From Haloarchaeobius amylolyticus (GTDB lineage Archaea > Halobacteriota > Halobacteria > Halobacteriales > Natrialbaceae), in contig NZ_JANHDH010000002.1 of the NCBI RefSeq assembly GCF_026616195.1, forward strand, positions 620,001-684,000: a DNA stretch of 64,000 nucleotides, given 5' to 3'. Numbering within the stretch: the stretch's first letter is position 1; each line of letters starts with the position of its first letter. This document shows positions 1 to 64,000 of the stretch, one piece after another. The notes beneath the pieces are model-generated. The model saw only the letters and a program-made list of their open reading frames with translations, did not search any database and was not told the origin of the DNA. Made by a program: the position numbers and the translations under genes.

Positions 1-85
1 CGCCGAAAAGATAAACGATGTTGCACGTCTGGCGACCAGTCAGCACCACCGCGAGGGGCCACGGAGCCGACGCGCCGACGGCGGG

Positions 86-868
86 TCAGTTCAGGAACTC
101 GTCGAGCCCGCGGGCGGGGTAGCCGACCACGTAGTCGGCGCCCAGTTCCTTCAGCTCCGCAATCCGGTCACGGACCGTCGCGGTGTCGCCGACGAGCGCG
201 AAGTCGGTGCTCGCCTTCAGCAGCACCTCGCGGGCCCGGCCGGTCGCCGAGGAATCCGTCGCGCAGTCGTCGGGCAGCGCCCGGGCGACCGCGCCGCGGC
301 GGGCGACGTACCCACCGACCGCGTCCAGCACCGCGTCGTCGTCCTCGGTGAGGACGGTCGGCGCGTAGATGGCGACCTCGCCGGCGAACCCGGCGTCGCG
401 CATGGCGCGGAGGTCCCGCGCGGTCGAGCGCGACAGCAGTTCGAACTGGGTGCCGCCGGCGGCCATCGCGATGCGCTCGATACCCTCGGTGCCGACCCAC
501 GCCTCCGAGTCGACCTTCCGGGCCGCGCCGAGGCGGGGCGCGATGGCCCGGCCCTTCTCCTCGTCGGTGAGGTAGGCGGGGTGGCCGGCGACGAGGATGC
601 GCCGGATGTCCTCGGGGAGGGTCCGGGCCAGCGAGTCGTCGCCGAGGGGGTCGAACCCGTCGGCGCGGACCGGCGTGGTGACCATGACCTGCGAGTGCTC
701 GGCGAGGTCACGCAGGACCGACGCGTCGGGCAGGTGCTCGCGACCCTCGTAATCGACCGCGAGCATGTCCACGTCGAGGCCGACGGCTGCCGAGATGTCG
801 ACCTCCTTGGGCTTGAGCGCGACACCGTCCAGTCCGGTCTTCGGCAGGGTGACGCCTCTTGTCAGCAA
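86..868 (-). CDS. Conserved haloarchaeal protein, luciferase-like fold (possibly DUF7388)
   Basis: This 260-residue soluble protein has no strongly diagnostic catalytic motif. Its C-terminal third (VGDTATVRDRIAELKELGAD) resembles the closing segment of F420-dependent luciferase-like enzymes, where a variable loop and the last helix precede 'G-D', so a TIM-barrel oxidoreductase-like fold is plausible. I recall the haloarchaeal family as DUF7388, but am not certain. The start is an unusual TTG at 868. It is chosen because a strong Shine-Dalgarno (GGAGGTG) lies about 9 nt upstream and no ATG or GTG occurs in frame before well-conserved-looking sequence. It is first in the window on the minus strand, and 178 nt separate it from the zinc protein upstream. 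Function unknown. Confidence 0.75.
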   Translation of the reverse strand: MLTRGVTLPKTGLDGVALKPKEVDISAAVGLDVDMLAVDYEGREHLPDASVLRDLAEHSQVMVTTPVRADGFDPLGDDSLARTLPEDIRRILVAGHPAYLTDEEKGRAIAPRLGAARKVDSEAWVGTEGIERIAMAAGGTQFELLSRSTARDLRAMRDAGFAGEVAIYAPTVLTEDDDAVLDAVGGYVARRGAVARALPDDCATDSSATGRAREVLLKASTDFALVGDTATVRDRIAELKELGADYVVGYPARGLDEFLN

Positions 869-888
869 TCTCCGACACCTCCGCTACA
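869..888 (-). promoter_or_regulatory. Shine-Dalgarno deciding a TTG start
   Basis: Read on the minus strand, GGAGGTG stands about nine bases before the TTG at 868. Most genes in this window look leaderless, so a strong ribosome binding site here is both unusual and decisive for the start choice. A TATA-like stretch (ACTATTCTG) lies a little further upstream, which leaves room for a short leader. Confidence 0.5.
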
Positions 889-1046
889 GCAACAGAATAG
901 TTGACTATCGGGCGAGTGGAACTCGATCCATCGTCTGGGCGACCATGTACTGATAGGCAGGCCAGCATCCGGCATAAGCGTGTCGGAGCACACGAAGTAT
1001 CGCCGTGGGAAGCCGATACCCGCACCGTCACGCTGTCACCCGGAAC

Positions 1047-1226
1047 TCACTCCGGCGACCACTCGCACGACGCCCCGTACGTGAGCTGCTCGTCGTCGAT
1101 GTACGCCGCGAGACAGGCGTAGTTGCAGAACGGTTTCTCGCCCTCGCGTCCGGCTTCGACCTCGCGGACGTACACCGGGTCGTGGCGCTCGACGTCGCTC
1201 TCACAGTAGACGCAGGTGGTGGGCAC
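1047..1226 (-). CDS. Small zinc-binding protein (59 aa)
   Basis: A 59-residue protein from a GTG at 1226. It carries CVYC near the N terminus and a second pair, C..AC (CNYACL), about 30 residues later, the spacing of a small treble-clef or zinc-ribbon domain. The sequence between is acidic and the C terminus ends GASCEWSPE with a fifth cysteine. Proteins of this kind are abundant in Halobacteria and mostly uncharacterised; I do not assign a function. The reading frame continues upstream without a stop, but upstream residues are basic and low-complexity, typical of a shadow, so the GTG just before PTTCVYC is preferred. Confidence 0.65.
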   Translation of the reverse strand: MPTTCVYCESDVERHDPVYVREVEAGREGEKPFCNYACLAAYIDDEQLTYGASCEWSPE

Positions 1227-1287
1227 GGTACTCGGAGAGAGGACCGCGACGGGCAAGAAACCCGCCACGAGGGCAAAACCCCTGGCC

Positions 1288-1815
1288 TCAGGGAAGCGAG
1301 TACGTCGCGACCAGTTCCAGCGCCTCCTCGTCCGGCCCGGCGGCCTCGGGCTGTGCCACGACCGAGAACGCCCAGTGGCCGCGTTCGAGGTCGACTCGGT
1401 CGACGACGGTCTCGCCGGCGACCCCCTCGCGGTTCGGGCCGAGCAGCCAGCTGTACCGCGCCGACGGCCGGAGCCGGGCCTGCACCGGCCAGCGCTGGGC
1501 CGGGGCGACCCGGGTCCACCCGGTCCCGGTCCACTCGTAGAGGGTCCAGGAGTTGACGCCGACGAGCCACGGCGCATCGGTCGTGTTCTCCACGACGACC
1601 CGGACCGAGTCGACCCGCGTCTCTGCCCCGACCGAGGTCTCGACCGTGACGGTCATCGGAGCCTCCTCGCCCGGGCAGACCGTCCGGTCGGCCGCGGCCT
1701 CGAACGACGGACAGGCTGCTGGCTGCGGGTCGGACTGTCCCAGGCCGTAGGCCACCAGCGGACTCGCGAGTGCGGCGGCCGCCCCGAGTTCGGCGAGGAC
1801 TGCGCGGCGATTCAC
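1288..1815 (-). CDS. Secreted or membrane-anchored hypothetical protein, Ig-like fold
   Basis: A 175-residue protein with a GTG start. The first ~27 residues (two Arg, then an Ala/Leu-rich hydrophobic stretch) form a signal peptide or anchor; RR with no clear Tat consensus follows the start. The mature part is rich in beta-strand pattern (MTVTVETSVGAETRVDSVRV...VVENTTDAPW) and has two cysteines (ACPSF and VCPGEE) that could form a disulphide. The pattern resembles secreted Ig-like domains of the BsuPI/inhibitor type seen in archaea, but this is only a fold guess. It is upstream of the small zinc protein on the same strand, 61 nt apart. Role unknown. Confidence 0.7.
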   Translation of the reverse strand: MNRRAVLAELGAAAALASPLVAYGLGQSDPQPAACPSFEAAADRTVCPGEEAPMTVTVETSVGAETRVDSVRVVVENTTDAPWLVGVNSWTLYEWTGTGWTRVAPAQRWPVQARLRPSARYSWLLGPNREGVAGETVVDRVDLERGHWAFSVVAQPEAAGPDEEALELVATYSLP

Positions 1816-1894
1816 GGAAGCGGGTTCCGGGCCGGGAGAGAAAGGGTTTGCGTCGGGTGTCGCGTCGGTCTGTCGGTTGCCCTGCCGAGACGCC

Positions 1895-2470
1895 TCAGAT
1901 GCGGCGGTCCAGCCGCATCGGCGCGCGCCAGTCGGTCGTCAACTCGAGCAACTGCACGAGGATCCGCCCGGTCGCACCCCAGACGGTATAGCCGTCGACG
2001 TGGAAGTAGTGGATGACGATTTCGCCGTAGTGCGGGTGGTCGCGGTGCTCGTACTCGTAGTTCTCGTCGTCGAGCAGGGCCGCGACCGGCAGGACCGCGA
2101 CCTCGGCGACCTCGCGCTCGTTCGGGTCGTACTCGCGGTCGGGCGCCATGCCGACGAAGGGCGTCACGGCGTACTCGGTTATGGTCCGGATGTCGTCGAG
2201 GCGGCCGACGAGGTCGACCTCGTCGGGGTGGAGCCCGATCTCCTCGTAGGCCTCGCGGAGTGCGGTCTCCCGGATGTCGACGTCCCCCGGCTCGTTGCCG
2301 CCGCCGGGGAAGCTCATCTGCCCGGGGTGTTTGCCGAGGTGGTCGGCGCGCTTCGTGAACAGCAGGTGGTACTCGCCGTCCCGTTCGATGACGGGGATGA
2401 GCACCCCGGCATCGTGTTTCTGGTCTCCGATGGGGCGGGGTGTGAACTCGGCGACGCGACGCAGGTCCAT
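1895..2470 (-). CDS. NUDIX hydrolase, CoA pyrophosphatase-like
   Basis: A 191-residue enzyme from the ATG at 2470 (MDLRRVAEF). The Nudix box runs from about residue 70: FPGGG...ETALREAYEEIGL, with the REAYEEIG catalytic core binding the divalent metals. Directly before it, LLFTKRADHLGKHPGQMSFPGG matches the extra signature of the NudL/CoA diphosphatase subfamily, which splits CoA into phosphopantetheine and 3',5'-ADP. Length fits that family (about 190-220). A longer start 11 residues upstream exists, but its residues (LYISGAYVCS) look non-native. Substrate is inferred from the subfamily motif, not proved. Confidence 0.9.
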   Translation of the reverse strand: MDLRRVAEFTPRPIGDQKHDAGVLIPVIERDGEYHLLFTKRADHLGKHPGQMSFPGGGNEPGDVDIRETALREAYEEIGLHPDEVDLVGRLDDIRTITEYAVTPFVGMAPDREYDPNEREVAEVAVLPVAALLDDENYEYEHRDHPHYGEIVIHYFHVDGYTVWGATGRILVQLLELTTDWRAPMRLDRRI

Positions 2471-2533
2471 CGAGCAGACATACGCACCAGAAATGTAAAG
2501 CATTCACCCTCCCTGTGAGGTTTCCACTCCGGC

Positions 2534-3001
2534 TCAGAGCCGGGCGTCGAGCCGGTTACGGATGCCGGTGCAGTCCACCGGCGCCCACGCCTCGAGGTCG
2601 TAGCTCACGTCGACCAGTTCGCGCATGCGGTCGGTGTCGCCGCCGGCGAGGGCCGCGGTCGCCTCGTCGTCGAGGGTCTCCCGGACGGCCTCGCCGAGTG
2701 CCTCGCGGTCCACGTCGCGGGGCTCGACGTCCATGATGTGGGGCAGGTCCTCGCTGTGGGGCGGTTGCTCGGGGAACGCCCGCGGCCCGGCGACCAGCAG
2801 GGGTTTCTCGGCGGCGTCGCTCTCGTACTCGACCAGATGGTAGCTCGAGATGGCCGAATCGAGCGTCTCGCCGGCGTCGGCGCCGTCCAGTTCCTCGCCC
2901 TCGCGGTAGGCGAGTTCGGAGAGCGCCTCGTACAGTTCGTCCCGGGTGAGCCCGCCGAACAGCTCCACGACACCGGCGAGTTCGTCCTCACTGACGCGCA
3001 T
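2534..3001 (-). CDS. Conserved haloarchaeal protein (DUF7109-like)
   Basis: A 155-residue, very acidic soluble protein. The N terminus (SEDELAGVVELFGGLTRDELYEALSEL...) reads as helical and like a small winged-helix or tandem-helix domain, and the C terminus (VSYDLEAWAPVDCTGIRNRLDARL) is conserved-looking. I associate it with the haloarchaeal family DUF7109, without a known function. It starts with an ATG at 3001 and lies 30 nt downstream of the glycosyltransferase gene on the same strand, so the two may be co-transcribed. No catalytic motif visible. Confidence 0.75.
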   Translation of the reverse strand: MRVSEDELAGVVELFGGLTRDELYEALSELAYREGEELDGADAGETLDSAISSYHLVEYESDAAEKPLLVAGPRAFPEQPPHSEDLPHIMDVEPRDVDREALGEAVRETLDDEATAALAGGDTDRMRELVDVSYDLEAWAPVDCTGIRNRLDARL

Positions 3002-3031
3002 AGGTGACCAGATGTCACCGAGAACAAAGAT

Positions 3032-4132
3032 TCATTCGACTACCCGGGCCGTCGCCTCGGCCGCGGCGGCCGCCACGTCCCCGGGGGTGAGGGGAGCGTC
3101 TGCCCACGCCGGCAGCCGGGTGTCGACGGCGGGTTCGACGACCGCGTCGGCGTAGGTCGCGACCTGCTCGCGCTCGCCGGCCGCGTCGAAGTCGAGGCCG
3201 TTGAACCGTGCGTCGGCGGCGTACTGCCGGACCAGCGCGGTCGCGGCCTGCTCGTAGCGCGCGGGCAGCGTCTCGAAGTCGGGGTCGATGCCGTGGTCGG
3301 CGAGCGCGTTGAACAGCGCCTGCCCGACCTGCGTCGACATGTCCGAGAGGCCGGTCGGGCCCGACACGGAGCGATGGTCGTGCTCGTGGCGGCCGAGGTC
3401 GACCTGGGCGGTTCCCTCGAAGCCGGCGTGTTCGTAGGTGTCGGCGAGGACGCCCACCTCCAGCCCGAAGGCGCGCTGGGCGCGAACCTGCCGGGCGAGG
3501 TCGGCCGTCATGGCGAACTCGCCGGCCAGCGCGTACCGGAAGGATTCGAGGTAGTCGAGGAACGGGTGGTCGTGGGCGTCGTCGAGCGCCCGGACCAGCG
3601 GCGTGTAGAACAGCCGGAAGAGCCGGCCGTACAGCCGGTTGTTCTCGACGCGGGCGTAGTAGCCCTTCGAGAAGTCGAAGCCCTGGTCGAGCGGGGAGAG
3701 CAGTCGCGGGACGTGGGACTCGCTGTAGGTCTTCGCGTCGGCGTCGTGGACGACGACGTAGTCGGCGCGCTCGGCGGCGAGGCCGAGGGCCAGCCAGACG
3801 TCCCGGCCCTTGCCGAACCCGTTCTCCAGGCCGTGCTCGTGCAGGAGGTCCGAGACGGCGTCGGCCGAGCACCACAGCAGGTCCACGTCGAGGTCGAACG
3901 AGCCGAGCCACTCGTGGAAGTCGGGCACCCGTTCGGCGGGCGCGCGGAGGGGGACGATGACGGCGGCGGGGTCGACCGCGGCGAGCGTCGAGAGCACCTG
4001 CTCGGCGGCGAGGCCGGCGTACTCCCGTTCGGTCATGGGGACCACGACGGCGGTCCGGTCGGTCGGCGCGTCCGGCCGGGGGTTCGTGAGGTCGTGGAGC
4101 GTCGCGATCCGCTCCTGGACGTACTCCATCAT
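3032..4132 (-). CDS. GT-A glycosyltransferase (glucosyl-3-phosphoglycerate synthase-like)
   Basis: A 366-residue soluble enzyme. Residues 20-40 give the nucleotide-binding strand (TAVVVPMTEREY), and YVVVHDADAKTY near residue 130 carries the DxD metal/nucleotide-sugar site typical of GT-A folds. The arrangement 'LENGFGKGRDVWLALGLA...' before the DxD and 'AMTADLARQVRAQRAFGLEVG' after it fits GT81-type glucosyl- or mannosyl-3-phosphoglycerate synthases, which begin compatible-solute synthesis. This is a family-level inference. The start is set at the double ATG (4132) because the 21 upstream residues are basic and unlike the protein. The divergence from GT81 is enough that the acceptor is uncertain. 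Confidence 0.8.
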   Translation of the reverse strand: MMEYVQERIATLHDLTNPRPDAPTDRTAVVVPMTEREYAGLAAEQVLSTLAAVDPAAVIVPLRAPAERVPDFHEWLGSFDLDVDLLWCSADAVSDLLHEHGLENGFGKGRDVWLALGLAAERADYVVVHDADAKTYSESHVPRLLSPLDQGFDFSKGYYARVENNRLYGRLFRLFYTPLVRALDDAHDHPFLDYLESFRYALAGEFAMTADLARQVRAQRAFGLEVGVLADTYEHAGFEGTAQVDLGRHEHDHRSVSGPTGLSDMSTQVGQALFNALADHGIDPDFETLPARYEQAATALVRQYAADARFNGLDFDAAGEREQVATYADAVVEPAVDTRLPAWADAPLTPGDVAAAAAEATARVVE

Positions 4133-4220
4133 CCGGGGGTCGGGACCGGAGTCTAAAAACGACCGCGACTTGGGACACGGGTTGCCGACTTTCACGATAC
4201 CGCACCGGTCCGGAAGCGGG

Positions 4221-5465
4221 TCAGGACGCGCCGGTCGGCAGCCGGTCGAGCCGGTAGAGGACGAGCAGGCCCGCGAGGATGCAGAACAGGAGGACCGCGA
4301 ACCCGCGGTAGACCAGGTCGTACCGCACGCCGAGGTCGACGAGGGTCCCGACCGTCACGCTGCCGGCGGCCTGGAAGATCATCATCGAGCCGGAGTAGAT
4401 GGCGTAGGCCGACGCCCGGTTCTCGTCGGGCAGCGAGTCCAGCAGGAACGTGTCCATCGCCGGGAAGGCACTGTGGATGACGTAGCCGAGGACGACCGTG
4501 ACGAGGACGATGGGCAGGAACCCCGAGACGTACGTCAGCGCGAGCAGGCAGGTCGCGAACGCGCCGAGGACCGCGAGCAGCAGGGGCACGTGGGGGATGC
4601 GGTCGGCGAGGTCGCCCGTGAGGAAGAACGCGGGGACGCCCGCGAGGAACACCAGCGTCAGCAGGGTGCGTCCCTGGGCGGGCGCGAGCCCCTTCGCGAC
4701 CGAGAGGTACCGGACGTAGAGGTTGAACAGGCCGTTCCAGACGAACCCGGTACCACCGAGCACGACGAAGCCGGTCAGGATGATGCGCCACTGGCGCTTC
4801 AGCGCGACGAGCAGGTCCCGGTCGGCCGCGCCCGCGGTCGGCATCGCGGACCGGCGAGCCACCAGGTAGAACGCGACGGTCGTCACGGCCGCCACGACCG
4901 CGATGGTGAGTATCACCACGCGCCAGGCCGCGAGGTCGCCGAGCGCGGGCACCTGCCACGAACTCTGGACCAGTACCAGCCCGACGAACAGCGGGGCGGC
5001 CACCGCCGCGAGCTGGCTCGACATCCCGTGGATGCCGATGGCCCGGCCGACGCGCTCGGGGAACAGCTCGCTGACGAGGGGGTTCGCGGCGATGAAGTAC
5101 GCGCCGCTGGCCAGCCCCATCAGGAACGCGCCGAGGTAGACCATGGTGAGCGAGTCGGCGAACGCGGTGAACGTCGTCGCGGCCGTGAGGACCACCCCGG
5201 TCCCCAGCACCACCCGGTGTCGTGGCACCCGCGTCAGCAGGTAGCCCGTCGGGATGCGCGGGAGCGCGCTGCCGACCCACGCCAGCGTCGCGATGAGCCC
5301 GACCGCCCCCTCCGAGGAGATGGTGAAGGCCGCCCGGAAGGGGTCGAGCAGCGGCGCGAAGACGACGCGGGCGAAGTTGACGAGGAAGACCATCGCACAG
5401 AGCGACCCGAACACGCGCCAGCGACGGATGTCGTCGCCCTCGCGTGTGTCGGTCTGTGCTGTCAC
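4221..5465 (-). CDS. Major facilitator superfamily transporter
   Basis: A 414-residue membrane protein with about 12 hydrophobic spans starting at residue ~20. The MFS loop 2-3 signature appears as RIPTGYLLTRVPRHR around residue 90, and a matching motif follows in the second half (DLADRIPHVP). The polar linker near residue 205 (ARRSAMPTAGAADRD) separates two six-helix halves. Start is a GTG at 5465. It stands alone between the glycosyltransferase and a plus-strand zinc-finger gene. The substrate cannot be read from the sequence. The family resembles sugar-phosphate/drug-type MFS members in archaea. Confidence 0.9.
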   Translation of the reverse strand: MTAQTDTREGDDIRRWRVFGSLCAMVFLVNFARVVFAPLLDPFRAAFTISSEGAVGLIATLAWVGSALPRIPTGYLLTRVPRHRVVLGTGVVLTAATTFTAFADSLTMVYLGAFLMGLASGAYFIAANPLVSELFPERVGRAIGIHGMSSQLAAVAAPLFVGLVLVQSSWQVPALGDLAAWRVVILTIAVVAAVTTVAFYLVARRSAMPTAGAADRDLLVALKRQWRIILTGFVVLGGTGFVWNGLFNLYVRYLSVAKGLAPAQGRTLLTLVFLAGVPAFFLTGDLADRIPHVPLLLAVLGAFATCLLALTYVSGFLPIVLVTVVLGYVIHSAFPAMDTFLLDSLPDENRASAYAIYSGSMMIFQAAGSVTVGTLVDLGVRYDLVYRGFAVLLFCILAGLLVLYRLDRLPTGAS

Positions 5466-5557
5466 GTTCGACAGTTCCGGGTGGACCGGTTCAAAGTTTT
5501 CGAATCGAAAGTCGAGACACCACGGTACTTTTGGCCTCCCCCATCGTAGCGCCGCCC

Positions 5558-5728
5558 ATGAAGTCGGTCAGGAAAGCCCTACGCGACGGTACGCTCGAGA
5601 AAGACACGTACGAACGCCTCAACTGCGCGGAGTGCGGGAAGACGTTGAAGACGAAGAACGACCCGGACGCCATCGGCACGGTCCGAACGTGCCCGGACTG
5701 CGGCGGCGAGTGGAAGGAGATCAGGTAA
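5558..5728 (+). CDS. HVO_0758-type small zinc finger protein (56 aa)
   Basis: A 56-residue protein with two CPxCG-like knuckles, CAEC and CPDC, about 22 residues apart, preceded by a basic/acidic helix (KSVRKALRDGTLEKDTYERL). The pattern, length and the closing GGEWKEIR match the haloarchaeal zinc-finger micro-protein family I recall as HVO_0758. Members of this class are thought to act in regulation or protein contact rather than catalysis. The ATG at 5558 is preferred because the longer frame upstream has Pro/Val-rich sequence with no acidic bias. Its promoter region separates it from the divergent MFS gene. Confidence 0.8.
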   Translation: MKSVRKALRDGTLEKDTYERLNCAECGKTLKTKNDPDAIGTVRTCPDCGGEWKEIR

Positions 5729-5781
5729 CGACAGGGTCGCGGGGGCGTTTCTGTTCTTTCAGTCCGTGAGCGACCGCGTTC

Positions 5782-6870
5782 TCACTCGAACGTCGCGTCG
5801 AAGGCGTCCGCGCCCATCGGGTCGAACGTCCCGGCGGCGACGTTCTCCTCGACGTGTTCGGGCCGGCTCATGCCGACCAGCGAACTCGTCACCCCGGGGG
5901 CGGACCGCGCGAAATTGATGGCCTTCTGGACGGTGGAATCGCCGGAGAGCTTCGCGCCAACGTCCTCCGGCAGCTCGGCGGTGAGGTCGCCCTGCAGGAT
6001 GGACGCGCTGGTGAACACGTCGAGGTCGGCCTGGTGGGCGAGCGCCAGCGTGCTGACCGCCCCGTCGGCGGAGGACTGGCCCTCGACCGTGAACGCGTCG
6101 GCCATGTGGACGTTGAAGGGCAACTGGACGGCCCGGAAGTGCGTCGCGGCGTTGCCGACCGTCTTCGCGGCCGACCGGGCACGCCCGACGATCTCCGCCA
6201 GCGAGAGATAGGAGTCGTGCTCGGGCGGGACGCGGAAGCACTCCCACGTGGCCACGCCGTAGTGCTGGATGTCGCCCTCGTCGGCCCGTCGCTCCAGTCG
6301 CTCGAACGTCGCCTCGAGCTGGTCGTAGACGGCCTCGCGGGACCGGTCGGCGAGTTGCGTCTCGGGGTTGTGGACGTAGTAGAGGTCGACGTGGTCGAGG
6401 CCGAGGTTGTCGAGCGACCGGTCCAGCTGGTCGTCGATGTAGTCGGGGGCGATGCAGTGGCTCCCGCGCACGAGGTCGTCGGGGTCGGCGATGCCCGAAT
6501 CCACGTACTCGGACTGGACGTACTGGCCGGGGTTCGCGGGACGCTCGCCGTCGAAGGGGACGAACCCACCCTTCGTGGCGACCAGCACCGCGTCGCGGTC
6601 TACGTCGGCGTCCCGGACCGCCTCACCGACGACGCGCTCGGAGCGCTGGCACCGGTAGTTGATGGCGGTGTCGACGACGTTCACGCCGGACTCCAGCGCC
6701 GTCACGATGGACTCGTGGTAGCGCTCGTCGACCGCGTCCGTCGGGTCACCGAGGTAGGTTCCGAGGCCGATGCTCGAGACGAGACCGTCGCTGAAGCGCC
6801 GGAAGTACGTCCGGCCGAACGACTCGTGGAAGCGGTCGCGGTAGGCCCACGTCGCCGTCTTCGTAACCAT
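5782..6870 (-). CDS. Aldo/keto reductase family oxidoreductase
   Basis: A 362-residue TIM-barrel enzyme. Catalytic tetrad residues appear in order: Asp in VVDTAINYR (about residue 66), the Tyr of NYR, Lys in VLVATKGG (about 100), and His in YYVHNPE (about 165). The C-terminal cofactor segment is GVTSSLVGMSRPEHVEENV, typical of NADP-binding AKRs. It is longer than the usual ~320 residues because of insertions around 110-145 (YVQSEYVDSGIADPDDLV), common in archaeal AKRs acting on larger aldehydes. Substrate unknown. It is isolated from the DHH gene by 42 nt on the same strand. Confidence 0.9.
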   Translation of the reverse strand: MVTKTATWAYRDRFHESFGRTYFRRFSDGLVSSIGLGTYLGDPTDAVDERYHESIVTALESGVNVVDTAINYRCQRSERVVGEAVRDADVDRDAVLVATKGGFVPFDGERPANPGQYVQSEYVDSGIADPDDLVRGSHCIAPDYIDDQLDRSLDNLGLDHVDLYYVHNPETQLADRSREAVYDQLEATFERLERRADEGDIQHYGVATWECFRVPPEHDSYLSLAEIVGRARSAAKTVGNAATHFRAVQLPFNVHMADAFTVEGQSSADGAVSTLALAHQADLDVFTSASILQGDLTAELPEDVGAKLSGDSTVQKAINFARSAPGVTSSLVGMSRPEHVEENVAAGTFDPMGADAFDATFE

Positions 6871-6912
6871 AGCCGCCGTTTCGGGCGTCGGGGAGAAAAG
6901 CCGACCGTTCGG

Positions 6913-8082
6913 TCACTGGCGCGCGCCGGCCAGCACGTCGAACAGCATCTGCTTGAACTGGTCGCGGGAGACGCCCTTCGACGGACCCAGCCCCTCCATG
7001 TGGTCCTTCGATATCTGGCCGCCGCCCATCCGGGCGTGGCCGCCGGCCTCGGCCATCGGGATGTCCGAGACGACGTTCCGGAGGGCCTCGCCCATGTGCA
7101 GGCGGTCGTCGCGCGAGCGCCCCGACATGTGGATGGTGCCGTCCTTCTCGCCGTAGACGACGACCGCGGAGACGCCTTCGAGGTGCATCAACTCGTCCGC
7201 CGCCTGCGGGATGGCGTCGACGTTCGGGATCGCGCCGAGGTCGCAGACGCCGAAGGGACCGTCGACGTCGACCTCGTGGATGGCCTTCGCCTTCGTCTTC
7301 AGCACCTCGCGGGGGACCTGCGGGTTGGCGATACGGTCGAGCAGGTCCTCGTTCACGGCCGGGTAGAGGTAGCTGCTCGCGCTGAACTCGGCGGGCGAGC
7401 ACCCCTTCGTGAGGTGGTTTGTGTCGGCCTGGATACCGTAGACCATGCCGGTCGCGGTCCGCGACGGGAGGTCGACCCCGTCGCCGCTCCCGTTCCCGAT
7501 GGACGCGTCGAGGTCGTCGAAGTACTCCGCGAGGATGGTCGCACACGCGCCGTAGTCGGTCCGGATGTCGGTGAACGCCGAGCCGGTCCCGTTGCCGGGG
7601 TGGTGATCGACGACCGCGTACGGTTCGACCCCCTGCGAGCCCTGGAAGCCACGGGGCGTGTTGTGGTCGACGAGGACGACGGCGTCGCCGGCCAGGTCAG
7701 CCGCCGTCTCGATGTTCTCGACCTCGAGGTCGAGGACGGTCCGGAACGCCCGGTTCTCCTGGTGACGTATCTCGCCGGGGAACTGGAGGGTCGCGTCGAC
7801 GCCCGCGTGTCGACAGAGCTGTGCGACGGCCATCCCACAGGCCATCGCGTCCGGGTCGGGGTTGGGATGGAGGAGGACGCTCACCGCGTCGTTTCGACGG
7901 AGGGCACGGAGGAACCGTTCGCCCTCCGTCCGGCGGAGGCGGTTGACGCCGGCCCACCCACCGACACCGAGGACCAGCAGGCCCGCGACGACCCCACCCA
8001 GCATCATCGGGTCTGCCGTCGCGGACTCGACGACGCCGGCGGCGCGGGCACCCAGGGCCGCCGGGCTGACAACGAACCACAT
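6913..8082 (-). CDS. Membrane-anchored DHH/DHHA1 phosphoesterase
   Basis: A 389-residue protein. One transmembrane helix (about residues 27-45, LGGVVAGLLVLGVGG) precedes a DHH-type hydrolase with motifs HPNPDPDAMACG, VLVDHN and VVDHHPG, the last being the family's namesake. The C-terminal DHHA1 domain ends in GGHARMGGG. Such proteins include NrnA-like nanoRNases and cyclic-dinucleotide phosphodiesterases; the membrane anchor resembles GdpP-type enzymes without their sensor domains. The exact substrate (short oligonucleotides, c-di-AMP products) is not determined by sequence. Upstream, the epimerase gene is 45 nt away on the same strand. Confidence 0.88.
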   Translation of the reverse strand: MWFVVSPAALGARAAGVVESATADPMMLGGVVAGLLVLGVGGWAGVNRLRRTEGERFLRALRRNDAVSVLLHPNPDPDAMACGMAVAQLCRHAGVDATLQFPGEIRHQENRAFRTVLDLEVENIETAADLAGDAVVLVDHNTPRGFQGSQGVEPYAVVDHHPGNGTGSAFTDIRTDYGACATILAEYFDDLDASIGNGSGDGVDLPSRTATGMVYGIQADTNHLTKGCSPAEFSASSYLYPAVNEDLLDRIANPQVPREVLKTKAKAIHEVDVDGPFGVCDLGAIPNVDAIPQAADELMHLEGVSAVVVYGEKDGTIHMSGRSRDDRLHMGEALRNVVSDIPMAEAGGHARMGGGQISKDHMEGLGPSKGVSRDQFKQMLFDVLAGARQ

Positions 8083-8127
8083 ATTCCAGTTCTCACGGGC
8101 GACCGGTAAGAAGGTTCCCCAAACCCG

Positions 8128-9024
8128 TCACGAATGTCTCTCGCGGTACAAATCGACCGCCTGACGGTATCCTTCCCGGAACGTCGGATACCTGAACTCG
8201 TAGCCGAGCCCCCGGAGTTTCTCGTTCGAGACGCGCTTCGAGGTCCGGAGCCGGCGCTCTGCGGCGTCGGAGAGGTCGCCCCCGGCGAGGCGCTCCTCGA
8301 TGGTCTGTTTCGGCGGTTCGTCGACGCCGCACTGCTCGGCCAGCCAGTCCGCGAACGTCCACTTCGAGACGGGTTCGTCGTCGGTGACCTGGACGACCGC
8401 GCCGGGGGCGAGGTCCTCGGCGAGGAGGTACGCCACCGCGCCGGCGGCGTCCTCGCCGTGGACCATGTTCAGGTAGCCCTCGGTCACCGGGCCCTCGAGG
8501 TAGCGCTCCAGCCGGTAGCGGTCCGGGCCGTACAGGCCGGAGAAGCGGGCGACGGTCCCGTCGATGTCGAACGCCTCGCCCGCCGAGAGCGCCAGTTCCT
8601 CGGCCGCGACCAGTACCTCGGTCTTCGGCGTGGTCGGCGAGAGCGGCGTCTCCTCGGTCACCCAGTCGCCGTCGTGGTCGCCGTGGACGCCCGTGCTGGA
8701 GGTGTAGACGAGGCGGTCGGGCGGGTCCTCGCGAGACGAGAAGTGCGAGAGGGCGGTCCGCATCCCCGCGACGTAGATCCGGCGGGCGGCGTCGGCCCCG
8801 CGGCCACCGGTGCTGGCGGCGTAGACGAGTGCGTCCACGTCAGGGACCGCCGACAGCGAATCCGCATCGAGCAGGTCGGCCTGGACGGCGGTGAACCCCG
8901 CGTCCTCGATGGCCGCGAGTCCGTCCTCGGAGCGCCTGACGCCGATCGCCTCGTGGCCGGCGTCGGTCAGTTGGCGCCCCAGTTCGAGTCCGACGTACCC
9001 GCAGCCGAGAATCGCGACACGCAT
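8128..9024 (-). CDS. NAD-dependent epimerase/dehydratase-like protein (SDR, YeeZ-type)
   Basis: A 298-residue extended SDR. The N-terminal dinucleotide site is ILGCGYVGLELGRQL, a GxGxxG variant typical of the YeeZ-like atypical SDRs, and LVYTSSTGVHGD carries the Ser of the active site, while the usual YxxxK is not obvious (TEVLVAAEELAL follows). Substrate binding probably involves FSGLYGPDRYRLERYL. Members often act on nucleotide sugars or lack known activity, so no pathway is assigned. It starts at a clear ATG (9024) and lies between the DHH gene and the DUF5791 gene, all on the minus strand. Confidence 0.85.
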   Translation of the reverse strand: MRVAILGCGYVGLELGRQLTDAGHEAIGVRRSEDGLAAIEDAGFTAVQADLLDADSLSAVPDVDALVYAASTGGRGADAARRIYVAGMRTALSHFSSREDPPDRLVYTSSTGVHGDHDGDWVTEETPLSPTTPKTEVLVAAEELALSAGEAFDIDGTVARFSGLYGPDRYRLERYLEGPVTEGYLNMVHGEDAAGAVAYLLAEDLAPGAVVQVTDDEPVSKWTFADWLAEQCGVDEPPKQTIEERLAGGDLSDAAERRLRTSKRVSNEKLRGLGYEFRYPTFREGYRQAVDLYRERHS

Positions 9025-9084
9025 ACGGGTCGACGTTGGGTGTCCCCACTCATACCGGTACCGCTGTGCGAGAGAACGGCCGGG

Positions 9085-9522
9085 TCAGCGCTGCTTGCTC
9101 GCGATGACGTGCTGGACGTGGACGAACTCGTGGAACGACATCGGCGCGCGCCGTTCGATCTTCTGCTGGACGTCCTTCGGGTCGAGGTCGAGGTCCGAAT
9201 CGAGGTCGGCCGCCACGGTCTCGATGTTCATCACGCCCGTCGACATCCCGAGCAGGAGGTGCTCGCACGCCATCTCGACGACCGTGTCGGGGTCGGCGAC
9301 GCCCTCGGCCAGCGATTGCACCTCGGCGGCCTCCTCGAGGCTGAAGTCCGTGGGCAACTCGCCCTGTGCCAGTTGCTCGACGCTCGCCCGGTCCAGTCCG
9401 GTCGAGCCGACGACCGTGTCGACCCCGACGGACTCGACGACCGCGGCGAGGTCATCGGCGTACTCGGATTCGAGGTCGGCGGGCGTCAGCCCCGAGACGT
9501 CCATCCGCTGTTCGTGGAACAT
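9085..9522 (-). CDS. DUF5791 family protein
   Basis: A 145-residue soluble acidic protein matching what I recall as the haloarchaeal family DUF5791: a helical N-terminal part (SGLTPADLESEYADDLA...), the ASVEQLAQGE stretch and the ending MSFHEFVHVQHVIASKQR. No catalytic motif is visible and its function is unknown. The ATG at 9522 lies inside the 3' end of the large upstream gene, which stops at 9452, a 71-nt overlap; an alternative ATG at 9504 would shorten the overlap to 53 nt. Confidence 0.8.
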   Translation of the reverse strand: MFHEQRMDVSGLTPADLESEYADDLAAVVESVGVDTVVGSTGLDRASVEQLAQGELPTDFSLEEAAEVQSLAEGVADPDTVVEMACEHLLLGMSTGVMNIETVAADLDSDLDLDPKDVQQKIERRAPMSFHEFVHVQHVIASKQR

Positions 9523-12500
9523 GTCGGGAGGCTTCGGCGGGGGCGTACAAGGGCTTGCTGTATCGTGCCGAATCCTGCCGCGTCGTCTCGTTCTCGTCCT
9601 CGCTGCCGTGGCTATCACCGTCGGCTTCATCACGCGGCGGCCAGACCGTCGGCCCCGGGTCTGGCCAGCCCGGCGAGCGCTCGTCCATGTTCCCGTCGAA
9701 GTCGCCGACCCCGTTCCGCCCGGGCGGAACGACCACGAGGACGCCGACCCGGTTCTCGAAGGTGACGCGGTCGGCCCGGCCGAGGCGCTCGCCGGCACCA
9801 TCCCCGTCGAGGTCCACCGAGACGGCGCTGCCGTCGCGGCTGTAGACGAACGAGCCACCGGGGTCGTCCGGGCCGCCCTGCCGGGCGCGGACGGTGAACC
9901 GGGCGTAGGTCCCGCGCACGTCGACGACCCAGACGTTGACCGTCGCGACCCACGAGTAGAACGGGACGAGCGGGAGGCCGGCGAACACCGAGTACATCGA
10001 CTCGTTGCCGTACTTCGACGCCCGCGCACCCCGGTCCCGCCCGGCGGCATCGGCCACCGTGGCTGCCTTCTCGATGGCGTCCTGTCTCGCCCGGAGGAAG
10101 CCGACCGCGTCCGCGACGACCGCCTCGTCGGGTCTGGCCGTCTCGGCCCGGACCGCGTCCCGTATCGACACCCGCGCGAGGACGGTCTGCTCGTCGCGCC
10201 AGCGGTCTGTCTCGGCGCGAGCAGACCGGGCGAGGACGCTCTCGGCGACCGCGGGCGCCAGCGAGCCGTTCATCGCGGCCTGTGCCCGCGTCGCGGTCGT
10301 CGGCCAGCGGTCGAGGGCGGCCGCCACGGCCGACTCGGCTTCGGGACGTCTGAGGTCGGTCTCCGCGGCGAGGTCCGCGGCGACGCGGTCCTGCACGTCG
10401 CCGAGGGCCGACTCGACAGAGGCGGCCAGTTTCGCCCGTTTGCGCCGGGCGGCCTCCTCTTCGAGGAGTGGTGCGGCGTACTCCATCTCGACGAGGGCGC
10501 GTGTCGCGACCCGCAGGTCTGTCGAGGCGGACCCCCCGCCACCACCACTGCCGCCCCCGCCGCCCACGCCCGCAACCGTGTCGGCCGCATCGCCGTAGGG
10601 GACGGTGAACAGGTTGACGTTCCGGGCGACGAGCGGGTGGTAGCCCGAGGAGTGGATGGCCGGGGCCCGGTGGCTCTCGACCGCGTTCAGGACGAGGTAC
10701 GAGGGGACGCCGTCGACGGAGAGCTGGACCGGGCCGGTGGGGCCGCCGTGGCCGAACCGGCGGCTCTCGGGGACCGTCGCCTGCGCCTGTGCGTCCATCG
10801 TCGCCGCCACCCCGTCCAGTGAGAGTCCGTAGTCGCCGAGGACGCTCCCGAGGCCAGCGCGGGCCTGCGTGGTCGACTCGGCGCGCTCGCGCAGTTCCGC
10901 GCGCACCCGGTCGAGGTAGACGATCCGGGCCGCGACGCGGGCGCGCTCGGACACGCTGTCGTACGATTCAGGCGCATCGACGAGGGCGGCCTCGCGCTCG
11001 CGGATGCGCTCCGCGAGGTCGAGTGCCGGCGTCGCCGTCGTCGCGAGGTCGCCCCGCGCGTGCTCGACCGAGATGTTCCGGACGGTCTCGCGGAGTGCCG
11101 GCAGGCCGCGGTAGACGGACGACTCGATGCCCACGGGCGGTTCCCCGGTGAGCCGCGTCTCGCCAGCGTCGAGGCTACCGGTGGCGGCCCGTTCCGCCAG
11201 CGCGTCGGGACCGCCACGGTCCGCGACGAGGTCGCCGGCCCCAGCGCGCACGTCGACCAGGTTGCCGCCGCCGAGAGGCCCGGGTTGCTCGAAGACACCG
11301 GCGATGGGGCCATCGGGCCCCGGGGCAGCTGGTGCGGGCGTGGCCACCACCGCGAGGCCGACCCGGTACCGGCTGCCGTGGTCCGCCGTCGTGACGCGCG
11401 TCTCGGGCGAACTCCGGTTCCAGTCCAGGGCGTCGGACCGGTTCTCGGTCTGCCAGCGCCACGTCGTCGTCCGGTCGACGGTCACGACGCGCTCGTCGCT
11501 CTGGAGTCGCGACTGTCGGGGCCCCGGCGCCGGCAGGGCTGCCGTGCCCGGGGCGGCCGCCACCGACGTCGCCACGGTTCTGTCGACGAGTTCCCATCCT
11601 GGTCCCGGCGACTCAGGAGCCGGCTCGGGGTCGGACGAGACCAGGGTCACGCGACTCCTGATGGCCACGTCCGCACTGTAGGTCTCCGCGATGACGTCGG
11701 CAAGCGTGGGGCCGGCCCCGTCAGAGGACCCCTCCGAGTCGGCCAGCAGTGCGCGAAACGCATCGTCGGCGCTCTCGTTCACGCCGACGCGGACCGGGTC
11801 ACCGGCGGTCGTCTCGGGCGTCGTCGGTTCGGGAATCTCGGGGGCGGCGTTGGCGAGCGTCCCGTCCGGGTCCCCGAGGACGAGGTCGAGCCAGCCCTCG
11901 GGGGACATCCCGGTCTCGACGGTCTGGGCCTGCCCGAGGGCCTCGCTGGCGAGGATCCTTGCCCGGGCCCGGCCGAGGGCGCGCGTCCCGGCGTCGTCGG
12001 GCCGGCCGAAGCTCCCCTGCTGTGTCGCGAGGGCGGCCTCGTTGGCCGAGAGCGAGACGTAGCTCGAGGAGAGCACGTTCGACACGGTGCCGCCGTCCTG
12101 CCCCTTCTTGCCGGCCGAACTCGTGCCGTACTGGACGTAGCCCCGGGCCCACGCCCAGGCGTACAGGCGGGCGGCGAACTGCTGGCCGAAGCCGGGGCCC
12201 TCGGTCGGGCCGCGGTTCAGCCGCGCCTCGAAGTCGGCCACCCGGTCGTGGACGAGCAGGACCGGCGTCGCGGCGGTGAACCGGACAGTGCGCTCCTCGA
12301 CGGCGACCACCCGCCCACGAGCGCGAATCCGGACCGTGATGTTCTCCACGCGGACTCGCATCGTCCCGTTGCCGGTCCGCTGGAGATGGACGCGCTCTTT
12401 CGCCAGCCGGGCCGTGACCGGATCGGAGATGCGGGGCAGGCTCGCGGTCGCGCGGGCGCCCCGGACCCCGATGTCGACCCGTCCGAGCGCGGCCTGTGCC

Positions 12501-12808
12501 TGCCGGTAGACCCGGAGCCGGAGCGCGTCCCGGAACGGCGTCGAGTCGTTCAGAATCCGGCCGTAGGGCGTGTCGGCCGTCGAGAGCACCGGGTTCGCGC
12601 CGGCGTTGACACTCGCCCGCCGGACCGCGCCCCGGAGCGCCGCGTTCACCGCGGCATCGGCCCGGTCGGCGGCGAGGTCGGCCGCGGGCGTGGTACCGCC
12701 GGGTGCCCGGGTCGCGAGGGTGCCGACCAGCGCCGCGCTACTGACCAGCAGGAACACGCCGACGAGGGCGAAGGGGACGCGGGCGCGCTCGTCGTCTGCC
12801 AGTCTCAT
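9452..12808 (-). CDS. Large secreted pilus-locus protein (DUF7286-like, 1,118 aa)
   Basis: A 1,118-residue protein from the ATG at 12808, which overlaps the upstream stop as ATGA. The N terminus (LADDERARVPFALVGVFLLVSSAALVGTLA) is a pilin-like anchor helix. The rest is Ala/Arg/Val-rich and extracellular in character, with a glycine-serine run (GGGGGSGGGGG, about residue 670) separating two regions and long helical, coiled-coil-prone stretches. It is the last gene of a set of four overlapping genes, which I recall as DUF7283-DUF7286 in haloarchaeal type IV pilus clusters. It may be a surface or pilus-associated protein. The C-terminal ~70 residues (after about 1050) are Arg/Asp-rich and run into the next gene. 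Confidence 0.8.
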   Translation of the reverse strand: MRLADDERARVPFALVGVFLLVSSAALVGTLATRAPGGTTPAADLAADRADAAVNAALRGAVRRASVNAGANPVLSTADTPYGRILNDSTPFRDALRLRVYRQAQAALGRVDIGVRGARATASLPRISDPVTARLAKERVHLQRTGNGTMRVRVENITVRIRARGRVVAVEERTVRFTAATPVLLVHDRVADFEARLNRGPTEGPGFGQQFAARLYAWAWARGYVQYGTSSAGKKGQDGGTVSNVLSSSYVSLSANEAALATQQGSFGRPDDAGTRALGRARARILASEALGQAQTVETGMSPEGWLDLVLGDPDGTLANAAPEIPEPTTPETTAGDPVRVGVNESADDAFRALLADSEGSSDGAGPTLADVIAETYSADVAIRSRVTLVSSDPEPAPESPGPGWELVDRTVATSVAAAPGTAALPAPGPRQSRLQSDERVVTVDRTTTWRWQTENRSDALDWNRSSPETRVTTADHGSRYRVGLAVVATPAPAAPGPDGPIAGVFEQPGPLGGGNLVDVRAGAGDLVADRGGPDALAERAATGSLDAGETRLTGEPPVGIESSVYRGLPALRETVRNISVEHARGDLATTATPALDLAERIREREAALVDAPESYDSVSERARVAARIVYLDRVRAELRERAESTTQARAGLGSVLGDYGLSLDGVAATMDAQAQATVPESRRFGHGGPTGPVQLSVDGVPSYLVLNAVESHRAPAIHSSGYHPLVARNVNLFTVPYGDAADTVAGVGGGGGSGGGGGSASTDLRVATRALVEMEYAAPLLEEEAARRKRAKLAASVESALGDVQDRVAADLAAETDLRRPEAESAVAAALDRWPTTATRAQAAMNGSLAPAVAESVLARSARAETDRWRDEQTVLARVSIRDAVRAETARPDEAVVADAVGFLRARQDAIEKAATVADAAGRDRGARASKYGNESMYSVFAGLPLVPFYSWVATVNVWVVDVRGTYARFTVRARQGGPDDPGGSFVYSRDGSAVSVDLDGDGAGERLGRADRVTFENRVGVLVVVPPGRNGVGDFDGNMDERSPGWPDPGPTVWPPRDEADGDSHGSEDENETTRQDSARYSKPLYAPAEASRHVPRTADGRLGADARRPRIRVRR

Positions 12809-13725
12809 CCGGACCACGTCCTGACGGTGACGACGACGGTTCCGGGGCTGGCTGCGGAACCAGCCGCCGCCGGGGAGTCGTACCGGCTGCGAAGCGCCTG
12901 TTCGACCCGCGGCGCGAGGGCGGCGGCCAGTCGCTGGTTCGCCCGGTGGGTGTCGGCCTCCTCGAGCGTCCCGTCGAGGTCGGTCCCGAGCAGGCCGGCC
13001 GCGCGGCGGTACCGGTACGCCGTGAGGCGGTCGGTCGGGTACTCCCCGAGCAGGGCGAGGTGACTTCTGTCGGGCGGGAACAGCGTGCGGACCGTCGTCG
13101 CGGCGGTCCGGTAGCCGACGCGGTCCCAGTCGCCTGCTGCCGTCGACGCTTCGATACCTGGCTCGACCGCGACGCGGAGGCTCGCCGCGTGCACGTCGGC
13201 AGTCCGGGGCGGTGAGGTCCCGACGGTGACGCGACCCCAGACCGGGGCGGGGCCGGGGCCGGGGCCGTGACCGGTCGGCCGCCAGGTCGCGACGACCTGC
13301 CACTCGTGGTCGAGGCCGGCGAGTCGGCGGCGCGTCGCGTTCTCGACCGCGCCCTCGAACCCGTCGCCGGCCTGTGAGATGGGTCGACCATCGACCGTCG
13401 CGTTGGCGACCGCGGCCCTCGCCAGCAGGTCGGCCAGCGAGCCGTGGGCTTGCCGGTCGAAGGCCGCGCCCTCGGTGTCGGGGAAGGGCACGACCGACTG
13501 GTCGGCCCGTGTCGCGCCGGGTGCGAGCGAGTACTCGACCGTCGCGGTCGTGCTCCCGAGGAGTTCGGCGGCGTGGTCGGCGCTGGTCGGGTCCGGGGCC
13601 GTCGGCGCCTGAGCCGTCGTCAGGACGAGGACGCTCGCGGAGACGAGCAGCAGGCAGAGGCTCACGTCGAGGACGGTGCTGACGCCCCGCGAACCGGTCC
13701 ACGCACCTCTCATTCTACCCCTCAT
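12805..13725 (-). CDS. Pilus-locus pseudopilin-like protein (DUF7284-like)
   Basis: A 306-residue protein with a class III/pilin-like N terminus: a short basic leader, then RGVSTVLDVSLCLLLVSASVL, the hydrophobic helix used for membrane insertion and pilus assembly. The ectodomain is Ala/Thr/Asp-rich with many potential N-glycosylation sites (NATV, NATR). The ATG at 13725 gives an ATGA overlap with the upstream stop; a GTG six bases upstream (13731) is possible but less favoured. It ends in a 4-nt overlap with the next gene at 12805. Tight overlaps on both sides point to one mRNA and a co-functional role in the surface structure. Function inferred from context only. Confidence 0.78.
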   Translation of the reverse strand: MRGRMRGAWTGSRGVSTVLDVSLCLLLVSASVLVLTTAQAPTAPDPTSADHAAELLGSTTATVEYSLAPGATRADQSVVPFPDTEGAAFDRQAHGSLADLLARAAVANATVDGRPISQAGDGFEGAVENATRRRLAGLDHEWQVVATWRPTGHGPGPGPAPVWGRVTVGTSPPRTADVHAASLRVAVEPGIEASTAAGDWDRVGYRTAATTVRTLFPPDRSHLALLGEYPTDRLTAYRYRRAAGLLGTDLDGTLEEADTHRANQRLAAALAPRVEQALRSRYDSPAAAGSAASPGTVVVTVRTWSG

Positions 13726-14144
13726 TCCCACACCTCCACGCGCAGGGTGCCACTCACCACGACGCCGGGTTCGAGGCGCACGCTGACCGGCCGAGCCGCG
13801 GTCGAGACGTGCGGCGGCGATGCGGGGCCGACCCGCCAGCGTTCCCCCTCGGCGATGAGCGTGACGGCGACGTGGTAGCCGTCGGGGCCGGTCCCCGCGG
13901 CGGCCGTGAGGCGGCCCGGGTCGGCGACCCCGTCGGGGGCGACCGCCGCGTGGGCCTGCCGGAGCGTCGGTGTCGCGAGGTCCCGCTGGCCCGTCTCGTC
14001 GCCGCCGACCCGCGCCAGGGTCGCATCGAGCCCCCCGGCGAACAGCGCCAGCCCGACACAGACCGCGAAGACTGCGACGAGGGCGGCGGTCGGTTCGACC
14101 TGGGCGCGGCTGTTCGACCGTCGCGCCGCCGGCTGCTCACGCAT
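13722..14144 (-). CDS. Pilus-locus pseudopilin-like protein (DUF7285-like)
   Basis: A 140-residue protein starting at the ATG at 14144, eight bases inside the upstream gene. After the basic leader (REQPAARRSNSRAQ) comes VEPTAALVAVFAVCVGLALFAGG, a transmembrane helix beginning with Glu at the fifth position after the putative cleavage region, as in type IV pilins. The remaining ~100 residues form a small exported domain with strand-like segments (GYHVAVTLIAEGERW). I connect it to the haloarchaeal DUF7285 family found beside pilus ATPase genes. Role: probable minor pilin or assembly subunit, by context. Confidence 0.75.
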   Translation of the reverse strand: MREQPAARRSNSRAQVEPTAALVAVFAVCVGLALFAGGLDATLARVGGDETGQRDLATPTLRQAHAAVAPDGVADPGRLTAAAGTGPDGYHVAVTLIAEGERWRVGPASPPHVSTAARPVSVRLEPGVVVSGTLRVEVWE

Positions 14145-14619
14145 CGACCAGCGTGACATTCGTCCCCTCCCAGTGGACGCGGGTGATCCGGATGCGGGCT
14201 GGCGCCTGCCGCCACGTCGCGTCGCGGGACTCCGTCCGCTCCCGAGCCTGCTCGACCGCGCGGGCGAACGCGACTGGCGAGTCGAACACGCTCGATGGCG
14301 GGTCGCCTGTCGCGACGCGCTGGAGCCGCGAGTCGGCCGCGACGGGAACGACCGGCCCGAACCCGAAGGTCGCGTGGGTCGTCCCGCCGGCGTTGCGGAG
14401 CGAGAGCCGGTGCGGGTCGAGTCGGACCGCGCTCGCGTCGACCGGATGCTCGGCGGTCGTGGGATACGAGGCAGCGGCGACCGCGTCGACGGTGTCGGCG
14501 GCCGCGGCCGCATCGGGCGCCGGTCTGGTCGGGAGTTCGACGGCGACGCCGGCGACGGCGAGGCTCGCCGCAGCGAGGCCGACCCAGCAGTACCACGCGT
14601 CTATCGGGAGGTCTGGCAT
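14137..14619 (-). CDS. Pilus-locus membrane protein (DUF7283-like)
   Basis: A 160-residue protein, first of the four-gene unit. Residues 7-27 (DAWYCWVGLAAASLAVAGVAV) form an N-terminal anchor, and the rest is an extracellular domain ending in TNVTLVDA. No catalytic residues are visible. Its start ATG lies exactly 30 nt downstream of the first base of a TATA-like box in the shared CCGCGGCCAG promoter, so the mRNA is probably leaderless. An 8-nt overlap joins it to the next gene. I recall the family as DUF7283, known only from pilus-type loci of Halobacteria. Confidence 0.75.
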   Translation of the reverse strand: MPDLPIDAWYCWVGLAAASLAVAGVAVELPTRPAPDAAAAADTVDAVAAASYPTTAEHPVDASAVRLDPHRLSLRNAGGTTHATFGFGPVVPVAADSRLQRVATGDPPSSVFDSPVAFARAVEQARERTESRDATWRQAPARIRITRVHWEGTNVTLVDA

Positions 14620-14649
14620 GCCGATGCTGGCCGCGGGTTCGTATTTGAA
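14620..14649 (-). promoter_or_regulatory. Shared-class promoter, pseudopilin unit (14619 start)
   Basis: On the minus strand, TTCAAATAC is followed by the block GAACCCGCGGCCAGC and six more bases before the ATG, 30 nt from box to start. The identical layout occurs at 18571-18600 and 19636-19665 in this locus, and in front of the three RNA genes at 27822, 39183 and 56955. This is a leaderless promoter with an extra conserved block between box and start. Confidence 0.75.
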
Positions 14650-14959
14650 GGCTTGGCTGTGCAGAGTGTGTGAGCAGTCTCGCCGGAGTCTGTGAGTTCA
14701 GTGCTGGCGTGCTGGCGATTCCGGTGAAGTGGCGACGCGCAGCGTGCTCGCGCCGGCGGAGATGGAGACCGAACCACACCATCCCTAGCCGACCCCCTCC
14801 GTTCCGCAGGCTCCACTCCGGTCGTCCACCGTGAGAGCAAGCTCTCACGAGCCCGCACTCGCAGGCTCGTGCGGACCTCGCGCGCTTCCACCTCGCAGTC
14901 TCGCTCCCGCTCGACCTGCTCGCCAGCGCGCGCCACGGTGGTACTCCGGTTCCAGTCGC
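14650..14959. other. Intergenic stretch with two overlapping hairpins
   Basis: This gap between the pilus platform gene (ending at 14960) and the pseudopilin promoter holds no credible gene. It contains GTGAGAGC/GCTCTCAC (14831-14838 with 14841-14848) and CACGAGCC/GGCTCGTG (14846-14853 with 14864-14871), both perfect and 8 bp. They share bases 14846-14848, so both cannot be complete at once. They could form a terminator-like structure on the minus strand after the platform gene. The rest shows nothing I can assign. Confidence 0.5.
14831..14871. repeat. Two overlapping perfect inverted repeats
   Basis: The first repeat, 8 bp with a 2-nt centre (7-bp stem with a CAAG loop if folded), overlaps the second by three bases. 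The second is 8 bp with a 10-nt loop. The overlap makes them mutually exclusive at the junction, a simple alternative-fold design if transcribed from either strand. Confidence 0.6.
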
Positions 14960-16699
14960 TCACACCATCGCCCCGGCAGCCAGGAACGCCCCGGCGTAGA
15001 CCAGCGCCGCGGTCGGGAGGGCGCGACCGACGCGCACGCCCACGAGGGTCCGGTCCAGCCCGTGCTGGAGGCCGGTCGCGAGCACGGTGAGGACGACCGA
15101 GAGCAGGAGGACGTAGGCCCCGACCGCGAGGCCGAGGTCGGGGGTGGCAAGTGGCGGAGCGGTCATCGAGCCGCCACCGGGGCCGCCGAGGGCCCCCACC
15201 GCGCCGCCCCCGAGGCCCATCCCGTCGGCCATCGCGACCGTCGCGCCGGCGACGAGTGGCCCGAAAGTTGTCGCGGTGCTCCGGAGGGTCCCGGTCACGC
15301 GGGCGAGGTCGTGCTGGCACTCGCGTTCGAGCGCCTGCAGGTCGTCGAGGTGGTCGGCCATCGAGACGATGGCGCGGCCCGCCGGGGCACCCTCGGCGGC
15401 CGCCAGCGCGAGCAACGCGGCGGTACTCCGCGCGCGAGGGCTCGGGACCCGGGCGAGGGCGCCGTGCTCGCCGAGAAACGCCTCGCGCACGCCGACCCGG
15501 AGCTGGCGCTGCCGGCGGCAAGCCGCGGCCAGCACGTCGCCGGTCTCGCCCGACACCTCGCCGGCGGCGTGGTCCAGGGCGGCTTCGACGGCCTCGCCCT
15601 CGGCGACCCGGCGGCCGACGAGGTAGAGGGCGTCGACGAGGTTCGACTCGACCGCCTTCGCGTGGTCTCTGACCGCCGCGACCGGGCGGTACCAGACCGA
15701 GAGCGCGACGCCGACGCCGAGCGCGGGCGCGACGAGGGGAGTCAGCCAGCCGGGGGCCAGCAGTGGCACGCCGAGGACCGCGAGCCCGAGGGACAACGCG
15801 CCGGCTGCCAGCGCGCGCCAGGGGCGGCTGGGCACGTCGGGATGCGCCCGCGAGACCGCCGGCGGCGGGAAGGCGACTGGCCGGCGGGTGAACAGCCACG
15901 CGCTGGCGACGAGCAGCATCGCGGGGAGCAGGCCGTCGTAGGTCACCACGAGTGCGCCGATGGTCACCGGTAGCCCGGCGACCCGGGCAGCGGGGAGGAC
16001 CGCGACCAGTGCGAGGGGGAGCAGGACCCCGAAGGCGTAGATACCCGTCACCGGCCCCTGCACGGTCGCGGTGAAACTGGCCAGTCGGTCGCGGGTCCCC
16101 CGGAGGACGGCGGTCATCGCCCGGTCGAGGGTCCGGGAACGCTCGCCGGCCGGGGCGTCGGCTGCCGCCACCACGAGGTTCAGGGCGCGCCGGAGCGCCG
16201 GGAAGGTGTCGCGCCACGCGGCGACGAAGGAGCCGAGGCCGCTCTCGGGCGTCCCGGCCGCGCCACGGACGTGCTGGCCGAGGCTGGCCGCCAGGGGGCC
16301 GTCGTCGCTCTCGGCGGCGAAGGCGGCGGCGCTCTCGGCGGTCGGTTCGACGTGCATCCGGAGGACGGCGCGGCCGACGAGGTCCGGCGCGTCGCCCAGG
16401 GCCGCGGACTGACGGAGGCTCGCCAGCCAGCAGGGGGTCGAGTGGACCACGTGCGCGAGAACGAGGCCGGCGGCGAGTGCGACCAGCGGGACGGTCGCGG
16501 GAGTGACTCCGAGGACCGAGGCTGCGGCCGCGGCGACGACGGCACCCAGACCAGCCGCGGTGTAGCCCGCGCGGGTCACCGTCTCGGGAGCAAGGTCGCT
16601 CTCGAGGAAGGTCGTTGCCCGGTCCAGCTCGTCGCTCACGTCGACGGGCCACGGGTAGCCCCTGGCGAGGAACCGGCACCAGCCGACCCAGAACTGCAT
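14960..16699 (-). CDS. Type IV pilus/type II secretion membrane platform protein (TadC/PilC-like)
   Basis: A 579-residue integral membrane protein. Hydrophobic clusters at about 42-75, 200-250, 270-325 and 520-570 bound two cytoplasmic T2SSF-type domains (RHALN/TRDRLASFTATVQGP and RDHAKAVESNLVDALYLVGRRV). The second copy has the typical LVDALYLVGRRVAEG helix and the AAAEGAPAGRAI segment. It is the membrane platform on which the ATPase drives pilin extrusion. It starts at the ATG at 16699, where the stop of the ATPase gene overlaps (TGATG), so the two are translationally coupled. In archaeal pili these two always pair. Confidence 0.92.
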   Translation of the reverse strand: MQFWVGWCRFLARGYPWPVDVSDELDRATTFLESDLAPETVTRAGYTAAGLGAVVAAAAASVLGVTPATVPLVALAAGLVLAHVVHSTPCWLASLRQSAALGDAPDLVGRAVLRMHVEPTAESAAAFAAESDDGPLAASLGQHVRGAAGTPESGLGSFVAAWRDTFPALRRALNLVVAAADAPAGERSRTLDRAMTAVLRGTRDRLASFTATVQGPVTGIYAFGVLLPLALVAVLPAARVAGLPVTIGALVVTYDGLLPAMLLVASAWLFTRRPVAFPPPAVSRAHPDVPSRPWRALAAGALSLGLAVLGVPLLAPGWLTPLVAPALGVGVALSVWYRPVAAVRDHAKAVESNLVDALYLVGRRVAEGEAVEAALDHAAGEVSGETGDVLAAACRRQRQLRVGVREAFLGEHGALARVPSPRARSTAALLALAAAEGAPAGRAIVSMADHLDDLQALERECQHDLARVTGTLRSTATTFGPLVAGATVAMADGMGLGGGAVGALGGPGGGSMTAPPLATPDLGLAVGAYVLLLSVVLTVLATGLQHGLDRTLVGVRVGRALPTAALVYAGAFLAAGAMV

Positions 16700-18570
16700 C
16701 AGCACGGTCCCCCTGGCAGGTCGGCGGGCGCGGTCCGGCCGTCGGCGACCAGCCCGGCGATCTCGTCGGTTCGCTCCTGCAGCGCCCGGCGCACGTCGGC
16801 GTAGGACTCGGTCGGACCGGCGAGCCCGGCGACCAGCGAACTCTCGCCGCGGTCGATGCGGCCGGTCGGTTCGAGCGCCAGCCCGTCGAGGGCGAACAGG
16901 GGCGCGAAGTGGACGCCGTCGTCGCCGGAGCGGACCTCCTCGATGCGGGCGATTCGGCGCGCGGTTCCGGCATCGGATGCTGTCTCGACCGGGCGGCAGG
17001 TGACGACGAGGTCGGTGACGCCGAAGGAGGACTCGGGGACCCCGAGGTCGGCGACGACGCGTTCGCGCACGTCGGCCCCGCCGTCGCCGTGGATGGTTCC
17101 CAGGACCGCGCTCCCGCTCGCACCGACCCGCATCGCCTCGTAGAGCACGCGGGCCTCCTCCCCGCGGACCTCGCCGACGACGAGGGCACCCTCGCCGAGG
17201 CGGAGGGCGGTCCGGAGCGCCTCGTCGGGGGCGACGCTCGGGCCGTCCCCGGTCGTGGTGTGCAGCGCCTGCACGTCCCGGCCGCCGGTCTGGAGGGCTG
17301 CGACCGGGAGCTCCGGCGTGTCCTCGATGACGACGGTCCGGGTCTGACGCGGGAGCTCCCACAGCAGCGCCCCGAGGGTCGTGGTCTTGCCGGCCCCGCG
17401 GGTTCCGGCGACGAGCATCGCGGCCGCGCGCTCGACCGCCAGCGAGAGGAACGCGGCCGCCTCGGCGGTGAGGCTCCCGACCGTGACGAGCCGGGGGAGC
17501 GTCCAGGCGTCGCGGCCGTTCCGCCGGAAGGCGAACCCGTGGCCGTCGCTGACGGGGCGGGTCACGCCTGCCACCCGGACCGGGTCGCCCGCCATCTCGG
17601 CCGTGGCGTCGAGGGTCGGACTGGCGCGTGAGAAGGCGCGGCCGCTCTCCTGGCGGAACCGGGAGGCCAGTGCGCCCGCCGCGGCCGCGGTGAGCCGCAC
17701 GTTCGTCGGCATGGTGTGCCCGCCCGCGGTCACCCGGAGGGGCGTCTCCGTGACGGGCGCGGACGCGAAGACGTCGGAGACGGCCGGGTCCGCGAACAGG
17801 TCGGTGAGGACGCCGTACTCGCGGGTGTGCTTGCGGAGGACGGCCGCGAGGACCCCGACCGGCGTGGACTCGTCAGCGACCGCCCGGACCGCCCTGCCCG
17901 GGGCCCGCGCCGCCCCATCGGTGCCGCCGTCCGCGAGATGGGCGTAGGCGTCTGCGAGCGTCGCGAGGTCGTCGTCTTCCAGTCGGGATTCGACCGGTTC
18001 GAGGTGGTAGCATCGTCGCCCCGTCGCGTCCTCGTACTCGCGGACCGTCGTCCCCGTACAGGTCTCGCGCGTGGCGACGAGTGTGGCGCCCGGCGGGAGG
18101 TCGGTGGCGACCCGGGCCTTGCTGACGGTCGGGCCGGCGTACGGTCGCAGGGCCTCCTCGTACCCACCCGCCCGGTCCGCGAGGACGGCGAGGCCGGTCT
18201 CGGCGACGAGGTCGGCGACCGGTCCGGCCCGGGCCGTCGCGTCGGCCGCGGCCCGCAGGGGGTCGGTCCGGGTGCGCCCCGCCAGCACCGGGTCGTGGAA
18301 GGCCGTCGCGTCGGCGAACCGGCCCGCCGCGACCAGCAGGGCCGCGGCGTCGTCCTCGTAGGCCCGTTCCAGCCCCCCGTCCCTGACGACCACGCTGTCG
18401 GCGTCGCGCGATTCGAGGGCCTCGACCGCGGTCGCCCGGCAGTCCGGGTCGGTCGCGAGGTCGCCGCCGGGGCAGTCGGTCGCGTCGAGCGAGAGCCGGT
18501 CGCCCGCGAAGGAGACGGTGCAACCACAGGGGTCGTCGGAGTCGGTGCCGAGCAGCGAGCGCAGTGACAT
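16699..18570 (-). CDS. Type IV pilus assembly ATPase (PilB/TadA-like)
   Basis: A 623-residue secretion ATPase. Walker A is VAGTRGAGKTTTLGALL (about residue 395), the Asp box and Walker B are around VIEDTPELPVAALQ and ALVVGEVRGEEARVLYEAM, and the His box is the LGTIHGDGG stretch. The N-terminal ~200 residues include a Cys pair (CGCTV...CPGGD) and a region that reads as a degenerate duplicated domain. It supplies energy for assembling or secreting pilin-like proteins together with the platform protein downstream. The ATG at 18570 (SLRSLLGTD) is chosen: it lies 30 nt from the conserved promoter box. The 50 residues upstream are shadow sequence. Confidence 0.93.
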   Translation of the reverse strand: MSLRSLLGTDSDDPCGCTVSFAGDRLSLDATDCPGGDLATDPDCRATAVEALESRDADSVVVRDGGLERAYEDDAAALLVAAGRFADATAFHDPVLAGRTRTDPLRAAADATARAGPVADLVAETGLAVLADRAGGYEEALRPYAGPTVSKARVATDLPPGATLVATRETCTGTTVREYEDATGRRCYHLEPVESRLEDDDLATLADAYAHLADGGTDGAARAPGRAVRAVADESTPVGVLAAVLRKHTREYGVLTDLFADPAVSDVFASAPVTETPLRVTAGGHTMPTNVRLTAAAAGALASRFRQESGRAFSRASPTLDATAEMAGDPVRVAGVTRPVSDGHGFAFRRNGRDAWTLPRLVTVGSLTAEAAAFLSLAVERAAAMLVAGTRGAGKTTTLGALLWELPRQTRTVVIEDTPELPVAALQTGGRDVQALHTTTGDGPSVAPDEALRTALRLGEGALVVGEVRGEEARVLYEAMRVGASGSAVLGTIHGDGGADVRERVVADLGVPESSFGVTDLVVTCRPVETASDAGTARRIARIEEVRSGDDGVHFAPLFALDGLALEPTGRIDRGESSLVAGLAGPTESYADVRRALQERTDEIAGLVADGRTAPADLPGGPC

Positions 18571-18600
18571 GGCCACGCTGGCCGCGGGTTCGGATTTAAA
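18571..18600 (-). promoter_or_regulatory. Shared-class promoter, pilus ATPase unit
   Basis: TTTAAATCC on the minus strand, then GAACCCGCGGCCAGC, six bases, then the ATG at 18570. The spacing is 30 nt from the first T of the box to the start codon, identical to the other two pilus promoters and to the RNA gene promoters elsewhere in the window. Confidence 0.75.
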
Positions 18601-18662
18601 CTCCGGGGTGCGACGAGTGCTGCCGTCTCCACCTGGCGCGCGCTTGGCCGGGTGGCGAGCAC

Positions 18663-18681
18663 GAGGCGACGGAGTCGCCTC
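18663..18681. terminator. Hairpin over the stop codon of the small pilus gene
   Basis: GAGGCGAC/GTCGCCTC with a 3-nt centre (18663-18670 with 18674-18681). Its right arm overlaps the TGA (18680-18682) of the minus-strand DUF7311-like gene. It lies between two transcription units of the pilus locus and could end or stabilise the upstream mRNA. No U-tract follows, so this is a weak terminator call. Confidence 0.35.
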
Positions 18682-19135
18682 AGGAGTCCCGCGACCGCCC
18701 GACGCAAACCCCCTCCCCATCCGGCTGCAGGGTCAGCACGAGCCGATGCTCGCCACTCCCCTCCAGCACCAGTGGCCGCCCGCCGGGCGTCCGGAACGCG
18801 ACACCGACACGAACCTCCCGAACCGGCCCGCCTGCCAGCCGGTAGGCGAGTACTTGAGCGTCCGGCTCGCCGGGGACGCCACCGACCGACACCCAGGCCA
18901 CCTCGCGGGTCGTCCACCCGTCGGCCGGCAGCCTGACCGTCACGACCCGTCTCGCACCTGGACCGGGGGTCGCATCCTCGGTCGCGAGCAGCCCCTCGCC
19001 GGCGACCTCGAGACGATGGAGGTCGGCCGCCACCTGCTGGTCGCTCCGGGTCTCGCGCGCCGCATCGAGCGCCGGCAGCGTCGCCGCCAGCAGCGCCAGC
19101 GCGAGTACGACCGCGACGACCGTCCGGACGCTCAC
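18680..19135 (-). CDS. Small exported pilus-locus protein (DUF7311-like)
   Basis: A 151-residue protein from a GTG at 19135, overlapping the upstream stop as GTGA. Residues 4-24 (RTVVAVVLALALLAATLPALD) are a signal or anchor helix close to the N terminus. The rest forms a compact exported domain with strand-like segments (RRVVTVRLPADGWTTREVAWVSVGG) and ends in a Cys (GVCVGRSRDS). I recall this as DUF7311, found between the coiled-coil gene and the pilus ATPase. Its coupling to the coiled-coil gene suggests one operon and a minor pilin-like or assembly role. Function inferred from neighbours. Confidence 0.75.
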   Translation of the reverse strand: MSVRTVVAVVLALALLAATLPALDAARETRSDQQVAADLHRLEVAGEGLLATEDATPGPGARRVVTVRLPADGWTTREVAWVSVGGVPGEPDAQVLAYRLAGGPVREVRVGVAFRTPGGRPLVLEGSGEHRLVLTLQPDGEGVCVGRSRDS

Positions 19136-19635
19136 AGCACCTCGCGGATGCGGGCCACGAGCCCCGGTTCGTCCCGGCCGTCGTCCGGGTCCGGAATCGT
19201 GTAGGGGTCGTGGTCTGTGTCCCGCGAATGGCCGGGACTGGTCGCCCACTCGCCGGCGGCCGGTTCGCCCACATCGCTCTCGTGGGTTCTCGACCTCGCC
19301 TCCAGTTCCGCGACGCGCTCCTCCAGCGACTCGACCGCGGCCATCGCCCCGTCGGCGCGCTGCTCGACCCGTTCGTTCACGCTCCGGACGTTGCCGGCGT
19401 AGCCCCGGAGCGCCTGCACGGCGGCTTCGAGGTCGGCGACGGCGGTCTCCACCTCGTCGAGACGGTCCGCGAGCGTCGGCTGCTCGGGGGCGCTGCCGGT
19501 CGCGGGTTCGGTCGCTCCGGCCTCGAACCCGGTGTGCGTGGCACCGCCGTCGCCAGCAACCGCGTCGAGAACCGCGTCCTCGTCGGCGATGGCGCGCTCG
19601 ACCGCCCGCAGTCGGTCGTCCAGTTGGTCGGACAT
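19132..19635 (-). CDS. Coiled-coil pilus-locus protein (DUF7310-like)
   Basis: A 167-residue soluble protein with no membrane span. The middle (about 55-115) is coiled-coil: LADRLDEVETAVADLEAAVQALR... and VERLESLEERVAELEA-like heptads; the N terminus (SDQLDDRLRAVERAIADEDAVLDAV) is also helical. The C terminus is Asp/Pro-rich (DPDDGRDEPGLVARIREVL) and may bind a partner. I recall it as DUF7310, first gene of the pilus ATPase operon in Halobacteria. It starts at the ATG at 19635, 30 nt from the TTTAAATAC box. Likely a cytoplasmic scaffold or adaptor of the assembly machine; this is inference. Confidence 0.75.
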   Translation of the reverse strand: MSDQLDDRLRAVERAIADEDAVLDAVAGDGGATHTGFEAGATEPATGSAPEQPTLADRLDEVETAVADLEAAVQALRGYAGNVRSVNERVEQRADGAMAAVESLEERVAELEARSRTHESDVGEPAAGEWATSPGHSRDTDHDPYTIPDPDDGRDEPGLVARIREVL

Positions 19636-19665
19636 GTCGCGATTGGCCGCGGGTTCGTATTTAAA
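19636..19665 (-). promoter_or_regulatory. Shared-class promoter, coiled-coil pilus gene
   Basis: TTTAAATAC on the minus strand, then GAACCCGCGGCCAAT and six bases to the ATG. The palindromic core ATTTAAAT could also influence the divergent cetZ, whose own likely TATA box (CTTTACC, 19681) lies 30 nt before its start at 19712. Confidence 0.7.
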
Positions 19666-19711
19666 TCCCGAGGCGGAACGCTTTACCCCCCGCTCTACGG
19701 ATGCCGATAAC

Positions 19712-20791
19712 ATGAAAGTCGTCCTGATCGGTGTCGGACAGGCCGGGGGCAAGATCACGCAGGCCCTGGCCGAGTTCGACTACAACATGGACTTCGACGC
19801 GGTGCAGGGTGCCCTCGCGGTCAACACGGCGAGTGCCGACCTCCAGAACCTCGACATCGAGACGCAACTCGTCGGCCAGGACACGGTGAAGGGCCACGGT
19901 GTCGGCGGCGACAACGAACTGGGCGCGCAGGTGATGCAAGACGACGCCATCGAGGTCATGGACAGCCTCGACGGGAAGATCACCGCACAGGCCGAGGCCA
20001 TCTTCGTCGTCGCCGGCCTCGGCGGCGGCACCGGCTCCGGCGGCGCCCCGGTCCTCCTCCGCGAGCTCCAGCGCGTCTACGACCTCCCCATCTACGCGCT
20101 CGGGGTCCTCCCCGGCCGCGGCGAGGGCGCGATGTACCAGGCCAACGCGGGTCGCTCGCTGAAGACCGTCGTGCGCGAGGCCGACTCGACAATCCTCGTC
20201 GACAACGACGCGTGGCACGACTCCGGCGAGTCCCTCGAAGGGGCCTTCGACACCATCAACCAGAACATCGCCCAGCGCATCGGCCTGCTGTTCGCCTCCG
20301 GCGAGGCGGTCGAGGGCGTCGGCGAGAGCGTCGTCGACACCTCCGAGGTCATCAACACGCTCCGCGAGGGCGGCATCGCCTGCATGGGCTACGCCAGCGC
20401 CCTCTCCGGCGAGACCGCCGAGGACAACATCAACGCGGTCACGAGCGTCACCCGGTCCGCACTGCTGACCGGGACCAGTCTCCCCGACGCCGTCACGGCC
20501 GACTCGGCGCTGCTGGTCGTCGCGGGCCGTCCCGAGGCCATCCCGCGCAAGGGCGTCGAACGCGCCCGGCGCTGGGTCGAGGACCAGACCGGCTCGATGC
20601 AGGTCCGCGGCGGCGACTTCCCGCTCGACTCGGACCGCATCGCCGCGCTCGTGCTCCTCGGTGGGGTCGAACGGTCCAACCGCATCGACGAGTTCATGGA
20701 GCGCGCAAAGGAGGCACAGCAACAACAGGAGAAAGAGCCCGAGGACCACGCCGCGAACTTCCGGAACGACGAACTCGACGACCTGTTCTGA
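19712..20791 (+). CDS. cetZ: CetZ tubulin-like GTPase
   Basis: A 359-residue tubulin/FtsZ superfamily protein. Residues 4-14 (LIGVGQAGGKI) are the first nucleotide loop with the CetZ-type GQAGGK, LGGGTGSGGAP (about residue 108) is the tubulin signature (T4 loop), and DNDAWHDSG is the CetZ-specific segment. The tail (QQQQEKEPEDHAANFRNDELDDLF) is a disordered linker ending in an acidic DDLF peptide. CetZ proteins control cell shape and motility in haloarchaea; canonical FtsZ1 is at 47034. It lies divergent from the pilus ATPase operon, 76 nt away. The ATG at 19712 follows a TATA box 30 nt upstream. Confidence 0.93.
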   Translation: MKVVLIGVGQAGGKITQALAEFDYNMDFDAVQGALAVNTASADLQNLDIETQLVGQDTVKGHGVGGDNELGAQVMQDDAIEVMDSLDGKITAQAEAIFVVAGLGGGTGSGGAPVLLRELQRVYDLPIYALGVLPGRGEGAMYQANAGRSLKTVVREADSTILVDNDAWHDSGESLEGAFDTINQNIAQRIGLLFASGEAVEGVGESVVDTSEVINTLREGGIACMGYASALSGETAEDNINAVTSVTRSALLTGTSLPDAVTADSALLVVAGRPEAIPRKGVERARRWVEDQTGSMQVRGGDFPLDSDRIAALVLLGGVERSNRIDEFMERAKEAQQQQEKEPEDHAANFRNDELDDLF

Positions 20792-20800
20792 GCCGGGTCG

Positions 20801-21211
20801 TCAGTTCCGCTCGGTCTCCGGCTCGCTGCCGCGTTCGACCCGGTTCCTGGCGTCCTCCAGCGTCTCGGTGTCCAGCAGTACCTCCAGTTTCCGCTCGAAC
20901 TGTTCCTCCGAGAGCTCGCCCTGCGCGTACCGCTCGCGGAGGGTCTCCAGCGAGTCGCGCTTCGAGGCGGAGAGGTCCTCGCGCTCTGTCGCGTGGTCGA
21001 ACGCGTCGTCGAGCGCCTCGTCCATCCGCCGGTCGGTCTCGTCGAGGAACTCGTCGTCGTCCTCGCCGGTGAGGATGCCGACGATGGGGACGACGACCGC
21101 GTAGCCGATGACGAACACCAGCCACCAGTTGTTCACGTCGAGGAACAGGGCGGCCAGCCCGGCCCCGAGGACGAGGAGGGACGTGATACTCGTCGCGGGC
21201 TGTCTGCTCAT
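20801..21211 (-). CDS. Small membrane protein with SHOCT domain
   Basis: A 136-residue protein. Two hydrophobic spans lie at about 10-45 (TSLLVLGAGLAALFLDV and WWLVFVIGYAVVVPIVGIL). They are followed by an acidic helix and a C-terminal SHOCT domain (DSLETLRERYAQGELSEEQFERKLEVLLD), a short oligomerisation-type motif found at protein ends in prokaryotes. The role is not known; SHOCT is often a scaffolding element. It is convergent with cetZ, only 9 nt from its stop, and lies 45 nt downstream of the phosphodiesterase gene on the same strand. Confidence 0.85.
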   Translation of the reverse strand: MSRQPATSITSLLVLGAGLAALFLDVNNWWLVFVIGYAVVVPIVGILTGEDDDEFLDETDRRMDEALDDAFDHATEREDLSASKRDSLETLRERYAQGELSEEQFERKLEVLLDTETLEDARNRVERGSEPETERN

Positions 21212-21256
21212 GTCCAGCCGTACCGCGACTCGCGTGAAAAAACTTCTCTCGAGCGC

Positions 21257-22603
21257 TCAGACCAGGCTCGCGCCGTCGAACTCGGTGCGCTGGAAGTCGA
21301 TCTCCAGCAGGTCGAGGATGGTCGGCGCGATGTCGAAGAGGTCGGCGTCGGAGATGTTCGCCTCGGGGTCGTCGACGAACAGCGAGGCGTTGTCGAAGCT
21401 ATGCATCCCGTTGCGGGCACCCTTCGTGAACACGTCGTCGTGGCCCTTGAAGCCGGCCTTGAGGTCGAAGCCGTGGTTCGGGATGATGACGAGGTCCGGC
21501 GCGATGTCGTCGTGGTCGCCGCGGAAGGCCTCTTCCTTCTCGACGACGCGCTCTGCGACCTTCTCGCCGTCCGGGCCTTCGAGCGCCTCGAGTTCGGCCT
21601 TGAGTTCGTCGCGAACCTCCTCGTACTCGTCCTGCGGGACCGAGCCACGCGGTTCGCGCCCCTCGAGGTTGAGGTAGACGCGACCCGGGATGAACGAGTA
21701 CGCGCGGGCGTCCTCGGAGATGTCCGCGAGTTCCTCGGGCTCGTCCGTGTCGAACTCGAGCCAGCCCTCGCGCTGGAGCCACTCGTTGAGGTGGACCTCG
21801 TTGTCGAGGGTGGTGAAGCCGTGGTCGCTCGCGACGACCATCGTGACGTCCTCGGGGAGCTGCTCGCGGAGCTTGCCGAGGTAGTCGTCGACCTTCTCGT
21901 AGAAGTCGAGGAACGCCTCTTTGTTCGCGCCGTCGCGCTCGTAGTCCTCGAAGAGGAAGTGGTTGACGCGGTCGGTCGTCATGAAGACACCGAAGAAGAG
22001 GTCCCAGTCGTCCTCCGCGATGTAGTGCGAGAAGGCCTCGTAGCGCTTCTCGAGCGTCTCGTGGGCGTCTTCGATGAACGCCGTCTTGTCGTCCTCGTGT
22101 CCGAGTTTCGCGTTGACGTCGAGCTTGTAGTCGATGGAGTCGAGGTAGCCGCCGAACTCGTCGGGGTATGCGGCCTTGCTCATGTCGTTGACCGAGAGGA
22201 AGCCACTGACCATGCGCTGGACGTTGCGCTGGGGCGGGAACGTCACGGGGACGTTCATCACGGTCGCGTCGCGGCCGTCCTCCTGGACGCGGTCCCAGAG
22301 GCGCTTGGCCTGCACGTCGTCACCCATCGGGACGTAGGTGTCGTAGGTACCGACCTCTCGGTCCTGGAAGCCGTAGACGCCGGTCTCGCCGGGGTTGACG
22401 CCGGTGGTCAGCGACGGCCAGCAGGCGCTGGACTCCGGCGGCACGATGCTGTCGATGGGACCGGCGCTACCCTCGCGGGCGAGCGCGGTCAGGTTGGGGA
22501 ACCGCTCCTCGTTGTCGGAGATGAGGCTGTACGGTACCCCGTCGATGCCGAAGAACGCGACGCGGGGGTTGTCGTCGCCACGAAGACGGTCGAAGAGACC
22601 CAT
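21257..22603 (-). CDS. Alkaline phosphatase/nucleotide pyrophosphatase superfamily hydrolase
   Basis: A 448-residue soluble enzyme. Metal-site motifs in order: Asp in FFGIDGVPY (about residue 20), the nucleophile region ESSACWPSLTTG (about 60), Asp/His in TTDRVNHFLFED, DHGF in VASDHGFTT (about 265), and His in NGMHSFDNASL near 395. This is the order of type I phosphodiesterase/nucleotide pyrophosphatases. The acidic insert (VRDELKAELEALEGPDGEKVAERVVEKEEAFRGDHDD) is a halophilic adaptation. The substrate is unknown; archaeal members hydrolyse phosphodiesters or act in lipid or nucleotide turnover. No signal peptide, so it is cytoplasmic. Confidence 0.9.
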   Translation of the reverse strand: MGLFDRLRGDDNPRVAFFGIDGVPYSLISDNEERFPNLTALAREGSAGPIDSIVPPESSACWPSLTTGVNPGETGVYGFQDREVGTYDTYVPMGDDVQAKRLWDRVQEDGRDATVMNVPVTFPPQRNVQRMVSGFLSVNDMSKAAYPDEFGGYLDSIDYKLDVNAKLGHEDDKTAFIEDAHETLEKRYEAFSHYIAEDDWDLFFGVFMTTDRVNHFLFEDYERDGANKEAFLDFYEKVDDYLGKLREQLPEDVTMVVASDHGFTTLDNEVHLNEWLQREGWLEFDTDEPEELADISEDARAYSFIPGRVYLNLEGREPRGSVPQDEYEEVRDELKAELEALEGPDGEKVAERVVEKEEAFRGDHDDIAPDLVIIPNHGFDLKAGFKGHDDVFTKGARNGMHSFDNASLFVDDPEANISDADLFDIAPTILDLLEIDFQRTEFDGASLV

Positions 22604-22687
22604 ATCGCCCCGTACTGCAGTCGACTACAAGAACCTTCTTTTCACTGCCCAATCGGGCCGCCGGTCGCCGGTCCCGGCAAGAATCCG

Positions 22688-22831
22688 TTACTCTTCGCGC
22701 GTCGGCTCGCGCTCGAAGTTCGTTGGGACGACCGTGACGTGGTGCATCCCGACGCCACCAGTCGATTCACGGCGTTCCGGCTCGTCGTCGAGGTCGACAT
22801 CGGTCGTGGGGTGGACGCTGTTGGTGGCCAT
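22688..22831 (-). CDS. Hypothetical 47-aa protein
   Basis: A 47-residue protein that begins ATNSVHPTTDVDLDDEPE, then RRESTGGVGMHHVTVVPTNF, and ends EREPTREE. High third-position GC and an acidic, disordered character fit a real haloarchaeal gene, and the motif MHHVTVVPTNFE looks conserved-like, but I do not recognise it. No membrane span and no cysteines. It starts at the ATG at 22831, with a box (TTTTATCC) about 30 nt upstream inside a perfect inverted repeat (22855-22893) shared with the divergent gene. It is the first gene upstream of the phosphodiesterase, 84 nt away. Confidence 0.6.
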   Translation of the reverse strand: MATNSVHPTTDVDLDDEPERRESTGGVGMHHVTVVPTNFEREPTREE

Positions 22832-22854
22832 CTCTATCTAGCGGTACGGGCAGA

Positions 22855-22893
22855 ACCCGGATAAAATTACCCATGCTCATAAATTATCCGGGT
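22855..22893. promoter_or_regulatory. Divergent promoter inside a perfect inverted repeat
   Basis: ACCCGGATAA (22855-22864) and TTATCCGGGT (22884-22893) are exact reverse complements, 19 bases apart. The repeat spans TATA-like boxes on both strands, for the minus-strand 47-aa gene and probably for the plus-strand membrane protein. A symmetric operator controlling both directions, or a symmetric pair of promoter elements, is the simplest reading. Confidence 0.55.
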
Positions 22894-23009
22894 GTCGTGC
22901 TCCCATTACCGGGACGTATCTCTGGCGGGGGCGATGCGGTGGCGACGGTGGGCTGTCCGGCCGACCCGGACGAGGTACGTTTTTCAGGGGGCTCACCCAA
23001 CGGGCGGGC

Positions 23010-23201
23010 ATGGAACGAAACGTCAACGACGACGGGCAGCTGGTCCGCATCGGGCTGGGGTCGGTCGCGATGTTCGCCGCCATGGTCGCCGGAGCCGGGT
23101 TCCAACGCGTGTCGGTCGGGCTCCTCCTCGGCGTGGTCGGTGCAGTGCTGTTGCTCACGGGTGCGGTTCGGGTCTGCCCCATCCGGGCGGCACTCGAGTA
23201 G
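23010..23201 (+). CDS. YgaP-like (DUF2892) small membrane protein
   Basis: A 63-residue protein with two transmembrane helices: residues 13-33 (GLGSVAMFAAMVAGAGF) and 35-55 (VSVGLLLGVVGAVLLLTGAV), then the closing VCPIRAALE. The N-terminal RNVNDDGQLVRIGLG and the final Cys-Pro pair match the YgaP-like transmembrane family (DUF2892), where Cys-Pro often stands as CPLY. Family members are commonly beside rhodanese or thioredoxin genes, but here none is near. The start ATG is 130 nt downstream of the divergent repeat region. Confidence 0.85.
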   Translation: MERNVNDDGQLVRIGLGSVAMFAAMVAGAGFQRVSVGLLLGVVGAVLLLTGAVRVCPIRAALE

Positions 23202-23240
23202 AACAGTCGGCGGTGAAGACGACAGAACCGCGAGAGTGCG

Positions 23241-23774
23241 TTACTGGAAGTTCTCTTCGTAGAGGTCCATCGCGTGCTCGATGGCCTCCTTCGCGGCTTC
23301 CTTGTCCTCCCAGCCCAGGGTCTCGACCTCCTTGCCCTCCTCGAGGTTCTTGTAGGTCGCGAAGAACTCGTCGATCTCGTCCTGCTGTTGCTGCGGGATG
23401 TCGTCGAGGTCCTGGATGTGGTCGAAGCGCGGGTCCTCGGTCGGCACCGCGATGACCTTGTCGTCCTGCTCGCCGTCGTCGTCCATCTTCATGAGGGCGA
23501 CGGGGCGCGCCTCGATGACGCAGCCCGGGAACGTCTGGTCCTCGACGAGGACGAGCACGTCGAAGGGGTCCTCGTCGTCGTAGTACGACTGCGGGATGAA
23601 CCCGTAGTCCGAGGGGTAGTGGACGTTGCTGTGGAGGACGCGGTCCAGCACGACTCCGGGGATGTCCTTCTCGTACTCGTACTTGTTGCGCTCGCCTTTG
23701 AGGCACTCGACGACTGCGTAGATGGTCTCCGGCGGGTTCGGGCCAGTTTCGAGGTCTTCCCAGAGATTCGTCAT
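23241..23774 (-). CDS. ppa: Inorganic pyrophosphatase (family I)
   Basis: A 177-residue hexameric-type soluble pyrophosphatase hydrolysing PPi to two phosphates, pulling biosynthetic reactions forward. The prosite signature DEDPFDVLVL (about residue 75) contains the metal-binding Asp residues, and the KYEYEKD segment (about 33) supplies active-site Lys/Tyr. The C terminus is acidic as usual in halophiles. Length fits the archaeal family. It starts at the ATG at 23774 and is divergent from the PadR gene with a 238-nt gap. It is a single housekeeping gene without an operon partner. Confidence 0.95.
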   Translation of the reverse strand: MTNLWEDLETGPNPPETIYAVVECLKGERNKYEYEKDIPGVVLDRVLHSNVHYPSDYGFIPQSYYDDEDPFDVLVLVEDQTFPGCVIEARPVALMKMDDDGEQDDKVIAVPTEDPRFDHIQDLDDIPQQQQDEIDEFFATYKNLEEGKEVETLGWEDKEAAKEAIEHAMDLYEENFQ

Positions 23775-24012
23775 ACGTTCTCGGGTCCGTGGACGGCCCG
23801 GAAAGTCCTTTCGTATTTACCCTTCGCCCGGAGTTTATCTCCGGTCCAGGGACTGTGTGCCACGATATCACCTCGAAGTGACCGAAAAATAGTATCCGTA
23901 ACCCGAAATCGCTACCCCTCAGGGAGTCTAGGGAGTGACGGGTCGGCCGAACTGCAAGTAAATGCACTAATAGTTGAGAAGTGTTAAATAGCCTGATGAC
24001 ATTTAGTTAGGT
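23775..24012. other. Divergent promoter region, ppa and padR
   Basis: This AT-richer gap contains the promoters of both genes. TTAAATAGC lies about 27-30 nt before the padR ATG, and GGTAAATACG is on the minus strand for ppa. TAAATG (near 23960) and CATTTA (near 24000) form a loose inverted repeat flanking the padR box, as might suit self-regulation, but this is weak. No gene is seen in it. Confidence 0.4.
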
Positions 24013-24363
24013 ATGTCAGAGGCACAAGCAGTCACCGGGCAACAGGGTATCGCGCGCGAGCTTACCGCGTTCCAGCACAACATCCTGGTCATCCTAGCGA
24101 AGGAGCCGATGTACGGGCTCGCCATCAAGCGCGAACTCGAGGAGTACTACGGCACCGAGGTCAACCACGGCCGTCTGTACCCCAACCTCGACGAACTCGT
24201 CGGGCTCGGGCTCATCGACAAGAGCGAACTCGACAAGCGGACCAACCAGTACGAGCTGACCGACGACGGCTACGACGCCGTCATGGACCAGCTCGAGTGG
24301 ACGCTCTCGAAGATCGGCGAGGACGACGAGCGCGCGGACGAGATCCGCGCCCTCCTCGAATAG
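24013..24363 (+). CDS. PadR family transcriptional regulator
   Basis: A 116-residue winged-helix regulator. The recognition region is HNILVILAKEPMYGLAIKREL, YYGTEVNHGRLYPNLDELVGLGLI is the characteristic wing/turn, and ELTDDGYDAVMDQLEWTLSKIG is the C-terminal dimerisation helix. It is of the short PadR-s1 type. These repress stress or transport genes, frequently their own, but no obvious target gene adjoins it: convergent with the rnhA operon protein downstream. Start ATG at 24013 with a box 27-30 nt upstream. Effector and operator are not visible with certainty. Confidence 0.92.
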   Translation: MSEAQAVTGQQGIARELTAFQHNILVILAKEPMYGLAIKRELEEYYGTEVNHGRLYPNLDELVGLGLIDKSELDKRTNQYELTDDGYDAVMDQLEWTLSKIGEDDERADEIRALLE

Positions 24364-24389
24364 GACTTCGACACCGTCCTCGAACAGGG

Positions 24390-24989
24390 CTAGAAATCGG
24401 GCACCCGCTTCTCAGCGGTTTCGAAGACCAGCCGCAGCGACGTCTCGACCACTGCTTCCTCCTCCTCTGTCGGCCACGCGTTGCGTGGATAGTACTCTGT
24501 CAGGAACTCCTGTAGCTCCGCGCTCGTCGCGCTGTCGGCCGGCCGCGCGTAGTGGTTCCCCATGAAGTCGGCGAACTTGCGGGCGTTGCTCGCGTGGACG
24601 TCGCCGTGTTCCGCAGCGACGGCGGCGACCAGTTCGTCGTTGTGTTCCGCGACGTTCTCCCACTCCTCTGCGTCGCCGGGGCCGGACAGCGAGACCTCGA
24701 CCGCCCGGTCGGTGTCCTCGATGCGGTCGGTCCGGATGACGCCGTCCTCGACCCACTCTTCGGGGTGGAGGACCAGCGTCTCGCCGTCGTCGTCATCGCG
24801 GACGCGGGCGGTGAACTCGTGGTCGGCGAGCAGGTCGGTTCGGCGGTCCTCGTAGGACTCGATGGCACCTTCGTCGACCGCCTCGCGGGCGAGTCGGGTG
24901 AGGCGTTCGGCCTCCTCGACCACGTCCTCGGGCAGTTCCTGCTGGTCGTCGGGCTCCTCGGTGTCTGGCTGTGTGGCGTCCTCAGGCAT
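24390..24989 (-). CDS. rnhA operon protein (DUF7108-like)
   Basis: A 199-residue, strongly acidic cytoplasmic protein. Its first ~35 residues are a disordered Glu/Asp/Gln run, followed by helical segments (VVEEAERLTRLAREAVDEGAI) and a C-terminal domain (KFADFMGNHYARPADSATSAELQEFLTEYYPRNAWP). No catalytic site is recognised. In Halobacteria it always follows the RNase HI gene and I recall it as DUF7108, 'rnhA operon protein'. The ATG at 24989 overlaps the rnhA stop by 8 nt, showing coupled translation and suggesting a partner function, for example in primer or hybrid removal; this is inferred from linkage alone. Confidence 0.8.
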   Translation of the reverse strand: MPEDATQPDTEEPDDQQELPEDVVEEAERLTRLAREAVDEGAIESYEDRRTDLLADHEFTARVRDDDDGETLVLHPEEWVEDGVIRTDRIEDTDRAVEVSLSGPGDAEEWENVAEHNDELVAAVAAEHGDVHASNARKFADFMGNHYARPADSATSAELQEFLTEYYPRNAWPTEEEEAVVETSLRLVFETAEKRVPDF

Positions 24990-25575
24990 CGTCGAGTGCT
25001 TCGTTCGCAAGGTTGTCGGCGCGCTCGTTTATCTCTCGCGGAACGTGCGAGAGCGTCCAGGAGTCGAACTGCGAGAGCAGCTCGCGGACCGTGACGCGTT
25101 TCTCGCGCAGCGTCGGGTTGTTCGTGTCGTACTCGCCGCGGACCTGCTTGACGATGAGTTCGGAGTCGCCGCGGATCTCCAGTTCGTCGTAGCCGAAGTC
25201 GCGCGCGGCCTCCAGCACCCGGATGAGCGCGTCGTACTCGGCCTGGTTGTTCGTCGCGTTCCCGATGCGTTCGGAGCCCTCGGCGGCGATACCGTCGCTG
25301 GTGACGATGACCCAGCCGATGGCCGCCGGGCCGGGGTTGCCGCGGGAGGCGCCGTCGAAGTAGCAGTGCGCTCGGCCGCCGCCGTCGCGGAGGACGGCCT
25401 CGATGTCTGAGGGCTGTGCGCCCTGTATCACGACCTTCTCGTCGTAGGCGACCGCGGACGCGTCGCCGTACTCCGCGCGCCAGCGCTCGTGCTCGGTGTT
25501 CCCGTCCGTGACGGTCGCACCCGCGGATTCCAGCCGTTCGCGGGCCTCCTCGGGGTCGCACTCGATGACCGGCAT
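24982..25575 (-). CDS. rnhA: Ribonuclease HI (haloarchaeal, with N-terminal extension)
   Basis: A 197-residue RNase HI cleaving RNA in RNA-DNA hybrids. The catalytic residues appear in order: Asp in YFDGASRGNPGP (about 73), Glu in NNQAEYDALI (about 113), Asp in IRGDSELIV (about 137), and Asp in ERADNLANEAL (about 186). The preceding ~65 residues (EARERLESAGATVTDGNTEHERWRAEYGDASAV) form an extra small domain typical of the haloarchaeal type and absent from bacterial RnhA. The gene lies upstream of the acidic rnhA operon protein, with an 8-nt overlap, and has its own promoter beyond 25576. Confidence 0.95.
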   Translation of the reverse strand: MPVIECDPEEARERLESAGATVTDGNTEHERWRAEYGDASAVAYDEKVVIQGAQPSDIEAVLRDGGGRAHCYFDGASRGNPGPAAIGWVIVTSDGIAAEGSERIGNATNNQAEYDALIRVLEAARDFGYDELEIRGDSELIVKQVRGEYDTNNPTLREKRVTVRELLSQFDSWTLSHVPREINERADNLANEALDDA

Positions 25576-25749
25576 TGACCGAACGTCACCGAACCTGGTG
25601 TATAACCGTTCTGATTCCGATTCTATGTCAGCTGGAGAGAATTGCCGCAGTCTATCGATTCGTTCTCAGGCCGACTTTTCGTCGTGACGATATCGGCCAG
25701 AATCATACCAAGGGTTTAAGACCATCGGAACTACTACTATAAAAGTGCG

Positions 25750-26712
25750 ATGACACGGTCTACCCGCCAGCGGGAGCGAGAACTCGAGACCGAGAATTCG
25801 GACGAGCAAGAGGGGGTCCGGGAGTGCCCCGAGTGCGAGTCCGACAACCTGGTCAAAAGTTCGGACAGGGGCGAACTCGTCTGCGACGACTGCGGGCTCG
25901 TCGTCGAGGAAGAGAAGATCGACCCCGGTCCGGAATGGCGCGCTTTCAACCATCAGGAACGACAGGAGAAGTCCCGCGTCGGGGCCCCGACCACGCAGAC
26001 GATGCACGACAAGGGGCTCACGACGACCATCGACTGGAAGGACAAAGACGCCTACGGGCGTTCTATCTCCTCGAAGAAACGCAGCCAGATGCACCGGCTG
26101 CGCAAGTGGCAAGAACGCATCCGTACCAAGGACGCCGGCGAGCGCAACCTGCAGTTCGCGCTCAGCGAGATCGACCGGATGGCGTCCGCACTCGGTGTGC
26201 CGCGGTCGGTCCGCGAGGTCGCGTCGGTCATCTACCGGCGTGCACTCAAGGAGGACCTCATCCGCGGCCGGTCCATCGAGGGCGTCGCGACCAGCGCACT
26301 CTACGCCGCCTGTCGGAAGGAAGGCATTCCGCGGAGTCTCGAAGAGATCTCCGAAGTCTCCCGTGTCGAGCGCAAGGAAATCGGCCGGACGTACCGCTAC
26401 ATCTCTCAGGAACTCGGTCTGGAGATGAAACCCGTCGACCCGAAGAAATACGTACCGCGGTTCTGTTCTGAACTCGAACTCTCCGAAGAGGTCCAGACCA
26501 AAGCCAACGAGATCATCGAGACGACCGCCGAGAAAGGGCTCCTCTCGGGCAAGTCTCCCACTGGCTACGCCGCGGCCGCCATCTACGCCGCGTCGCTCCT
26601 CTGCAACGAGAAGAAGACCCAGCGCGAGGTCGCAGACGTCGCACAGGTGACGGAGGTCACCATCCGGAACCGGTACCAGGAACAGATCGAAGCGATGGGC
26701 ATCCACAGCTAG
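25750..26712 (+). CDS. tfb: Transcription initiation factor IIB (TFB)
   Basis: A 320-residue general factor recruiting RNA polymerase after TBP binding. The N-terminal zinc ribbon has CPEC (about residue 26) and CDDC about 18 residues later. The B-finger/linker region contains [20 protein letters not shown], and two cyclin repeats follow (from about 120, [20 protein letters not shown]; and from about 215, [10 protein letters not shown]). The ending [18 protein letters not shown] is typical. Haloarchaea hold several TFBs, and this is one paralogue; which promoter class it serves cannot be read. Start ATG at 25750, with upstream TTTAAGACC about 40 nt away. Confidence 0.95.
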
Positions 26713-26851
26713 GACCGCCCGACATCCTCTCTATTTTTCGCCCGGCGAGCGACAGCGTTCGTTCTGTTTCGATTACACGACTGTAGAATAGTTGTCTGAT
26801 TGATACCTACTCGGCGTAACCGTTAACATAGCAGCCGACCACGATTGGGCG

Positions 26852-27796
26852 ATGGGTCTACTCATCGGTACACTGGACGGCCTCTTCCACGTCGGCGACG
26901 GGTTCGAGACCGTCGAACGGCCGCTCGAGGAGCGGGTCAACCGCCTCCACGTGTTCGGCGACGAGGCGCTCGCGGCGACCTCGGCCGGCCTCTATCACTC
27001 CGAGGGTGGGTGGGAGTGGACGAAGGTCGAATCGTTCGCCGGGCCGGTCCACTCGATGGCGACCACGCCCGACGGGGACTGCTGGTACGTCGGTATCTCG
27101 CCCGCGGCCGTGTACGTCTCCGAGGACGGCGGCGAGACGTGGACCGAGTCGGCGAGCTTCCAGAACCTCCCCTCTCGGGACCGCTGGCGGGACCGCGCGC
27201 CCGGGAACGACGCGACGGTCCGGACGATGGCCGTCCACAGTGGCGCGCCCGACCGCCTCGCGGTCGGGGTCGAACCCGGCGGCGTCTTCGTCAGCGTCGA
27301 CGGCGGCGCGACGTGGAACGAGCGCTGTGCGGGCGTCCACGACGACGTCCATCACCTGCTCGCGCTCGGGGTCGACGAGTACCTCGCGGCCACCGGCAAC
27401 GGCCTCTACGGGACCGACGACGCGGGCCGGACGTGGCTCCGGCAGGACACCGACTTCCGGGACTTCTGGTTCAACTACTTCCGGGAGACCGTCGCCCACG
27501 ACGGGACCCTGTACGCGGCCGCGAACGGCTGGGGCCCGGCGTCCCCCGGTGGCGCACTCTTCGAGGCGTCGGTCGACGGGACGGGTCGCGAGGCGACGCG
27601 GGTGCCCTACCCCGGCGAGAAGGAGTCGTTCGTCGTCTCCTGGGCGGTCGACGACGACCAGGTGTACGCGGGGACGATGCGCATCCAGGACGGATTCGAG
27701 CAGCACGCGCCGGGGCAGGTGCTCCGCCGGGAGGAACACGGCTGGATACAGGTCGGGGAGGTCCCCGCGGCAGCCCGGTCGCTCGCCACGATTTAA
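26852..27796 (+). CDS. Beta-propeller (BNR/sortilin-like repeat) protein
   Basis: A 314-residue protein with repeated Asp-box motifs: SEDGGETWTES, SVDGGATWNER, GTDDAGRTWLRQ (about residues 90, 150 and 190), spaced by strand-rich blades (HSMATTPDGDCWYVGISP; HLLALGVDEYLAATGNGLYG). No signal peptide, so it is cytoplasmic, and no catalytic residues are identified. Similar haloarchaeal proteins are called glycosyl hydrolase-like or BNR repeat proteins but have no shown activity. Its TAA stop overlaps the promoter of the RNA element downstream (ATT TAA ATC). Start ATG at 26852, preceded by GTTAACATA. Confidence 0.85.
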   Translation: MGLLIGTLDGLFHVGDGFETVERPLEERVNRLHVFGDEALAATSAGLYHSEGGWEWTKVESFAGPVHSMATTPDGDCWYVGISPAAVYVSEDGGETWTESASFQNLPSRDRWRDRAPGNDATVRTMAVHSGAPDRLAVGVEPGGVFVSVDGGATWNERCAGVHDDVHHLLALGVDEYLAATGNGLYGTDDAGRTWLRQDTDFRDFWFNYFRETVAHDGTLYAAANGWGPASPGGALFEASVDGTGREATRVPYPGEKESFVVSWAVDDDQVYAGTMRIQDGFEQHAPGQVLRREEHGWIQVGEVPAAARSLATI

Positions 27797-27821
27797 ATCC
27801 GAAGCCGCGGCCAGCTCCCCC
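27792..27821 (+). promoter_or_regulatory. Shared-class promoter of RNA element A
   Basis: TTTAAATCC followed by GAAGCCGCGGCCAGC and six bases leads to GTG at 27822, exactly 30 nt from the first T. The box contains the TAA stop of the propeller gene. The layout matches the pilus promoters at 14620, 18571 and 19636 and those of RNA elements B and C. Confidence 0.7.
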
Positions 27822-27918
27822 GTGCGCTGACGACCTGCCCGGCCACAGACGCGGGTGTGCGACACGCTGTGGGCCGGGACCGAGCACGACCGACCCCGGT
27901 CGCGTGTCGCCTGTTCGC
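27822..27918 (+). ncRNA. Putative structured RNA, copy A (start-X-stop and pseudoknot)
   Basis: A 97-nt element. It opens GTG CGC TGA (a start codon, one codon and a stop) exactly 30 nt from a TATA-like box. Stem 1 pairs CCCGGCCACAG (27838-27848) with CTGTGGGCCGGG (27867-27878), 11 pairs with one bulged G. In its loop, GCGACACG (27859-27866) is complementary to CGTGTCGC (27903-27910), an H-type pseudoknot. A small extra hairpin, CGACCG/CGGTCG with ACCC loop, lies between (27887-27902). CTGTTCGC starts at 27911, directly after the second strand. The same order occurs in copies B and C. It precedes nreA in the same orientation by 49 nt, so it might be a leader as well. Confidence 0.72.
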
Positions 27919-27967
27919 CACGGCGATGACTGAACATTGATGAGCGTCAGGGACGTACGGCAACCGA

Positions 27968-29221
27968 ATGCGGCTCGACGACTACATCGAGAGCCTCGAA
28001 CCCGACGAGGACGCCAGGCGTCGGCAGCTGGCGAAGGAGAAGTCCTACGCCATCACCGACTACCTGCAGGACTTCCAGTCGCAGTTCGAGGAGACCGTCC
28101 AGGGTGACTCCCTGTTCGGGGCGACCGCGCCCTCCATCTTCGTCGGCCGGACCAACTACCCGCGGGTGTCGACGGGCCTGCTCTCGCCGGTCGCCGAGGG
28201 CGACCCGACGGACTTCGTCACCGACGGCGCGTGGTACCAGCAGGGCCTCGGCGTCGGCGACGTGGTCGAGCGCCGGACCGGCCTGCTGAACTCGACCCGG
28301 CGGGCCAACGTCGACGTGAACGACGTGTGGGACGGCTTCGTCGGCGTCCAGCGCGAGGTCGCCATCGCGGGCGACCCCGTCGACCTCGAGATCGGCCTCG
28401 ACGGCAAGCCCGACCTCGACCTCGACGTGGACGAGGGCATCGCGACGCCCCGGGGGCCGCGAGCGAAGGCCACGTCGGTCGACCTCACCGAGAACCCGTA
28501 CGTCCCGCGCCCGGTGAAGAAGACGCTGGAGGACGACGACTGGCAGGCACAGGGCGCGATGACCTACCTCTACCGCCGCGGCTTCGACGTGTACGACGTG
28601 AACCGAATCCTCTCGGCGGGCGCGCTCGGCCAGGGCGAGAACCGCCGGCTGGTCCCGACGCGCTGGTCCATCACGGCCGTCGACGACACCATCGGCCAGT
28701 TCCTCCGCGGCCAGATACGCCACGCGCCGAGCGTGGACTCGGTCGAGGTGTGGGAGAACGAGTTCATGGGCAACCGCTACTGGGTCGTCCTCGCGCCCGG
28801 CCAGTGGGAGTTCGAGCTGGTCGAGATGAAGGCGCCCGGCAGCGTCTGGAACCCGGCCGAGTCCGGTGACATCTGGATGGGTAGCGCCTCGGAGGGCTAC
28901 GAGGGCCGGACGGGCTACGTCGACGAGACGGCCGGTGCGTACTACGCCAGCCGCCTCGGCGTGCTGGAGCACCTCGCCGACCGCGGCCGACAGGCGAAGT
29001 GCCTCGTCCTGCGCGAGGTCAGTGACGACTACTGGGCGCCGGTCGGCGTCTGGCAGGTCAGAGAGAGCGTGCGCAACGCCTTCGAGGGGGAGTACGGTGA
29101 GGCCGAGACGTTCCACGGGGCGGTCCGGACGGTCGCAACGCACCTGCCCGTCTCGCTGAACCGCCTGCGCCGGAAGTCCGAACTCGTCGCGGGACTGCAG
29201 GCGTCGCTCTCGGACTTCTAG
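27968..29221 (+). CDS. nreA: DNA repair protein NreA
   Basis: A 417-residue protein of the archaeal NreA family, linked in Haloferax to resistance to mitomycin C and to nucleotide-excision-type repair. It begins RLDDYIESLEPDEDARRR and contains the conserved GRTNYPRVSTGLLSP and YWVVLAPGQWEFELVEMKAPGS blocks. The last residues are QASLSDF, the PCNA-interacting (PIP-box) form QxxLxxF, placing it at the sliding clamp. Length fits the family. The start ATG at 27968 has no clear box at 30 nt; GAACATTGATG is about 36 nt upstream, so transcription may also come from the RNA A promoter. Confidence 0.92.
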   Translation: MRLDDYIESLEPDEDARRRQLAKEKSYAITDYLQDFQSQFEETVQGDSLFGATAPSIFVGRTNYPRVSTGLLSPVAEGDPTDFVTDGAWYQQGLGVGDVVERRTGLLNSTRRANVDVNDVWDGFVGVQREVAIAGDPVDLEIGLDGKPDLDLDVDEGIATPRGPRAKATSVDLTENPYVPRPVKKTLEDDDWQAQGAMTYLYRRGFDVYDVNRILSAGALGQGENRRLVPTRWSITAVDDTIGQFLRGQIRHAPSVDSVEVWENEFMGNRYWVVLAPGQWEFELVEMKAPGSVWNPAESGDIWMGSASEGYEGRTGYVDETAGAYYASRLGVLEHLADRGRQAKCLVLREVSDDYWAPVGVWQVRESVRNAFEGEYGEAETFHGAVRTVATHLPVSLNRLRRKSELVAGLQASLSDF

Positions 29222-29280
29222 CGTCGCCTACCGTCTGAGCCATCGGGTTTATCTCGACACGGTCCTTGGCAACTAGTGAC

Positions 29281-29403
29281 ATGGTCTGGTCACCACTGCT
29301 GGTGGACTTCGGCGGGCAGACGCCCGCCGTCGCCAGCCTGCTCGCGCTCGTCGTCGTCTCGCTGGTGCTCGATTACTACTACCAGCGCGTGGGCCTGCGG
29401 TAG
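29281..29403 (+). CDS. 40-aa single-span membrane peptide
   Basis: A 40-residue protein. VWSPLLVDFGGQTPAVASLL leads into the hydrophobic span LALVVVSLVLDYYYQRVGLR (about residues 18-33), and it ends in Arg. GC3 is high and the frame closes on TAG only five bases before the convergent DUF302 gene. TTTATC lies about 30 nt upstream of the ATG at 29281 (GGTTTATCTC), a fitting promoter. Small membrane proteins of this type are common in haloarchaea; function unknown. Confidence 0.6.
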   Translation: MVWSPLLVDFGGQTPAVASLLALVVVSLVLDYYYQRVGLR

Positions 29404-29407
29404 CGTC

Positions 29408-29854
29408 TCAGACGTCCTCGACGTTCGCCCACGCCTGCTCGACGAGTTCGCCAGTGTCACTGACCAGTTCCTCCCAGGTCTCGTCGTCGGGCGCCATGCC
29501 GAGCAGCCGGGCGATCTTCATGATGGAGACGTGGTAGACGTGCTGGCGGCCGGGTGCCTCCTCCCAGACGACCACGTTGCAGGGCATGATGCCACCGATC
29601 TCCTTCGAGATGTCCAGTGCGCGGTCCGCCATCTCCGGGTGGCAGGCACCGAGCACGTAGTACGGGTCGTGCTCGGAGCCGGTCTTCTCCTTGATGACCT
29701 CGGACGGCGAGAACTCGACGAGCGTGCCGAATCCGGCGTCCGCGAACGCCTCGCGGACGTGCTCGATCGCCTCCTCGTGTTCCATCTCGAGTGTCGCCTG
29801 TTTCTTGCCGAGGTCGTCGTCGCTCAGCTGGTCGGGGTCGATGTTGAGTACCAT
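29408..29854 (-). CDS. DUF302 domain protein
   Basis: A 148-residue soluble protein. The DUF302 core runs from about residue 22: EHEEAIEHVREAFADAGFGTLVEFSPSEVIKEKTG, then YYVLGACHPEMADRALDISKEIGGIMPCNVVVWEE, where the His-Pro and the MPCNVVV strand are family features. The fold is a small alpha/beta sandwich; activity unknown, although the family often follows metal or cytochrome-related genes. The C-terminal extension (IMKIARLLGMAPDDETWEELVSDTGELVEQAW) is longer than the minimal domain and may bring a partner. ATG at 29854, leaderless-like. Confidence 0.88.
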   Translation of the reverse strand: MVLNIDPDQLSDDDLGKKQATLEMEHEEAIEHVREAFADAGFGTLVEFSPSEVIKEKTGSEHDPYYVLGACHPEMADRALDISKEIGGIMPCNVVVWEEAPGRQHVYHVSIMKIARLLGMAPDDETWEELVSDTGELVEQAWANVEDV

Positions 29855-29904
29855 CACCTGTAGAATTGCACGCACCGCCCAAAAGCGTGTCTCCGTGGCC
29901 GCGC

Positions 29905-30648
29905 CTACAGCGGAATCGGTAGCCAGCGCAGCCACCCGATGACGGTCTCGGGCGGGATGAGCGGTTCGTGGAGGACGAGCCAGTCGAGCAGCACGAGGCC
30001 CGCACCGTGGGCGACGATGGAGGGGAGCAGCGAGTCGCTCTTGTAGTCGACCGCGCCGAACAGCACGTCGGTCGGCCCGGAGAGCACCATCTCCAGCGGT
30101 GGCTTCCCGACGTGGTGGAGCATGTAGACGAACGGGCTGATGAGCGCGGCCTTCATGCCGAACCGCTCGCCGACGCCGACACAGAGCAGGCCGCGGTAGT
30201 ACGTCTCGACCGCGACGACCAGCATGAACTGCTTCGCCGCGTGGACCGCGAACTCGTCGAGGGCGACGGCACCGGTGGTCCACTCGCCCCACATCGGGTA
30301 GTACGCCCGGATGCCCGGCAGCGAGGAGCCCACGACGTAGAACGGGAGGACGAACGCCGCGAGCAGGACGGTGTTCCGGACCGCCGGCCAGTCGACGTGG
30401 TAGCCGATGTTCTTGCCGTGGGTCCACGCGAGCACCATCGGTCCGACGAAGAAGATGAGCGTGTCGGTGACCAGGCGCTCGTTCAGGGGGTAGCGCGTGA
30501 ACTCCATCCAGAGCAGCGAGAGGACCGCGCCGAGCAGGAGCGACTTCTGGGTCCAGGTCAGTTCGGACGGGCGGACCGGAATCGAGGACAGTCGCTCGGA
30601 GAGCCACGACTTCGCGTCGTCGACCGTCCGGGCGACCGTCGAGAACAC
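29905..30648 (-). CDS. CPBP family intramembrane metalloprotease
   Basis: A 247-residue membrane protein with about seven spans (first at ~36-52, SLLLGAVLSLLWMEF). The CPBP/Abi motifs appear as VETYYRGLLCVG (about 147; Glu and Arg of the family), FVYMLHHVGKPP (His) and SIVAHGAGLVLLDWL (His, about 210), the metal-ligand set of the type II CAAX-like proteases. Haloarchaeal members may process membrane proteins or prenylated peptides. The first 30 residues are polar and cytoplasmic. It stops just six bases after the DUF5789 gene's end on the minus strand, giving an operon with that gene. Confidence 0.88.
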   Translation of the reverse strand: MFSTVARTVDDAKSWLSERLSSIPVRPSELTWTQKSLLLGAVLSLLWMEFTRYPLNERLVTDTLIFFVGPMVLAWTHGKNIGYHVDWPAVRNTVLLAAFVLPFYVVGSSLPGIRAYYPMWGEWTTGAVALDEFAVHAAKQFMLVVAVETYYRGLLCVGVGERFGMKAALISPFVYMLHHVGKPPLEMVLSGPTDVLFGAVDYKSDSLLPSIVAHGAGLVLLDWLVLHEPLIPPETVIGWLRWLPIPL

Positions 30649-30654
30649 GGCGTG

Positions 30655-30945
30655 TTACTCGTCCGCGGTCTGGACGGCACCGCGGCCGACCACGTCACGG
30701 ACGGCGTTCTCGAACTCCTGGCGCTTCTCGAAGTACGTGATGTCGATGTCCTCGAGCACCTCGGAGATGGTCTTCGGGCCTTCGGGTGTCCGGATGGTGG
30801 ACTCGCCCTCGAGCGCTTCGAGGCGGCTCTTCTGGATGGGCCAGGTCAGTCGGGAGGTGACGCGGGCCAGCGGCGCGCCCTCGACGGTCTCGCCGGACCC
30901 GAGTTCGACGGCAGGTTCTGTCTCCTCTTCCTCGTCGTCAGCCAT
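30655..30945 (-). CDS. DUF5789 family protein
   Basis: A 96-residue acidic protein. The N terminus is a Glu-rich run; then VELGSGETVEGAPLARVTSRLTWP, IQKSRLEALEGESTIRTPEGPKTISEVLEDI and YFEKRQEFENAVRDVVG. The latter half is helical with a small beta element; I recall the family as DUF5789, frequent in Halobacteria and often in two or more paralogues. No catalytic motif. It starts at the ATG at 30945 and is followed by the CPBP protease gene after 6 nt, so they are co-transcribed. Function unknown. Confidence 0.8.
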   Translation of the reverse strand: MADDEEEETEPAVELGSGETVEGAPLARVTSRLTWPIQKSRLEALEGESTIRTPEGPKTISEVLEDIDITYFEKRQEFENAVRDVVGRGAVQTADE

Positions 30946-31038
30946 GTGCGGGGGTTTGCAATCCCCTCGATTCAACCTTTCGCTTCGCTGCCCGTTGTCT
31001 GACGTACTGTTTTGTGTCGGGGGACGTAAGGGAACGGT

Positions 31039-32004
31039 ATGACTAGCCTCGCGGACGTGTACGAGGACAACGTCGGGGAGGTCGAGAACCTGCAGCGGTT
31101 CTACCTCGGGGTCGGGCTGTTCGTGGCCGGGGCCTTGCTGACGGTCCTCGGTATCGTCGTCGGTGCGACGGACGTGCTCGCCGGTCTCGGCGTGGACCTC
31201 TACGGGTCGAGAGAGATCGCAGGCATCCTCGGCGGGCTCGGCATCCCGGCCGTGCTCGTCGGCGTGTTCACCGTCCTGCCGGCGAGTCGGCGCATCCGGG
31301 CCGCGGCCGCCATCGGGTCGAGCGTCTGTGTCCTCGGCGTCGCCCTGTTCAGCCGCGTCTACCCCGGCGAGTGGATCGGGTCGCCCACGGCGAGCCAGGG
31401 CATGACCCTGCTCGTCGCGACGGTGTACTTCGTCGGCGTCTTCACCGCCATCGGCTGCCTGTTCAGCGCGGTCGTGACGTTCAAGACGCGCAACGACCCC
31501 GGCGGGACCGTCACCATGCAGGTGACCCGGGAGGGCGAGACGACGGTCGTCGAGGTGCCCGAGGAGAAGGTCGACGAGGTCGAGGGCCAGAAGGCCTCGG
31601 CCGCCCAGTACGGCAGCGTCGGCATGTTCGGCGCCCAGCCCGACGGGAACGTCGAGACGCAGACGAACCGGCCGGACCGGCGCGAGCAGCAGTCGTCCTC
31701 CGGGTCGTCCGACTCGTCCGGCTCGTGGTCGAACTCTTCGCCGACGCACCCGGCGATGCACTCGCCGACCAGCGACGGCGGCACGGCGGCGAACGACATC
31801 CGGTCGCCGCTCGACGAGGACGCGGAGGTCATGCGAACCGAGACGCCCCAGCCCGAGGAGAAGAACCTCGCGGACCGCTACTGCGGCAACTGTGCGCACT
31901 TCGACTACGTGCGGACGAACCGTGGTATCCAGCCGTACTGCGCCTACCACGACGCGGAGATGGACGACATGGAAGCCTGCGAGTCGTGGGAACCGAACAA
32001 CTGA
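31039..32004 (+). CDS. Membrane protein with C-terminal zinc knuckle (DUF7139-like)
   Basis: A 321-residue protein. Four hydrophobic spans lie in the first ~150 residues (LGVGLFVAGALLTVLGIVVG; ILGGLGIPAVLVGVFTV; AAAIGSSVCVLGVALFS; LLVATVYFVGVFTAIGCLFSAVV). A long Ser/Asp/Gln-rich linker follows (about 210-265), then a small zinc-type domain: YCGNCAHFDYVRTNRG..PYCAYHDAEMDDMEACESW, with CxxC and later Cys residues. This build is what I recall as DUF7139. The cytosolic zinc domain probably binds a partner. Unknown function; start ATG at 31039, divergent from the DUF5789 gene. Confidence 0.75.
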   Translation: MTSLADVYEDNVGEVENLQRFYLGVGLFVAGALLTVLGIVVGATDVLAGLGVDLYGSREIAGILGGLGIPAVLVGVFTVLPASRRIRAAAAIGSSVCVLGVALFSRVYPGEWIGSPTASQGMTLLVATVYFVGVFTAIGCLFSAVVTFKTRNDPGGTVTMQVTREGETTVVEVPEEKVDEVEGQKASAAQYGSVGMFGAQPDGNVETQTNRPDRREQQSSSGSSDSSGSWSNSSPTHPAMHSPTSDGGTAANDIRSPLDEDAEVMRTETPQPEEKNLADRYCGNCAHFDYVRTNRGIQPYCAYHDAEMDDMEACESWEPNN

Positions 32005-32018
32005 CGACGCCGTTTCTG

Positions 32019-32477
32019 CTACCCCTGCGCAGCCCGCACCCGTTCTAGCGTCTCCCGCATCCGGTCCCAGTGACTGCCACGCCAGAAGCACTGCCCGCAG
32101 TCGAGACACCGCCACGTCGGCGTGTCGTCGTCGGGCGCGTACTCGGGGGTGGTTGTCTCGGGAGGGACGCGCTCGACAGGGCCGTTGCAGCGCCCGCAGT
32201 ACTCGGGCTCTTCGGTCGGGTGCAGCGAGACGCCGGCCTCGAGCAGTTCGGCGAGCTGGGCCTCGGTGTCGCGCCGGCGGAGGAGAATCGCCTCGTCGGC
32301 CCGGTTCGCGAGATGGACGTCCCGCGTGACGAGGGTCCGCCCCTCCTCGGCGGCGATTGCTCGCAGCCGGTCGTCGTCCTCCTCGCCGCGGTCGAGGGCG
32401 TAGACCGTGTCGTGACCACAGAAGCGGAGGTACGTCGTCAGGCCGCCGCACATCACGTCGAGGAGGAAGCGGGACAT
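32019..32477 (-). CDS. Mut7-C RNase domain protein
   Basis: A 152-residue protein with the Mut7-C fold: FLLDVMCGGLTTYLRFCGHDT (about residues 4-24, PIN-like Asp), ALDRGEEDDDRLRAIAAEEGRTLVTRD (Asp of TRD, about residue 52) and a C-terminal zinc ribbon with CGRC...CLDC (about 94-128). Mut7-C proteins are PIN-like RNases that act on tRNA or other RNA; the activity here is predicted. The start ATG is at 32477, four bases from the polX stop, and it shares the transcript with polX and DUF5788 upstream. Confidence 0.9.
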   Translation of the reverse strand: MSRFLLDVMCGGLTTYLRFCGHDTVYALDRGEEDDDRLRAIAAEEGRTLVTRDVHLANRADEAILLRRRDTEAQLAELLEAGVSLHPTEEPEYCGRCNGPVERVPPETTTPEYAPDDDTPTWRCLDCGQCFWRGSHWDRMRETLERVRAAQG

Positions 32478-32481
32478 CCGG

Positions 32482-34221
32482 TCAGTGCAGGAACTCCCGA
32501 ACCCCGTCGGCGTCGCGAGCGTTGAGCACGTCCGCAGCCTCGGCCCAGCCGCGGCGGGCGGTGTGGACCCCGTACCGGACGTACTCGTACGTCGAGGTGC
32601 GGTGGGAGTCCGTGTTGATGGCGATGGTCGCGCCCGCGTCGATGGCGTACTTGACGGCGCTGCCCGAGAGGTCGAGGCGGTGCGGGTTGCTGTTGATCTC
32701 CAGCGCCACGTCGTGTTCGACCGCGGCCTCGGCGAGGCGCTCGGGGTCGATGTCGAGGCCGGGGCGCTGGTTGAGCAGCCGCCCCGTCGGGTGGCCGATG
32801 ATGTCGACGGAGGGGTGTTGCATGGCCTCGACGAGCCGGTCGGTCCCGTCGCCGTCGAGGGCGGCGTGCGGGGAGGCGACGACCACGTCGAGTTCGTCGA
32901 GCACCTCGTCGGCCACCGAGATGCTGCCGTCGGCCGCGATGTTCGCCTCGACGCCGGTGAACACCGCGATGTCGGCGTTCTCGGCCGCCTCACGGACCGC
33001 CTCGGCCTGTTCGAGCAGTTCCTCGTCCTCGACGCCGACGCCCCCGACGACGCCGGGTCCGGTCGCGTGGTCGGAGATGCAGAGGTAGTCGTGGCCGAAG
33101 TCGGCCGCGCCGGCGATCATCTCCTCGATGGTCTCGTTCCCGTCGGACCAGTCGGTGTGGGTGTGGAGGTCGCCGCGCACGTCGTCCGCTTCCAGAAGGT
33201 CGGGCAGGTCTCCATCTGCGGCGGCCTGTATCTCGCCCCGGTCCTCGCGTAGCTCCGGCGGAATCCAGGGCAGGTCGAGTGCCGCGTACATCGACTCCTC
33301 GGTGTCGCCACCGACGCGGTCGCCGACGCGCTGGCCCGCGTCGGGGTCGTCGACCCCGGAGACGTCGAACGCCCCGTACTCGTTCAGTTTCATGTCGCGC
33401 TCGATTGCGTAGTTCCGCAGGGTGACGTTGTGGTCCTTGCTGCCGGTGAAGTACTGCAGGGCGGACCCGAACTCGGCGGGGACGACCACGCGGAGGTCGA
33501 CCCGCAGGCCGTCGCTCCGGACCGCGGCCTTCTCCGAGCCGGCCTCGATGACGCTGTCGGCGTCGTCCCAGTCGGTGAAGGCGTCGACGACCGCCTCGCC
33601 GTCTTCGCTGCCGACCAGGACGTCGACGTCACCGATGGTCGCGCGCCAGCGACGGAGCGACCCCGCGACCGCGACCGAGTCCGTGGCGTCGGCCGATTCG
33701 AGGTGGGCGACGACCGAGTCGGCGACCGGGCGGGCGGTGCCCAGCAGGGCGCGCTCGCCGGCGGACTTGGCGAACTCGAGGTTGTCGAGGATGTTCTGCT
33801 CGGTCTTCGCGCCGAAGCCCTTGACGTCCTGTATCTCGCCGGCTCGCGCGGCGGATTCGAGGTCCTCCAGCGTCTCGACGCCGAGTTCGTCGTAGAGCGT
33901 GCCGACCGTCTTCGGGCCGACGCCCTCGACGCGGAGCAGGGCCGCCATGTCGACGGGGTAGCGCTCGCGCATCTCGGTCAGCTCCGCGATCTCGCCGGTC
34001 TCGGCGTACTCGACGATCTTCGCGCTGATGGCGTCGCCGACGTGGTCGAGTTCGTTCACGGCGTCCTCGCCCTCCGCGACGAGCTCGTCGAACGACCCCG
34101 GGTACTCGCGGACGCTCTCGGCCGCCCGGCGGTACGCGTTCGGTTTGTACTCGACGCCGTCGGCCTCGAGCAGGTTGGCCATCTCTTCGAGTCGGTCGGC
34201 GACGTCCTGTTGGAGTGTCAT
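32482..34221 (-). CDS. polX: DNA polymerase X with PHP domain
   Basis: A 579-residue repair polymerase. The N-terminal (HhH) region is about 1-150 (AALLRVEGVGPKTVGTLYDEL; IQDVKGFGAKTEQNIL). The polymerase core has the catalytic Asp pair in ATIGDVDVLVGSEDG (about 198) and DLRVVVPAEFGSALQYFTGSKDHN. The C-terminal PHP exonuclease/phosphatase domain has DLHTHTDWSDG (about 345), YLCISDHATG and GVEANIAADG. It fills gaps in base-excision repair in archaea. Transcribed with DUF5788 (3 nt upstream) and Mut7-C (4 nt downstream) as one unit. Confidence 0.95.
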   Translation of the reverse strand: MTLQQDVADRLEEMANLLEADGVEYKPNAYRRAAESVREYPGSFDELVAEGEDAVNELDHVGDAISAKIVEYAETGEIAELTEMRERYPVDMAALLRVEGVGPKTVGTLYDELGVETLEDLESAARAGEIQDVKGFGAKTEQNILDNLEFAKSAGERALLGTARPVADSVVAHLESADATDSVAVAGSLRRWRATIGDVDVLVGSEDGEAVVDAFTDWDDADSVIEAGSEKAAVRSDGLRVDLRVVVPAEFGSALQYFTGSKDHNVTLRNYAIERDMKLNEYGAFDVSGVDDPDAGQRVGDRVGGDTEESMYAALDLPWIPPELREDRGEIQAAADGDLPDLLEADDVRGDLHTHTDWSDGNETIEEMIAGAADFGHDYLCISDHATGPGVVGGVGVEDEELLEQAEAVREAAENADIAVFTGVEANIAADGSISVADEVLDELDVVVASPHAALDGDGTDRLVEAMQHPSVDIIGHPTGRLLNQRPGLDIDPERLAEAAVEHDVALEINSNPHRLDLSGSAVKYAIDAGATIAINTDSHRTSTYEYVRYGVHTARRGWAEAADVLNARDADGVREFLH

Positions 34222-34224
34222 GGG

Positions 34225-34641
34225 TTAGCGGTCGAGTGCCTTCTTCAGGAAGTTCATCCAGCGCTTCTGGTCGGCGGCCTCCTTGGCCTGGGTCTCCCGT
34301 TCGAGGTCGGTCGGGCCGAGGTTCTCCAGTGCGTTCAGTGCCCGGTCGATGCCGATGATGGCGTTCGCGAGGTCCTCGCCCTCCTCGCGGGAGAGCGACG
34401 CCCAGTCGTCCTCGAGGCGCTGACGGCGCTGGATCCGCTCGCGTCGGAGGTTCTTCTTCGCCTCCTCGACGCGTTCTTGCTCGCCCGGCGGGACGGTGTC
34501 CCGGCGCTTGATCTCGAAGACGAACTCGCGGAGGTCGAGTTCGGTCCCCTGCACCTCGATGCGGTCTGGGATGTTCGCACCGATGGTCGCCCCCTCGCGG
34601 TCGACCTTCGCGAGGAGCTGCTTCTGCTCGTACTCTTTCAC
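34225..34641 (-). CDS. DUF5788 family protein
   Basis: A 138-residue soluble protein beginning at a GTG (KEYEQKQLLAKVDREGATIGANIPDRIEVQG). The N-terminal half has a beta-rich domain (IEVQGTELDLREFVFEIKRRDTVP) and the C-terminal half is a charged helix pair (QRVEEAKKNLRRERIQRRQRLEDDWASLSREEGEDL). I recall the family as DUF5788, typical of haloarchaea and often directly upstream of polX. No catalytic motif. It stands first in the three-gene unit and may act in repair or nucleic-acid binding by context only. Confidence 0.75.
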   Translation of the reverse strand: MKEYEQKQLLAKVDREGATIGANIPDRIEVQGTELDLREFVFEIKRRDTVPPGEQERVEEAKKNLRRERIQRRQRLEDDWASLSREEGEDLANAIIGIDRALNALENLGPTDLERETQAKEAADQKRWMNFLKKALDR

Positions 34642-35187
34642 ACCCCTACGTCGGTTCCGGCGGGTCAAAAACCTGCTTCTGCGGCGTGATCCGCCGGCGG
34701 TTCGCCGGTCGCGTCGCCCGCGTATCGAGTCTCGATACGGCGGTCGAACTCGGTGATACCTTTACGTCCGAACCGGTCCACGGACTGGATAGGGAACACC
34801 AGTTCCCAGGCAGCCATGTCGACCCGAAGAATCCGCACCCGGCACGCGACCCGACTCGCCCTTTCCCCGGACGAGTCCCGACGTGCCAACGTCATTCCCG
34901 CGGCCGGGACGCGTTCGTTCACGTCGACGACATGGCGGTCGGTCAGACCCTTCGACGGAAGGTGACGATATCCAATCCCGGACGATTCCACGTTCATCGG
35001 CGGGCGGTTCACAGCGCCGCCCGCCCCAACCACCCCATTCGCTGTGCTCGACACCGCTCGACACCCGAGCTGGTGCCATCGGTCGCCCCGGCGATACCCC
35101 GATAGTTACTCCCCCAGCACCCTCGATTTTAGCGGTTGCGTCCCCGTTCCCAAACTCCTTTGCGTCTGCTCTGCTTACGTCAGGTCA
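34642..35187. other. Long intergenic region with hairpins, no confident gene
   Basis: This is the longest gene-free stretch of the window. The longest open frames (34665-35054 minus, 34686-35105 plus) translate into basic, non-acidic sequence atypical for this genome, so I reject them, though the minus frame ends AAWELVFPIQSVDRFG before a short acidic tail and could be a relic. It contains GGGAAC/GTTCCC (34793-34808, ACCA loop) and a perfect 9-bp hairpin GGCGGGCGG/CCGCCCGCC (34999-35025, 9-nt loop). The rhomboid promoter must lie at its right end. An unrecognised RNA or regulator is possible. Confidence 0.4.
34999..35025. repeat. 9-bp perfect hairpin
   Basis: GGCGGGCGG (34999-35007) is paired with CCGCCCGCC (35017-35025) across a 9-nt loop, followed by CCCAACCACCCC. 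Its strength makes it a candidate for an RNA stem or a transcription stop on the plus strand, but no gene upstream on that strand needs one. Confidence 0.5.
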
Positions 35188-36111
35188 ATGCCTGAATGCG
35201 ACGAGTGCGGCGACCACACCAGTATGCCGTACACGTGCAACCGGTGTGGTGAGAAGTTCTGTGGCAAACACCGGTTGCCCGAGAAGCACGACTGCCCCGG
35301 GTTGCAGTGGAACGACCCGCAGGGCGTCTGGCAGGAGGACGAGTCCACGAGCGGTGGGAAGAGCGAGTCCGGCGGTATCGCGAGTGCTCTCCCGAACCTC
35401 GGCTTCGGTCGCGGTGGCGCACTGAGCTACTTCCGCGGGAACATGACCTACGTGTTCCTCGCGCTGATGTGGGTGACGTGGGCGACCCAGTGGTTCATCC
35501 TCCCGGGTATCACCGACATCGGCCCGAGGACCAGCCAGCTCTGGTACGACATCTTCACCCTCCAGAGCAACCACCCCGAGTACGTCTGGGCGTGGTTCAC
35601 CTCCATCTTCGCACACGCGGGCGGCCTCGGCCACATCGCCGGCAACAGCATCGTGATATTCTTCTTCGGCCGTCTGGTCGAGGAGTACGTCGGGAGCCGG
35701 GACTACACGCTTATCTTCCTCGGGAGCGGTATCGTCGCCGGCCTCGGCCAGATCGGTATCGCGCTCATCCAGGGGAGCCCGACCGCCCTCTACGGGGCCT
35801 CTGGCGCGGCACTGGCGATGCTCGGCGCGCTGACCATCATCCGGCCGAACCTCACCGTCCTCATCTACTTCCTCATCCCGACGCCCATCTGGGTCATCAC
35901 CGGGCTGTACGCCCTGTTGAGCGTCACCGGCATCCTCGGTGGCGGTGTCCCGCTCCCCGGCCAGGCCAACGTCGCCCACGGGGCCCACCTCGTCGGCCTC
36001 GCCATCGGCCTGCTGTACGGCCAGCACGTCAAGGGACAGGTCAGTCTCCCGCGCGAGACGCAACTGGGTGGCGGTGGCGGCCGCCGTGGTGGCGGTCGCG
36101 GCCCCTTCTGA
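35188..36111 (+). CDS. Rhomboid family protease with N-terminal AN1-type zinc finger
   Basis: A 307-residue protein. Residues 1-43 form a zinc finger: CDEC, CNRC, CGKH, HDCPG, like eukaryotic AN1 fingers. Rhomboid spans start at about residue 90 (MTYVFLALMWVTWATQWFI). The catalytic Ser is in LYGASGAALAML (about 192) and His in NVAHGAHLVGLAIG (about 265), and the GHIAGNSIVIFFFG oxyanion-hole region is present. Rhomboids cut membrane-spanning substrates. The C-terminal Gly/Arg run (GGGGGRRGGGRGPF) is low-complexity. The ATG at 35188 is chosen since upstream residues are basic shadow. It overlaps no neighbour; endonuclease V follows after 3 nt. Confidence 0.93.
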   Translation: MPECDECGDHTSMPYTCNRCGEKFCGKHRLPEKHDCPGLQWNDPQGVWQEDESTSGGKSESGGIASALPNLGFGRGGALSYFRGNMTYVFLALMWVTWATQWFILPGITDIGPRTSQLWYDIFTLQSNHPEYVWAWFTSIFAHAGGLGHIAGNSIVIFFFGRLVEEYVGSRDYTLIFLGSGIVAGLGQIGIALIQGSPTALYGASGAALAMLGALTIIRPNLTVLIYFLIPTPIWVITGLYALLSVTGILGGGVPLPGQANVAHGAHLVGLAIGLLYGQHVKGQVSLPRETQLGGGGGRRGGGRGPF

Positions 36112-36114
36112 GGG

Positions 36115-36855
36115 ATGCGAGAGGCGTTCGTCCCCGACCCCGCGGCCTCCCGTGAGGAGATGGAGGCCCAGCAACGCCAGGTCGCCGACGCCGCGATGTT
36201 CGCCGACGACTTCGACTTCGACGCCGACAGGGTCGGCTCGGACACCGGCCCCCTCGTCGCGGGGGTCGACCAGGCGTTCCTCGACGACCGCGCCGTGAGC
36301 GCCATCGTGGTCCTCCGGGGCGACACCGTGGTCGAGAAGACCTACGCCGTGTCGCCACTGGAGATACCCTACATCCCGGGCCTGCTCTCGTTCCGCGAGG
36401 GCGGCCCCATCCTCGACGCGTTCGAGACGCTCGACACCGACCCGGACCTCGTGCTGTTCGACGGGAGCGGGCGCATCCACTTCCGGCAGGCCGGCCTCGC
36501 CACGCACATGGGCGTCATCCTCGACGTGCCGAGCATCGGCGTCGCGAAGAACCTGCTCTGTGGCACGCCACAGGGCGAGACCGAGAACCTCCCCGCCGGC
36601 GAGCGCGTCGCCATCGCCGCCGACGACCGGGTCGACGCGCCCGCCGGGACGACCATCGGCTACGCGGTCCAGACCCGGCAGTACGACTCGCCGGACCGGT
36701 CCATCAACCCGCTCTACGTCAGCCCCGGCCATCGCGTCGGCGCCGAGACCGCGGCCGACCTCGTCGCCCGGCTCGCGACCCGCTACAAGCTCCCCGAGCC
36801 GACCCGTCTCGCCGATTCCTACGCCGACGAGGCGAAACGAACCATCGACACTTAG
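36115..36855 (+). CDS. nfi: Endonuclease V
   Basis: A 246-residue deoxyinosine-specific endonuclease cutting one base 3' of inosine. Family motifs: VAGVDQAFLDDR (catalytic Asp, about 49), PYIPGLLSFREGGPILDAF (about 87), DLVLFDGSGRIHFRQAGLATHMGV (Asp, about 115) and IGVAKNLLCGTP. The FRQAG replaces the usual PRxxG of the substrate pocket, a small departure. The C terminus carries NPLYVSPGHRVGAETA. It lies 3 nt after the rhomboid gene and 25 nt before the SDR, one plus-strand operon. Confidence 0.95.
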   Translation: MREAFVPDPAASREEMEAQQRQVADAAMFADDFDFDADRVGSDTGPLVAGVDQAFLDDRAVSAIVVLRGDTVVEKTYAVSPLEIPYIPGLLSFREGGPILDAFETLDTDPDLVLFDGSGRIHFRQAGLATHMGVILDVPSIGVAKNLLCGTPQGETENLPAGERVAIAADDRVDAPAGTTIGYAVQTRQYDSPDRSINPLYVSPGHRVGAETAADLVARLATRYKLPEPTRLADSYADEAKRTIDT

Positions 36856-36880
36856 GTACCCGGCGGGAGAACGCCGGCCC

Positions 36881-37774
36881 ATGACAGACGACTCGGACAC
36901 GGACGCCGACGACGTGGCGACCGAGACATCTCCTGGCGGCCCGGAGCCGACGCTCGAGACCGTCCTCATCACGGGCTGTTCCTCCGGAATCGGCCGCGAG
37001 ACGGCGAAGGCGTTCCTCGACGAGGACTGGCAGGTGTACGCCACCGCGCGAGACACCGAGGCCATCGCGGACCTCGCGGACGCCGGGTGCAAGACGGCCG
37101 AACTCGACGTGACCGACCGCGGGCAGGTCGAGCGCGTGGTCGACCGCATCGTCGACGAACACGGCCGCATCGACTGCGTGGTCAACAACGCCGGCTTCGC
37201 GCAGATGGGCCCCGTCGAGGACGTGCCGACCGACAAGGTCCACGAGCAGTTCGACGTGAACGTCTACGGGCCACACCGGCTCATCCGGGCCGCACTCCCG
37301 CACATGCGCGAGTCCGAACGCGGCACCATCGTCAACATCTCCAGCGCGCTCGGCCGCATCACGATTCCGGGGTCGGGCATCTACTCGGCCTCGAAGTTCG
37401 CAATCGAGTCGATGAGCGACGCCCTCCGCGGCGAGGTCGACCAGTACGACGTGGACGTGGTGGTCGTCGAACCCGGCCCGGTCGAGACCGAGTTCTACGA
37501 CCGCGCCGACGACGAGCTGGACGACCTGCCGCGGTCCGACGCCTACGGCGACCTCTACGAGATGTACGACGACGCCAACACCGTCAGTGGCGGCAGTCCG
37601 ATGTCGGTCACACCGACGCGGGTCGCCGAGACCATCCTGAACGCGGCGAGCAGCACCAACCCGGACCCGCGCTACCCCGTGGGCGCCGCCGCGAAGTACT
37701 TCATGCTCGTCCGGTTCGTGCCGGACCGGTGGCGGGACACGGTCCTCCGGCTCGTCCGGAAGTTCGCGACGTAG
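36881..37774 (+). CDS. Short-chain dehydrogenase/reductase
   Basis: A 297-residue classical SDR. NAD(P) site VLITGCSSGIGRETAKAF (about residue 29), NNAGFAQMGPVED (about 105), catalytic Ser in NISSALGRI and YSASKFAIESM (Tyr/Lys, about 170), then VVEPGPVETEFYD. The Thr/Arg after GCSSGIGR (YATARD) suggests NADP preference. The N terminus (TDDSDTDADDVATETSPGGPEP) is a disordered acidic tag. It is 25 nt downstream of endonuclease V and ends two bases before the glycerate kinase start. Substrate unknown. Confidence 0.9.
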   Translation: MTDDSDTDADDVATETSPGGPEPTLETVLITGCSSGIGRETAKAFLDEDWQVYATARDTEAIADLADAGCKTAELDVTDRGQVERVVDRIVDEHGRIDCVVNNAGFAQMGPVEDVPTDKVHEQFDVNVYGPHRLIRAALPHMRESERGTIVNISSALGRITIPGSGIYSASKFAIESMSDALRGEVDQYDVDVVVVEPGPVETEFYDRADDELDDLPRSDAYGDLYEMYDDANTVSGGSPMSVTPTRVAETILNAASSTNPDPRYPVGAAAKYFMLVRFVPDRWRDTVLRLVRKFAT

Positions 37775-37776
37775 CG

Positions 37777-39102
37777 ATGCCGATCCGGAACGCGGACGCG
37801 CTCGGCCGGACCACGGTGCGCCAGACCGCGCTCGCGTGTCTCGAGGCCGGTATCGAGGCGGCGCTCCCAGAGCAGGTCGTCGCCGAGCGCGTGCGCTACG
37901 CCGACGAGACGCTGACCGTCGCCGGCGAGACGTACGACCTCGCCGGGGTCGAGCGCGTCGTCCTCGTCGGGGGCGGGAAGGGTTCGGGTCGTGTCGCCGC
38001 GGCGCTGGCCGAGACGCTCGGTGACCGACTCGACACGGGCGTCGTGGTGGACGCCGAACCGACCGACGCCGGGCCTGTATCCGTGGTCGTCGGTGACCAT
38101 CCGACCCCGAGCGAACGCGGGGTCGCCGGCGCACAGCAGGTGCTCGACCTGGTGAAGACCGCCGACGAGTCGACGCTGGTGCTGGCGGTCGTCACCGGCG
38201 GGGCGAGCGCCCTCTTACCGGCACCTGCGGACGGTATCGCGCTCGACGACCTCCAGACGGTCACACGACGATTGCTCGACGCCGGCGCGAGCGTCGGCGA
38301 GCTGAACGCGGTGCGCAAGCACGTCTCCGCGCTCAAGGGCGGGCAACTGGCACGTGCCGCGGCCCCTGCGTCGGTCGTCACGCTCGCGTTCTCGGACGTG
38401 GTCGGCGACCCACCCGACGTCATCGGGAGCGGGCCGACCGTCCCCGACGAATCGACGTTCGAGGAGGCGCTGGCGGTGCTCGACCGGTACGACGTGGACG
38501 TCCCATCGGTCCGGGACCGGCTGGACCGAGGCGTCGCTGGCGAGGTGGCAGAGACGCCGAAACCGGGCGACTCGGTGTTCGATGGAACCAGCTACCACGT
38601 GCTGGCGAACGCACACACCGCGCTGGACGCGGCTGCCGAGGCCGCCAGAGAGCACGAGTTCGACCCCACGATACTGTCCTCACGCATCGAGGGGGAGGCC
38701 CGCGAAGCCGGGCGGTTCCACGCAGCCGTCGCTCGCGAGGTCGGCGAGACGGGGAACCCGGTCGAGGCGCCGGCGGTGCTCCTCTCGGGCGGCGAGTGCA
38801 CCGTGACGGTCCGGGGCGACGGGACCGGCGGGCCGAACCAGGAGTTCGCGCTGGCGGCGGCGCTCGACCTGCAGGCGGTCTCGGAGGTCGCTGTCGGCGC
38901 CGTGGACACCGACGGCCGGGACGGGTCGACCGACGCGGCGGGCGCGCTGGTCGACGGCGAGACGGTCCGGGAGGAGCCGGCGGCTCGCGAGGCACTGGCG
39001 GCCAACGACGCCTTCGGCTACCTCTCGGGCCGGGACGACCTCGTGCGGACGGGCGCGACCGGGACGAACGTCAACGACCTTCGGGTCGTCGTCGTGGCGT
39101 AG
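37777..39102 (+). CDS. Glycerate 2-kinase-like (DUF4147/MOFRL)
   Basis: A 441-residue enzyme of the archaeal glycerate kinase family. N-terminal domain DUF4147: VLVGGGKGSGRVAAAL (Gly-rich site, about 62), VVGDHPTPSERGV, VVTGGASALLPAPADGI (about 140), NAVRKHVSALKGGQLA (Lys), SDVVGDPPDVIGSGPTVPD. The C-terminal MOFRL domain holds VLLSGGECTVTVRGDGTGGPNQEFAL and AVDTDGRDGSTDAAGALV. It phosphorylates glycerate to 2-phosphoglycerate in sugar or serine catabolism. ATG at 37777, two bases after the SDR. Its 3' end is convergent with RNA element C, which ends at 39104. Confidence 0.92.
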   Translation: MPIRNADALGRTTVRQTALACLEAGIEAALPEQVVAERVRYADETLTVAGETYDLAGVERVVLVGGGKGSGRVAAALAETLGDRLDTGVVVDAEPTDAGPVSVVVGDHPTPSERGVAGAQQVLDLVKTADESTLVLAVVTGGASALLPAPADGIALDDLQTVTRRLLDAGASVGELNAVRKHVSALKGGQLARAAAPASVVTLAFSDVVGDPPDVIGSGPTVPDESTFEEALAVLDRYDVDVPSVRDRLDRGVAGEVAETPKPGDSVFDGTSYHVLANAHTALDAAAEAAREHEFDPTILSSRIEGEAREAGRFHAAVAREVGETGNPVEAPAVLLSGGECTVTVRGDGTGGPNQEFALAAALDLQAVSEVAVGAVDTDGRDGSTDAAGALVDGETVREEPAAREALAANDAFGYLSGRDDLVRTGATGTNVNDLRVVVVA

Positions 39103-39103
39103 G

Positions 39104-39183
39104 GCGAACAGACGGTACGGGAGTCCACACGCCGGCGTACCGTACAACCGCGGAACCGGGCGTGTGGCGGGTGGTCAGGGCAT
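39104..39183 (-). ncRNA. Putative structured RNA, copy C (start-X-stop and pseudoknot)
   Basis: An 80-nt element on the minus strand. It opens ATG CCC TGA (39183-39175). Stem 1 pairs CCACACGCC (39167-39159) with GGCGTGTGG (39133-39125), 9 perfect pairs. Its loop begins with CGGTTCCGCGGTTGT, then ACGGTACG (39143-39136), complementary over 8 bases to CGTACCGT (39119-39112). CTGTTCGC begins immediately at 39111. The order, loop text and ending match copies A and B. It fills the gap between the halocyanin gene (ending 39235) and the glycerate kinase stop (39102), convergent with the latter. Confidence 0.75.
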
Positions 39184-39213
39184 GCACCGTCTGGCCGCGC
39201 GCTCGGTCTTGAA
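39184..39213 (-). promoter_or_regulatory. Shared-class promoter of RNA element C
   Basis: TTCAAGACC, then GAGCGCGCGGCCAGA, then six bases lead to ATG at 39183, 30 nt from the first T. This copy is the most divergent in the block, with CGCGGCCAG kept. It stands 22 nt after the halocyanin stop. Confidence 0.65.
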
Positions 39214-39234
39214 CCCTCGTCGGGTCCGGGCACC

Positions 39235-40272
39235 TCACCGCTTCCGACGGGACCGCTTCTCCGGGACGACGCCGCCCGGAGCGTACACCTTCCCCTGCCG
39301 GTCCCTGTCGCCCCTGGCGATGAGGAGAGCGAGCAGGGCGACGGGCGAGAGCGCCGCGGCGGTGAGCAACCCACCGGTCACCAGTGCGGGCGTACCGACC
39401 TCGATGATGCCCGCCTCCGGGTTCCCGACGACGATGGCCCCGCGCATGTTGTGGGCGCTGTGGCCGGGACAGGCGTACTTGCTGATGCCATCGCCGTCGA
39501 AGGTGAGGGAGTAGGTCGCGCCGGCCTCGTCGGTCGCGTCGCTCGCGTACGTCTCGTCGGCGTCGCGAACGTCGTGGACGCCGCCCTCGCCGGTCCACTC
39601 CCAGACGACGGTCGTGCCGGGGTCGATCCGGACGGCGGCGGGTTCGAAGGCGTAGTTCCCGCCGTTCCCGCCCGCACCGACCGCGATGGTGGCCGCCTCC
39701 TTCCCGCGCATGTCGACGGTCCCCTCGTAGTTCTCGACGCCGTCGAACCAGTCGCCGTAGTCGGGTTCGACCTCGACGAGGCCGGCCGTGCCGATGTCGA
39801 CCGGAGCGCCACCGACGACGACCGCGCCCTTCATGCCCATCTGTTCGTGGGGTGCACAGACGTAGGTGCTCACGCCGTCGGCTTCGAAGGCGTGCTCGAA
39901 GGTGGTGCTCGCGTCGGTCACGAGGTCGCTCTCGTACGCGCCCGCGGTGTCGACGACGTTGTGCATGCCACCCTTCCCGGTCCACTCCCAGACGACGGTC
40001 GTGCCGGGGTCGACGCGGACCGCGGCCGGCTCGAAGGCGAACGCGCCACCGTTGCCGGGTGCCCCGACGCTGATGGCGACCTCGGACTCGCCGCGGGCAT
40101 CGAGGAGGCCCTCGAAGTTCTCGACGCCCTCGAACCAGCCGGCGAGGCCCGACTCGTCCTGTCCTGCTGCGGTCGCTGCGGTGCCGGTGAGCGACGCGCC
40201 GGCGGCGAGCGTACCGACGCCCCGGAGGAATCGTCTGCGGCTGTCGTCGTCGGGGACCGTTCTCGTGTCCAT
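39235..40272 (-). CDS. Double-domain halocyanin, Tat-exported blue copper protein
   Basis: A 345-residue membrane-anchored electron carrier. A Tat signal (SRRRFLRGVGTLAAGASLTG) precedes two plastocyanin-like domains. Domain 1 (about 45-150) has copper ligands His (GGMHNVV), Cys and His in CAPHEQMGM plus the Met. Domain 2 (about 175-290) has GGVHDVR and ACPGHSAHNMRG. A C-terminal span (ALVTGGLLTAAALSPVALLALLI) anchors it, with a positive tail. It probably passes electrons to the copper nitrite reductase encoded divergently. Start ATG at 40272; GATATATCG is 33 nt upstream within a dyad. Confidence 0.93.
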   Translation of the reverse strand: MDTRTVPDDDSRRRFLRGVGTLAAGASLTGTAATAAGQDESGLAGWFEGVENFEGLLDARGESEVAISVGAPGNGGAFAFEPAAVRVDPGTTVVWEWTGKGGMHNVVDTAGAYESDLVTDASTTFEHAFEADGVSTYVCAPHEQMGMKGAVVVGGAPVDIGTAGLVEVEPDYGDWFDGVENYEGTVDMRGKEAATIAVGAGGNGGNYAFEPAAVRIDPGTTVVWEWTGEGGVHDVRDADETYASDATDEAGATYSLTFDGDGISKYACPGHSAHNMRGAIVVGNPEAGIIEVGTPALVTGGLLTAAALSPVALLALLIARGDRDRQGKVYAPGGVVPEKRSRRKR

Positions 40273-40287
40273 GGCCGGACATTGGTG

Positions 40288-40311
40288 AACCGTCGATATA
40301 TCGGCCGTTCA
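40288..40311. promoter_or_regulatory. Dyad over the halocyanin TATA box
   Basis: An imperfect palindrome with a perfect 10-bp centre CGATATATCG (40294-40303) and outer arms GAAC...GTTC. It covers the probable halocyanin TATA box in the region divergent from nirK. Anaerobic or NO-responsive control would suit the neighbours, but no regulator gene is seen. Confidence 0.45.
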
Positions 40312-40379
40312 GATTCTCTCACCCCGAGAACCGCCCCGAGTATATATTATTAGTATTGTTTAAGGTACGCCTGTAACAC

Positions 40380-41468
40380 ATGAGTTCTACCACGACCCGG
40401 CGGCGGTTCCTGCAGGCGATGGGCGTCGGTACGGCCACGGCGCTCGCGGGCTGTACTATCGGAAGCCAGACCAACGACCTCTCGATCTCCGAACATGGCA
40501 TGGCTGGCGGGCAGGCCAAGCTCTCGCAGGCTGCGGCGGTCGACGTCGACCGGGTCGCTGCCGACCCGCGCGACGTCCCGGCCCCCATCACGCGGACGGA
40601 CCCGGCCGTCGTCGAGGTCGAGATGGAGACGACGGAGGTCGTCGCCGAGGTCGAGCCCGGCGTCACGTTCACCTACATGACCTTCGACGGACAGATTCCC
40701 GGCCCCATGGTCCGAGCCCGCGTGGGCGACACCATCGACCTGACCATCCGCAACCACGAGGACAACTCGATGGTCCACAACGTCGACTTCCACGCCTGCC
40801 GGGGCCCCGGCGGCGGGGCGGAGGCGACCGTGGTCGCCCCCGGCGAGGAGGCACGCCTGCGGTTCAAGGTGACCTACCCCGGCGCGTTCGTCTACCACTG
40901 CGCGGTCGCGAACGTCGACTACCACATCTCCAGCGGGATGTTCGGCCTCATCGTCGTCGAACCCGAGGAGGGCCTGCCGGCGGTCGACCACGAGTTCTAC
41001 CTCGGCCAGCACGAGCTGTACACGACCGGTTCGGCGGGCGAGGAGGGCCACCACGAGTTCGACTTCGAGGGCATGGCCGCCGAGGACCCGACGTACGTCC
41101 TGATGAACGGCGAGAAGTACGCTATCGGGCCGCAGGGCTACGACGAGATGCGGGTGCAGACGGGCGAGACGGCCCGGATATTCTACGCGGTCGGCGGCCC
41201 GAACCTCACGTCGGCGTTCCACCCCATCGGCAGCGTCTGGGACGAGGTCTGGGAACAGGGCGCCCTCGCCAGCCCGCCAGACCGGTTCGTCCAGACGACG
41301 CCGGTCGTTCCCGGGTCGTCCTGCGTCGCGACGATGTCGTTCCCGGTGCCGGGCGACTTCAAGCTCGTCGACCACGCGCTCAGCCGGGTGGCTCGCAAGG
41401 GCTGTCTGGCGGTGGTCCACGCGGAAGGGCCGGAGGACACGACGATATTCGACCCCGAGCCGGCCTGA
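40380..41468 (+). CDS. nirK: Copper-containing nitrite reductase
   Basis: A 362-residue enzyme reducing nitrite to NO in the pseudoperiplasm. A Tat/lipobox leader (TRRRFLQAMGVGTATALAGC) suggests a lipid-anchored lipoprotein. Type 1 and 2 copper ligands lie in HNVDFHACRGPGG (His, catalytic Asp, His), FVYHCAVANVDYHISSGM (His, Cys, His, Met) and TSAFHPIGSVWDE (His), and VVPGSSCVATMSFPVPG is conserved. The FHACRG in place of the usual FHAATG is a small oddity, adding a Cys next to the type 2 His. Start ATG at 40380 downstream of TATATATTA and GTTTAAGG. Confidence 0.95.
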   Translation: MSSTTTRRRFLQAMGVGTATALAGCTIGSQTNDLSISEHGMAGGQAKLSQAAAVDVDRVAADPRDVPAPITRTDPAVVEVEMETTEVVAEVEPGVTFTYMTFDGQIPGPMVRARVGDTIDLTIRNHEDNSMVHNVDFHACRGPGGGAEATVVAPGEEARLRFKVTYPGAFVYHCAVANVDYHISSGMFGLIVVEPEEGLPAVDHEFYLGQHELYTTGSAGEEGHHEFDFEGMAAEDPTYVLMNGEKYAIGPQGYDEMRVQTGETARIFYAVGGPNLTSAFHPIGSVWDEVWEQGALASPPDRFVQTTPVVPGSSCVATMSFPVPGDFKLVDHALSRVARKGCLAVVHAEGPEDTTIFDPEPA

Positions 41469-41501
41469 GCGCCGACGTGGGGTGAGAACGGTCCGGCCGG
41501 G

Positions 41502-42707
41502 TCAGTCGAGACAGGCCGCGACGATGCGCAGCATGCGCTCCCCACAGACCTCCTCGGCGAACAGGGGGACGCGCTTTATCTCGTGACCGCGGAATATCTC
41601 CTGTGCCTCCGCCAGCGCCTTCTGCTGGACGTCCCAGCGTCGCTGGCAGAACTCACAGGAGTCGAGGTTCGGCTTGACGAACTCGTCGGGGTCCACGTCG
41701 TCGGTCACGTCCGCGAGGTCCTCCATGACCTTGTTGACGACGACGGTCCCGACCGGGATGCCGTAGTCGTCGAGCTGGGAGAGCAGGCGCTTGGACTCGA
41801 AGACGCTCATCTCCTCGGGGTTCATGACGACCCGGAAGTCGGTCTGCGTGGGGTCTCTGAGGACCGCCCGCAGGCGCTCGATCTGCTCTTGCAGGGCTTC
41901 GAGGTCGTCGGGCATCCCGTCGTCCTCCTGCGGGGCCTGCCCGCCGAACATCCCCTTCAGGCCGTCCATCATACCGCCCAGACGCTCGCGGAGCTTGAGC
42001 ATCCGGCCGACCATCGTGTCCATGATCTCGGGCAGTTCGAGCAGCCGGAGGGTGTGCCCGGTGGGGGCGGTGTCGACGACGACCCGGTCGAACCGCGGGT
42101 CGTCGAGGTACTGGAGGAACAGCTGCATCGCCGCGGCCTCGTCGGCCCCGGGCATCGCGCCGCCCATCAACTGCTCCATGGGGCCGCCATCGCCGCCGAG
42201 CATGTCGCCGAGGCCACCCATCGGGCCGCCGGCGCCGCCGGCACCACCGGGCCCGCCGCCCATGCCCATGCCGGCGTCGTCGTCGTCCGCGTTCTGGCCC
42301 CCGCCGAAGACCGCCGCGCCCTGTTCCATCGCGACCTCGGGGTCGATCTCGGCCGCGTAGAGGGGGATGTCGTCGCGGATTTGCGTGGGCTCGGCCGGAA
42401 TCTCCGTCTCGAACGTGTCCGAGAGCGAGTGCGCCGGGTCGGTCGAGACCACGAGCGTCGTCGAGCCGTCGCTGGCGCTCGCGAGCGCGGTCGCGGCCGC
42501 CATCGTCGTCTTGCCGACGCCACCCTTCCCGCCGTAGAGGACGTACTTCGGGGCGTCGATCCCGTCGAGGCCGACGTCGTCCCGGGTCGTCGTCTCGGTC
42601 CCGTCGACGACGTCGACGTCGATATCAGCGTCCGTCGCGTCGACGGACTGCTCGTCGTCGTCGCTCTCCTCCACCTCGTCGACTGCCTCGACGCTGATGT
42701 CTGTCAT
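41502..42707 (-). CDS. Get3/ArsA-type ATPase with Gly/Met-rich insert
   Basis: A 401-residue P-loop ATPase. The acidic N terminus (about 1-52) precedes YGGKGGVGKTTMAAATAL (Walker A) and STDPAHSLSDTF (switch I), DTAPTGHTLRLLELP (switch II), NPEEMSVFESKRLLSQLDDYG and the CxxC in DSCEFCQRRW typical of Get3. Between, about residues 130-180, lies a low-complexity run (GMGMGGGPGGAGGAGGPMGGLG, then MLGGDGG..MEQLMGG), shorter or absent in other members. Roles: delivery of tail-anchored proteins or oxyanion export. The start ATG at 42707 is used, since the longer frame upstream is a shadow of the aminotransferase gene. Confidence 0.93.
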   Translation of the reverse strand: MTDISVEAVDEVEESDDDEQSVDATDADIDVDVVDGTETTTRDDVGLDGIDAPKYVLYGGKGGVGKTTMAAATALASASDGSTTLVVSTDPAHSLSDTFETEIPAEPTQIRDDIPLYAAEIDPEVAMEQGAAVFGGGQNADDDDAGMGMGGGPGGAGGAGGPMGGLGDMLGGDGGPMEQLMGGAMPGADEAAAMQLFLQYLDDPRFDRVVVDTAPTGHTLRLLELPEIMDTMVGRMLKLRERLGGMMDGLKGMFGGQAPQEDDGMPDDLEALQEQIERLRAVLRDPTQTDFRVVMNPEEMSVFESKRLLSQLDDYGIPVGTVVVNKVMEDLADVTDDVDPDEFVKPNLDSCEFCQRRWDVQQKALAEAQEIFRGHEIKRVPLFAEEVCGERMLRIVAACLD

Positions 42708-42775
42708 ACGCGCCGATACCGGGTCACGACTTGTGTACTTCCCGGTTGGGACCGACGCCGGCCCGGGAGGGAGCC

Positions 42776-43876
42776 TCAGGAGAAGTAGTTCGTCAGCCGC
42801 TCTGCGGCCTCTTCGACCCGGGGCGTCACCAGCGCGAACCGGAACCAGTCCGACCGGGAGTCGCCGAAGGTCTCGCCGGGCATCCCCGCGACGCCGGCCT
42901 CGTCGATGAGTCGCTTGGTGTTCTCGATGGACCCCGGCGTGTCCCCGAACCGGGCCATCACGTAGAACGCGCCGTCGGGCCGGGTGTACTCCGCGCCGGC
43001 CTCGTCGAGCGCGGTCGTGAACGTCTCGACGCGCTCGCGCAGCAGTTCGCGGTTCGCCTCGTAGTACGCCGGGTCCGTGTTGCGCAGGGCGTGCAGGACG
43101 GCGGCCTGGGCCGGCCGGGAGCCCGCGACGTTCACCAGCATGTGCCGGGACTTCGCGGCCTCGACGTGCTGCTCGGGGAAGACCGCGTAGCCGACCCGGA
43201 AGCCGGTGATGGCGAGCGTCTTCGAGAACGAGTTCGTGACGATGCGATGGTCGGAGTCGACCGAGAGCGCGCTCGTGAACCGTCCCGAGAGGTCGTAGTG
43301 GTCGTACACCTCGTCGCTGACCAGGATGGCGTCGTACGCCTCGGCGATGGCGACGAGTTCCTCGACCGTCTCCTCGTCGTACACCGCGCCGGTCGGGTTG
43401 TTCGGCGAGTTCACGACGATGGCGGCGGTGTCCTCGCTGGCCGCCTCGCGCACGTCGGCCGGGTCCAGCGTCCCGTCGGGGGCCGTCGCGACGAACGTCT
43501 GGGTCCCGCCGAGCATCGTGGTCTTGCCCGGGTAGTAGGGGTAGACCGGGTCCGTGAGGATGACCTCGTCGCCCGTGCCCAGTTCGAGCGCCCGCGCCAT
43601 CGCGAGGTAGTTCGCCTCGCCGCCGCCGTTGGTCACGACGACCTGTGCCTCGTCGACGTTCCGCCGGGCGGCGATCTCCTCGCGGAGCTCGCGGATGCCC
43701 TCCGACGGCGGGTACTGGAACTCCAGCGAGTCGCGGTCCGCGTAGTCGTGGAGCCCCTCCCGCAGGGCCTCGGGCGGCTCCCAGTCGGGGTTCCCGCTGA
43801 CCATGTCCACCACGTCGCGGTCGGCGTGGACCGCGTAGGACATGATCTCGAAGAAGAGCGGTTTCTCGTAGTTCAT
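42776..43876 (-). CDS. PLP-dependent aminotransferase class I/II
   Basis: A 366-residue fold-type I aminotransferase. The PLP Lys sits in NSFSKTLAITGFRVGYAVF (about residue 216), NSPNNPTGAVYD (about 163), SDEVYDHYDLSG (about 192, Asp/Tyr). N terminus EKPLFFEIMSYAVHADRDVVDMVSGNPDWEPP is the substrate-entry arm, and VARFGDTPGS..RFALVTPRVEEAAERL the C-terminal. Substrate not determined; similar archaeal enzymes act on aspartate or aromatic amino acids. ATG at 43876; the longer frame is Arg/Trp-rich shadow. It is divergent from cinA. Confidence 0.92.
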   Translation of the reverse strand: MNYEKPLFFEIMSYAVHADRDVVDMVSGNPDWEPPEALREGLHDYADRDSLEFQYPPSEGIRELREEIAARRNVDEAQVVVTNGGGEANYLAMARALELGTGDEVILTDPVYPYYPGKTTMLGGTQTFVATAPDGTLDPADVREAASEDTAAIVVNSPNNPTGAVYDEETVEELVAIAEAYDAILVSDEVYDHYDLSGRFTSALSVDSDHRIVTNSFSKTLAITGFRVGYAVFPEQHVEAAKSRHMLVNVAGSRPAQAAVLHALRNTDPAYYEANRELLRERVETFTTALDEAGAEYTRPDGAFYVMARFGDTPGSIENTKRLIDEAGVAGMPGETFGDSRSDWFRFALVTPRVEEAAERLTNYFS

Positions 43877-43990
43877 GTGCCACACCTCGGCGTGCGGGGT
43901 GGAGTTTCTTTCGCCACGGTTCGGACCGCCCGACGACCACCCGACGCGGGAGCCCTGCCATTCAAACCACTCCCGCTCCTTCCTCCGGGT

Positions 43991-44488
43991 ATGCCACATA
44001 TCGCAGCACGCCTCGGGGACGCGCTCCGCGAGCGCGAGCAGACGCTCGCGACCGCGGAGTCCTGCACCGGGGGGCTCATCGGGGCCCGCATCACCGACGT
44101 CCCGGGCGCCTCGGACTACTTCGACCGGTCGCTCGTCACCTACGCCTACGGCGCCAAAGAGCAGTTGCTCGGCGTGAACCGCGAGGACCTCGACGCGCTG
44201 GGGGCGGTCTCGGAGCCGGTCGCCCGCCAGATGGCACAGGGCGTCCGCGACACCGCCGACGTGACCTGGGGCGTCTCGACCACCGGGGTCGCCGGACCCG
44301 CGGGCGGCACCGAGGAGACACCGGTCGGGACCGTGTTCGTCGGCATCGCCTACGCCGGCCCGTGGGGCAGCGAGTCCTCCTACACCACGGTCGAGCGCTA
44401 CGAGTTCGACGGGGACCGCGCGACCGTCAGGGAGAAGACGGTCGAGCAGGCACTCTCCGACGTGCTCGACGAGGTGGAGTCACAGTGA
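43991..44488 (+). CDS. CinA-type nicotinamide-nucleotide amidohydrolase
   Basis: A 165-residue CinA C-terminal-domain protein, deamidating NMN to nicotinate mononucleotide. Motifs: TAESCTGGLIGARI (about residue 20), SLVTYAYGAKEQLLGV (Lys), GVAGPAGGTEETPVGTVFVGIA (about 95-115). The N-terminal CinA domain (FeS/molybdopterin binding) is absent, as in many archaea. A TATA box TTCAAACC begins at 43961, exactly 30 nt before the ATG, so a leaderless mRNA is likely. The stop overlaps the next gene's GTG as GTGA. Confidence 0.92.
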   Translation: MPHIAARLGDALREREQTLATAESCTGGLIGARITDVPGASDYFDRSLVTYAYGAKEQLLGVNREDLDALGAVSEPVARQMAQGVRDTADVTWGVSTTGVAGPAGGTEETPVGTVFVGIAYAGPWGSESSYTTVERYEFDGDRATVREKTVEQALSDVLDEVESQ

Positions 44489-44991
44489 ACAAGAAAGGAC
44501 ACGTGATGAACGCGGTGCTGTTGAGTATCGGCCTCGGCTACGTCCTCGAACCGGCCGGGACGGAAGCGACCTTCGTGAAGATCGTCGAGGTCGGCCTCCC
44601 GGTCACGCTCGGGGCGCTGTTCCCCGACGTCGACACCGAGTTCGGCAAGCACCGCAAGACGTTGCACAACCTGCCAGTCCTCGCCCTCTTCGTCGCCTTC
44701 CCGATGGTGTTCGATGGGAACCTCCAGTACGTCTGGATCGGCGTCCTCACCCACTACGTCCTCGACGTCATGGGCAGCAAGCGCGGTATCGCGCTGTTCT
44801 ACCCCTACTCGAAGGAGTTCGGCCTGCCCATCGGCGTCGCCGTCAAGAGCGAGCACTCGGACCTGATGACGGTCGTCATCACCGGGTTCGAACTCGCGGT
44901 CTGCTACCTCGTCGTCCACCAGATTCCGTGGGCGACGCTGGAGTTCGGACAGGGCATCCAGGGTATCGGGCTGGCCGTGCTCGGGGTCTGA
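44485..44991 (+). CDS. Membrane metal-dependent hydrolase-like protein (DUF457/YdjM)
   Basis: A 168-residue membrane protein with four spans. The family pattern has His near the N terminus (KKGHVMNAVL), Asp pair in LGALFPDVDTEFGKHRKTLHN, and THYVLDVMGSKRGIALFYP; YdjM/DUF457 proteins are predicted metal-dependent hydrolases, with no firm activity. The last span is VVITGFELAVCYLVVHQI. It starts at GTG 44485, overlapping the cinA stop by four bases (GTGA), so they share an mRNA. It ends 21 nt before the convergent gene at 45013. Confidence 0.82.
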   Translation: MNKKGHVMNAVLLSIGLGYVLEPAGTEATFVKIVEVGLPVTLGALFPDVDTEFGKHRKTLHNLPVLALFVAFPMVFDGNLQYVWIGVLTHYVLDVMGSKRGIALFYPYSKEFGLPIGVAVKSEHSDLMTVVITGFELAVCYLVVHQIPWATLEFGQGIQGIGLAVLGV

Positions 44992-45012
44992 CCCGACCCG
45001 GCACAGAAACAG

Positions 45013-45777
45013 TCAGTACACCGCTACGTCGTCGAACCGGCCCTCGTACGCGATGTGTCGCGGGTGGGTCGGTTCGGTCCCCGAGAGGAACAGGCGGTCG
45101 ATCTTCGACCAGGAGTTCTCGTAGCCCAGGTGGGCGAACTCCGCCAGACAGCGCGCCCGGTGGCCGACCCCGCGCTGGCGGCCGACCTCCCGTGCAGCAC
45201 CCTCGGTGAGCGCGTCGACCAGTTCGGCCTCCGAGTCGAGGCGGCGCTCGAACGTCGTCCAGACCTCGCCGATGGACCGGCGGAGGTGCGCGTACGAGGA
45301 GCCGAAGGGCGCCCAGTCGTCGCGCCGGACGATGCTGCGGGCGCGGTCCGCCCAGTGACCGAGGAGTTTCGGGTTGTACGCCTCGACGGCGTCGATCTCG
45401 CCGGCCCACGTCCGCAGGTCGCCGCGGCCGAGGCTGACGTTCAGGAACTCGGGGTGGGGCGCGAGGACGGCGGCGCCCTGGCGGGCGAGTTCGCCCATCG
45501 CGCCGTCGAGCGTGATGAAGTCCGGCACCGGGTCCTCGAGCCCGATGGCGAGGACGTGCCGGCGGTTGCGCCAGTCGCCGGTGAATATCTCGCGGCCCGG
45601 GACGACGAGCAACTCCTCGTCGCTGAACTCGCGGGCTCGCTCGCGGATGTCCGGCAACCGGACGAAGTGCGGTGCGTACACCAGCACGTCGAGTCCCCGG
45701 GCCTTGGCGCGTTCGACGACCTGCTCGTCGAGCACCTTCACGTGCATGTCCACCCGGGACCCCTCGCTGTCGCTCAC
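45013..45777 (-). CDS. PHP-associated/PHP-like protein
   Basis: A 254-residue protein resembling PHP phosphoesterases but with degenerate motifs: DMHVKVLDEQVVERAKARGLDVLVYAPHFVRLP (the usual DxHxH is DMHVK), VPGREIFTGDWRNRRHVLAIGL, AAVLAPHPEFLNVSLGRG and EAYNPKLLGHWADRARS. His and Asp residues partly remain, so metal binding is possible, but the catalytic set is incomplete. The start is GTG at 45777 or ATG at 45747. It is convergent with the DUF457 gene and divergent from the zinc-finger gene at 45901. Confidence 0.72.
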   Translation of the reverse strand: MSDSEGSRVDMHVKVLDEQVVERAKARGLDVLVYAPHFVRLPDIRERAREFSDEELLVVPGREIFTGDWRNRRHVLAIGLEDPVPDFITLDGAMGELARQGAAVLAPHPEFLNVSLGRGDLRTWAGEIDAVEAYNPKLLGHWADRARSIVRRDDWAPFGSSYAHLRRSIGEVWTTFERRLDSEAELVDALTEGAAREVGRQRGVGHRARCLAEFAHLGYENSWSKIDRLFLSGTEPTHPRHIAYEGRFDDVAVY

Positions 45778-45900
45778 AGTCAGGGGTATCGTCAGGACCA
45801 GTTTAGTGGTTCCGTTTCCGGTCCGGGGGCCTCGAAGACGGACCGGCCGACAGGCTCAGGACAACAATGAAATAGCCGACTCCCGTAGCTTCGGCAACTG

Positions 45901-46197
45901 ATGGCGTGGGAATGCCGAATCGAAGAGTGCGACACGTCGTACGAGAGCGTCGAAGACCTCATCGTCCACCAGAGCACCGAGCACGAGCGCCAGGAGTGCA
46001 AGGTCTGTGGCGTGGTCGTCCCCGACGGCTACCTGGCGATCCGCCACGCGTTCAACGAACACTCGCGCGCGGAGTACGTCCGGGCCTACGGCGCCAGCTC
46101 GGAGGAGGTCAGAGAGCGCGAAGAGATAAAAGACCTCGTCGAGGAGACCGCGGACCTGCAGGCGGTCGTCGAGCGTCTCGGTGGCTCGCCTGCGTAA
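45901..46197 (+). CDS. C2H2-like zinc finger protein (possibly DUF7565)
   Basis: A 98-residue protein with ECRIEECDTSYESVEDLIVHQSTEHERQECKVCGVVVPDGYLAIRHAFNEH, giving a C2H2-type finger (Cys, Cys, His, His) and a second Cys/Cys...His/His set. The last part is a helix with acidic heptads (REREEIKDLVEETADLQAVVERL), possibly dimerising. Family name recalled as DUF7565, low certainty. Probably DNA- or protein-binding. Start ATG at 45901, TGAAATAGCC about 33 nt upstream. Confidence 0.78.
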   Translation: MAWECRIEECDTSYESVEDLIVHQSTEHERQECKVCGVVVPDGYLAIRHAFNEHSRAEYVRAYGASSEEVREREEIKDLVEETADLQAVVERLGGSPA

Positions 46198-46244
46198 CCT
46201 GTTCTGTTCTGCGTCGGAATCGGCGTGACGCCCGTGTACGACGG

Positions 46245-46682
46245 TTACCGTTCTTCCGAATCCAGCACGCGGATCTGGTCGCCGCGCACGGTGACCGGAA
46301 TCGGGACGGTCGCCTCGTACAGCTCGACGGTGACCTGGTCCTTGCCCTCGTCGATGCGCTGGACCTGCGCCTTCTCGCCCTTGAACGGGCCGGCGATGAG
46401 TTCGACGATGTCGCCCTCCGCGATGCCCTCGACGTCCGGCTTCGGGGAGAGGAAGTGCTCCACCTCGGAGATGTCGGACTCGCCGGGGATGACGCTGCGG
46501 GCGTGCGGGATGTCCTCGAGCACGCGCTCGATGATGTTGTGGTCGTCTGCCTCGACCATCACGTAGCTCGTCAGCGAATCGGGGGCGAGCGCGGCGTGGA
46601 TGGTCGGCTCCTCGCGGTTCATGATCATGTCCGCGACGGTTCGCTCCTGGCTCGCCGTGGTCTTGACTGCGTATATCGGCAT
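46245..46682 (-). CDS. nusG: Transcription elongation factor Spt5/NusG
   Basis: A 145-residue archaeal Spt5. NGN domain from residue 1 ([18 protein letters not shown]) to about 85, then KOW domain ([36 protein letters not shown]). It clamps RNA polymerase for processive elongation together with Spt4. Start ATG at 46682, two bases after the secE stop (46685). The order ftsZ1-secE-nusG is conserved in haloarchaea, linking division and secretion genes in one unit. Confidence 0.95.
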
Positions 46683-46684
46683 TG

Positions 46685-46852
46685 TTAGGCGGGTACGAAC
46701 TGCATCACGAGAGCGATGAGAAAGCCCATCAGGCCGACGAAGAGGATGCCGGCCCCGGCGATCTTGGCGATTTGCGAGAACTCGTCCCACGACGGTGTGC
46801 TCGCCATCTTGAGCACGCGGACGTAGGAGTTGAGGTCCTTGGGAACTTCCAT
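46685..46852 (-). CDS. secE: Preprotein translocase subunit SecE (Sec61 gamma)
   Basis: A 55-residue single-span protein: an amphipathic N terminus ([29 protein letters not shown]) and a membrane helix [19 protein letters not shown] at the end. It is the stabilising gamma subunit of the SecY translocon, standard length in archaea. Start ATG at 46852, downstream of FtsZ1 with a 181-nt gap, and two bases ahead of nusG. Identified from the family helix pattern and the operon position. Confidence 0.93.
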
Positions 46853-47033
46853 GGCCGGGGCTTTGTCATCAGTGCTTTTCTATCTATTGATGCTCGTCAT
46901 CGCCGGGGGCACCGTCGGAACCGCCGAACTGGCGGGCTCGGACGGTGCAAGAAGCGTCGTCACTGGAGCGGGCTCGAAGGCGGGAAGAGACGATAGAAGG
47001 CGATGGAGATGGTCGAGCGCCCGGGGAGTACGA

Positions 47034-48197
47034 CTACTCGACGAAGTCGATGTCCTGCTGGACGTTCTGGGGCTGCTGGGCCTCCTGGGGCTGGGACTCG
47101 CCGGTGCTGCCGTAGATCTGGGGCGAGTCGACGCCCGTCACGACGATCATGGTGCGCATGCTGCCCTCGAGGGTCTCGTCGATGGAGGTCCCCCAGATGA
47201 TGCGGGCGTCGGGGTCGATGCGGTCGTAGATCTCCTCGACGACGCCCTCGGCCTCCTCGATGCTCATGTCGGAGCCGCCGGTGACGTTGACCAGCGCCGA
47301 GGAGGCACCGGAGATGTCCACGTCGAGCAGTGGGGAGCGCAGCGCGGCCTTCACGGAGTCCGTCGACTTGGCGTCGGAGTCGGACTCGCCGAGGCCGATC
47401 ATCGCGACGCCGCCACGTTCCATGACGGTGCGGACGTCGGCGAAGTCGAGGTTGACGAGGCCGGGCTTGGTGATGAGTTCGGTGATGCCCTTGACCGAGC
47501 GCATGAGGACCTCGTCGGAGACCTTGAACGCCTGGCGGACCGGCAGTTTGCCGACGGAGTCGAGCAGGCGGTCGTTCGGGACGACGATGACGGTGTCGCT
47601 CACGTCACGCAGGCGTTCGAGGCCGGCTTCGGCGTTGGTCCGGCGGACCTCGCCCTCGGCGGTGAACGGCGTCGTGACGATAGCGATGGTGAGCGCGCCC
47701 GCCTCGCGGGCGGCCTTGGCGACGACCGGCGCGGAGCCGGTGCCGGTGCCACCGCCGAGGCCGGCGGTGACGAACACCATGTCCGAGCCCTCGATGGACT
47801 CGTAGATCTCCTCCTGCGATTCGAGGGCGGCCTCCTCGCCGACCTGCGGGAGCGACCCGGCACCGCGCCCGCCGGTCTTCTGCTCGCCCATCAGGATCTT
47901 CGTGTCGGCCTCGATCTCCACGAGGTGCTGGACGTCCGTGTTCGCGGCGACGAGCTTCGCGCCGTGGATGCCCTCCTCGTGCATGCGGTTGATGGTGTTC
48001 CCGCCCGCGCCACCACAGCCGACCACGGTGATGTTCGTCTGGAGCTCCTGGAGTACGTCCTCGAGCTCGTCGTCGGTCATCTTGCCGGTGCGTTTGGGCT
48101 CTGCGTCCTGTGGTGCGCCCCCGGAACGCTGGGCGGGCTCTCGCTCCTGCGCCCCGCCTTCGGCCTCGTCGATAGCGTCTTCAACGATCGAATCCAT
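47034..48197 (-). CDS. ftsZ1: Cell division GTPase FtsZ1
   Basis: A 387-residue FtsZ. The acidic N-terminal tail ([20 protein letters not shown]) precedes [17 protein letters not shown] (about residue 50), [19 protein letters not shown] (tubulin signature, about 140), and [23 protein letters not shown] (T7 loop Asp, about 245). The C-terminal tail ([19 protein letters not shown]) is a disordered linker and peptide. It forms the midcell ring. Start ATG at 48197. It heads the ftsZ1-secE-nusG group. Confidence 0.96.
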
Positions 48198-48330
48198 CCT
48201 TAGCACCCATTATTTTATCGAGGTTAATTACCTTTCCCCCACTGTCCGACGGCCGTCAGACGTTTGGGCTCTCACGACGTGAGGTGTGGGATTCCGGGAA
48301 CGTCGCCCTGTCGGGTGCCCGCCTTTATAT

Positions 48331-49647
48331 TCAGACGGGGAAGCGCTCGGTTCGCTCGCTCGACACGTCCGCCGGGGCGATGGTCCGGCCGTCGATCTCG
48401 ACGGCCTGCCCGCCGGCGAGTCTGCCGAACTTCGGCCCCTCGGGGACGCCCGCCTCGTGGGCGAGTGCGGGGTCGAACGCCTGCGAGCGCGCGACGACCT
48501 CGCCGTCCTCGCGGCGGACCTCGTCGTACTTCTCCGCGAGCACGTCGACCAGCGCGTCGACGAACGCGTCGTAGCCCGTGGGCGTGACTGCGCCCTGGCC
48601 ATCGACGCGGCTCCCGCTCTGGATTGTCTCGTAGGCGACGAGGTGCTCGTCCGCGGCGGCGAGGACGGCCTCGCGGTCGGTGCCCTGGGCCGCGTCGAGC
48701 AGGGCCGACGGGAGGTCGCGTACCGCCCAGTCGCCCGTCGTCGCTGCCGTGCCGAATCGCAGGCCGTCGGCGACCGGGCAGATGGCCTCCTCCAGCGCGG
48801 CGACCGTCTCGAGGTCGCGGCCGTCGACCGCCCGCAGCCACGTCTCGGTGACGACCCGGTAGCCGAGGTCCTCTACGACGGCTTCGAGCGCGGGTCGGTC
48901 GCCCTCGACCAGCGCGTACTCGGCGCCGGACTGCTCGAACGCCTGCGCCAGCACGTCGCGATGCTCCTCGGGGTGGCCCATGGCGTCGAGGCCCCAGTCG
49001 GCCGCGATGTGGCCGACCGCCCACGAGGTGTCGCGGACGACGCGCTCGAACCGCGGGACGTAGTGCCCGCCGCCGAAGCCGACGACGGTTCGGTCGCGGT
49101 GCGGGGCGACGCCCTCGATGTCGAGTATCGCCTGCGCGACGGCTCTCGCGCCCGCGGGGTCCTCCCACTGCTCCTCGCCGCTACCCAGTTCGACGAACAT
49201 CGACGGGACGCCGACCCGGCTCGGCCCGTGGTGGGTGCACTCCATGCCGACCTCGTAGCCCGCCGGGGCGTGCTCTTCGAACGCCGAGAGCAGGGCCGCC
49301 TGCGCGTTCGGGCACGCCTCGGCGAGGCTGTCGTCCGCGCCGCCGTACTCCGCCGGGCCGAAGTTCCCGGTGAAGTGGGCGGTGAGCAACGGTCCCGTCT
49401 CGCCGGAGTGGCGCGACGCGAACACGAGCAGTTCGGGGTCGTCGAACGCGTCGGCGGCGTCGTCGATGTCGAGGTGCAACGCGTCGAACTCGCGCAGTGC
49501 GAACCCGTCGGTCCGGTAGACGGTCCCGCCACCCGCGCCGTCCGGGCGGGACGTGTCCTCGGTCGTCTCCCAGTCCGCCAGGTCGCGCAGGTGCGACCCG
49601 ATGTGCTCGGAGGCGGCGTCCGCTCGGCTGACGACTATCGCGATCAC
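48331..49647 (-). CDS. dtdA: D-aminoacyl-tRNA deacylase (GEK1/DTD2 type)
   Basis: A 438-residue archaeal and plant-type deacylase recycling D-aminoacyl-tRNAs. Motifs: IAIVVSRADAASEHIG at the start, FASRHSGETGPLLTAHFTGNFG (His, about residue 92), GMECTHHGPSRVGVPSMFVELGS (His pair, about 140) and VVGFGGGHYVPRFE (about 190). The C-terminal ~190 residues form the second, less conserved lobe in this family. Start chosen at GTG 49647, immediately before the conserved first strand; the longer frame has FSLRQRWP, not native. It overlaps no neighbour. Confidence 0.93.
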   Translation of the reverse strand: MIAIVVSRADAASEHIGSHLRDLADWETTEDTSRPDGAGGGTVYRTDGFALREFDALHLDIDDAADAFDDPELLVFASRHSGETGPLLTAHFTGNFGPAEYGGADDSLAEACPNAQAALLSAFEEHAPAGYEVGMECTHHGPSRVGVPSMFVELGSGEEQWEDPAGARAVAQAILDIEGVAPHRDRTVVGFGGGHYVPRFERVVRDTSWAVGHIAADWGLDAMGHPEEHRDVLAQAFEQSGAEYALVEGDRPALEAVVEDLGYRVVTETWLRAVDGRDLETVAALEEAICPVADGLRFGTAATTGDWAVRDLPSALLDAAQGTDREAVLAAADEHLVAYETIQSGSRVDGQGAVTPTGYDAFVDALVDVLAEKYDEVRREDGEVVARSQAFDPALAHEAGVPEGPKFGRLAGGQAVEIDGRTIAPADVSSERTERFPV

Positions 49648-49710
49648 GGGCCAGCGTTGGCGAAGCGAGAACAAGTGGGTATCGGGTCGTCGCGAGACGG
49701 CGAGCGCCGG

Positions 49711-51120
49711 TCAGTCGGAGTGGTCGGCGACCGGACTCTCGCCGCCGATGGACTCCTTCGCGCGGTTCGCCGTCCACTGGAAGGTCCGCGCGAGTTCGGC
49801 GCGGCGCCGCCAGAACATCACGACGGCGATGGCGACGTAGACCACGGTGTAGGCGTAGAGGATGGCCATGCTGAGTTCGGTCGCCTCGGCTGCCGAGGTC
49901 GTCAGGATGACGGCGTACTCGGCGATGACCTGGGTGGAGAACAGGACCAGCAGGAGGACGGCCTCGCGGACGCTGATCTCGAAGTTCGTGATGATGGCGA
50001 TGGCGAAGAGGCTCTGGGCGGCCGTGATCCAGATCTCGGCGGCCTGCTTCGAGTCGAACGGGAGCGTGCCGACCTCGCCGAGCGCGAAGCTGTAGACGAT
50101 GGCCAGCGTCCCGATGAGCAGGGTCCACTGGTTGAGCTTCGAGGAGATGAGCGCGTTGAACCCGGCCGTCGACCGCGCCTTGTTGACGAGGTAGGCGACG
50201 ACGATGAGTTCGGGCGACTCGGAGGCCAGCGGGGCGATCCACTGTATCATGAAGAACGGTGGGACGCCGAGGTCCTTCCCGATGACCTCGAGGCCGTGGG
50301 CGAACGGGTGGACCGCGGTGTAGATGATGAACCCGGAGAACAGGAACAGGGTGATAGAGGAGAGCGCCCGGTAGGCGAACGGGAGTCGCTGGAGGTACGC
50401 CGGGACACCGACCTGCTCCTCGTGCTCTTCGACGTCTCCGCGGACGATGATGGCGATGTAGGCGATGTAGAGGCCGAGGAGGACGATGGTGTCGGCGATG
50501 CCGATGCCGCCGCGAAGCGGGACGAGGAACGCGAAGAGGGTCGCGCCGAGCAGGAAGACGATCTCGAGCCCGAGGTCGCGGTCCAGCGAGACGGTGTTCG
50601 CGAGGAAGCCGTCCTTCTCGGTCACGGAGGGGTCCTTCGCGGAACCGGCCCGGTAGACGGTGAAGAGAGCGATGCCGGACCAGCCGAGGCCGATGAGGAT
50701 ACGGTTCGCGCCGGTCATGTTCGCGACCGCGAGGTTCGCGTCGTGACAGGCCGCGGCGACCGGGGTCGCACCGTTCTCGATCTGCTGTTTGGTGAACTGG
50801 GCACAGGCTTCGGCGGTCGCCCCGCCGTCACCGGCGCCGAAGGCGTAGAGGGCGTCGACCGCGTACTCGGGTGCGACCGCGAGGACGGCGAGGACGGCGA
50901 TGGCGAAGGCGCGTGGCACGTCCTTCTCTGCCGTCTCCGCCCCCCAGGCGAGCATGAAGGAGGCACCGAGGACCGAGAGCCCACTCACCGCGACTGTCAT
51001 CAGGGGAGAGAAACCGAGTGTTTTCGGGCCACCGAGCGCCATCACGCCGACCCACGGCGCTGTGAGCAGGGCGGCGAAGACGAGGGCGGCCAGCGGATGC
51101 CGGAGCCGGTTCGTAACCAT
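49711..51120 (-). CDS. Sodium:calcium antiporter (CaCA family)
   Basis: A 469-residue membrane protein with ~11 spans. The two alpha repeats are VLAVAPEYAVDAL (first, about residue 80) and APLASESPELIVVAYLV (second, about 300), with the Glu/Pro/Glu pattern of the CaCA family. The loop 110-150 (GDGGATAEACAQFTKQQIENGATP) is extracellular with two Cys. Unlike typical Na/Ca exchangers, the central loop is short. It probably exports calcium or other cations. Start ATG at 51120; divergent from the Usp gene. Confidence 0.88.
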   Translation of the reverse strand: MVTNRLRHPLAALVFAALLTAPWVGVMALGGPKTLGFSPLMTVAVSGLSVLGASFMLAWGAETAEKDVPRAFAIAVLAVLAVAPEYAVDALYAFGAGDGGATAEACAQFTKQQIENGATPVAAACHDANLAVANMTGANRILIGLGWSGIALFTVYRAGSAKDPSVTEKDGFLANTVSLDRDLGLEIVFLLGATLFAFLVPLRGGIGIADTIVLLGLYIAYIAIIVRGDVEEHEEQVGVPAYLQRLPFAYRALSSITLFLFSGFIIYTAVHPFAHGLEVIGKDLGVPPFFMIQWIAPLASESPELIVVAYLVNKARSTAGFNALISSKLNQWTLLIGTLAIVYSFALGEVGTLPFDSKQAAEIWITAAQSLFAIAIITNFEISVREAVLLLVLFSTQVIAEYAVILTTSAAEATELSMAILYAYTVVYVAIAVVMFWRRRAELARTFQWTANRAKESIGGESPVADHSD

Positions 51121-51291
51121 GTCTGAACGGTTCGCAATCTCGTAGGTAATGCTTGTGGTTTCACGAAGCCCCTTGTGTCAGGCGGTCGCACCGCGCGTGA
51201 GCGGCGGTTCCCCGGTACCCGTGGCGCTCCCGCCGCCGGAGAATACTGCACACGATTTTTGTACCGACTCGGCGAACCTCCACCGAGAGAC

Positions 51292-52134
51292 ATGTTCGAG
51301 CAAGTCGTCATCGCAGTAGACGGGAGCGAGTGTGCGTCCCGGGCCGCCCAGGCGGGCGTCGCACTCGCGGACACCTACGGGGCCCGGGTCACGGCCGTCG
51401 CAGCAGCACACGAGGAACTCGACCAGGCGGCGGCACGGGACATCCTCGACGAGGTGGAGGAACTCGGCGCCGACGCCGGGGTCCCCGTCGAGGCACACGT
51501 CGTGGTCGACCGCCCCTCCCACGCCATCGTCGACATCGCCGACCGGTTCGACGCGGACCTCGTCGTCATGGGTCGGCACGGGAACAGCGGCATCCGGGAC
51601 CGGCTGTTCGGGAGCGTCACCAACCGCGTCCTCAGGACGGCGAAACGCGACGTGCTGACGGTCCCGGCCAGCGACGAGCAGGTCGAGGAGTTCGAGACCA
51701 TCCTCATGCCGACCGACGGGAGCAAGGCCGCGAGCCGGGCCGTCGCACCTGCGACCGACCTCGCGGACCGGTACGGTGCGGCACTGCACCTCCTCACCGT
51801 GGTCGACGTGGCGATGGAGGCCGGGCCGTTCAGTGCCGGCGGCGTCGACAGGGAGTACGTCGAGCGGCTCCTCGCGGACGCCATGACGGAGCTGGAGGAC
51901 CTCGCGGACGAGTACGCCGCCGAGGCCGCGACCGACGTCGAGTTCGAGCTGGCAACTCGTTCGGGCATCCCGAGCGAGGGCATCGCGGCCTACGTCGACG
52001 AGAACGACGTGGACCTCGTGGTCATCGCGTCGACGGGCGAGTCGAGCCTCGCCGGTCAGTTCCTCGGGAGTACGGCCGACCGCGTCCTGCGGCTCGTCGA
52101 CGAACCGGTCCTCGTGGTCCACCCCCGGCGCTGA
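51292..52134 (+). CDS. Tandem-domain universal stress protein
   Basis: A 280-residue Usp with two copies of the domain. Domain 1 (about 1-140): [16 protein letters not shown], and the ATP-binding set [21 protein letters not shown] (GxxG...GS). Domain 2 (about 142-280): [15 protein letters not shown] and [21 protein letters not shown], partly conserved. Tandem Usps bind nucleotides and respond to stress or growth conditions; the target is unknown. Start ATG at 51292. The next gene aroE begins 55 nt downstream. Confidence 0.93.
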
Positions 52135-52189
52135 GCGAGTGCTGCCGGCGGCGGACGATTTTTGCCCGCCCGACGCGTCCCCACCGCGT

Positions 52190-53005
52190 ATGCAGGTCTT
52201 CGGACTCCTCGGCAACCCCGTCGGACACTCGCTGTCGCCACCGATGCACGAGGCGGCCTACGAGGTGTACGACATGGACGCCCGCTACGTGACGTTCGAG
52301 CCGGCTCCCGAGCACCTCGCGACCGCCGTCGAGGGCGCCGAGGCACTCGGTATCAGCGGCCTGAACGTCACCATCCCGTTCAAGCAGGACGTGCTGTCGC
52401 TGGTCGAACCGGACGACCTCGCGGCCCGCATCGGCGCGGTGAACACTGTCGACTTCTCCGGCGACACGCCCACCGGGCACAACACCGACGCCGACGGGGC
52501 CCGCCGTGCGCTCGAAGAACAGGGCGATGCGTCTCTCGACGGCGCGACAGCGGTCGTCGTCGGGGCTGGCGGGGCCGGCCGTGCGGTGGCCTTCGCGCTG
52601 GCGGACGCCGGCAGCACCGTCCACGTCGCGAACCGGACCGTCGAGCGCGCGACGGCCCTCGCCGCGGACGTACCGGGTGCCAGCGGCCACGGCCTCGACG
52701 CGCTCACCGACCTCGTCCCGGAGGCGGACGTGCTCGTCAACGCGACCAGCGTCGGCATGGAAGCGAACGAATCGCCGGTTCCCGCCGAGGCGCTCCATGG
52801 TGACCTCGTGGTCCTCGACGCGGTCTACAGCCCGCTGGAGACGCGATTGCTGAAGGAGGCCGCGGCTCGCGGCGCGACGACGGTCGACGGCGCCTGGATG
52901 CTGTTGTATCAGGGAGCTATCGCGTTCGAGCGCTGGACCGGCCGCGACGCCCCCATCGCCGAGATGAACGAAGCGCTGCGAACCGGCCTGCGAGGCGACA
53001 GGTAG
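52190..53005 (+). CDS. aroE: Shikimate 5-dehydrogenase
   Basis: A 271-residue enzyme converting 3-dehydroshikimate and NADPH to shikimate. Substrate site [18 protein letters not shown] (about residue 8), [12 protein letters not shown] (catalytic Lys, about 64), AVNTVD and NTDADG (Asp, about 100), NADP site [20 protein letters not shown] (about 125) and NATSVGM. Length fits. Start ATG at 52190. It lies upstream of pabB/pabA/pabC, which also draw on chorismate, so these genes sit together in aromatic metabolism. Confidence 0.96.
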
Positions 53006-53040
53006 CGGGTTTAAGTACCGCCACACGATACTCCCCTGTA

Positions 53041-53784
53041 ATGGCACTGCTCAAGAAGTTGAAGTCGCTGCTGGGGCTGGACGACGACTCCCAGCCACGG
53101 TCCTCGCGAGACGTCGGTGTCACCGTGGAGAAAGAGCGGCGTGAGCCCTCGACAGCGGACGAGACGACGAGTACCGAGACGGCAGAGGCAGCGGCCGAGA
53201 CCACGGCCGAGTCCGAATCGTCCACCGAGCCGGCGACGGAAGCCGCCGAGCCGGCCGAGACGAGCGAGCCAGCCGAGCCGGACGCCGGCGAGGCGGCGGC
53301 CGACGAACCGACCGAACCCGCAGTCGAGGAAGCGGAACCCGAGGCGGAGCCGGTGTCCGAGGCGGAGCCGGAGTCCGACACCGAACCCGAGGCAGAACCG
53401 GAGTCCGACACCGAACCCGAGGCAGAACCGGAGTCCGACACCGAACCCGAGGCAGAACCGGAGTCCGAGGCGGAACCGGAGCCCGAGACCGAATCCGAGG
53501 CAGAACCGGTATCCGACGCGGAGGCGGACACCGAACCCGACACGGACGCCGGGGAGGACACCGAGGCCGAAGCGGCACCGGCCGAGGACGAACCCGAGGA
53601 ACCGTCCGAACCGACCGACGACATCAAGGGCATCGGCCCGGCGTACGCCGAGCGGCTGGCCGGGGCCGGCATCGAGACCGTCGCCGACCTCGCCGACGCC
53701 GACCCGGACGAGGTCGCCGAACAGACCGACATCTCCGCGACCCGTATCGAGCAGTGGGTCAAGCGGGCTCGCGCCCGCCGCTAG
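53041..53784 (+). CDS. Helix-hairpin-helix protein with long acidic repeat
   Basis: A 247-residue protein. The first ~20 residues ([17 protein letters not shown]) are amphipathic. Residues ~45-190 are a disordered Glu/Pro/Ala/Asp repeat, including three perfect 10-residue units ([10 protein letters not shown]) encoded by three identical 30-bp DNA repeats. The C-terminal domain ([32 protein letters not shown]) is a helix-hairpin-helix with DNA-binding potential, ending in RARARR. Function unknown; a DNA- or RNA-bound protein with an acidic brush is likely. Box TTTAAGTACC is 31 nt before the ATG. Confidence 0.85.
53371..53460 (+). repeat. Three perfect 30-bp tandem repeats in the coding region
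   Basis: The unit begins GAGTCCGACACCGAACCCGA and ends GGCAGAACCG. Its three copies (53371-53400, 53401-53430, 53431-53460) are identical, then a degenerate fourth follows. They encode the acidic [10 protein letters not shown]. Identity at synonymous sites points to recent expansion or homogenisation by slippage or recombination. Confidence 0.9.
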
Positions 53785-53830
53785 GCCGGAAACCGCAACA
53801 CGGTTACGTCCAGTTCTCCTTCTGCAGGAC

Positions 53831-55348
53831 ATGACCGACCCCCGCGTCGTGACCAGTCGCGAGGCGTTCGCCTCGACGGCGGCGGACGCTCCGCCGGGGG
53901 CACGCGTCCCGGTCGAGGTCCGGGTGCGCGTGGACGACCCGTTCGACGCGTATCGACGGGCCCGCGGCGACGAGTGGAACACCTACGTCGAGACCACCGG
54001 TGGGCAGCCCGGCTGGGGCTACTTCGCGGTCGACCCCGTCGACGCCATGACCGTCTCGGCCGACGCCGAGACGCTGACGACCGATGCTGGCCCACGCGAG
54101 TCCGCGACGCTGGCCGCATTGCAGGGTCTCCTCGACGGCGAGACGCTCGCCCGTGGCGACTGTGACGTGCCGTACCCCTGCGGGGCCATCGGCTGGCTCT
54201 CCTACGACGTCGCCCGGGAACTCGAATCGCTCCCCGACTCGGCCGTCGACGACCGACAGCTCCCCCACCTGCAGGTCGGGGTGTACGACCGCATCGCCGC
54301 CTGGGAGGACCCCCGGGAGGGCGAGGAGACCACGCTCAGGATCACCGCCTGCCCGGTCGTGGACGCGTTCGACGACGCCGAGGCGGCGTTCGACCACGGT
54401 CGCGAGCACGCCCTCGCCCTCGCGGCGCGTGCGACCACCGGCGACCCCGGGTTCGGGGAGCCGCCGAAAGACCAGAACGACGCGACCTTCGAGAGCGACT
54501 GCGGCCGCGAGGCCTACGCCGACAGGGTCCGGGCAGTGAAGGAGTACGTCCACGCCGGCGACACCTTCCAGGCGAACGTCTCCCAGCGCCTCGTCGCCCC
54601 GGCCGCGGTCCACCCCGTCGCCGCCTACGACGCGCTCCGGGCCGTGAACCCGGCGCCGTACTCGGGGCTGTTCGAGTTCCCCGGCGTCGACCTCGTGAGC
54701 GCGAGCCCGGAACTCCTGCTGGACCGCGACGGCGAGTTCGTCCGGACCGAACCCATCGCCGGGACTCGCCCGCGTGGGCACACCCCCGAGGAGGACGACG
54801 ACCTCGCGGCCGACCTCACCAGCGACGAGAAGGAACGCGCCGAGCACGCGATGCTGGTCGACCTCGAGCGCAACGACCTCGGGAAGGTGTGCGAGTACGG
54901 GAGCGTCGAGGTGGCGGAGTACCGCCGCGTCGACCGCTACTCCGAGGTGATGCACCTCGTGTCGAACGTGACCGGCGACCTCCGGGCGGAGGCGACGCTC
55001 GCGGACGCCATCGCGGCGGTGTTCCCCGGCGGCACCATCACGGGTGCCCCGAAGCCGCGGACGATGGAGATCATCGACGAGCTGGAGTCGACCCGGCGCG
55101 GTCCCTACACCGGCAGCATGGGCCTGTTCGGGTTCGACGACCGGGCGACGCTCAACATCGTCATCCGGACGCTCGTCCGAACCGGCGGGGAGTACCACCT
55201 GCGCGTCGGGGCCGGCATCGTCCACGATTCGGTGCCGGAACGCGAGTACGAGGAGACACTGGACAAGGCTCGCGCCCTCGTCACGGCGGTCGACGAGGCA
55301 CTGGGCGACCGGGCTGGCCTGACCGTCGAGGGGGCGGACGATGACTGA
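53831..55348 (+). CDS. pabB: Aminodeoxychorismate synthase component I (PabB-like)
   Basis: A 505-residue chorismate-binding enzyme. Core motifs: [13 protein letters not shown] (about 245), PIAGTRPRG (about 315), [11 protein letters not shown] (about 345), [17 protein letters not shown] and [22 protein letters not shown] (about 395). The sequence alone cannot separate anthranilate synthase TrpE from PabB. Here the order pabB-pabA-pabC, with an aminotransferase-class lyase downstream, indicates p-aminobenzoate synthesis for folate or methanopterin-type cofactors. The stop overlaps pabA by 8 nt. Start ATG at 53831; GGTTACGTCC about 27 nt upstream. Confidence 0.87.
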
Positions 55349-55964
55349 GATACTCGTCGTCGACAACTACGACTCGTTCGTCTACAACCTCGTCCAGTAC
55401 GTGGGCGAGCTGGCGGACAGCGTGGTCGTCCGGCGGAACGACGCCATCGACGTGGCCGACGTCGAGGCACTCGACCCCGACGGCATCGTCGTCTCGCCGG
55501 GACCCGGGACCCCCGCCGAGGCGGGCGTCTCCATCCCGGTGTTCCGCGACCTCGCGTACCCGACCCTCGGAGTCTGTCTGGGCCACCAGGCGCTCTGTGC
55601 GGCCAACGGTGCACCCGTGGTCCACGCCCCCGACGTGGTCCACGGCAAGCCCTCGGTCATCACCCACGACGGGCGGGGCATCTTCTCGGACGTGCCCGAC
55701 CGCATCCGCGTCGGGCGCTATCACTCGCTGGCGGTCGAGCGGACAGACCTCCCCGACACGCTGGTCGAGACCGCCGCGACCGACGACGAACGTGACGTGC
55801 TGATGGCGGTCCGCCACCGCGAGAAGCCCCACGTCGGCGTGCAGTTCCATCCGGAGAGCATCCTCACGGGCGACGTGAGCGAACCGGAAGCCGGCACGCA
55901 CCTGTCGCTGCGCGTCGGCAAGCGACTCGTTGCGACCTTCATCGAACAATGCGATACCACGTAG
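55341..55964 (+). CDS. pabA: Glutamine amidotransferase subunit (PabA/TrpG-like)
   Basis: A 207-residue class I amidotransferase. [17 protein letters not shown] (about 9), [27 protein letters not shown] (nucleophile Cys, about 78) and [11 protein letters not shown] (His/Glu, about 172). It supplies ammonia from glutamine to PabB. The start overlaps pabB by 8 nt and the end overlaps pabC by 16 nt, so all three are translationally coupled. It may also serve TrpE in this organism, as many archaea share the subunit. Confidence 0.9.
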
Positions 55965-56878
55965 ACGGCGAACTCGTCCCGGCCGAGGACGCGAGCGTCA
56001 GCGTCCGCGACCGGGGGTTCCAGTACGGCGATGCAGCGTTCGAGACGATGCGGGCCTACGGCGGCGACGTGTTCGAGTGGGCGGCACACGCCGACCGGTT
56101 GCGCCGCTCCTGCGAGACGCTCGGGTTCGAACACGGGTTCTCCGACGGGGAACTCCGCGCTCGCATCGACGAGACGCTCGCGGCGAACGACCTCGACGAC
56201 GCCTACGTCAAGCTCTCGGTGACCCGCGGTGTCCAGCCGGGGACGCTGGCACCGAAACCCGAGGTCGACCCGACCGTCGTCGTCATCGTCAAACCGCTCC
56301 CGCGGGGCGGGAAGGGAAGCGAGCCCGTCTGGGACGGGCCGGCCACGCTCCAGACGACGAAGACACGCAAACCGCCGGCGAACGCGCTCCCACCGGGCGC
56401 GAAGACCCACAACTACCTGAACGGCATCCTCGCCCGGAACGAGCTGGTCGAGGACGCCGACGAGGCCCTGCTCCGCGACCAGGAGGGTAACGTCTGCGAG
56501 GGCGCGACGAGCAACCTCTTCTTCGTCAACGACCACGGCCTGCACACCCCGAGTGCAGAGCTGCCGCTCCTGCCGGGCATCACCCGGAAGGTGGTCCTCG
56601 AACTCGCCGACGAGGAGGGTATCCCGGTGTGGCAGGACCGCTACGCGCTGGAGGACGTGCGGACCGCCGACGAGGCGTTCCTGACGAACTCGACGTGGGA
56701 GCTCCGGCCGGTGGCGACGGTCGACGGGCTGGACGTGGGTGGTGGGCCCGTCACCGACCTGCTCCGGAGCAAGTTCGCGGCACTCGTCGAGCGTCGCCAC
56801 TACGATGGTGAACGACTGGCGGCCGGAGCCGGGACACCCACGGGGTCGGGAGCCGAAGGTTCGAAGGACCCAGAATAG
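55949..56878 (+). CDS. pabC: Aminodeoxychorismate lyase-type class IV aminotransferase
   Basis: A 309-residue PLP enzyme of the BCAT/ADCL fold. [34 protein letters not shown] (about 1-35) is the typical N terminus. LPPGAKTHNYLNGILARNELVEDAD holds the Schiff-base Lys (about 152), and VCEGATSNLFFVND (about 185) and LPGITRKVVLELA follow. By position it turns 4-amino-4-deoxychorismate into p-aminobenzoate; the fold also allows D- or branched-chain aminotransferase activity. Start ATG at 55949. Its stop codon's last base (56878) coincides with the 3' end of antisense RNA element B. Confidence 0.88.
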   Translation: MRYHVDGELVPAEDASVSVRDRGFQYGDAAFETMRAYGGDVFEWAAHADRLRRSCETLGFEHGFSDGELRARIDETLAANDLDDAYVKLSVTRGVQPGTLAPKPEVDPTVVVIVKPLPRGGKGSEPVWDGPATLQTTKTRKPPANALPPGAKTHNYLNGILARNELVEDADEALLRDQEGNVCEGATSNLFFVNDHGLHTPSAELPLLPGITRKVVLELADEEGIPVWQDRYALEDVRTADEAFLTNSTWELRPVATVDGLDVGGGPVTDLLRSKFAALVERRHYDGERLAAGAGTPTGSGAEGSKDPE

Positions 56879-56955
56879 CGAACAGGCGACGCGATTTCGA
56901 GACCACGCGCGGGGGCGTCGCGCAACCGCGGACCGGGCGTGGCGGCTCAGTGCAC
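56878..56955 (-). ncRNA. Putative structured RNA, copy B (start-X-stop and pseudoknot)
   Basis: A 78-nt element on the minus strand. It opens GTG CAC TGA (56955-56947). Stem 1 pairs CCACGC (56942-56937) with GCGTGG (56908-56903), 6 pairs plus a flanking G-U. The loop holds CCGGTCCGCGGTTGC, nearly the loop of copy C, then GCGACGC (56921-56915), complementary over 7 bases to GCGTCGC (56892-56886). CTGTTCGC begins at 56885, directly after. It fills the gap between the convergent pabC and the saccharopine dehydrogenase-like gene, ending antisense on the last base of the pabC stop. Confidence 0.72.
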
Positions 56956-56985
56956 GCCGACGCTGGCCGCGGCTTCCTATGTGAA
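56956..56985 (-). promoter_or_regulatory. Shared-class promoter of RNA element B
   Basis: TTCACATAG (a weaker box), then GAAGCCGCGGCCAGC and six bases, to GTG at 56955, again 30 nt. It lies six bases after the stop of the minus-strand gene at 56992. Confidence 0.65.
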
Positions 56986-56991
56986 TCCTCG

Positions 56992-58047
56992 TCAGGTCCC
57001 GCCGACGTCGACCCGCTCGACCCCGTCGATCTCGAGGACGAGGTCCCTCCCGTAGGCCGTCGAGGGGGTCTGGTAGCCGGTCTCGACGTCCCCGTCGAGG
57101 GCGCGCTTCGCGGTGAGCAGCGCCGTGTCGCGGGTCAGCGCGTAGCCGTTCGGAGTCTCCAGTCGCGAGACGACCGTCTTCTGGCCGTCGGTCGCCTCGC
57201 CCCAGATCTCGCCGCGGCCCTCGCGGAGCTGTTCCTCGTCGGGGCCCTCGACGCGTCGGTCGACGAGCCACTTCAGCAGTTTCTGGGCGGGGCCGGCCCC
57301 GAGCAGAGGGGAGAGCTTCCGGAGCTTCCGGAGGCGGCCGATGGTCTTCGGGTGCGTCTCGGAGTACACCTGGATGTTGGGGATGCCGGTCGAGTGGTAG
57401 GCGGTCACCACGTCGCCCCAGGGGATGGTCATCGCGCTGCGCTCGCCGTAGCTGAACTCTATCTCGCGGTCGTCGTGGGCCTGCGGGACGTGGACGATCT
57501 CGCCGTCCTCCCTGACGACGCCGCCCTCGGCGATGTTCTCGACCATCGTCATCGCGGTCCCGCGGGACATCCCGCCGAGGCCACCGAGTGCCAGCGTGAG
57601 GTCGGTCGCGCTCGGCAGGCGGTCGTGGAGGTGCGCCGCGAGGCAGTCCGAGGGGACGACGTCGAAGCCGACGCCGGGGAGGAGCATGACGCCCGCGGCG
57701 TCGGCGTCCTCGTCGCGCGCGGCGATGTTCTGGAACACCTGCCACTCGCCGGTGATGTCGAGGTAGTGCGTCCCGGTCTGGATGCAGCCCTCGACGATGG
57801 GGTCGGCGGTGTGGGCGAAGGGGCCGGCGCAGTTCAGGACGACCTCGACGCCTTCGAGGTAGTCCGCGACGGTCCGGGGGTTCGTCGCCTCGAAGACGCG
57901 CGAGCGACAGCCGAGTTCCTCGGCCTGGTCGTGGACCTTCTCGGCGGTCCGACCAGCGAGGATGGGGTCGAGGCCGTCGACGGTGGCCTGCTGGGCGACG
58001 AGTCGGCCGGTGTAGCCGTAGGAGCCGTAGATGAGCAGGTCGGGCAT
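56992..58047 (-). CDS. Saccharopine dehydrogenase-like oxidoreductase
   Basis: A 351-residue NAD(P)-dependent enzyme. LLIYGSYGYTGRLVAQQA (about residue 5) is the dinucleotide site, with NCAGPFAHTADPIVEGCI (about 72) and LDITGEWQVFQNI. PGVGFDVVPSDCLAAHL and the long middle domain agree with the trans-enoyl reductase/saccharopine reductase-like superfamily. True lysine-pathway function is not established. The ATG at 58047 is preferred over a GTG three codons upstream. It is followed by the shared-class promoter of RNA B, and no operon partner is seen. Confidence 0.85.
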   Translation of the reverse strand: MPDLLIYGSYGYTGRLVAQQATVDGLDPILAGRTAEKVHDQAEELGCRSRVFEATNPRTVADYLEGVEVVLNCAGPFAHTADPIVEGCIQTGTHYLDITGEWQVFQNIAARDEDADAAGVMLLPGVGFDVVPSDCLAAHLHDRLPSATDLTLALGGLGGMSRGTAMTMVENIAEGGVVREDGEIVHVPQAHDDREIEFSYGERSAMTIPWGDVVTAYHSTGIPNIQVYSETHPKTIGRLRKLRKLSPLLGAGPAQKLLKWLVDRRVEGPDEEQLREGRGEIWGEATDGQKTVVSRLETPNGYALTRDTALLTAKRALDGDVETGYQTPSTAYGRDLVLEIDGVERVDVGGT

Positions 58048-58139
58048 AGGTGACACGCCTCACGCCGGGGACAAAAGCCTGCGTGAACCCGATGCCACGA
58101 CCGGTGCGTTCAAACCGGTCCACGCGTAACGGCCACTGC

Positions 58140-58559
58140 ATGGATGCGGACAGTCGCGTGACGACGGTCGAGGCGGTCCCGGAGGACGGGACCTTCCTGT
58201 TCACGGTGATGGAGGGGTTCGACGAGCGCGAGGTCGTCCTCACCAGACTCGGCGACGGTTCGGTACAGGCGTTCCTGAACTACTGTCAGCACTGGACCGA
58301 CGTGCGCCTCGACAAGGGCTCTGGCGGCACGGTCCGGGACGACGAACTGGTGTGTACGAGACACGCCGCCACCTTCCGCAAGGACGACGGGGTCTGCACC
58401 CACGGCCCCTGCGAGGGCGCGGTGCTGGAGCCGGTCGACGTGACGGTCGAGGACGGCGACGTCTACCTCACGGACGACGACTACCGGTTCGACCACGTGG
58501 GCAAGGCGAGCGACATCGACCTCTCCTCGGGCGGTCGTATCGGCTTCGACGGGCCCTGA
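58140..58559 (+). CDS. Rieske [2Fe-2S] domain protein
   Basis: A 139-residue small Rieske protein. The cluster ligands are Cys-x-His in NYCQHWTDV (about residue 43) and Cys-x-x-His in LVCTRHAATF (about 68), with the CEGAVLEPVDV loop near 95. Such soluble ferredoxin-like proteins carry electrons to dioxygenases, nitrite reductases or other oxidases. No signal peptide. TTCAAACC begins 31 nt before the ATG, fitting a leaderless mRNA. The next gene is convergent, 21 nt away. Confidence 0.9.
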   Translation: MDADSRVTTVEAVPEDGTFLFTVMEGFDEREVVLTRLGDGSVQAFLNYCQHWTDVRLDKGSGGTVRDDELVCTRHAATFRKDDGVCTHGPCEGAVLEPVDVTVEDGDVYLTDDDYRFDHVGKASDIDLSSGGRIGFDGP

Positions 58560-58580
58560 GGCGGCCGGTCGCCACGGTCG

Positions 58581-58871
58581 TCACTCGACGACGAACGCCG
58601 GCTCCTCAAGCGATTCGCTCTTGCACTCGGGACAGCGCGAGGGCCGGTTCAGGAGGTCGTCGAAGTCGGTGAACCCGCACTCCCGACACTCCGGCGGCGC
58701 CACGAGCAGTTGCTCGTCGGTGTTCTCGAGCGACTGCGAGATGTGCTCGACGTGGCGGAGCGCGGTGCCGGCTGTCACGTCGAACTCCGTGGCGAGCGCA
58801 CTCGGCGTGAGCGCGCCCTCGCGGAGTCTGTCGGTGATGCGCTGGCGGGTGGTCTCGTCGGCCTGGCGCAT
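58581..58871 (-). CDS. HTH and zinc-ribbon transcriptional regulator (COG3357-like)
   Basis: A 96-residue protein. An N-terminal winged-helix-like HTH (RQRITDRLREGALTPSALATEFDVTAGTALRHVEHI) and a C-terminal zinc ribbon with CREC and CPEC (about 62-85). I recall this as the archaeal COG3357 family of predicted regulators. The ATG at 58871 is preferred to the longer frame, whose additional residues (GTRDLPAWVRLTP) lack the acidic bias. The binding site is unknown; the region up to 59119 holds the next promoter. Confidence 0.82.
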   Translation of the reverse strand: MRQADETTRQRITDRLREGALTPSALATEFDVTAGTALRHVEHISQSLENTDEQLLVAPPECRECGFTDFDDLLNRPSRCPECKSESLEEPAFVVE

Positions 58872-59119
58872 GGGCGTGAGTCGGACCCACGCAGGTAAAT
58901 CTCTTGTTCCCACCGACCCCCGGGACCTACGTCGACCCGGTGATACACCCGGCGTGAGGGAGGTCTGGTGCCGATGGGGCGGCGGCCAGATATCGACAGA
59001 TCTGGGCGCGAGCGTGGGGGAGCGTCTCGAATTCGGCGCCGGCCGGGCGGCCGGGACACCCCGAAACTGGCCGACATGAAAGACAAAGACCTTAATGACG
59101 GCTGCAGAACGCGCGAGTA
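58872..59119. other. Divergent promoter region, no gene
   Basis: About 250 bases hold the promoters of the HTH gene and the sugar nucleotidyltransferase; CTTAAT lies 30 nt before the ATG at 59120. A 6-bp inverted repeat, CCAGAT/ATCTGG with 8-nt spacing (about 58987-59008), may be an operator. No open frame is credible. Confidence 0.4.
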
Positions 59120-60088
59120 ATGAAAGCCGTCGTTCTCGCTGGCGGGTACGCGACCCGACTGTGGCCCATCACGAAACACCGACCCAAGATGTTCCTCCCC
59201 GTCGGTGACTCGACCGTCATCGACCAGATATTCGCCGAACTGGAGGACGACGACCGCATCGACGAGGTGTTCGTGAGCACGAACGAGAAGTTCGCGCCCG
59301 AGTTCGAAGAGCACCTCGCGACGACCGACTTCGAGAAGCCGACCCTCTCGATCGAGGACACCTCCGAGGAGGACGAGAAGTTCGGCGTCATCGGCGCGCT
59401 CGCCCAGCTCGTCGACCGCGAGGGTGTCGACGAGGACCTCCTCGTCATCGCTGGCGACAATCTCATCAGTTTCGACGTCTCCGAGTTCGTCGACTTCTTC
59501 GAGGCGAAGGACTCGCCGTGCATCGCCGCCTACGACGTGGGCTCGAAGGAACTCGCGAAGTCCTACGGCCTCGTCGACCTCGAGGGCGAGCGCATCGTCG
59601 ACTTCCAGGAGAAGCCCGAGGACCCCAAGAGCACGCTGGTCTCCATCGCCTGCTACGCCTTCACCCGCGACACCGTCGGCCTGCTGGAGGAGTACCTCCA
59701 GGGCGACAACAACCCCGACGAACCCGGCTGGTTCATCCAGTGGCTCCAGAACCGCGAGTCGACCTACGCGTTCACCTTCGAGGGCGCGTGGTTCGACATC
59801 GGCACGCCGGACTCCTACCTCGACGCGGTCGCGTGGTACCTCGGCGGGGAGAACTACGTCGCCGAGTCGGCCGAACTCCACGACACGACCCTCGGCGAGA
59901 ACGTCCACGTGATGGCCGGCGCGGAGATCGCCGACAGCCACATCGACGGGTCGGTCATCTTCCCGAACGCGACCATCGAGGACTCGGACATCCGCGACTC
60001 CATCATCGACGAGAACACGCACCTCGACAACCTCGACCTCGCGGGCGCGCTCATCGGCGCGCACACCCAGATCACGAACGGCCACTGA
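59120..60088 (+). CDS. Sugar-phosphate nucleotidyltransferase (RmlA/GlmU-like)
   Basis: A 322-residue NDP-sugar pyrophosphorylase. LAGGYATRLWPITKHRPKMFLPVG (about residue 5-28) is the nucleotide signature with the GGxxxRL and catalytic Lys, AGDNLISFDVSEF (Asp, about 113), EKPEDPKSTLVSIACYAF (about 160) and WFDIGTPDSYLDAV (about 220). The C-terminal ~75 residues form a left-handed beta-helix of hexapeptides (ESAELHDTTLGENVHVMAGAEI), as in glucose- or mannose-1-phosphate enzymes. Substrate unresolved; likely for glycan synthesis (S-layer or N-glycan). Start ATG at 59120. Confidence 0.9.
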   Translation: MKAVVLAGGYATRLWPITKHRPKMFLPVGDSTVIDQIFAELEDDDRIDEVFVSTNEKFAPEFEEHLATTDFEKPTLSIEDTSEEDEKFGVIGALAQLVDREGVDEDLLVIAGDNLISFDVSEFVDFFEAKDSPCIAAYDVGSKELAKSYGLVDLEGERIVDFQEKPEDPKSTLVSIACYAFTRDTVGLLEEYLQGDNNPDEPGWFIQWLQNRESTYAFTFEGAWFDIGTPDSYLDAVAWYLGGENYVAESAELHDTTLGENVHVMAGAEIADSHIDGSVIFPNATIEDSDIRDSIIDENTHLDNLDLAGALIGAHTQITNGH

Positions 60089-60102
60089 GGTCGTCTCTCC
60101 GG

Positions 60103-60354
60103 TCACTCCCCGCGGTCGCGCTCCCAGTCCGGCGGCGGGTTCTGCAACTGCGCGCTCTCCTTCGCGACGATGCGCAGGTAGATGGCCAGGACGCTCCCGA
60201 GGATGACCACGCCCGCGACCAGCAGGTACACGACGAGCGTTCCCGTCTCGTTCAGCGCCAGCGTCGAGAGCAGCGCCAGCAGCAACAGTCCGAGCCCGGC
60301 GATGACCGCGATGGCCTTGCGGAACGAGAGGAGGTGGCCGATGAGGTCGCTCAT
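60103..60354 (-). CDS. Small two-span membrane protein (83 aa)
   Basis: An 83-residue protein with spans 14-33 (AIAVIAGLGLLLLALLSTL) and 40-62 (GTLVVYLLVAGVVILGSVLAI). It ends in a charged tail (ESAQLQNPPPDWERDRGE). No family I can name with certainty. The ATG at 60354 is chosen over a longer frame (NFPHALHPR) lacking native bias. It is convergent with the sugar nucleotidyltransferase, 14 nt from its stop. Confidence 0.7.
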   Translation of the reverse strand: MSDLIGHLLSFRKAIAVIAGLGLLLLALLSTLALNETGTLVVYLLVAGVVILGSVLAIYLRIVAKESAQLQNPPPDWERDRGE

Positions 60355-60445
60355 ACGAGGGTGGAGCGCGTGGGGGAAATTCACTGTTCGGGTCGCGGGC
60401 GAGTCTCGCGCCAGTGGCGCGAGGCCGTGGGCAGCGACTCGGGCG

Positions 60446-61279
60446 CTACCAGGGCGCGAAGTCGGGGTCGACCACGCGTTCCTCGCGGTCGATGCTGTCG
60501 ATGGCCTGGACGTCCTCGTCGTCGAGCTCGAGCGCGACGGACGCGAGGTTGTCGCGGATGTGGGCCTCGCCGGTCGCCTTCGGGATGGCGGTGACGCCCT
60601 TCTCGCGGAGCCACGCGAGGCTGACCTGCGCCTCGGAGACGCCGTGCTTCTCCGCGACCTGCTGGATCTGGGGCACGTCGAAGACCTCGCCGCGGGCCAG
60701 CGGCGAGTAGGCGACGAGGTTCAGGTCGTTGTCGTCGGCGTACTCGCGCAGGGTATCCTGCGGGAGCAGCGGGTGGCACTCGACCTGGTTGGCGAAGACG
60801 GGCGCGTCGAGCAGGTCGCGCGCCTCGTCGAGGTGGCGGGGTTCGAAGTTCGAGACGCCGACGTGGCGGACGAGCCCCTCGTCGTACAGCTCGTCGAACG
60901 CGGCGAGGGTCTCGGGCGCGTCGTAGGTCCGCGACGGCCAGTGGACGTACAGCAGGTCCACGTAGTCGACGCCGAGACGGTCGAGGCTCTCGCGCGCGGT
61001 CTCGATGACGTCGTCGTGTTCGAGGTTGCTGATCCAGACCTTCGTCGCGAGGAAGACGTCCTCGCGGTCGACGTCGGCCTGGGCGATGCCCTCGCCGACG
61101 TACTCCTCGTTCTCGTAGGCCTGTGCGGTGTCGATGTGGCGGTAGCCCATCTCCAGGGCGGTCGCCACGCTCTCGGCACACTGGTCGGGGTCCGTGTTCT
61201 GCCAGGTCCCGAGTCCGAGCATCGGCATGTCTTCTGCGAGCGGCACGCTGTCTGCTGTCACCTGCGGCTGGTCGGACAT
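60446..61279 (-). CDS. Aldo/keto reductase (2,5-diketogluconate reductase-like)
   Basis: A 277-residue AKR of the compact type. Tetrad residues: Asp in IDTAQAYENEEYVG (about 50), Tyr of that run, Lys in FLATKVWISN (about 79), His in LLYVHWPSRTYD (about 107). GVSNFEPRHLDEARDLLDAP (about 140) and PLARGEVFDVPQIQQVAEKHG. The length and motifs are those of AKR5-type reductases that reduce aldoses or diketo acids with NADPH. Substrate not determined. ATG at 61279, no operon. Confidence 0.92.
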   Translation of the reverse strand: MSDQPQVTADSVPLAEDMPMLGLGTWQNTDPDQCAESVATALEMGYRHIDTAQAYENEEYVGEGIAQADVDREDVFLATKVWISNLEHDDVIETARESLDRLGVDYVDLLYVHWPSRTYDAPETLAAFDELYDEGLVRHVGVSNFEPRHLDEARDLLDAPVFANQVECHPLLPQDTLREYADDNDLNLVAYSPLARGEVFDVPQIQQVAEKHGVSEAQVSLAWLREKGVTAIPKATGEAHIRDNLASVALELDDEDVQAIDSIDREERVVDPDFAPW

Positions 61280-61369
61280 ACTGGCAGACGCTACTCTCGG
61301 GACGGAGAAGTGGGTTGGGGATGCGGCGAACCAGCCAGCCAGACCCGGCGGTCCGGTTTGCCGTCAGAA

Positions 61370-61948
61370 TCAGCTGATGAACTTGTTGTCGCGCCAGTTC
61401 ACGCCGTTGTTCGCCGCCTTGCTCTCGTTGCGCCCCTCGACGACCTCGATGGTCGCCGGGCGGTCCTCGCCGTCGACGATGCGCGTCGCCTCGAGTTCCC
61501 CGTCGACGCCCGTGATGGCCGTCAACGTCCCTTTCTCGGCCTCGCGCGCGATGTCACAGAGGACCTGGAACATCTCGTACTGGAGCAGGGAGTTCTGGAG
61601 CACCGTCTCGCGGTCGCCCTTGAACGCGGCGAACTCGACGAGCTCGGAGGGGATCTCCTCTTCTTCCTCCTCGCCCCACCGCGGCCCACGACGCTCGTCG
61701 GGGTCCTCCTCGTACACGCGGTTCTCGGTGACGCTGGCCTTCAGTTGCGCCGTCGGCGTGTACTTGCTCAGGCTGTTGTCGGACGCGATTGCCTTGAGAA
61801 TAAGGGTGTTGTTTCGTCGGGTGAGGTCGACGGATTCGATACCGTCGGGCATTTCTGGGTCGCTGTTCAGGAAGTCCCGAACTGTCTCGAGCGGCAGTTC
61901 CAGTGTGGAATGCAACCGGAATACTTGGCCGGAGTTTTCTGCTGACAT
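61370..61948 (-). CDS. Conserved haloarchaeal protein (DUF7110-like)
   Basis: A 192-residue soluble protein. SAENSGQVFRLHSTLELPLETVRDFL is typical of what I recall as DUF7110; the middle carries an acidic loop with five Glu in a row (GEEEEEEIPSELVEFAAFKGD), and the ending ESKAANNGVNWRDNKFIS is conserved-looking. No catalytic motif. The ATG at 61948 is chosen above a longer frame with Arg-rich sequence. Its leader region includes CTCTAC/GTAGAG (61993-62012) downstream of a TTTAAAC box. Confidence 0.72.
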   Translation of the reverse strand: MSAENSGQVFRLHSTLELPLETVRDFLNSDPEMPDGIESVDLTRRNNTLILKAIASDNSLSKYTPTAQLKASVTENRVYEEDPDERRGPRWGEEEEEEIPSELVEFAAFKGDRETVLQNSLLQYEMFQVLCDIAREAEKGTLTAITGVDGELEATRIVDGEDRPATIEVVEGRNESKAANNGVNWRDNKFIS

Positions 61949-61992
61949 AGTGAAGGGGGTATCACGGCGCCGTCGAATAGCCAACCGCTTGC

Positions 61993-62018
61993 CTCTACAT
62001 AGGGGCGTAGAGTTTAAA
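61993..62018 (-). promoter_or_regulatory. TATA-like box and inverted repeat before DUF7110-like gene
   Basis: On the minus strand, TTTAAA (62018-62013) is followed by CTCTAC-N8-GTAGAG, 6-bp arms (62012-62007 and 61998-61993). The repeat sits between the box and the probable start of transcription, where an operator would work. The ATG is ~45 nt beyond, so this gene likely has a leader. Confidence 0.4.
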
Positions 62019-62067
62019 TGACCTGCTGTTTATTTCAACCGGGAATCCAGAAAACTGCGGCTTCCCG

Positions 62068-62409
62068 TCAGGCGTTCAGCGTTTCGTCGAGTTCGCCCCG
62101 TTCGTCCAGTTCGGCGAGCACGTCGCTCCCACCCACGAACTCCCCGTTCACGAAGGTCTGGGGGATCGTCTCCCAGCCGGAGTGTTCGGAGAGCGCGGTC
62201 CGGAACTCCTCGAGCGATTCGAGGACGTCCACCGTCTCGTAGTCGTCCCGGTACTGGCGGATGAGCCCGAGCGCGCGGTCGGAGTAGCCACACTGGGGCA
62301 TGATCTCCGTGCCCTTCATGAACAGTACGACCTCGTTGTTCTCGATGGTCTCGCGCACCAGCTCGTCGACGTCCTCCTGCGGGAGGCTCTCGTTGGGGTC
62401 GAACGTCAT
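62068..62409 (-). CDS. Monothiol glutaredoxin (Grx4/CGFS type)
   Basis: A 113-residue glutaredoxin. FMKGTEIMPQCGYSDRALGLI (about residue 30-50) has the single active Cys in CGYS, a variant of the CGFS of iron-sulphur-carrying monothiol glutaredoxins. The TIPQTFVNGEFVGGSDVLAEL (about 82) supplies the GSH/FeS-binding TVP-like loop (TIP) and GG. It may deliver or store [2Fe-2S] clusters. ATG at 62409. The next gene upstream is gfcR, 57 nt away on the same strand. Confidence 0.92.
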   Translation of the reverse strand: MTFDPNESLPQEDVDELVRETIENNEVVLFMKGTEIMPQCGYSDRALGLIRQYRDDYETVDVLESLEEFRTALSEHSGWETIPQTFVNGEFVGGSDVLAELDERGELDETLNA

Positions 62410-62466
62410 ACAGCCGGATAAGCAACCACCGCGGAAAGAAGTTGCGTCGGCGGCTTCCAGGCCGAC

Positions 62467-63111
62467 CTAGTCGTCGCTGCCGACGGTGATGACCTGCAAC
62501 AGCGAGTAGACCGGGACGCCCTCGATCTCGTCGAGGCCCTGCTTGTCCACGAGGACGCAGGCGGCGACCGGGTTGCCGCCCTGCTCGCGGATGGCCTCGA
62601 TGGTCTCGGTCATCGTCGTCCCGCTGGTGATGGTGTCGTCGACCACGTAGCAGTCGCGGCCGCGGATCTGGGCGAAGTTGCGCGAGAACGACCCACCGAG
62701 GTCCTCGAGGTCGCCCTCGTTCCACTGGTGCTTGCGCGGCGCGTAGGACGCGAGGTCGGTGTCGAGGTCGCGCGCGATGTGGGTGGCGATGGGCGCCCCG
62801 GCCTTCTCGATGCCGATGGTGAGGTCGACCGCATCGCCCTGCTTGACGAGGAGGTCGGCCATCGCGGAGGTGACGGCTTCGAGCCGGTAGCTGTCGCGGC
62901 CGATGGCGGACCAGTCGACGTGGATGTCGTGGGGACCGCCCGTCGGGGCCGGTTCGCTGGTCTCCGACTGGGTCGCGGCACTGCCCGACCGCTCGACCAG
63001 CCAGGAGGCGGTCTCGCGCGAGACGTTCAGTTCGTCCGCGATCTCGCCCTTGGACAGGCCACGGTCTGCGAGCTCGGCGGCACTCTCGATGAGGTCGTCG
63101 ACGTTCTTCAT
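62467..63111 (-). CDS. gfcR: Transcriptional regulator GfcR (PRTase-like)
   Basis: A 214-residue protein fusing an N-terminal HTH (LSKGEIADELNVSRETASWLVERSG, about 20-43) to an orotate-phosphoribosyltransferase-like domain (IGIEKAGAPIATHIARDL; CYVVDDTITSGTTMTETI, the PRPP loop, about 158). In Haloferax GfcR activates glucose and fructose degradation genes. Here its ATG overlaps the stop of glucose dehydrogenase as ATGA, so the regulator is translated together with a gene of the pathway it probably controls. PRPP-type ligand sensing is inferred. Confidence 0.93.
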   Translation of the reverse strand: MKNVDDLIESAAELADRGLSKGEIADELNVSRETASWLVERSGSAATQSETSEPAPTGGPHDIHVDWSAIGRDSYRLEAVTSAMADLLVKQGDAVDLTIGIEKAGAPIATHIARDLDTDLASYAPRKHQWNEGDLEDLGGSFSRNFAQIRGRDCYVVDDTITSGTTMTETIEAIREQGGNPVAACVLVDKQGLDEIEGVPVYSLLQVITVGSDD

Positions 63112-64000
63112 ATAGCGTCGAATTCGATGGCCGTTTTTATAGTGCTGTCGTCGTCCGCAAAGGCAGCGTCGAGGTCGTCCAGTCCGTACACGCCGGTGAC
63201 GAGTTCGTCGAAGAACCACCCGGGGAGGTCCTGCAGCCGGTCGACGGCGGCCTCGAAGTGGCCGACGTGGGAGTTGACGCTCCCGACCAGCGCCTTGTTG
63301 TGGAGGACGAACTCGCGGTGGAGGCGGCCGCCGTCGACCTCGAACTCCCAGTCGGTCGGGACGCCCAGCAGGGCGCCGACGCCGTTGGGCGCGAGCGACT
63401 CGATGGTCTCGAACGCGTGGGGCGCGTAGCCGGTCGCCTCGTAGACGAAGTCCATGGGCTCGTGGGCGGCCGGGACCTCCGAGACCGGCGTCTCCCGCGA
63501 GTCGACGTAGGTACAGCCGAGTTCCTCGATGATGTCGATGGTGGGGTCGGGGCGGTCGCGTCGACCGAGACAGTAGTTGCGCTCGAAGGTGTCGCTCGTC
63601 TCGAGCATCGCGAGGGTGAGCAGGCCGAGGCTTCCGTTCCCGAGGACCATCGCGGACTCGGGCCGCCAGTCGAACGCGGACCGCGAGGCGAAGGCGTGCT
63701 CGAACGCCTTCTCGGAGATGCTGATGGGTTCGACGAGGAACCCGAGGGGAGCCAGCTCGCGCGGCAGGGAGACGAGGCACTCCGCCGGGCTCGTGAAGTA
63801 CTCGCTCATGAAGCCGTGTGCGCCGACGATGCCGCGCTCGAAGTACTGCCCGTCGGGCGCCATGTCGGGTTCGCCGCGCTCGAAGTACTCGTTCGTCCCG
63901 TTGGGTGCGCGCCGGACCGTCGGCACGACCACGTCCCCCACCGAGAGGTCGGTGCCGTTCGGGTCCTCGACGACGCCGACGGCCTCGTGCCCGATGACGA
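63108..64000 (-). CDS. gdh: Glucose 1-dehydrogenase, 3' part (runs off window)
   Basis: The last ~297 residues of a zinc-type glucose dehydrogenase, the first step of the semi-phosphorylative Entner-Doudoroff pathway. At the window edge the frame reads VIGHEAVGVVEDPNGT, containing the His/Glu of the zinc site. VLGNGSLGLLTLAMLE is the NADP-fold Gly-rich motif and CLGRRDRPDPTIDI the NADP-specific arm. TIKTAIEFDAI is the C terminus. The 5' end lies beyond 64000. The gene overlaps gfcR by four bases. Length and context match haloarchaeal Gdh. Confidence 0.93.
   Translation of the reverse strand, partial: VIGHEAVGVVEDPNGTDLSVGDVVVPTVRRAPNGTNEYFERGEPDMAPDGQYFERGIVGAHGFMSEYFTSPAECLVSLPRELAPLGFLVEPISISEKAFEHAFASRSAFDWRPESAMVLGNGSLGLLTLAMLETSDTFERNYCLGRRDRPDPTIDIIEELGCTYVDSRETPVSEVPAAHEPMDFVYEATGYAPHAFETIESLAPNGVGALLGVPTDWEFEVDGGRLHREFVLHNKALVGSVNSHVGHFEAAVDRLQDLPGWFFDELVTGVYGLDDLDAAFADDDSTIKTAIEFDAI

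Follow-up and report, generated by a model that had tools for sequence, protein, structure and literature searches.

A putative family of haloarchaeal pseudoknot RNAs that begin with start-stop triplets

Introduction

Two-codon minigenes, in which a start codon and a single further codon are followed by a stop, are known from bacteria and phages, lambda bar being one of them. Another example is found in axe-txe (PMC8708949). In haloarchaea, the CreT RNA of CreTA (Haloarcula hispanica, Halobacterium hubeiense) is a small RNA with a 5′ mini-ORF that ends in UGA and is followed by a stable structure; CreT is sometimes leaderless (PMC8501985). Abundant intergenic RNAs of 72–111 nt, namely rancRNA_s194, Hts4 and IG1.7 (PMC6104027) and sRNA_61 (PMC12482152), are on record for Haloferax volcanii. 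In the same organism, 72% of protein-coding transcripts are leaderless, and 6–9% of the leaderless ones start with GUG (PMC4983044). By analogy, haloarchaea, where leaderless transcription is common, are the right setting for an RNA that would either engage ribosomes at its 5′ end or be shielded from them there.

We report here on putative RNA genes of this kind, three of which (copies A, B and C) lie in the window, i.e., in the whole 64,000-nt stretch of Haloarchaeobius amylolyticus DNA that was analysed.

Results

A predicted pseudoknot is present in three copies in the window

A sequence-only reading of the window had claimed that copy A forms a pseudoknot and that the same topology is made from different sequences in copies B and C. 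Both helices of copy A were found as claimed: in P2 (stem 1), CCCGGCCACAG forms 11 pairs with CTGTGGGCCGGG, with one bulged G, and in P1 (stem 2), GCGACACG and CGTGTCGC match at all eight positions. Judged by its complementarity, copy A (27838-27910, plus strand) is an H-type pseudoknot. Copies B and C also carry the stems attributed to them (Table 1) and are the same element, but their RNA is on the minus strand, so they had been described upside down relative to A. When A, B and C are all read in the orientation of A, promoter, 5′ leader, both helices, loop and tail align. Beyond the pseudoknot itself, the earlier reading contained neither the size of the family nor the strand on which B and C are encoded, and it missed both the promoter and the start-stop triplets.

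Table 1. Positions in the window of the features of copies A, B and C and of promoter-only matches
Feature	Position	Strand	Remarks
TATA box, copy A (TTTAAAT)	27792-27798	+	first base 30 nt upstream of predicted transcription start
Remaining conserved promoter, copy A, including GAAGCCGCGGCCAGC	27799-27821	+	also precedes leaderless protein genes
Predicted RNA, copy A (98 nt)	27822-27919	+	ends inferred from conservation; model match 27792-27919
Leaderless two-codon ORF, copy A (GTG CGC TGA)	27822-27830	+	RTG-NNN-stop
P2 5′ arm (stem 1), copy A	27838-27848	+	from pairing and P2 arm comparisons
Loop L1, copy A, conserved core GCGGGTGT	27849-27858	+	GCGG and a later G nearly invariant (155 copies)
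P1 5′ arm (stem 2), copy A	27859-27866	+	from pairing and P1 covariation
P2 3′ arm, copy A	27867-27878	+	from pairing and P2 arm comparisons
P1 3′ arm, copy A	27903-27910	+	from pairing and P1 covariation
Conserved tail, copy A (CTGTTCGCC)	27911-27919	+	exact in 90/157 copies, others mostly with 1-2 changes
Promoter and predicted RNA, copy C	39103-39213 (RNA 39183-39103)	-	begins ATG CCC TGA
Arms, copy C	P1 39143-39136 / 39119-39112; P2 39167-39159 / 39133-39125	-
Promoter and predicted RNA, copy B	56877-56985 (RNA 56955-56877)	-	begins GTG CAC TGA
Arms, copy B	P1 56921-56915 / 56892-56886; P2 56942-56937 / 56908-56903	-
Promoter-only matches (CCGCGGCCA)	14542-14649; 19585-19665; 18566-18600	-	RNA body absent; TATA-to-start stretch 30 nt upstream of the ATG of leaderless protein genes

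A crude search for 9-bp plus 8-bp crossing helices without a bulge produced 3 matches in 20 simulated 64-kb sequences. Since simulated sequence is also matched, a single isolated pseudoknot is not compelling; the family is. With a covariance model trained on 12 copies, A, B and C were matched at E = 2e-24, 2.1e-29 and 2.5e-25, respectively; all three belong to the training set of the model, and other copies do not. The minimum-energy fold of copy A, calculated with a program that is unable to represent pseudoknots, is nested and differs from the pseudoknot, which we count against our best explanation.

Covariation supports two crossing helices

Loss of complementarity in stem 2 of homologues would have refuted the proposed pseudoknot. 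In 79 distinct copies from other genomes, 98.2% of P1 cells are paired and double-sided changes occur at each of the seven pairs, which bears out the claim of compensating changes. The P1 covariation score was 0.587 compared to 0.204 for shuffled alignments, with none of 500 shuffles reaching the observed value, and slid controls scored far lower. P1 is part of the model with which these copies were aligned, so the alignment is biased towards it; when only sequence anchors were used, 6.56 of 7 pairs were Watson-Crick, versus 4.59 with swapped arms. P2 is more variable (188 of 209 arms are distinct) yet still paired, its own arms pairing much better than foreign ones. The test for an H-type pseudoknot, two crossing helices each supported by covariation, is thus met by P1 and P2. 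The existence of the two helices, P2 of ca. 10 bp and P1 of ca. 7 bp, is established by sequence comparison; their simultaneous folding into an H-type pseudoknot is inferred. Leader, loop and tail were also examined for additional covariation, without a convincing third helix emerging. The p-values are rough, since the copies, whether from one genome or from related ones, are not independent of each other.

Mismatches in P2 point to the transcribed strand. There are 57 G-T/T-G and only 2 A-C/C-A mismatches when scoring is orientation-neutral (190 and 11, respectively, with wobble scoring), and therefore the RNA is the plus strand of the window for A and the minus strand for B and C. The same count in P1 is neutral (6 to 6). 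A 3′-UTR element on the opposite strand is ruled out by the G-U count.

Family size and distribution

In the source genome, the covariance model retrieved 36 copies at E <= 8.4e-13; after a gap, the next matches (E of ca. 6e-6) correspond to protein-gene promoters. At least about 30 copies are present in each genome sampled from the source genus, and other genera of its taxonomic family have fewer per genome. Within the order, matches at E <= 1e-7 were found in 136 of 243 genomes, which represent 41 of the 78 genera sampled, named carriers including Halolamina, Halomarina, Haloarcula pellucida, Halobellus, Halorarius, Halobaculum and Haloarchaeobius. Among 247 genomes sampled across the phylum, 24 had matches, and none of these lies outside the order. 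About half of the genera are without the RNA, which must therefore be dispensable, and this too counts against our best explanation.

None of the 4227 families of Rfam 15 matched the window at the gathering threshold, and a relaxed E-value yielded only chance-level hits over copy A. Copies A and B had no match in a plasmid collection, and the search of viral contigs returned a single pattern match (12.7 bits) that we judged to be due to chance. No earlier account of the family was found in open-access text. It thus appears to be undescribed, and a description elsewhere is possible.

Copy A has kept its locus in each of the five other species of the genus that were sampled. Its RNA has the same two flanking genes in G001-G004 and adjoins a BNR-type gene in G005. 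Across the six species P1 is intact throughout, and P2 is rewritten and still paired in four of the other five, with two mismatches in G001 (read by eye). The best match to copy A elsewhere in its own genome is 79% over 66 nt. Copy B has a 92% identical match in G005, and copy L107 has both neighbours in common with a copy of Haloarchaeobius sp. FL176.

These data also bear on whether the copies are remains of a small, MITE-like mobile element whose arms are structured merely by descent. Copies are dispersed, as such remains would be, and two genera differ as to the side of one gene on which the RNA is found. This origin nevertheless appears very unlikely, since sequence-divergent copies retain both helices through compensation, copy A occupies one place in six species, and all 36 copies of the source genome lie on contigs C1 and C2, with none on C3-C6. 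No recent, identical copies whose sites are empty in close relatives were seen; such copies would have argued for a mobile element.

Promoter and neighbouring genes

Each copy has the same predicted layout: a TTTAAAT-like box at -30, the conserved GAAGCCGCGGCCAGC, the predicted +1 position and an RNA of ca. 80-100 nt with CTGTTCGCC at its 3′ end. In 225 aligned copies, T is present at -30 in 93% and A at -27 in 80%. A likeness of the tail to the A-loop of 23S rRNA is probably due to chance, since in this organism it extends to just 8 of the 9 letters and no partner strand for the hairpin is present.

According to gene calls made with a simple script rather than with a published gene finder, 120 of 164 copies face a convergent downstream gene at a median gap of 26 nt, and the other 44 are followed by a codirectional one (median gap 72 nt). 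Given the promoter stretch of its own, the mostly convergent neighbours and a codirectional gap that leaves room for another promoter, each copy looks like a stand-alone small RNA gene with a TATA-type promoter, transcription being inferred in the absence of expression data. Neighbouring genes are unrelated housekeeping genes with no common function. In several genomes (loci L123, L125, L126, L129 and L132), the RNA lies between two adjacent moeA-like genes, on the opposite strand. Near gene L147_U1, the RNA is on one side in genus g1 and on the other side and opposite strand in g47 (probably Haloarcula), the gene order being the same (L118, L119, L121 and L147 versus L175, L184, L216, L257 and others); either local relocation or independent gain may have caused this switch.

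The prevalence of convergent neighbours, at a median distance of only 26 nt, would suit antisense regulation, in which the RNA overlaps the 3′ untranslated region of the facing gene. We consider this unlikely: the downstream gene is codirectional in 44 copies, the neighbours share no function, and antisense action gives no reason for the conservation of fold, loop and tail. Copy A, which is flanked by protein genes on both sides, could instead be taken for a cis-acting leader or riboswitch, because nreA begins 48 nt downstream on the same strand. A leader should have a codirectional gene behind it in most copies, which is the case in the minority only, and in G005 the RNA is ca. 1.3 kb from nreA. 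As a general role, a leader function is largely refuted, and we regard it as hardly tenable for the family. The extra DNA between RNA and nreA in G005 was noted at L362 and L367 (G005:C1:1453341-1455605).

Start-stop triplets at the predicted 5′ end

The predicted RNA opens with RTG-NNN-stop in 226 of 242 distinct copies. The first codon is GTG in 185, ATG in 45, ATC in 8 and something else in four (GTC in one of them); ATC, the commonest exception, is one mismatch from AUG. The third codon is TGA in 223 copies, TAA in 10, TAG in 3 and a sense codon in about 5, one further row being a script misalignment. Where TGA has been lost, it is replaced by TAA or TAG in 13 of 19 cases; the transition to TAA occurred 10 times and the equally easy change to TGG never. 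Compared to random neighbours, this bias has a p between ca. 1e-6 and 3e-3, according to how strong a transition bias is assumed, and without correction for relatedness. Stops one or two bases off register amount to 0-0.4%. The middle codon is mostly NNC. G is rare at its first position, despite the abundance of GNC codons in these genomes.

Some features of the 5′ end do not fit. Position +6 is strongly C, beyond what coding alone explains, and the four-to-one excess of GTG over ATG is the opposite of what efficient initiation prefers; both count against our best explanation. In addition, RTG is missing from about 11 copies, most of which retain the stop; something other than a start-stop function may therefore maintain part of the motif.

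From +1 to the first base of P2 there are 15-17 nt in 129 of 157 copies. This is roughly where mRNA emerges from the cover of a ribosome that holds the start codon in its P site.

The start-stop triplets have two main interpretations. In the one that we prefer, described in the Discussion, the triplets are used to engage ribosomes. The main rival retains all of the anatomy and holds that the RNA is a structured stand-alone molecule whose loop and tail bind an unknown protein or RNA: a leaderless-type promoter would lead to translation from the 5′ RTG, and the immediate stop would merely shield the fold from ribosomes. Ordinary leaderless protein genes are indeed driven by the same promoter stretch at the same spacing, 30 nt upstream of the start codon, the weaker start GTG is preferred, and loop GCGGKTGY and tail CTGTTCGCC are conserved to the same degree as the 5′ triplets. 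On the other hand, the cheapest remedy for harmful translation would be loss of RTG, which is retained in ca. 95%, and the distance to the knot, 15-17 nt, is more narrowly set than insulation would require. Shielding remains a serious, if doubtful, possibility.

It can also be asked whether the copies are CreT-like toxic minigene RNAs, whose mini-ORF sequesters a tRNA; as outlined above, CreT RNAs are likewise small haloarchaeal RNAs that can be leaderless and combine a mini-ORF with a stable stem (PMC8501985). The test for consecutive rare codons was not met, since there is a single common codon, mostly ACC or CGC, in place of paired rare ones. Leaderless CreT is inactivated by a change of AUG to GUG (PMC8501985), the start that most copies have, and it is unlikely that one genome would carry 36 toxin genes with no antitoxin. 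CreT is further characterised by an adjacent CRISPR-derived antitoxin, creA; both flanks of copy A carry protein genes. The codons, the start codon and the copy number make a toxin role quite improbable.

Discussion

The anatomy of the family, i.e., the predicted pseudoknot, the conserved promoter-like sequence, the loop, the tail and the start-stop triplets, is well supported by comparison of the copies. Transcript ends, expression, ribosome binding, resistance to translocation and any regulatory role are inferences without expression data behind them. Our preferred reading, to which we assign a probability of about 0.45, is that these RNAs form an undescribed family of haloarchaea whose members engage ribosomes by means of a leaderless two-codon ORF, with the pseudoknot resisting read-through. 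Transcription would start at the first base of the start codon, and ribosomes would bind this codon as they do on leaderless mRNAs of haloarchaea. Once the start codon occupies the P site, the pseudoknot would be placed at the leading edge of the ribosome and would resist translocation, and the immediate stop would terminate any translation, keeping the knot folded. Preference for the weaker start GTG may make the engagement mild, and the conserved loop and tail probably bind a shared partner. The RNA would then act as a ribosome-engaging regulator, either a decoy or a parking RNA. Only tentatively, and with somewhat lower confidence, do we extend this to a new class of ribosome-engaging RNAs, in which dispersed leaderless two-codon minigenes, closed by a pseudoknot at ribosome distance, regulate translation or park ribosomes.

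The family, with up to 36 genes per genome, is found in half of the sampled haloarchaeal genera and is seemingly unnamed. If ribosomes use the 5′ start-stop, it would represent a leaderless minigene of two codons that occurs naturally and has become fixed as an RNA gene, and would provide a simple system for studying 70S initiation on leaderless RNA, the encounter with a pseudoknot and termination.

The family may also supply candidate identities for abundant untranslated ribosome-associated RNAs of Haloferax, an identity that is neither shown nor excluded. Of these, s194 and Hts4 (PMC6104027) and sRNA_61 (PMC12482152) are ribosome-associated and of a length that suits the pseudoknot RNAs; the available text mentions no pseudoknot, start-stop or multi-copy family for s194, Hts4, IG1.7 or sRNA_61 (PMC6104027, PMC12482152). 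H-type pseudoknots of frameshift signals and small riboswitches have the same crossing-helix topology, and in frameshift signals the knot likewise lies shortly downstream of the decoded codons. The RNAs described here differ from both in that they have no slippery site and no long ORF and are stand-alone genes, not leaders. Bacterial and phage two-codon minigenes, for example that in axe-txe (PMC8708949), share the succession of start codon, one codon and stop, but they are leadered, reside in mRNAs or operons without a conserved pseudoknot and are not a dispersed family of RNA genes. The ORF of CreT has six codons, two of them rare, whereas the pseudoknot RNAs have one common codon; leaderless CreT requires AUG, in contrast to the predominant GTG here; and CreT has a simple stem and a single CRISPR-repressed locus instead of a pseudoknot and up to 36 dispersed copies (PMC8501985). 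CreT is thus the nearest known system in build, from which the pseudoknot RNAs are set apart by codons, start codon and copy number.
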